Positions 1-13,655 of a stretch of DNA of 13,655 nucleotides are shown piece by piece. The DNA lies in contig JABUEV010000014.1 in NCBI GenBank assembly GCA_013314865.1, forward strand, positions 1-13,655. Reading direction: 5' to 3'. Below the pieces are notes generated by a model. That model was not told where the DNA came from. It was given only the letters and a program-made list of their open reading frames with translations, and made no database searches. Both the position numbers and the translations under genes were made by a program. Position 1 is the stretch's first letter; the number at the start of each line of letters is the position of its first letter. Source of the DNA: Bacteroidales bacterium. Lineage in GTDB: Bacteria > Bacteroidota > Bacteroidia > Bacteroidales > VadinHA17.

Positions 1-1009
1 GTGTGACTGTTATAGTTGCCGATAGTACAGTGTTGCCTGTGTTGGTAGCTGTAAATGAAGGTATATTACCAGTGCCACTTGCAGCTAATCCAATTGATGT
101 ATTATTATTTGTCCAGGTATATGAGGTAGCGGTTCCTGTAAAGCTGACAACTGATGTTAATGCACCATTACATACAACCTGGTCGTTCGGGTCAATAACA
201 GTAGGAGTTGGATTTACAGTAATGTTAAAAGTTTGAGGTGTACCAATACAATTAGTTCCACCTAATGAATAGACTGGAGTAACTGTAATATTGGCAATTT
301 GCGGTGTGGTTCCAGTATTTATAGCAGTGAATGGAGATATATTTCCAGTACCTGTAGCTGCCAGTCCAATTGATGTGTTATCATTTGTCCATGTAAATGA
401 AGTGCTGATTCCTGTGAAATTAATAGCCGTAGTTGTCGTACCATTACATACTACCTGGTCGCTCGGATCATCAACGGATGGAGAGGGATTGACTGATATT
501 GTAAACGTCTGAGGCGTGCCTGAACAATTAATTCCGGCATTACTGTAAACAGGTGTGACTGTTATAGTTGCCGATAGTACAGTGTTGCCTGTGTTGGTAG
601 CTGTAAATGAAGGTATATTACCAGTGCCACTTGCAGCTAATCCAATTGATGTATTATTATTTGTCCAGGTATATGAGGTTGCGGTTCCTGTAAAGCTGAC
701 AACTGATGTTAATGCACCATTACATACAACCTGGTCGTTCGGGTCAATAACAGTAGGAGTTGGATTTACAGTAATGTTAAAAGTTTGAGGTGTACCAGTA
801 CAATTAGTTCCTCCAAGTGAATTCACTGGAGTGACAGTAATAGTCGCAGTTATCGGTGAGTTACCTGAGTTAGTAGCTGTAAAGGAAGGTATATTTCCAT
901 TTCCGGAAGCCGCCAGTCCAATTGATGTATTATTATTTGTCCAGGAGTATGAGGTGCCGGTTCCTGTAAAGTTGACAGCTGATGTAGCTGAACCATTACA
1001 TACTACCTG
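1..1009 (-). repeat. 276-bp in-frame PKD-like domain repeats inside the surface-protein gene
   Basis: Equivalent points of the repeat (the codons for DQVVCNG) recur at 179, 455, 731 and 1007, exactly 276 bp (92 codons) apart. The first and third units are almost identical: bases 1-245 match 553-797 with a single synonymous difference at 128/680, then differ at 246/798 (Ile versus Thr) and diverge soon after. The second and fourth units are clearly more diverged. This is a higher-order A-B-A-C arrangement with a 552-bp offset, pointing to a recent duplication or gene conversion. More copies may lie left of base 1. Confidence 0.95.
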
Positions 1010-4000
1010 ATCAACAGGATCATTTACCGTAGGAATTGGCAGTATGGTAATTAACATATCATCGGATGTATATGGGCATCCAACTTCACTAATGTTTGAC
1101 TGAAGGCGTACTGTTAATGTGCCGGTAGTATTTCCTCCGTTTGGGAAATAGTATATAGGGTTTAGAATTCGGTCACTCGAGAAAGATCCGCCTGACAAGG
1201 CAATCCAGTCCCACTCATTGTGCTGGTTTGGTCTTAGAGCACCACCAACTTCTCCATTTAGTTGTACCGAAGCTGTTCCATAGCAAACAACCCGATCAGG
1301 CCCCGCATATACAGTGGCTGTAGTTGCAACTGAAACAGTAAGTGCACTTGGCTGACTGCTTCCACATGGATTATCAGCAGTTACAGTCACATTGCCACCT
1401 TGTGCATTTATGGGAACATCAACTGTAATTGAATTAGTCCCTAGCCCGCTTGTTATATTCCACCCAGATGGTACCGTCCAGGTGTATCCTGAAACTCCAG
1501 GTACAGGATCAATTGAATAAGTGGTGGTTCTTGCAGGGCAAATTGCAGTAAGACCATTAATAGGTCCCGGGGCTGATAGAACAGTAGTTATGACATTAAT
1601 TGTCAGAGAACTAATATTACTATCTCCGCATGAATTACTTGCATAAACGGTTATATTACCAGATGTTGCTCCGGCTGTTGTGGAAACCGTAATACTATTT
1701 GTACCTTGCCCCGAAGTAATTGTCCATCCGTCAGGTACACTCCAGGTATATGATGTAGCATACTGGACTGAAGCAACACTGTAAGTCAGTCCTGTTCTGT
1801 TAATACACTGCTCAGTTGCACCTGATATTGTCCCGGGGGTCGCTGGAGGACCAGGACTGACCACTACTGGCAATGTCCTTGAAGGGCTGTCACCGCAGGA
1901 ATTTGATGCAACAACTGAAATGTTACCATTCTGTCCGTAATTGCCAGCTGTAACAGTAATTGATGTTGTCCCCTGTCCGCTGGTTATTGTCCATCCTGCA
2001 GGGACACTCCATGCGTAAGATGTTGCAGCTGCAACACTTTCAATGCTGTAAGTCAGCCCTGTCGTTCCCGGACAAACTGGTGTCGGGCCGGTTATGACTC
2101 CTGGTTGTACCGGTGCTGCTGGAAGTACCACCACATCTGCACTTATGCATTCTGTAGTGTTACACTGCCCTTCGGCCCTGACGTAATAGGTAGTGGTTGT
2201 ACCTGCAGGAGGATTAACTGTTATGGGTACCCCTGATCCTGCAGAGGTTCCTCCGCATGAACCGGTATACCATTGCCACTGGGCACCTGTACCCAGTGAG
2301 CCGCCATTTACTGTAAGTGTCTTGGATGTTCCGAAACATGTATTGTTGTTTGTTACTGTTATGCCTGATGGAATTTCCGACAAAGTGCCAACAGTAACAG
2401 CATAATCTCTTGCAGTGCTTATACCGCATGAATTAACTGCTCTTACTGTAATATTTCCGTTCTGTCCGGTTCCTCCTGAAGTAACTGTTATGGTATTAGT
2501 CCCCTGACCTGAAGTTATGTTCCACCCTGCAGGAACAGTCCATTGATATTCAGTCGCATAAGTTATATTTTCAATACTATATGTTAAACCTGTAACATTA
2601 GGACATACTGTACTTAATCCATTTATTGGTCCGGGTGCGGCTGGTGTACCCGGATTAACAGTAACAGCAAGTGTCCGGGCTGTACTTGTGCCGCAATAAT
2701 TGGAAGCAGTCACCGAGATATTTCCATTCTGGCCATAATTGCCGGCAGTGACTGTTATGGTTGTAGTTCCCTGACCACTTACTATGCTCCAGCCTGTAGG
2801 TACTGTCCATGCATAAGATGTCGCATTTGTTACATCCGAAATACTGTAAATATGGCCTGTTGTGCCCGGACAAACTGCTGTTTCACCGGAAATTAAACCC
2901 GGCATTTCAGGAATGCCAGGCCTTACAGTCATCTCAATAGTACTACTTCTGGCAGTAAGAGGAACAGGACAAGTTGTATTCGATGTTGTTTCAACATAGA
3001 TTCTGTCTCTATCATTCAGAGTTGCTGAAGAATAAATCGCAGTATTGGCAACAGGGATATCATTCAAATACCATGTATAGGCAGGTGACGTTCCTCCGTT
3101 AATTGGGAATGCAGTAAATGTCACCTGGTTCCCCGGGCAAATATTGTTAGCTGAAGCCGTAATAGTGACTGAGTGCTGTCTAACCTCATTCACCGTCATA
3201 GTTATAGTGTTGCTTGTGCCTGTGCCGGGACAGGTTATTGTAGCAGGATCACCTGTAACTCTTAAGGTAATTGTGTTCCCATTTGCCAATGCTGAACTTG
3301 TGTAGGTTGACTCTGTCCCCACAGGATTTCCGTTCAAAAGCCACTGATATGTCGGATTCGTGCCGCCATAGTTTACGTTGGCAGTAAATGTCACTTCAGT
3401 GCCGGCACATATATTGTTTGGAGGACTTGCAGAAATCGTTACTGTCGGAGTGGTTACTGGATTGACAGTAACTGTTACTGGATAACCGATGCTGACGCAC
3501 CCTGTTGTACTGTTTCTTACAGTAAGAGTAGCATTATATGTACCTGGTACTACCGCAGGAGGCACTGTAAATAATATCGGACTTGTGGTAAGCTGAGAAT
3601 TTGATACATCAATAAAACCTGCTGAATTAGCAATAGCATTATAGTCAATACTGTATTGATCAGGAGACCCTGTAGTTGAAGTGTATGGGAGTTCTGCAGA
3701 AGTTATACCACGGCATACAACAGGATTTTGCCCTAAGTTTATTGCTGGCAATTCATTGACAGTTATGGTTACTGGCAAGCTTTCAATAGAACCGCAATTA
3801 TAAGACCCGACATCAGTAGCAATAATTCTGTAATGGGTTGTAGCAGTCAGAACTGGTGGGGAATATGTCAAACTTGTGGCTGCTGGAATGTCAGTCCAGT
3901 TTATTCCATCCTGACTGCTTTGCCACTGATATGTAAAGCTGGTATTAGAGCCTCCACTTGCGGGAGTTGCAATAAGTGTGTTTGGTAAACTATTATAACA

Positions 4001-4954
4001 AATTGACTGACTTGAAGAAATTACTGGTGATGACAAAGGATTCAGTACTGTAAGCATCCTCTGCCTGGTTGTACTTGTCCTGATACAAGTGTCACGAGGC
4101 TGATTTAGTGTGGCAAATGACACAGACACTCTGTATTCTCCACTTTGAGATGGAGTGGCATTTGAAATTACAAGCTGATTTGATGTGGTACCTGAATAAT
4201 TTGCATTATCAGAAATAGGATTCCAACCGGTTCCATTGTTAAAAGCCCATTGATATCCAACAACTGAACCCTGAGTGAAAACAGTATAGGTGATACTTTC
4301 TCCGGAACAAATGGTTAAGTATCTGTCTGTAGGGGTGAGATCAGTTATAGTGTTGATGTGTAATACAGCCGATTCAGATGTTACTGATCCACAATCATCA
4401 GTCACAATAACTCTGTACTCGGTACCGTCAATATTTTGACCATTGACTCCAATATCATGAATAGTAAGTACTGAAGTATTAGCGCCTGGTATATCGGAAA
4501 AGTTTCCAGAAGGTGGCCTTGATTGCCATTGATAAGCAACTGTTCCAACTGATCCGGTTATATTAACAGAGAACTCGACGGTATTACCATAGCAATCTGT
4601 TTGATCCAATGGCTGACTTGTAATTGTAAGTGGATTAGCTGGTTGAGTGATAGTTACTGGTAGTGGAGTGCAAGGATTGTTGTTATTGTCTAAAGCGTTA
4701 ATTGTGTATGATCCTGCTGTCAGCCCGGAAAAAGTTCCGATTGGTGACTGTGTGCCTGCATTTGGTGTTATTGTGTATACATAAGGAGCTAATCCTCCTG
4801 AGGCTGAAACTACTATTTGTCCATCATTGCCGTTGTGGCATGTTACATTTCGGGAAGACACTAGTGTAATTGTACACTGTCCCCACGCACTCAGAGCGGT
4901 CATCCAGAGTCCGATAGCTATTGACAGAAATCTGACGAAAATGGCTGATTTTAT
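1..4954 (-). CDS. Giant multi-domain (SprB-like / Ig-like / PKD-like) secreted surface protein, C-terminus outside window
   Basis: The minus-strand frame is open without a stop from the signal-peptide region to base 1: more than 1,630 codons, truncated by the window edge. An N-terminal hydrophobic stretch (FLSIAIGLWMTALSAWGQC) looks like a signal peptide. The mature part opens with an SprB-like unit (TCHNGNDGQIVVSASGG, about 4670-4870). Ig/PKD-like domains with the YQWQ motif follow, down to about 2950. Then come about 88-residue PKD-like units with VCPGTTG...YSI...W.VP.GW.I.SGQGT (about 2880-1320), interrupted by a different domain near 2410-2160. It ends with 92-residue units carrying DQVVCNG...SWTNNNTSIGLAASG...NC.GTPQTF (from about 1010). 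This architecture is known from Bacteroidota type IX secretion cargo and adhesins; the expected C-terminal sorting domain would lie off the left edge. The start is unresolved. The first ATG in frame (4903) would remove most of the signal peptide. The most natural protein start is an ATA codon at 4954, and a TTG lies at 5035 inside a repeat. Family assignment is good; the ligand is unknown. Confidence 0.92.
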   Translation of the reverse strand, partial: MKSAIFVRFLSIAIGLWMTALSAWGQCTITLVSSRNVTCHNGNDGQIVVSASGGLAPYVYTITPNAGTQSPIGTFSGLTAGSYTINALDNNNNPCTPLPVTITQPANPLTITSQPLDQTDCYGNTVEFSVNITGSVGTVAYQWQSRPPSGNFSDIPGANTSVLTIHDIGVNGQNIDGTEYRVIVTDDCGSVTSESAVLHINTITDLTPTDRYLTICSGESITYTVFTQGSVVGYQWAFNNGTGWNPISDNANYSGTTSNQLVISNATPSQSGEYRVSVSFATLNQPRDTCIRTSTTRQRMLTVLNPLSSPVISSSQSICYNSLPNTLIATPASGGSNTSFTYQWQSSQDGINWTDIPAATSLTYSPPVLTATTHYRIIATDVGSYNCGSIESLPVTITVNELPAINLGQNPVVCRGITSAELPYTSTTGSPDQYSIDYNAIANSAGFIDVSNSQLTTSPILFTVPPAVVPGTYNATLTVRNSTTGCVSIGYPVTVTVNPVTTPTVTISASPPNNICAGTEVTFTANVNYGGTNPTYQWLLNGNPVGTESTYTSSALANGNTITLRVTGDPATITCPGTGTSNTITMTVNEVRQHSVTITASANNICPGNQVTFTAFPINGGTSPAYTWYLNDIPVANTAIYSSATLNDRDRIYVETTSNTTCPVPLTARSSTIEMTVRPGIPEMPGLISGETAVCPGTTGHIYSISDVTNATSYAWTVPTGWSIVSGQGTTTITVTAGNYGQNGNISVTASNYCGTSTARTLAVTVNPGTPAAPGPINGLSTVCPNVTGLTYSIENITYATEYQWTVPAGWNITSGQGTNTITVTSGGTGQNGNITVRAVNSCGISTARDYAVTVGTLSEIPSGITVTNNNTCFGTSKTLTVNGGSLGTGAQWQWYTGSCGGTSAGSGVPITVNPPAGTTTTYYVRAEGQCNTTECISADVVVLPAAPVQPGVITGPTPVCPGTTGLTYSIESVAAATSYAWSVPAGWTITSGQGTTSITVTAGNYGQNGNISVVASNSCGDSPSRTLPVVVSPGPPATPGTISGATEQCINRTGLTYSVASVQYATSYTWSVPDGWTITSGQGTNSITVSTTAGATSGNITVYASNSCGDSNISSLTINVITTVLSAPGPINGLTAICPARTTTYSIDPVPGVSGYTWTVPSGWNITSGLGTNSITVDVPINAQGGNVTVTADNPCGSSQPSALTVSVATTATVYAGPDRVVCYGTASVQLNGEVGGALRPNQHNEWDWIALSGGSFSSDRILNPIYYFPNGGNTTGTLTVRLQSNISEVGCPYTSDDMLITILPIPTVNDPVDQVVCNGSATSAVNFTGTGTSYSWTNNNTSIGLAASGNGNIPSFTATNSGNSPITATITVTPVNSLGGTNCTGTPQTFNITVNPTPTVIDPNDQVVCNGALTSVVSFTGTATSYTWTNNNTSIGLAASGTGNIPSFTATNTGNTVLSATITVTPVYSNAGINCSGTPQTFTISVNPSPSVDDPSDQVVCNGTTTTAINFTGISTSFTWTNDNTSIGLAATGTGNISPFTAINTGTTPQIANITVTPVYSLGGTNCIGTPQTFNITVNPTPTVIDPNDQVVCNGALTSVVSFTGTATSYTWTNNNTSIGLAASGTGNIPSFTATNTGNTVLSATITVT

Positions 4955-4964
4955 GGTTTTATTT

Positions 4965-5051
4965 CGGATTTTGGCGAACGCAGAGAGCCAATCCCGCGTA
5001 AGCGGGAGCGGATTTTGGCGAACGCAGAGAGCCAATCCCGCGAAGCGGGAG
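4965..5051. repeat. Two tandem copies (44 and 43 bp) of a small hairpin-bearing repeat
   Basis: The unit beginning CGGATTTTGGCGAACGCAGA occurs at 4965-5008 and again at 5009-5051, differing only by one missing T. A partial third copy begins at 5052. Each copy carries a hairpin with arms TCCCGC / GCGGGA around a GTAA or GAA loop. The pair abuts the 5' end of the surface-protein gene, and the minus-strand reading frame of that gene stays open through both copies. It looks like a REP-type intergenic element rather than coding sequence. It could also form structure in the 5' leader of the surface gene. Confidence 0.85.
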
Positions 5052-5127
5052 CGGATTTCGGATTTGAGGAGTCTGATTTCTGAATCCTGAGCTCTCTTTC
5101 TTCGCCAGGACTCTGGAGGACAAATTA

Positions 5128-5158
5128 GCCCTGAGCCCTGTGCCCTGAGCCCTGTGCC
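5128..5158. repeat. Heptamer array GCCCTG(A/T), four copies
   Basis: Four consecutive 7-base words alternate GCCCTGA and GCCCTGT, followed by a trailing GCC. The array is intergenic, upstream of the surface-protein gene. The sequence just before it (TTCGCCAGGACTCTGGAGGA, 5101-5120) resembles 9995-10014 in another spacer, so this is one member of a scattered set. Confidence 0.85.
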
Positions 5159-6180
5159 ATCTTTGACATGCCTTCCGGCAAAGCTGTTTCCCCCATCCGG
5201 ACGGAAGAGCCTTATGATCTTTGCGGCAATATGGTCAGCAACTTCTCTCAAATATCTCTTTTACTCAGGTTAAGGGGTGAAGATTCCCGGAACGACTTTA
5301 AACCTAATCTTAAAGCCGTGACAGGCAATCAACCCCTTTTTATTAATAGTTTATGCTGTGTTGTTGGTTGTTATATGGCTGTATGTCAATTTATTAAATA
5401 ACATCCGGAGCGGAACTAAAAAATCTGGTTTTCAGGATTTAAAGATATACTATAATATATATGTACAAATTCTTTTTTGACCAACTGTAACTTTTTTTAC
5501 ATATACAAGTCTTTTGCATCAACAAGCCCTCATATTCTGCTTTGATCCGCAATGATTTCGGGGACCGTTACAACAGATCAGAATATACGTCTTAAACGCC
5601 GGTAGTTATAACGTATTGATACGAACTATCACTAAATCAATACCATAACAGCCAGAACGCTTTATTTTATTTTTATACTTTACAAGAACTTAACACTTAA
5701 CCTTTCCGGTTTCATGCAGCGAAAACATCAAATCAAATTTAACAGGTTTTATGAAAAAGACTATAGGAACATTAAAATTTTTTAATCACATATGATTAAA
5801 AACTAATGAAAAAAATCAATTCTAATTTTTAGAAATGTTATCTAAAATTTAGCAGACATAGTTAAATTAATGACAATATTTCAAATAAATATTTATAAAA
5901 ATGAATATTCTTATATAATTGAATAACTGTTTAATAAAATTGAAATAAGATCACCTTATTAGTTAAATCATACCTGTTTTATTGTTAATACTTTAACAAT
6001 GAAATGAAGAAATTGAGGTATGTTCATTTGCAATTTGCGGTGCAGATATTGTTATTGAGTTAAGGCAATTGTTAATTTGATTGACCTTTTTGCCCCAATT
6101 TTTTGAGAGGTTTTTAAGCTAATTCTGTTAAAAGATTTAATAGGCAATCAGTTTCTGCTGCCTTGCATTGAAATAGTCGT
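5159..6180. other. Gene-free, mostly AT-rich spacer
   Basis: About 1 kb with no credible gene. Short open frames here (for example 5168-5401 on the plus strand) have no recognisable domain and no coding-like composition. From about 5400 the DNA becomes strongly AT-rich. It contains a dyad GTATTGAT / ATCAATAC at 5613-5620 and 5636-5643 and a perfect AT hairpin at 5779-5802. The leader and promoter of the surface-protein gene should lie here or nearer the gene, but I could not pick a convincing promoter: AT-rich sequence gives many chance matches, such as TAAATTTG on the minus strand at 5741-5734 with no partner box. Confidence 0.6.
5779..5802. repeat. Perfect AT-rich hairpin (10-bp arms, 4-nt loop)
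   Basis: TTTTTAATCA and TGATTAAAAA are exact reverse complements separated by CATA. T and A runs on both sides give it the form of a weak bidirectional terminator, but the stem has little G/C and no adjacent gene end explains it. A regulator-binding dyad or a chance palindrome in AT-rich DNA are equally possible. Confidence 0.4.
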
Positions 6181-6205
6181 TCGGCCCTGCTTCCGCTTCA
6201 CGGAA

Positions 6206-6319
6206 CTGACTCACTGCGTTCGTCAGAGTCTTTCAGTCGTGTCGAAGCAAAGCGAAGATCCTCTGACGAAACTTCGTTTGTCAGGGCAAGCCACTGACGA
6301 AACTTCGTTTGTCAGGGCA
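6206..6319. repeat. Palindromic repeat cluster with CTGAC...GTCAG stems
   Basis: A 26-bp unit (CTGACGAAACTTCGTTTGTC followed by AGGGCA) occurs identically at 6263-6288 and 6294-6319. Each copy can fold with arms CTGAC-AAAC / GTTT-GTCAG around TTC with one bulged G. A related CTGAC...GTCAG pair sits upstream near 6209-6228. The cluster lies beyond the 3' end of the nucleoside transporter gene and resembles REP-type elements. A 73-codon open frame crossing it on the minus strand is made of these repeats and is not taken as a gene. Confidence 0.8.
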
Positions 6320-6377
6320 GGCCTGACCGTTAGCGTCGGGACAGTCTGGAATCCTGTAACTGTTTCTCTGAAATTTT

Positions 6378-6425
6378 GAAACCCTGAAACACTGAAACCC
6401 TGAAACTCTGAAACACTGAAACACT
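6378..6425. repeat. Octamer array GAAACNCT, six copies
   Basis: Six perfectly phased 8-base words (GAAACCCT, GAAACACT, GAAACCCT, GAAACTCT, GAAACACT, GAAACACT). The array is non-coding and lies between the palindromic cluster and the 53-bp repeat copy. Only the sixth base of the word varies, so the period is preserved while the sequence drifts. Confidence 0.9.
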
Positions 6426-6436
6426 CTGCGTCACTG

Positions 6437-6489
6437 ACGCTCACTGATGCTCCTCCGTCGGTCAGTGGCTTCGACCTTCGTTGGTCAGT
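6437..6489. repeat. 53-bp palindromic intergenic repeat, copy 1
   Basis: This block matches 10043-10095 at 49 of 53 positions. It contains a dyad with arms CACTGA and TCAGTG around GCTCCTCCGTCG-like sequence, and a second arm pair built on TCGACCTTCG...GGTCAGT. It stands about 70 bp beyond the stop codon of the nucleoside transporter gene in the direction of transcription. The other copy occupies the same kind of place behind the L,D-transpeptidase gene. It may act as a terminator or mRNA-end structure, or be a REP-like mobile repeat. Confidence 0.85.
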
Positions 6490-6503
6490 ACCAATAGCCC
6501 GCC

Positions 6504-6548
6504 GCCTTCTGCCTACCGCCTTCTGCCTTCTGCCTTCTGCCTTCCGCC
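6504..6548. repeat. Heptamer array GCCTTCT, six copies
   Basis: Six phased 7-base words (five GCCTTCY-type and one GCCTACC) plus a trailing GCC. It ends only 7 bp from the stop codon of the nucleoside transporter gene, so it would be transcribed as the start of that gene's 3' untranslated region. Confidence 0.9.
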
Positions 6549-6555
6549 TAATCCC

Positions 6556-7833
6556 CTACATCAATATCCCCGCCAGAGATGCCGAAATATACGAAGCCAT
6601 TGTGCCGCAGATCATCGCTTTGAAACCCAGTCTGGCCAGATCGGCCTTGCGGGTCGGAGCCATCGCCCCGATGCCTCCGATCTGAATGGCTATTGAGCTG
6701 AAATTTGCAAATCCGCACAACGCAAAACTGGCTATTACTATCGATTTGGCACTCAGCATGCCCTGCTTTATCATCGGAGCCAGGTCGGTGTATGCCACGA
6801 ATTCATTTATCACCATCTTGGTGCCCATCAGCGATCCCACTTCAAATGATTCTGAAACCGGTACCCCCATCACAATTGCAAACAAAGAAAAGAAAACCCC
6901 GAAGACATCCTTAAGCCTGAGGTTTTCAACATCAAGACCTATCCCCTCAAGTGAAATGCCTATCAGTCCGAGCAGTTGACCAAAATAGCCCAGGAGGGCG
7001 TCGACAAGAGCCACAAGGGCTATCACACCTATAAGCATGGCAATCACATTTATCGAAATCCTCATCCCGTCGGATGCTCCGTGTGATATTGCATCCATAA
7101 TGTTGGCATGTTCCTTTTTCACTTCCAGCTTCACCGTGCCTTTTGTCTCCGATTCTTCAGTCTCGGGATACACAATCTTTGATATTACCAGGGCACCGGG
7201 GGCAGCCATAAGACTTGCTGCAAGGAGATAGGGCGCCGGCACTCCCATCGAAATATATACTGCCATCACCCCGCCGGCAATGCATGCCATGCTTCCCGTC
7301 ATTGAAGCCAGAAGCTCCGAGCGGGTCATGCCTGCAAGATAAGGGCGTATCATTATCTGAGCCTCCACCTGTCCAACAAAAGCACTGGCAACATTCGACA
7401 ATGCTTCACTGCCGCTCACTCTCATGGCCCAGTGGACAAAACGTGCCATTAGTGCCACCACCCTCTGCATCAATCCTACATGATAAGCCATTGCGACCAG
7501 CACACAGACAAATATTATTGTGGGAAGAAGAATGAAAAGAAACACACCTCCACTTACTATTGAAGGGGGAAGTATTTCTGATATTTTAGTCAGATCACCA
7601 AATACAAACCGGCCGCCTTCCTGCGAAAAATCAAGCAGTTTGTTAATAGCCTGGCCAAGCCAGTAAAAAATCTTTTGCCCCAGCGGCACCTTCAAAATAA
7701 AAATTGCGAGGGCAAGCTGAAGGCCAAGCCCTGTAAACACCACCCTGTAGTTTATTGCTTTCCTGTTGTTCGACCAGAGGTATGCAAGAAGAAGAATTAT
7801 TACTATTCCGATTATTCCCGTAAATCGTGCCAT
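6556..7833 (-). CDS. Concentrative nucleoside transporter (CNT / NupC family)
   Basis: Inner-membrane symporter that imports nucleosides with Na+ or H+. The 425-residue protein has the length and layout of the family: an N-terminal hydrophobic segment ending SNNRKAINYRVV (Nucleos_tra2_N-like), a gate-like middle, and a C-terminal transport domain. Family signature motifs are visible: GSEALSN near residue 141, GQVEAQIMIRPYL near 154, SESFEVGSLMGTKMVINEFVAY near 327, and GFANFSSIAIQIGG near 374. In the structurally studied CNT the equivalent Gln-Thr-Glu, Glu and Asn/Ser residues bind base and ribose; here the Thr position is Val. Specificity is therefore not predicted. I chose the ATG at 7833 over the one at 7854 because a TAGGTTTG promoter box ends 8 bp before 7854, which would leave the longer form without a leader. 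It looks like a single-gene unit. Confidence 0.93.
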   Translation of the reverse strand: MARFTGIIGIVIILLLAYLWSNNRKAINYRVVFTGLGLQLALAIFILKVPLGQKIFYWLGQAINKLLDFSQEGGRFVFGDLTKISEILPPSIVSGGVFLFILLPTIIFVCVLVAMAYHVGLMQRVVALMARFVHWAMRVSGSEALSNVASAFVGQVEAQIMIRPYLAGMTRSELLASMTGSMACIAGGVMAVYISMGVPAPYLLAASLMAAPGALVISKIVYPETEESETKGTVKLEVKKEHANIMDAISHGASDGMRISINVIAMLIGVIALVALVDALLGYFGQLLGLIGISLEGIGLDVENLRLKDVFGVFFSLFAIVMGVPVSESFEVGSLMGTKMVINEFVAYTDLAPMIKQGMLSAKSIVIASFALCGFANFSSIAIQIGGIGAMAPTRKADLARLGFKAMICGTMASYISASLAGILM

Positions 7834-7862
7834 GTAATTCAGAGTTAGGTTCAAGCCGGTCT

Positions 7863-7870
7863 CAAACCTA
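7863..7870 (-). promoter_or_regulatory. Candidate Bacteroidota -7 box (TAGGTTTG) for the nucleoside transporter
   Basis: On the minus strand the bases read TAGGTTTG, an exact fit to the TAnnTTTG -7 consensus of Bacteroidota sigma factors. A TTTTG lies about 15 bp further upstream, closer than the usual 19-21 bp, so the -33 partner is imperfect. Transcription would start close to 7855, favouring translation from the ATG at 7833. Confidence 0.5.
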
Positions 7871-7935
7871 CATTTTTTTTCAATTCAAAAGAATGATTTG
7901 ATGAAAAAAGGTTAGGAAGAGTCAAAGGCTTCCGC

Positions 7936-7977
7936 GCAACTCCGTGGTTAAATAGCTCTGTGCAACTCCGTGGTTAA
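7936..7977. repeat. Direct repeat of GCAACTCCGTGGTTAA, period 26
   Basis: The 16-base word occurs exactly at 7936-7951 and 7962-7977 in the spacer between the 266-residue membrane protein gene and the nucleoside transporter gene. On the minus strand it reads TTAACCACGGAGTTGC. Similar ACCACGGAG / ACCACAGAG phrases recur between genes in many environmental bacteria. It has no evident coding role. Confidence 0.8.
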
Positions 7978-8002
7978 GAAAGATTTATTATCCTTAGTTG
8001 CT

Positions 8003-8803
8003 TTATATATAAACAGTTATTTGTCCTTTTGTCGGGATTGCCCTGTAAATTACTTTTGCATCAGTACGCGGCAGTTTGATTTTAATGAACGGATGATATT
8101 CCGGCACTTTAAGCTGAGCCGCACTCTTAAGAGCTTCCCATGAGTTTCCAAGCCTGTATTTCAGGTCAAACCAGGCCAGCTCTTTACCATATCCTTTTTT
8201 TGCCTTTTCTGACTGTGTCACATATATCCTGATTCCTTTGTCAGTTTCAAGTATGTAGCTGACAGCTTCATAGGCAGATGTGTCGGGCATTATATCAGGT
8301 TTATACTCTGAAGTATCTTTTGGAGCCATTTTGACCATCAGCGGCTCTTTCTTAATTGTCGCCCTGTCACCGGTGATATTCAGAGGGGAGGAGAGGAGGG
8401 AAGTAATAATAAAATCATTTCCCTGATGAAGCATTTTGCTCATTCTTATACCTTCAATATCTGTTGTCTTTACCACAACGCCGGCTATTTCGAGCTGAGC
8501 CAGACTGTCGGCAAGATTAAGCGTAAGACTGATTGAGTCAGTCCCGGCCATAAGGATGCGCGACTGCAAAAAGGCTTTCTCCCTTAATAATCCAATGTAC
8601 AGCGAATCGTTTATAAATCTTTCATCAATTTGAGAAGTTGTGGTCAGGCCGCTTCTTATTTCATTTTCAAGTTCCTTGAACTTTTTCCCCGGAGCCATGA
8701 TTGACATTATGGCGTAGTAAATCAGGAAAGCGGTAACGATCAAAACAGTCACAACTAAACCACGGCTCATCTTAAAGGTTTTATTTACTTTATCATTATC
8801 CAT
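8003..8803 (-). CDS. Single-pass membrane protein of unknown function, downstream of an L,D-transpeptidase
   Basis: I do not recognise this 266-residue protein. It has a short charged N-terminus (MDNDKVNKTFKMSR), one transmembrane helix at about 15-36 (GLVVTVLIVTAFLIYYAIMSIM), and then an extracytoplasmic, mostly polar domain with mixed helix and strand character ending in TKGQITVYI. No lipobox or catalytic motif stands out. It starts 17 bp after the stop of the YkuD L,D-transpeptidase gene on the same strand, so the two are almost certainly co-transcribed. Both encode proteins with a single N-terminal anchor facing the periplasm. A role as partner or regulator of that enzyme is inferred from position only. 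Confidence 0.8.
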   Translation of the reverse strand: MDNDKVNKTFKMSRGLVVTVLIVTAFLIYYAIMSIMAPGKKFKELENEIRSGLTTTSQIDERFINDSLYIGLLREKAFLQSRILMAGTDSISLTLNLADSLAQLEIAGVVVKTTDIEGIRMSKMLHQGNDFIITSLLSSPLNITGDRATIKKEPLMVKMAPKDTSEYKPDIMPDTSAYEAVSYILETDKGIRIYVTQSEKAKKGYGKELAWFDLKYRLGNSWEALKSAAQLKVPEYHPFIKIKLPRTDAKVIYRAIPTKGQITVYI

Positions 8804-8820
8804 TTTAAATCACAATGCAA

Positions 8821-9627
8821 TTAAAAGATATAGACTTTCGAACCGATGCTGAGGGTGTTATATACAGCCTCCAGATCCTCGTCATTCAGCCTTACGCACC
8901 CGTGAGTGACAGGCATGCCGAGGAAACGTTTATAGATGGTGCCGTGTATCAGGTATCCGTCTCCGATGCTGAGGGCATAGTCACCGAGTACTCCGTATTC
9001 GTATCTTGACGGGTGGTCGGCAGGGGGAATGGGCAGTCCTTCCTCAACAAAAGCCCAGTCAGGTTTACGCCAGACAGGCGATGAAATCTTTCCCTGTATA
9101 CGATACTTCCCTTTGGGTGTTTTGAATATCCATTTTCTCTCCCCTTCGGTTTTAAGCATTGTATAGCTTCCCGAACTGCAGAATCCTTCCCTGACCAGCT
9201 TCCTGTTCCTGTAGAGGTAAAACCTGTTGTCGGTAGTGTTTATGACAATGTATGACTGTCCGGATGTATATGAATCGTATTTTTTTGCAAGTCTCTGATT
9301 TTCTCTTGTCAGTGCGGTTATAGTTTTTTTGTATTCAGGATTCTCTTTAAGCTCCTTACTGGAAGTTATTTGAGTTTTTCCCGGTGAAGGAATTTCCTGA
9401 AGCGCCGGAACCGCATAGAATACAAACATGAATATTGCAAAGAGGCTTAAAATTGTAACAAATGTTACAAAAGTAATTTTAAGGCTTTTAAGCAGTTTTG
9501 CGTTGGAAGAAAGTTTGGCGGCAATGTCCTTGAAAAATGTAAGGACTTTTGACCAGAGCAAAGCCGCATTCGTCCTCACCACGGCAGGAATCCCATTAGT
9601 TTTATTGTATGTATTGTTCTCTTCCAT
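8821..9627 (-). CDS. Membrane-anchored L,D-transpeptidase (YkuD / ErfK family)
   Basis: A 268-residue protein with a 50-residue cytoplasmic part, one transmembrane helix at about 51-72, a short coiled linker around residues 88-115, and a YkuD catalytic domain from about 125 to the C-terminus. The active-site signature is complete: IHG at 227-229 and THGCVRLND with His242 and nucleophile Cys244. Members of this family form 3-3 peptidoglycan crosslinks or attach proteins to peptidoglycan through a thioacyl-enzyme on this cysteine; beta-lactams other than carbapenems usually act on them poorly. No substrate-binding LysM or PG-binding domain is present. It is the first gene of a two-gene unit with the 266-residue membrane protein. 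Its upstream spacer consists of 7- and 8-base repeat arrays, and no clear promoter could be picked. Confidence 0.93.
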   Translation of the reverse strand: MEENNTYNKTNGIPAVVRTNAALLWSKVLTFFKDIAAKLSSNAKLLKSLKITFVTFVTILSLFAIFMFVFYAVPALQEIPSPGKTQITSSKELKENPEYKKTITALTRENQRLAKKYDSYTSGQSYIVINTTDNRFYLYRNRKLVREGFCSSGSYTMLKTEGERKWIFKTPKGKYRIQGKISSPVWRKPDWAFVEEGLPIPPADHPSRYEYGVLGDYALSIGDGYLIHGTIYKRFLGMPVTHGCVRLNDEDLEAVYNTLSIGSKVYIF

Positions 9628-9640
9628 GTAGTATTAATTG

Positions 9641-9741
9641 GTTTCGCGTTTCGGGTTTCGCGTTTATCGTTTCGGGTTTTGCGTTTCGCGTTTATCGTTT
9701 CTAGTTTATAGTTTAAAGTTGAAAAGTTGAAAGGTTGAAAA
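9641..9741. repeat. Heptamer array GTTTCGC-like (11 copies) running into octamer array GTTGAAAA (3 copies)
   Basis: From 9641 to 9717 the sequence is eleven phased 7-base words beginning GTTT (GTTTCGC, GTTTCGG, GTTTCGC, GTTTATC and so on, decaying to GTTTATA and GTTTAAA). At 9718 the phase switches to three 8-base words GTTGAAAA/G. The array lies 13 bp upstream of the L,D-transpeptidase start codon, so it occupies the leader or promoter position of that gene. Confidence 0.9.
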
Positions 9742-9770
9742 GTTTTATTTTATTCCTTTGTGATTCTGCT

Positions 9771-9802
9771 CTGCTGGTCTGCTGGTCTCCTGTTCTGCTG
9801 GT
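9771..9802. repeat. Octamer array CTGCTGGT, four copies
   Basis: Four phased 8-base words (CTGCTGGT, CTGCTGGT, CTCCTGTT, CTGCTGGT) in the spacer between the two L,D-transpeptidase-fold genes. No gene overlaps it. Confidence 0.85.
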
Positions 9803-9877
9803 CATATATTTTAAGAAGATTTGCTGGTTAAACAGGTTTTTCAAGTTATAAATCATTGAACATTTGAATCTTTAAAT

Positions 9878-9925
9878 CTTCAACCTTTCAACCCTTCAAC
9901 CTTTCAACCCTTCAACTCCTCAACC
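9878..9925. repeat. Octamer array YTTCAACC, six copies
   Basis: Six phased 8-base words (CTTCAACC alternating with TTTCAACC, then CTTCAACT, CCTCAACC). Its reverse complement, GGTTGAAR, resembles the GTTGAAAA words at 9718-9741. The two arrays could therefore pair in a transcript as the arms of one large, imperfect stem about 140 nt apart. Confidence 0.9.
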
Positions 9926-10042
9926 ATAAACCGCCTAAATCTTTGAATCATTGAATCTCATTCTCTCTTTAGCCTTTTTCCTGCGCCCTCCTCCTTCGCC
10001 AAGGCTTCTGAGGACAAGTGTGCCCTTTGCTCTGTGCCACTT

Positions 10043-10095
10043 ACGCTCACTGACGCTCCTCCGTCGGTCAGTGTCGTCGACCTTCGTCGGTCAGT
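10043..10095. repeat. 53-bp palindromic intergenic repeat, copy 2 (possible terminator)
   Basis: This copy matches 6437-6489 at 49 of 53 positions. The first dyad has 7-bp arms CACTGAC / GTCAGTG and the second is based on TCGACCTTCGTCGG. It lies 18 bp beyond the stop of the upstream L,D-transpeptidase-fold gene, where a terminator is expected, but neither stem is followed by a clear U run on the minus strand. Confidence 0.85.
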
Positions 10096-10112
10096 GCCTT
10101 CGGCCTGTGCCA

Positions 10113-11228
10113 TCACTTAACAGCTTCCTCCAGACTGACCATCGACCCGACAATAGTAACAGGGGTGCCGACCTGCACAAGCTTATATAGAGCATCCATG
10201 TCGGAATTTGTCAGTGCAACACAGCCTTCTGTCCAGTCTGCCCCTCTGCCGCCTCCTCCGTGTATCTCGATAAGGCTTCCAGGTTTGGCCGATGACGGAA
10301 GAAGTCCTTTTTCCTTGCTTTTCCTGAATTCCTCCAGGTCAGCTTCGTTGGGGTAGTTGATCAACAAGGCTTTATGGTATTTTGTTCTTGATCCCTCCAG
10401 CTTTTTTGTGATTTTGTATAATCCCTCAGGTGTGGCATCATCTCCCTTTTCACGTTTATGTCCCACCCAGTTCCTGCCAAGCTCCACACTGAATTCCTGT
10501 TTTCTTACGCCGTTTTTATAGACTATGCATTTTCGTGCAAATTTATCAACAATAATGGCATAAGCTAAGTTTTGCCTTGATTCTCTTATAGTTTTATCAG
10601 TCCATTTTTTCCATACCGGGAATGCTTCAAAATAGCTTTTAAGGTCTGAGTCTGCTGTTTCGTAGGATGATTTAAGAAGATTTTCGGATTCTTCGGTCTT
10701 CCTGCCTGCCTGAATGAAGTCTCCCTTCCTGAAGTCGATTTCAGCTTCCCTGAGAAGAAGTCTTCCCTTTGAAATATTATGACGGACTTTTTCAGAAAGA
10801 GGGTATGAGGAAAAGTTTTTATCAAGAGCTGATACAATCTTGTTGAGAGTATCAATCTGAAGTCTGAGGTTAAGTTGAAGATTGGAGGAAGTTATTTTTG
10901 ACTTCCTCATTGCCTCTTCTGCTTTTTCGGCTGATAATTCAGCACATCTTGAGACATCGTAAAAATTCCGGAAATAAATAAACTTTTTATTTTCCTTCTG
11001 CCAATAAAACATTGCAGAGTCGTACATGGTCTTTGCCTCGGAGAACAATCCCCGGGAATAGGCACGGGCATTAATTTTTTCGGCTTCCGAAAGAAGTTCT
11101 CTTGCATATTTGATTTCGCCTGCCGGCGGTTCGGGCACAAGAATAATCAGTAAAACGGTCAGCACCGCTATGCATAAGAGCACAACAAAAGCAGCAAATA
11201 TCCTTTTCCAGCTTCTTTTCAACTTCAT
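10113..11228 (-). CDS. L,D-transpeptidase-fold (YafK/DpaA-like) membrane protein with a helical arm
   Basis: A 371-residue protein, counted from the ATG at 11228. A basic N-terminus is followed by a transmembrane helix at about 10-31, an alpha-helical arm at about 41-201, and an L,D-transpeptidase catalytic domain at about 222-362. The active site reads EIHGGGGRG (His323) and WTEGCVALTN (Cys336). The His of the usual S/T-H-G-C motif is replaced by Glu, as in S-x-G-C members such as YafK/DpaA. E. coli DpaA cuts lipoprotein off peptidoglycan, so amidase-like release or crosslinking are both possible. The arm resembles the lipoprotein encoded immediately upstream, including an FRKGDF...A..K motif matching FDKGSF...A..K. 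A longer start at 11261 exists, but its first codons lie inside the MITE-like palindrome, so I prefer 11228. The reaction is not settled by sequence. Confidence 0.88.
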   Translation of the reverse strand: MKLKRSWKRIFAAFVVLLCIAVLTVLLIILVPEPPAGEIKYARELLSEAEKINARAYSRGLFSEAKTMYDSAMFYWQKENKKFIYFRNFYDVSRCAELSAEKAEEAMRKSKITSSNLQLNLRLQIDTLNKIVSALDKNFSSYPLSEKVRHNISKGRLLLREAEIDFRKGDFIQAGRKTEESENLLKSSYETADSDLKSYFEAFPVWKKWTDKTIRESRQNLAYAIIVDKFARKCIVYKNGVRKQEFSVELGRNWVGHKREKGDDATPEGLYKITKKLEGSRTKYHKALLINYPNEADLEEFRKSKEKGLLPSSAKPGSLIEIHGGGGRGADWTEGCVALTNSDMDALYKLVQVGTPVTIVGSMVSLEEAVK

Positions 11229-11239
11229 AAAAAATCTTA

Positions 11240-11335
11240 CTAAAAAGGCTGTTTCGCCCAACCTTTGTGTTTTACCGGGTCCTTTTCAGGCATGATCCGG
11301 AATAACAGAAAGGTTTTTTGAAACAGCCTCTAAAA
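11240..11335. mobile_element. MITE-like 84-bp palindrome with 6-bp target-site duplication
   Basis: Bases 11246-11329 form one long imperfect hairpin. The outer 10-bp arms are perfect (AGGCTGTTTC / GAAACAGCCT). After 4-nt internal loops come perfect AACCTTT / AAAGGTT arms, then a further 14-bp segment pairing at about 10 positions, closing on a 14-nt loop. The hexamer CTAAAA flanks the palindrome directly on both sides (11240-11245 and 11330-11335), as expected for a target-site duplication. No transposase is present, so this would be a non-autonomous element. It lies between the lipoprotein stop and the start of the L,D-transpeptidase-fold gene. Folded in mRNA it could also act as a terminator or attenuator between them. 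Confidence 0.7.
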
Positions 11336-11356
11336 TAAGACAAACTTCCCTAACTT

Positions 11357-11947
11357 CTACCTTCTTACTTTTGCAATTGCGTCTTTCAGTTCAGTGTTGA
11401 TGTTTTTTGCACTTTCCATGGCAGCATTAACCTTGTTATATGCATCCATGAAGGAACCTTTGTCGAAAAGACCCTGAGCTTCTGTGATTGTGCTTTCAAT
11501 AGTGGTCATTTCAGCATTGATCTGCTCAAGAACAGCCCTTCCTTCTTTTCCTTTAGGAGCCTTGGTGATGAGAGTTTTGTTCTCTTCAACAACAGCCTTG
11601 ATGTCGGTCATTAAGGTGGTAACCTGAGCCTTTACTTCTTCCTTCTTTGTTGCAGCATTGGCTGCTACCTGGTTGGCAAGTGTAAGAGCTGCCTGCAGTT
11701 TTTCCTTTGCAGGACCAAATTTCTTAAACAGCTTTGATTTCTGTGCTTCAATGTCAGCCATAACGGCGTTCACTGAATCCTGGACTGCTGCGAGTTCATT
11801 CGGTACATAGACAGCAGCTTCAGCTGTTTTTGCAGCTTCAATAGCAGCATTTACAGCATCGATCTCAGCCTGCGGAACTTTACCGCAACTTGAAAGAAAT
11901 GCAACCATTGCAAGGGTTGCGAGTCCCATTAAGACTTTTGTTCTCAT
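11357..11947 (-). CDS. Ala-rich helical lipoprotein (DUF4398-like)
   Basis: A 196-residue lipoprotein counted from the ATG at 11947. The signal peptide MRTKVLMGLATLAMVAFLSSC has a good lipobox with the acylated Cys at 21. The rest is almost entirely alpha-helical, rich in Ala, Lys and Glu, with DUF4398-like spacing (A..A..A.VYVPNEL..V.D). The second half carries FDKGSFMDAYNKVNAAMESA and the protein ends AIAKVRR. A GTG at 11974 would add nine residues ahead of the signal peptide and is less likely. The helical part is collinear with the arm of the L,D-transpeptidase-fold protein encoded next. A periplasmic spacer or peptidoglycan-contact role is inferred. Unlike Braun's lipoprotein it does not end in lysine. 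The promoter at 12051-12022 gives a leader of roughly 70 nt. Confidence 0.88.
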   Translation of the reverse strand: MRTKVLMGLATLAMVAFLSSCGKVPQAEIDAVNAAIEAAKTAEAAVYVPNELAAVQDSVNAVMADIEAQKSKLFKKFGPAKEKLQAALTLANQVAANAATKKEEVKAQVTTLMTDIKAVVEENKTLITKAPKGKEGRAVLEQINAEMTTIESTITEAQGLFDKGSFMDAYNKVNAAMESAKNINTELKDAIAKVRR

Positions 11948-12021
11948 TTTTCTGATTTTTAAATTGTTTGACACCGGTTATTAATTATTAGTTATGATTT
12001 ATTCATTACTAAAATCCGGCG

Positions 12022-12051
12022 CGAATATAAACCTTTTTTATAAGATAACAA
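12022..12051 (-). promoter_or_regulatory. Bacteroidota-type promoter for the lipoprotein gene
   Basis: Reading the minus strand, TTG (12051-12049) is followed after exactly 19 bp by TATATTCG (12029-12022), which matches the TAnnTTTG -7 consensus at all but one fixed position. The spacing is typical of Bacteroidota housekeeping promoters. The predicted start is near 12015, about 70 nt before the chosen ATG. The surrounding DNA is AT-rich, so chance matches are possible, but box quality, spacing and position agree. Confidence 0.6.
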
Positions 12052-12156
12052 TTAATTTCTAATAAAAAATTAATAAAATTTTAATATTTCATTAACTATG
12101 CTTCACTGAAGAAAGGTTAAGCATTTTTATTATCCTGACAAATAAAAACATAGGCA

Positions 12157-12188
12157 GAGGCAGGGGAGTTGAATAGTTTAACTGCCTC
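12157..12188 (-). terminator. Candidate terminator of the GH144-like gene
   Basis: On the minus strand a perfect 7-bp stem GAGGCAG / CTGCCTC (12188-12182 and 12163-12157), with a possible inner AGTT / AACT pairing, begins about 45 bp after the stop codon at 12233. It is followed a few bases later by a T-rich stretch (TGTTTTTATTT). It separates the glucanase-like gene from the downstream lipoprotein promoter. Confidence 0.55.
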
Positions 12189-12232
12189 AATTTTTAGAGG
12201 AAGAATGAAGAATAACCGATGATTTTTAAATA

Positions 12233-13630
12233 TTAAGAACCATAGCTGAATCCAAGCTTCTTAAGGCCATCCTTTATTTCAGGGCATGACATAAAGAGCT
12301 TCCACAGAAGTCCTGTCCTGTAATTTTCAAGCATTGCAACAACCGGCCCCTGGTCAATTGCCAGGTACCACTGCGGATACCATTTGTAATGTTCGCTGAA
12401 GGCATCATAAAATCCATATTTGCCCCATATTTTATCTCCGAGTTTGTAATAAAAATGTTTAAGTGCATTCATCGACTGGGCCGGTGTGTAAGGCATGGAT
12501 GAGAGAGCGGCAGTAGGGGATATCACTCCAAGGTCATTTACTTCGCCCGGAGCGTGTGCCCCGTAAAAATTCACAGAATAACTGGCTGTCAGTCCCCAGC
12601 AATTTTCGCTGTATCCCTTGTAGTTTTTAGGGTTTTCGGAGCACCATTTCCAGTTAATAAGTGTATGATTTACATTTTCCTGCCAGTAATCTGCATATTT
12701 ATCCCTGAGATTCCTGGGGTCAAGTCCAAGGTACGAGTAATGAGACCAGAAAAGCGGACCGCCGTACTCTTCAGCACCGTTGTGTTTCAGTCGCAGAGTG
12801 TATCCATATTTCCCGGAAATAGTGTTTATTCCGCCTGACCGTGCCCATCCTTCATGGTAAGCTTCCGGCTGAACAGGATATGTAGGTGATGAGGCTGCCA
12901 GGACATAGAGAATCAGACACTCATTATAACCCTGAACAGGGAAATTCATTTCCCATCCGTAATCAGGTGACCAGTGCCAGTAAATAACATTTTCTCCTCC
13001 TTTTGTGAACCAGTTCCATTCCACCTCTTTCCAAAGGGTGTCTATTTTGTCTGCCAATGCCTTTTCTTCAGGAGTGCCATCTTTGAAATATTGTCTTGCA
13101 CAGAGTAATCCCTGCATCAGGTAAGCTGTTTCAACAATATCTGCGCCATTGTCTTTTTGCGAGAATGGTTTTACCTTGCCAGTTTCACCGTACATCCAGT
13201 GCGGCCATGCTCCGTGAAACCGGTCTGCTTTTTTAAGACTGCCGACTATCTTCTGCAGGAGGCGGAAGCCTTCCTCCCTGGTGATAAATTTCCTCTCAAT
13301 AGCTGTTAAGATAGCCATAACACCAAACCCGGTTCCGCCTGATGTGACCACATTCATGTCATTGTCGGGATATACTCCGTCGACATGATATCTTTCCCTT
13401 GCCATACCTGATACCGGCTCAGCTCCGTCAAAAAAATACTGGAAGGTCCTGTACTGCACAAGATTTAAAAGTGAATCGTCGGACAGCTCCCTGAAATCTG
13501 TGTTTTTGTTGCCGGAATTTTCTGCCTGGCTTCTGCAGGAATCCATAGTGAAGGTTATTGAAATCATGAATAGAGGTATAATTATTTTCCTCAGGCTGAT
13601 GAATTCAGATGTGAAAAGTTTTGTCTGCAT
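12233..13630 (-). CDS. GH144-type endo-beta-1,2-glucanase-like lipoprotein (glycoamylase-like, PF10091 type)
   Basis: A 465-residue complete protein. The N-terminus (ISLRKIIIPLFMISITFTMDSC) is a lipoprotein signal with the likely acylated Cys at 32, so the enzyme should sit on an outer or periplasmic membrane face. The body is the (alpha/alpha)6 glycoamylase-like domain: LVQYRTFQYFFDGAEP near 57, SGGTGFGVMAILTAIERKFI near 97, HGAWPHWMYGETG near 139, NGADIVETAYLMQGLL near 161, QGYNECLILYVLAASSPTYP near 233, SENCWGLTASYS near 341, and YPQWYLAIDQGPVVAMLENYRTGLLWKLF near 418. Characterised relatives in Bacteroidota cut linear beta-1,2-glucans (sophorooligosaccharide release). The acidic residues in NGADIVET and in NECL are plausible catalytic-pocket residues, unverified here. 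No transporter or regulator of a utilisation locus is visible downstream; any partner would lie right of the window. Other substrates within the fold are possible. Confidence 0.9.
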   Translation of the reverse strand: MQTKLFTSEFISLRKIIIPLFMISITFTMDSCRSQAENSGNKNTDFRELSDDSLLNLVQYRTFQYFFDGAEPVSGMARERYHVDGVYPDNDMNVVTSGGTGFGVMAILTAIERKFITREEGFRLLQKIVGSLKKADRFHGAWPHWMYGETGKVKPFSQKDNGADIVETAYLMQGLLCARQYFKDGTPEEKALADKIDTLWKEVEWNWFTKGGENVIYWHWSPDYGWEMNFPVQGYNECLILYVLAASSPTYPVQPEAYHEGWARSGGINTISGKYGYTLRLKHNGAEEYGGPLFWSHYSYLGLDPRNLRDKYADYWQENVNHTLINWKWCSENPKNYKGYSENCWGLTASYSVNFYGAHAPGEVNDLGVISPTAALSSMPYTPAQSMNALKHFYYKLGDKIWGKYGFYDAFSEHYKWYPQWYLAIDQGPVVAMLENYRTGLLWKLFMSCPEIKDGLKKLGFSYGS

Positions 13631-13655
13631 TAGATTCAGGTGAATTAAAGTGTTT

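What the first reader, a model, noticed from the sequence alone, without database searches (positions are those of the whole stretch)
5128..9925. Intergenic arrays of different 7- and 8-base words with strict period
Six separate spacer tracts (5128-5158, 6378-6425, 6504-6548, 9641-9741, 9771-9802, 9878-9925) are each a run of 3-11 phased words of exactly 7 or 8 nt. The words differ completely between tracts (GCCCTGA, GAAACNCT, GCCTTCT, GTTTCGC/GTTGAAAA, CTGCTGGT, CTTCAACC). None falls in a gene. Within a tract the words vary at one or two fixed positions while the period holds, and one tract switches from 7 to 8 nt midway. This suggests an ongoing process that generates or maintains short periodic DNA between genes, independent of sequence. 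Heptanucleotide repeats are known in some cyanobacteria; I know of no described equivalent for this Bacteroidota pattern.
Basis: partly seen in the sequence, partly recalled or inferred. Interest (0 to 1): 0.8.

Follow-up and report, generated by a model that had tools for sequence, protein, structure and literature searches.

The report
Short-word repeat arrays between genes
The spaces between genes in this bacterium carry real runs of 7- and 8-letter DNA words that recur across its genome and look recently gained, but intergenic word repeats of this kind are already described in other bacteria.

Summary
The pattern is genome-wide. In 38 contigs not chosen for repeats (157 kb), 17 arrays lie outside ORFs and none inside; 16 of the 17 have period 7, 8, 14 or 16.

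The interpretation needs three corrections. The words are not unrelated: each recurs at other loci, and tract 4's 8-nt part is an inverted near-copy of tract 6. The arrays are parts of dispersed mosaics: copies share connectors and differ in unit number, with conserved strand and order in this genome; a weak test elsewhere did not find that order. Equivalents are in print, Bacteroidetes included (PMC4679880, PMC4692102).

The gain looks recent: the 485-nt spacer at 9628-10112 is 15 nt or less in 26 of 27 measured relatives. The best account is slippage growth plus copying of modules between spacers; selection keeps them out of genes. How modules move, and whether they do anything, is not shown. 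A new member of a known kind, with octamers and multi-word composites.

The parts
5128..5158 (+). heptamer array GCCCTGN, 4.4 units (14-nt double unit repeated exactly); on the minus strand four GGG runs, a quadruplex-type motif
6342..6376 (-). connector (minus strand reads about AAAATTTCAGAGAAACAGTTACAGGATTCCAG) shared with dispersed copies in L256, L257, L258 and L260, and in part L255
6377..6425 (+). octamer array GAAACNCT, 6 units; the same word is found in other families and phyla
6424..6492 (+). dispersed module (CACTGACGCTC..GTCGGTCAGTG, hairpin-like by eye), 88% identical to part of 9628-10112
6502..6549 (+). heptamer array GCCTNCN, about 6.6 units, begins 6 nt beyond the stop codon of the nucleoside transporter
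9628..10112 (.). 485-nt spacer between two L,D-transpeptidase genes, 15 nt or less in 26 of 27 measured genus relatives; a mosaic of dispersed modules
9641..9714 (+). heptamer array GTTTCGN / GTTTATN
9715..9744 (+). octamer array GTTGAAAR, inverted near-copy of the 9878-9925 word; the DNA fold pairs the two (z -2.1)
9766..9803 (+). octamer array CTGGTCTN
9856..9925 (+). octamer array, morphing from TTGAATCT to CTTCAACN
9980..10111 (+). longest dispersed module of the spacer; near copies on contigs C486 and C61, a partial one on C442, of the same genome

Best explanation
The tracts are non-coding short tandem repeats of period 7 and 8, the long-unit class of bacterial simple sequence repeats. 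An array grows and shrinks by one or two whole units, most likely through slipped-strand mispairing or unequal recombination; loops of this size are thought to be poorly handled by mismatch repair. Arrays and the short connectors between them are also copied to other spacers, so that spacers become mosaics of the same modules. Genes are spared because insertions there are selected against. Shown here: reality, intergenic placement, period, shared modules, differences in unit number between copies, and absence at the same junctions in relatives. Inferred: slippage as the growth step, and gain here rather than repeated loss in relatives. Not known: how modules are copied between sites, and any function; neutral or mildly selfish DNA is the default.
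For: Six arrays scoring 13 to 28 against a shuffle maximum of 11. 17 arrays outside and 0 inside ORFs in 38 contigs not chosen for repeats. Double-unit repeats: GCCCTGAGCCCTGT and CTTCAACCTTTCAACC, each with 100% match at its double period. Five copies of one composite share a connector (a sixth, L255, in part) but differ in unit number (for example 10 against 7 AGCWCAG units in L257 and L258). Pieces of 9628-10112 recur separately: 46 other partial matches, a lower bound because only 40 of 91 candidates were scored. Strand coherence 44 of 48 neighbour pairs (null maximum 39) and order agreement 63 of 68 (null maximum 77%) fit copying of composites. The spacer is 485 nt against 15 nt or less in 26 of 27 measured relatives. 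In this genome the concentration of changes in one column is what a slippage simulation gives. MutS_V matches are present, and PMC4060949 states that repair of loops falls off sharply with loop length (passage).
Against: Slippage alone does not explain why one word stands on 15 contigs of the genome, or why GAAACYCT recurs in distant phyla. No copying enzyme was identified. No strain pairs were available to see a unit gained or lost. The slippage simulation does not fit everywhere: in G057 one column varies more than predicted (0.835 against 0.679; 2 of 500 simulations as high), in the other genus samples less (0.512 against 0.659; 500 of 500 as high).
Confidence: 0.72

Rival explanations
1. 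The arrays are binding sites, on DNA or RNA, for a repeat-reading protein that regulates neighbouring genes, as MacGregor proposed for TAACTGA.
For: Recurrent fixed bases with one freer base per word (TTCAACC+N: 76 units in 11 arrays, N = T25 C26 A25 G0). Same-word array pairs share the most variable column in 67 of 252 pairs, where 1 in 7 to 1 in 8 is expected by chance (the expectation printed there covers all 3363 pairs, pattern-ascertained ones included).
Against: No conserved position: 0 of 29 relatives show an array at the ldt2-ldt1 junction and 1 of 29 at the transporter end, with another word. No consistent distance to a start codon (12 tandem arrays: 7 nearer the upstream stop, 5 nearer the downstream start). 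Within this genome the one-column pattern equals the slippage simulation, and the unit counts come from arrays partly chosen by that word.
Confidence: 0.1
2. The arrays are passengers of REP-like hairpin elements moved by a RAYT (Y1) transposase.
For: Two Y1_Tnp genes in the genome. A hairpin module CCCGAC..GTCGGGT sits between or inside word arrays in 5 of 28 listed chains.
Against: The RAYT on C443 is followed by a different REP (GTCCCGTAGGGAC); no word array is seen by eye in the flanks printed for either RAYT gene, although C467 has a word cluster about 3 kb away (L262 5359-5442). 23 of the 28 chains lack the one hairpin module that was looked for.
Confidence: 0.08
3. Assembly or binning artefact of a fragmented metagenome genome.
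For: 591 contigs; in the G057 sample (contigs partly chosen for a word) 8 of 43 arrays lie within 150 nt of a contig end, where 1.7% of the sequence lies.
Against: In this genome 2 of 32 arrays are at contig ends, as expected (6% of sequence). The same word is on contigs of isolates such as Winogradskyella, Aquimarina, Tenacibaculum, Polaribacter and Pseudomonas sp. LD120.
Confidence: 0.03
4. Arrays arrive by horizontal transfer on phages or plasmids.
For: Patchy phylogenetic spread of GAAACYCT.
Against: Only 2 and 8 stretches of 2.9 million viral contigs hold the two tested words. Plasmids were not tested.
Confidence: 0.05

Closest known systems
Intergenic TAACTGA heptamer repeats of Beggiatoaceae, Cyanobacteria and five Bacteroidetes (MacGregor 2015, PMC4679880; abstract and three sections read)
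   Same: Period 7, mostly intergenic, dispersed, 2-43 units, mixed with other heptamers in Microcystis and Elizabethkingia, absent at the same junction in close relatives of some Bacteroidetes; the word TAACTGA is one variant in G057.
   Different: Here octamers are nearly as common as heptamers, many words are used in one genome, and composites have an order; no clear preference for start codons was seen.
GGGANTN / GGGGA(C/T)T heptamer repeats of Xanthomonas and Nostoc (PMC4692102; two sections and passages read)
   Same: About 90% intergenic in Xanthomonas, few in divergent spacers, fixed and variable columns, inverted pairs (as in G057), length varying between species.
   Different: The word there forms G-quadruplexes; here 1 of the 6 window tracts has the motif. 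Most Xanthomonas repeats stay between the same genes; the two junctions tested here do not.
Long simple sequence repeats with 5-11-nt units (Mrazek 2007, known only through citations in PMC4679880 and PMC4692102)
   Same: Unit length, heptamer excess, slippage proposed.
   Different: The original was not held; the ordered composites seen here are not mentioned in the passages read.

Membership tests
Bacterial long-unit (5-11 nt) intergenic simple sequence repeats | tandem units of 5-11 nt longer than chance | tested here: met
   300 shuffles reach at most 11; six tracts score 13 to 28
Bacterial long-unit (5-11 nt) intergenic simple sequence repeats | predominantly outside coding sequence | tested here: met
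   17 outside, 0 inside, with 11% of sequence outside ORFs of 100 aa or more; with the window and two chosen contigs 26 outside, 5 inside (the 5 lie in the window and L039)
Bacterial long-unit (5-11 nt) intergenic simple sequence repeats | variation in whole units | tested here: met
   between paralogous copies; not tested between strains
TAACTGA-type repeats | the TAACTGA word in tandem | tested here: not met
   0 tandem matches in the 61 loci held of this genome (about 11% of it), 1 in the G057 sample, 0 in six other genus samples
TAACTGA-type repeats | placement just upstream of start codons (Beggiatoaceae) | tested here: not met
   of 12 tandem arrays 7 nearer the upstream stop, 5 nearer the downstream start; small sample, starts taken as the longest ORF
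G-quadruplex heptamer repeats | four G-runs of three or more with short loops | tested here: inconclusive
   met by 1 of 6 tracts (5128-5158, minus strand), not by the other five
REP / RAYT elements | palindromic elements beside a Y1 transposase gene | tested here: not met
   the printed flanks of both RAYT genes hold no word array by eye; the one on C443 has its own REP

The most novel reading that the evidence does not exclude
The arrays are the visible parts of a mobile family of composite intergenic cassettes: ordered, oriented strings of 7- and 8-nt word arrays joined by fixed connectors, which are copied into gene junctions by an undescribed process (for example template switching between arrays) and then grow by slippage.
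Probability: 0.15. Interest if true: 0.6.

Novelty: new member of a known kind. Interest (0 to 1): 0.36.

Why it matters
It shows that intergenic hepta- and octamer arrays form a rich, fast-changing vocabulary in one Bacteroidales genus and can open a tight gene junction by nearly 500 nt. That makes the genus a good system to ask why slippage favours 7-8 nt and how short repeats spread between sites. They may also break short-read assemblies (contig ends in G057).

Tried and rejected
A general grammar of words: strand and order are conserved in this genome. Elsewhere they were not found (10 ordered pairs for, 9 against; neighbours 17 same strand, 31 opposite; only one multi-word cluster in the genus samples). 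That test is weak: the GTTTCG pattern is loose, and many of its hits in those genomes look like chance two-unit matches (14 of 48 printed). I read the order as shared descent of composites. The words were defined by eye after seeing the data, and besides the window 19 of the 61 loci were chosen because they hold TTCAACC or GAAAC arrays (17, two).

One free base per word as evidence of protein recognition: striking, but in this genome it equals a slippage simulation (0.591 against 0.579, 194 of 500 simulations as high). G057 exceeds it (2 of 500); other genus members fall below it (500 of 500 as high). A null without duplication had shown an excess in all three groups. Same-word pairs share the column in 67 of 252 pairs. 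The 716 units of named genomes are ascertained by the search pattern.

RAYT as mover: against. Phage carriage: against. Known RNA families: none at gathering score in the window. Orientation: pyrimidine strand on the C-rich contig strand 28 to 12, antisense to tandem genes 15 to 6; suggestive, clusters not independent. Literature: nine searches; among the listed titles and abstract beginnings I saw no description of octamer composites in Bacteroidota.

Full report
The observation. TRF and an autocorrelation score both find the six tracts. They are the only arrays of period 2-20 and score 12 or more in the window. The 7-to-8 switch at about 9714 is real. Two details change: the 8-nt part of tract 4 is an inverted near-copy of tract 6, and tract 6 starts at 9856. 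Folded as DNA, 9630-9965 pairs these two parts (z -2.1; 4 of 100 shuffles fold at least as well).

Genome-wide. The window is contig C418 of a 3.08-Mb draft genome in 591 contigs. In 38 of its contigs not chosen for repeats (157,175 bases, 11% outside ORFs of at least 100 aa) there are 17 arrays of score 14 or more outside ORFs and none inside. Periods: 7 (7), 8 (5), 14 (2), 16 (2) and 6 (1); none at 3-5 or 9-12. That is about 108 per Mb and 4.5% of intergenic sequence. The earlier count with all 41 loci (26 outside, 5 inside) includes the window and two contigs picked for a word; the 5 'inside' lie in the window (1) and L039 (4). First-order Markov resampling of intergenic sequence gave none at score 16 in five rounds. 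Arrays per spacer type: 6 in 1945 convergent bases, 12 in 9722 tandem, 3 in 4550 divergent; 5 at contig edges and 5 in ORFs are left out (all 41 loci).

A vocabulary. TTCAACCNTTCAACC has 58 matches on 15 contigs of the genome against 0 for the reversed control. The three-unit pattern is rare elsewhere in the class: 3 of 198 genomes hold it, this one included; one of the other two (G096) has more matches to the reversed control (15) than to the pattern (2). GAAACNCTGAAAC has 33 matches here (control 1), 49 in G012, 18 in G032 and 8 in G021 (controls 0), and 64 in G057 of another family (control 2); 47 of the 60 genomes searched have at least one match, mostly at control level. Of 125 such arrays in these loci 116 lie outside ORFs of 110 aa or more; of 143 other arrays there, 75 have period 7 and 43 period 8, and 26 of these 118 lie in ORFs. 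Other genus members have period-7/8 arrays with their own words; G266 had none in 29 kb.

Mosaics. The spacer 9628-10112 gives 46 other partial matches in the genome, to different pieces (40 of 91 candidates scored, so a lower bound). Words stand next to each other on coherent strands (44 of 48 neighbour pairs; best-sign null mean 34.3, maximum 39 of 60 simulations) and in one order (63 of 68; null mean 70%, maximum 77% of 40 simulations). Copies of one composite, the window's 6342-6549 among them, share connectors such as AAAATTTCAGAGATATRGTTGCAGGATTCC (five of six copies; L255 in part) while unit numbers differ. Modules of this composite match 33 of the 36 genus genomes searched, this one included, but only 2 of the 24 from other genera (low-complexity matches included). 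In other genomes the order was not found, in a weak test. I therefore read the order as the trace of copying within this lineage.

Recent gain. The two L,D-transpeptidase genes and the next gene (no Pfam match) stand together in all 29 relatives' loci held (the best 30 matches were given as loci, this genome's included; 52 of 58 genomes matched); the transporter is seen in 24 of the 29 and the small lipoprotein-like gene in 27, the stretches held being short. The junction between the two transpeptidases is 485 nt here. In the relatives the median is 10 nt over 29; two of these (L086, L095) are mismeasured because the alignment ended early, and of the other 27, 26 are 15 nt or less and one is 98 nt. 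Starts were taken as the most upstream ATG, here and there alike. No array is seen in the 29, most of which are too short to hold one. At the end of the transporter gene 1 of 29 relatives has an array, with a different word; six of the 29 contigs end within 700 nt. Gain in this lineage is the simplest reading.

Mechanism. Growth in whole units fits double-unit repeats and the unit differences between copies. MutS_V matches are present, and repair of loops is reported to fall off sharply with loop length (PMC4060949, passage), which would let 7-8-nt slips through. Spread between spacers is required by the shared connectors but its agent is unknown: the RAYT on C443 carries a different REP, and viral contigs hardly carry the two tested words.

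Prior art. MacGregor 2015 (abstract and three sections) describes TAACTGA heptamers in Bacteroidetes, mixed assemblages included. PMC4692102 (two sections and passages) describes intergenic heptamers with fixed and variable columns, inverted pairs and few divergent sites. PMC12699852 (passages) notes that a subset of 6-9-bp units is highly enriched in prokaryotic phyla. PMC9426551 (passages) links intergenic tandem repeats with long-read structural variants in Planctomycetota. Mrazek 2007 itself was not held. The finding is therefore a new member of a known kind; the octamers, the size of the vocabulary and the ordered composites are its own features.

Noticed in passing
window 2-4966 (minus): Long surface-type protein with five PKD_6 domain stretches and an Ig_7 (CHU_C-associated) domain; a 276-nt internal repeat at 32-1009.
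   Followed up: partly
G057 loci L045 38-171 and 16721-16893, L047 3842-4024, L053 3065-3245, L055 4091-4196, L064 2473-2533: Heptamer arrays in inverted pairs about 20-110 nt apart (adjacent in L064), able to form long hairpins; three start within about 17 nt of a stop codon; possible terminators.
   Followed up: partly
L245 around 455, L247 around 108, L252 around 16, 13627, 13691, 15495: A 45-nt hairpin module (CCCGAC..GTCGGGTGAGCTCGGCGAAGCC) sits between or inside octamer arrays; its mover is unknown.
   Followed up: no
L261 from about 6000: RAYT gene followed by regularly spaced REP hairpins GTCCCGTAGGGAC, a separate repeat family of the same genome.
   Followed up: no
G026 locus L132 1702-1808 and 14113-14161: Long, nearly perfect octamer arrays GTTATGGC and GGTGTTAT in a relative.
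   Followed up: no
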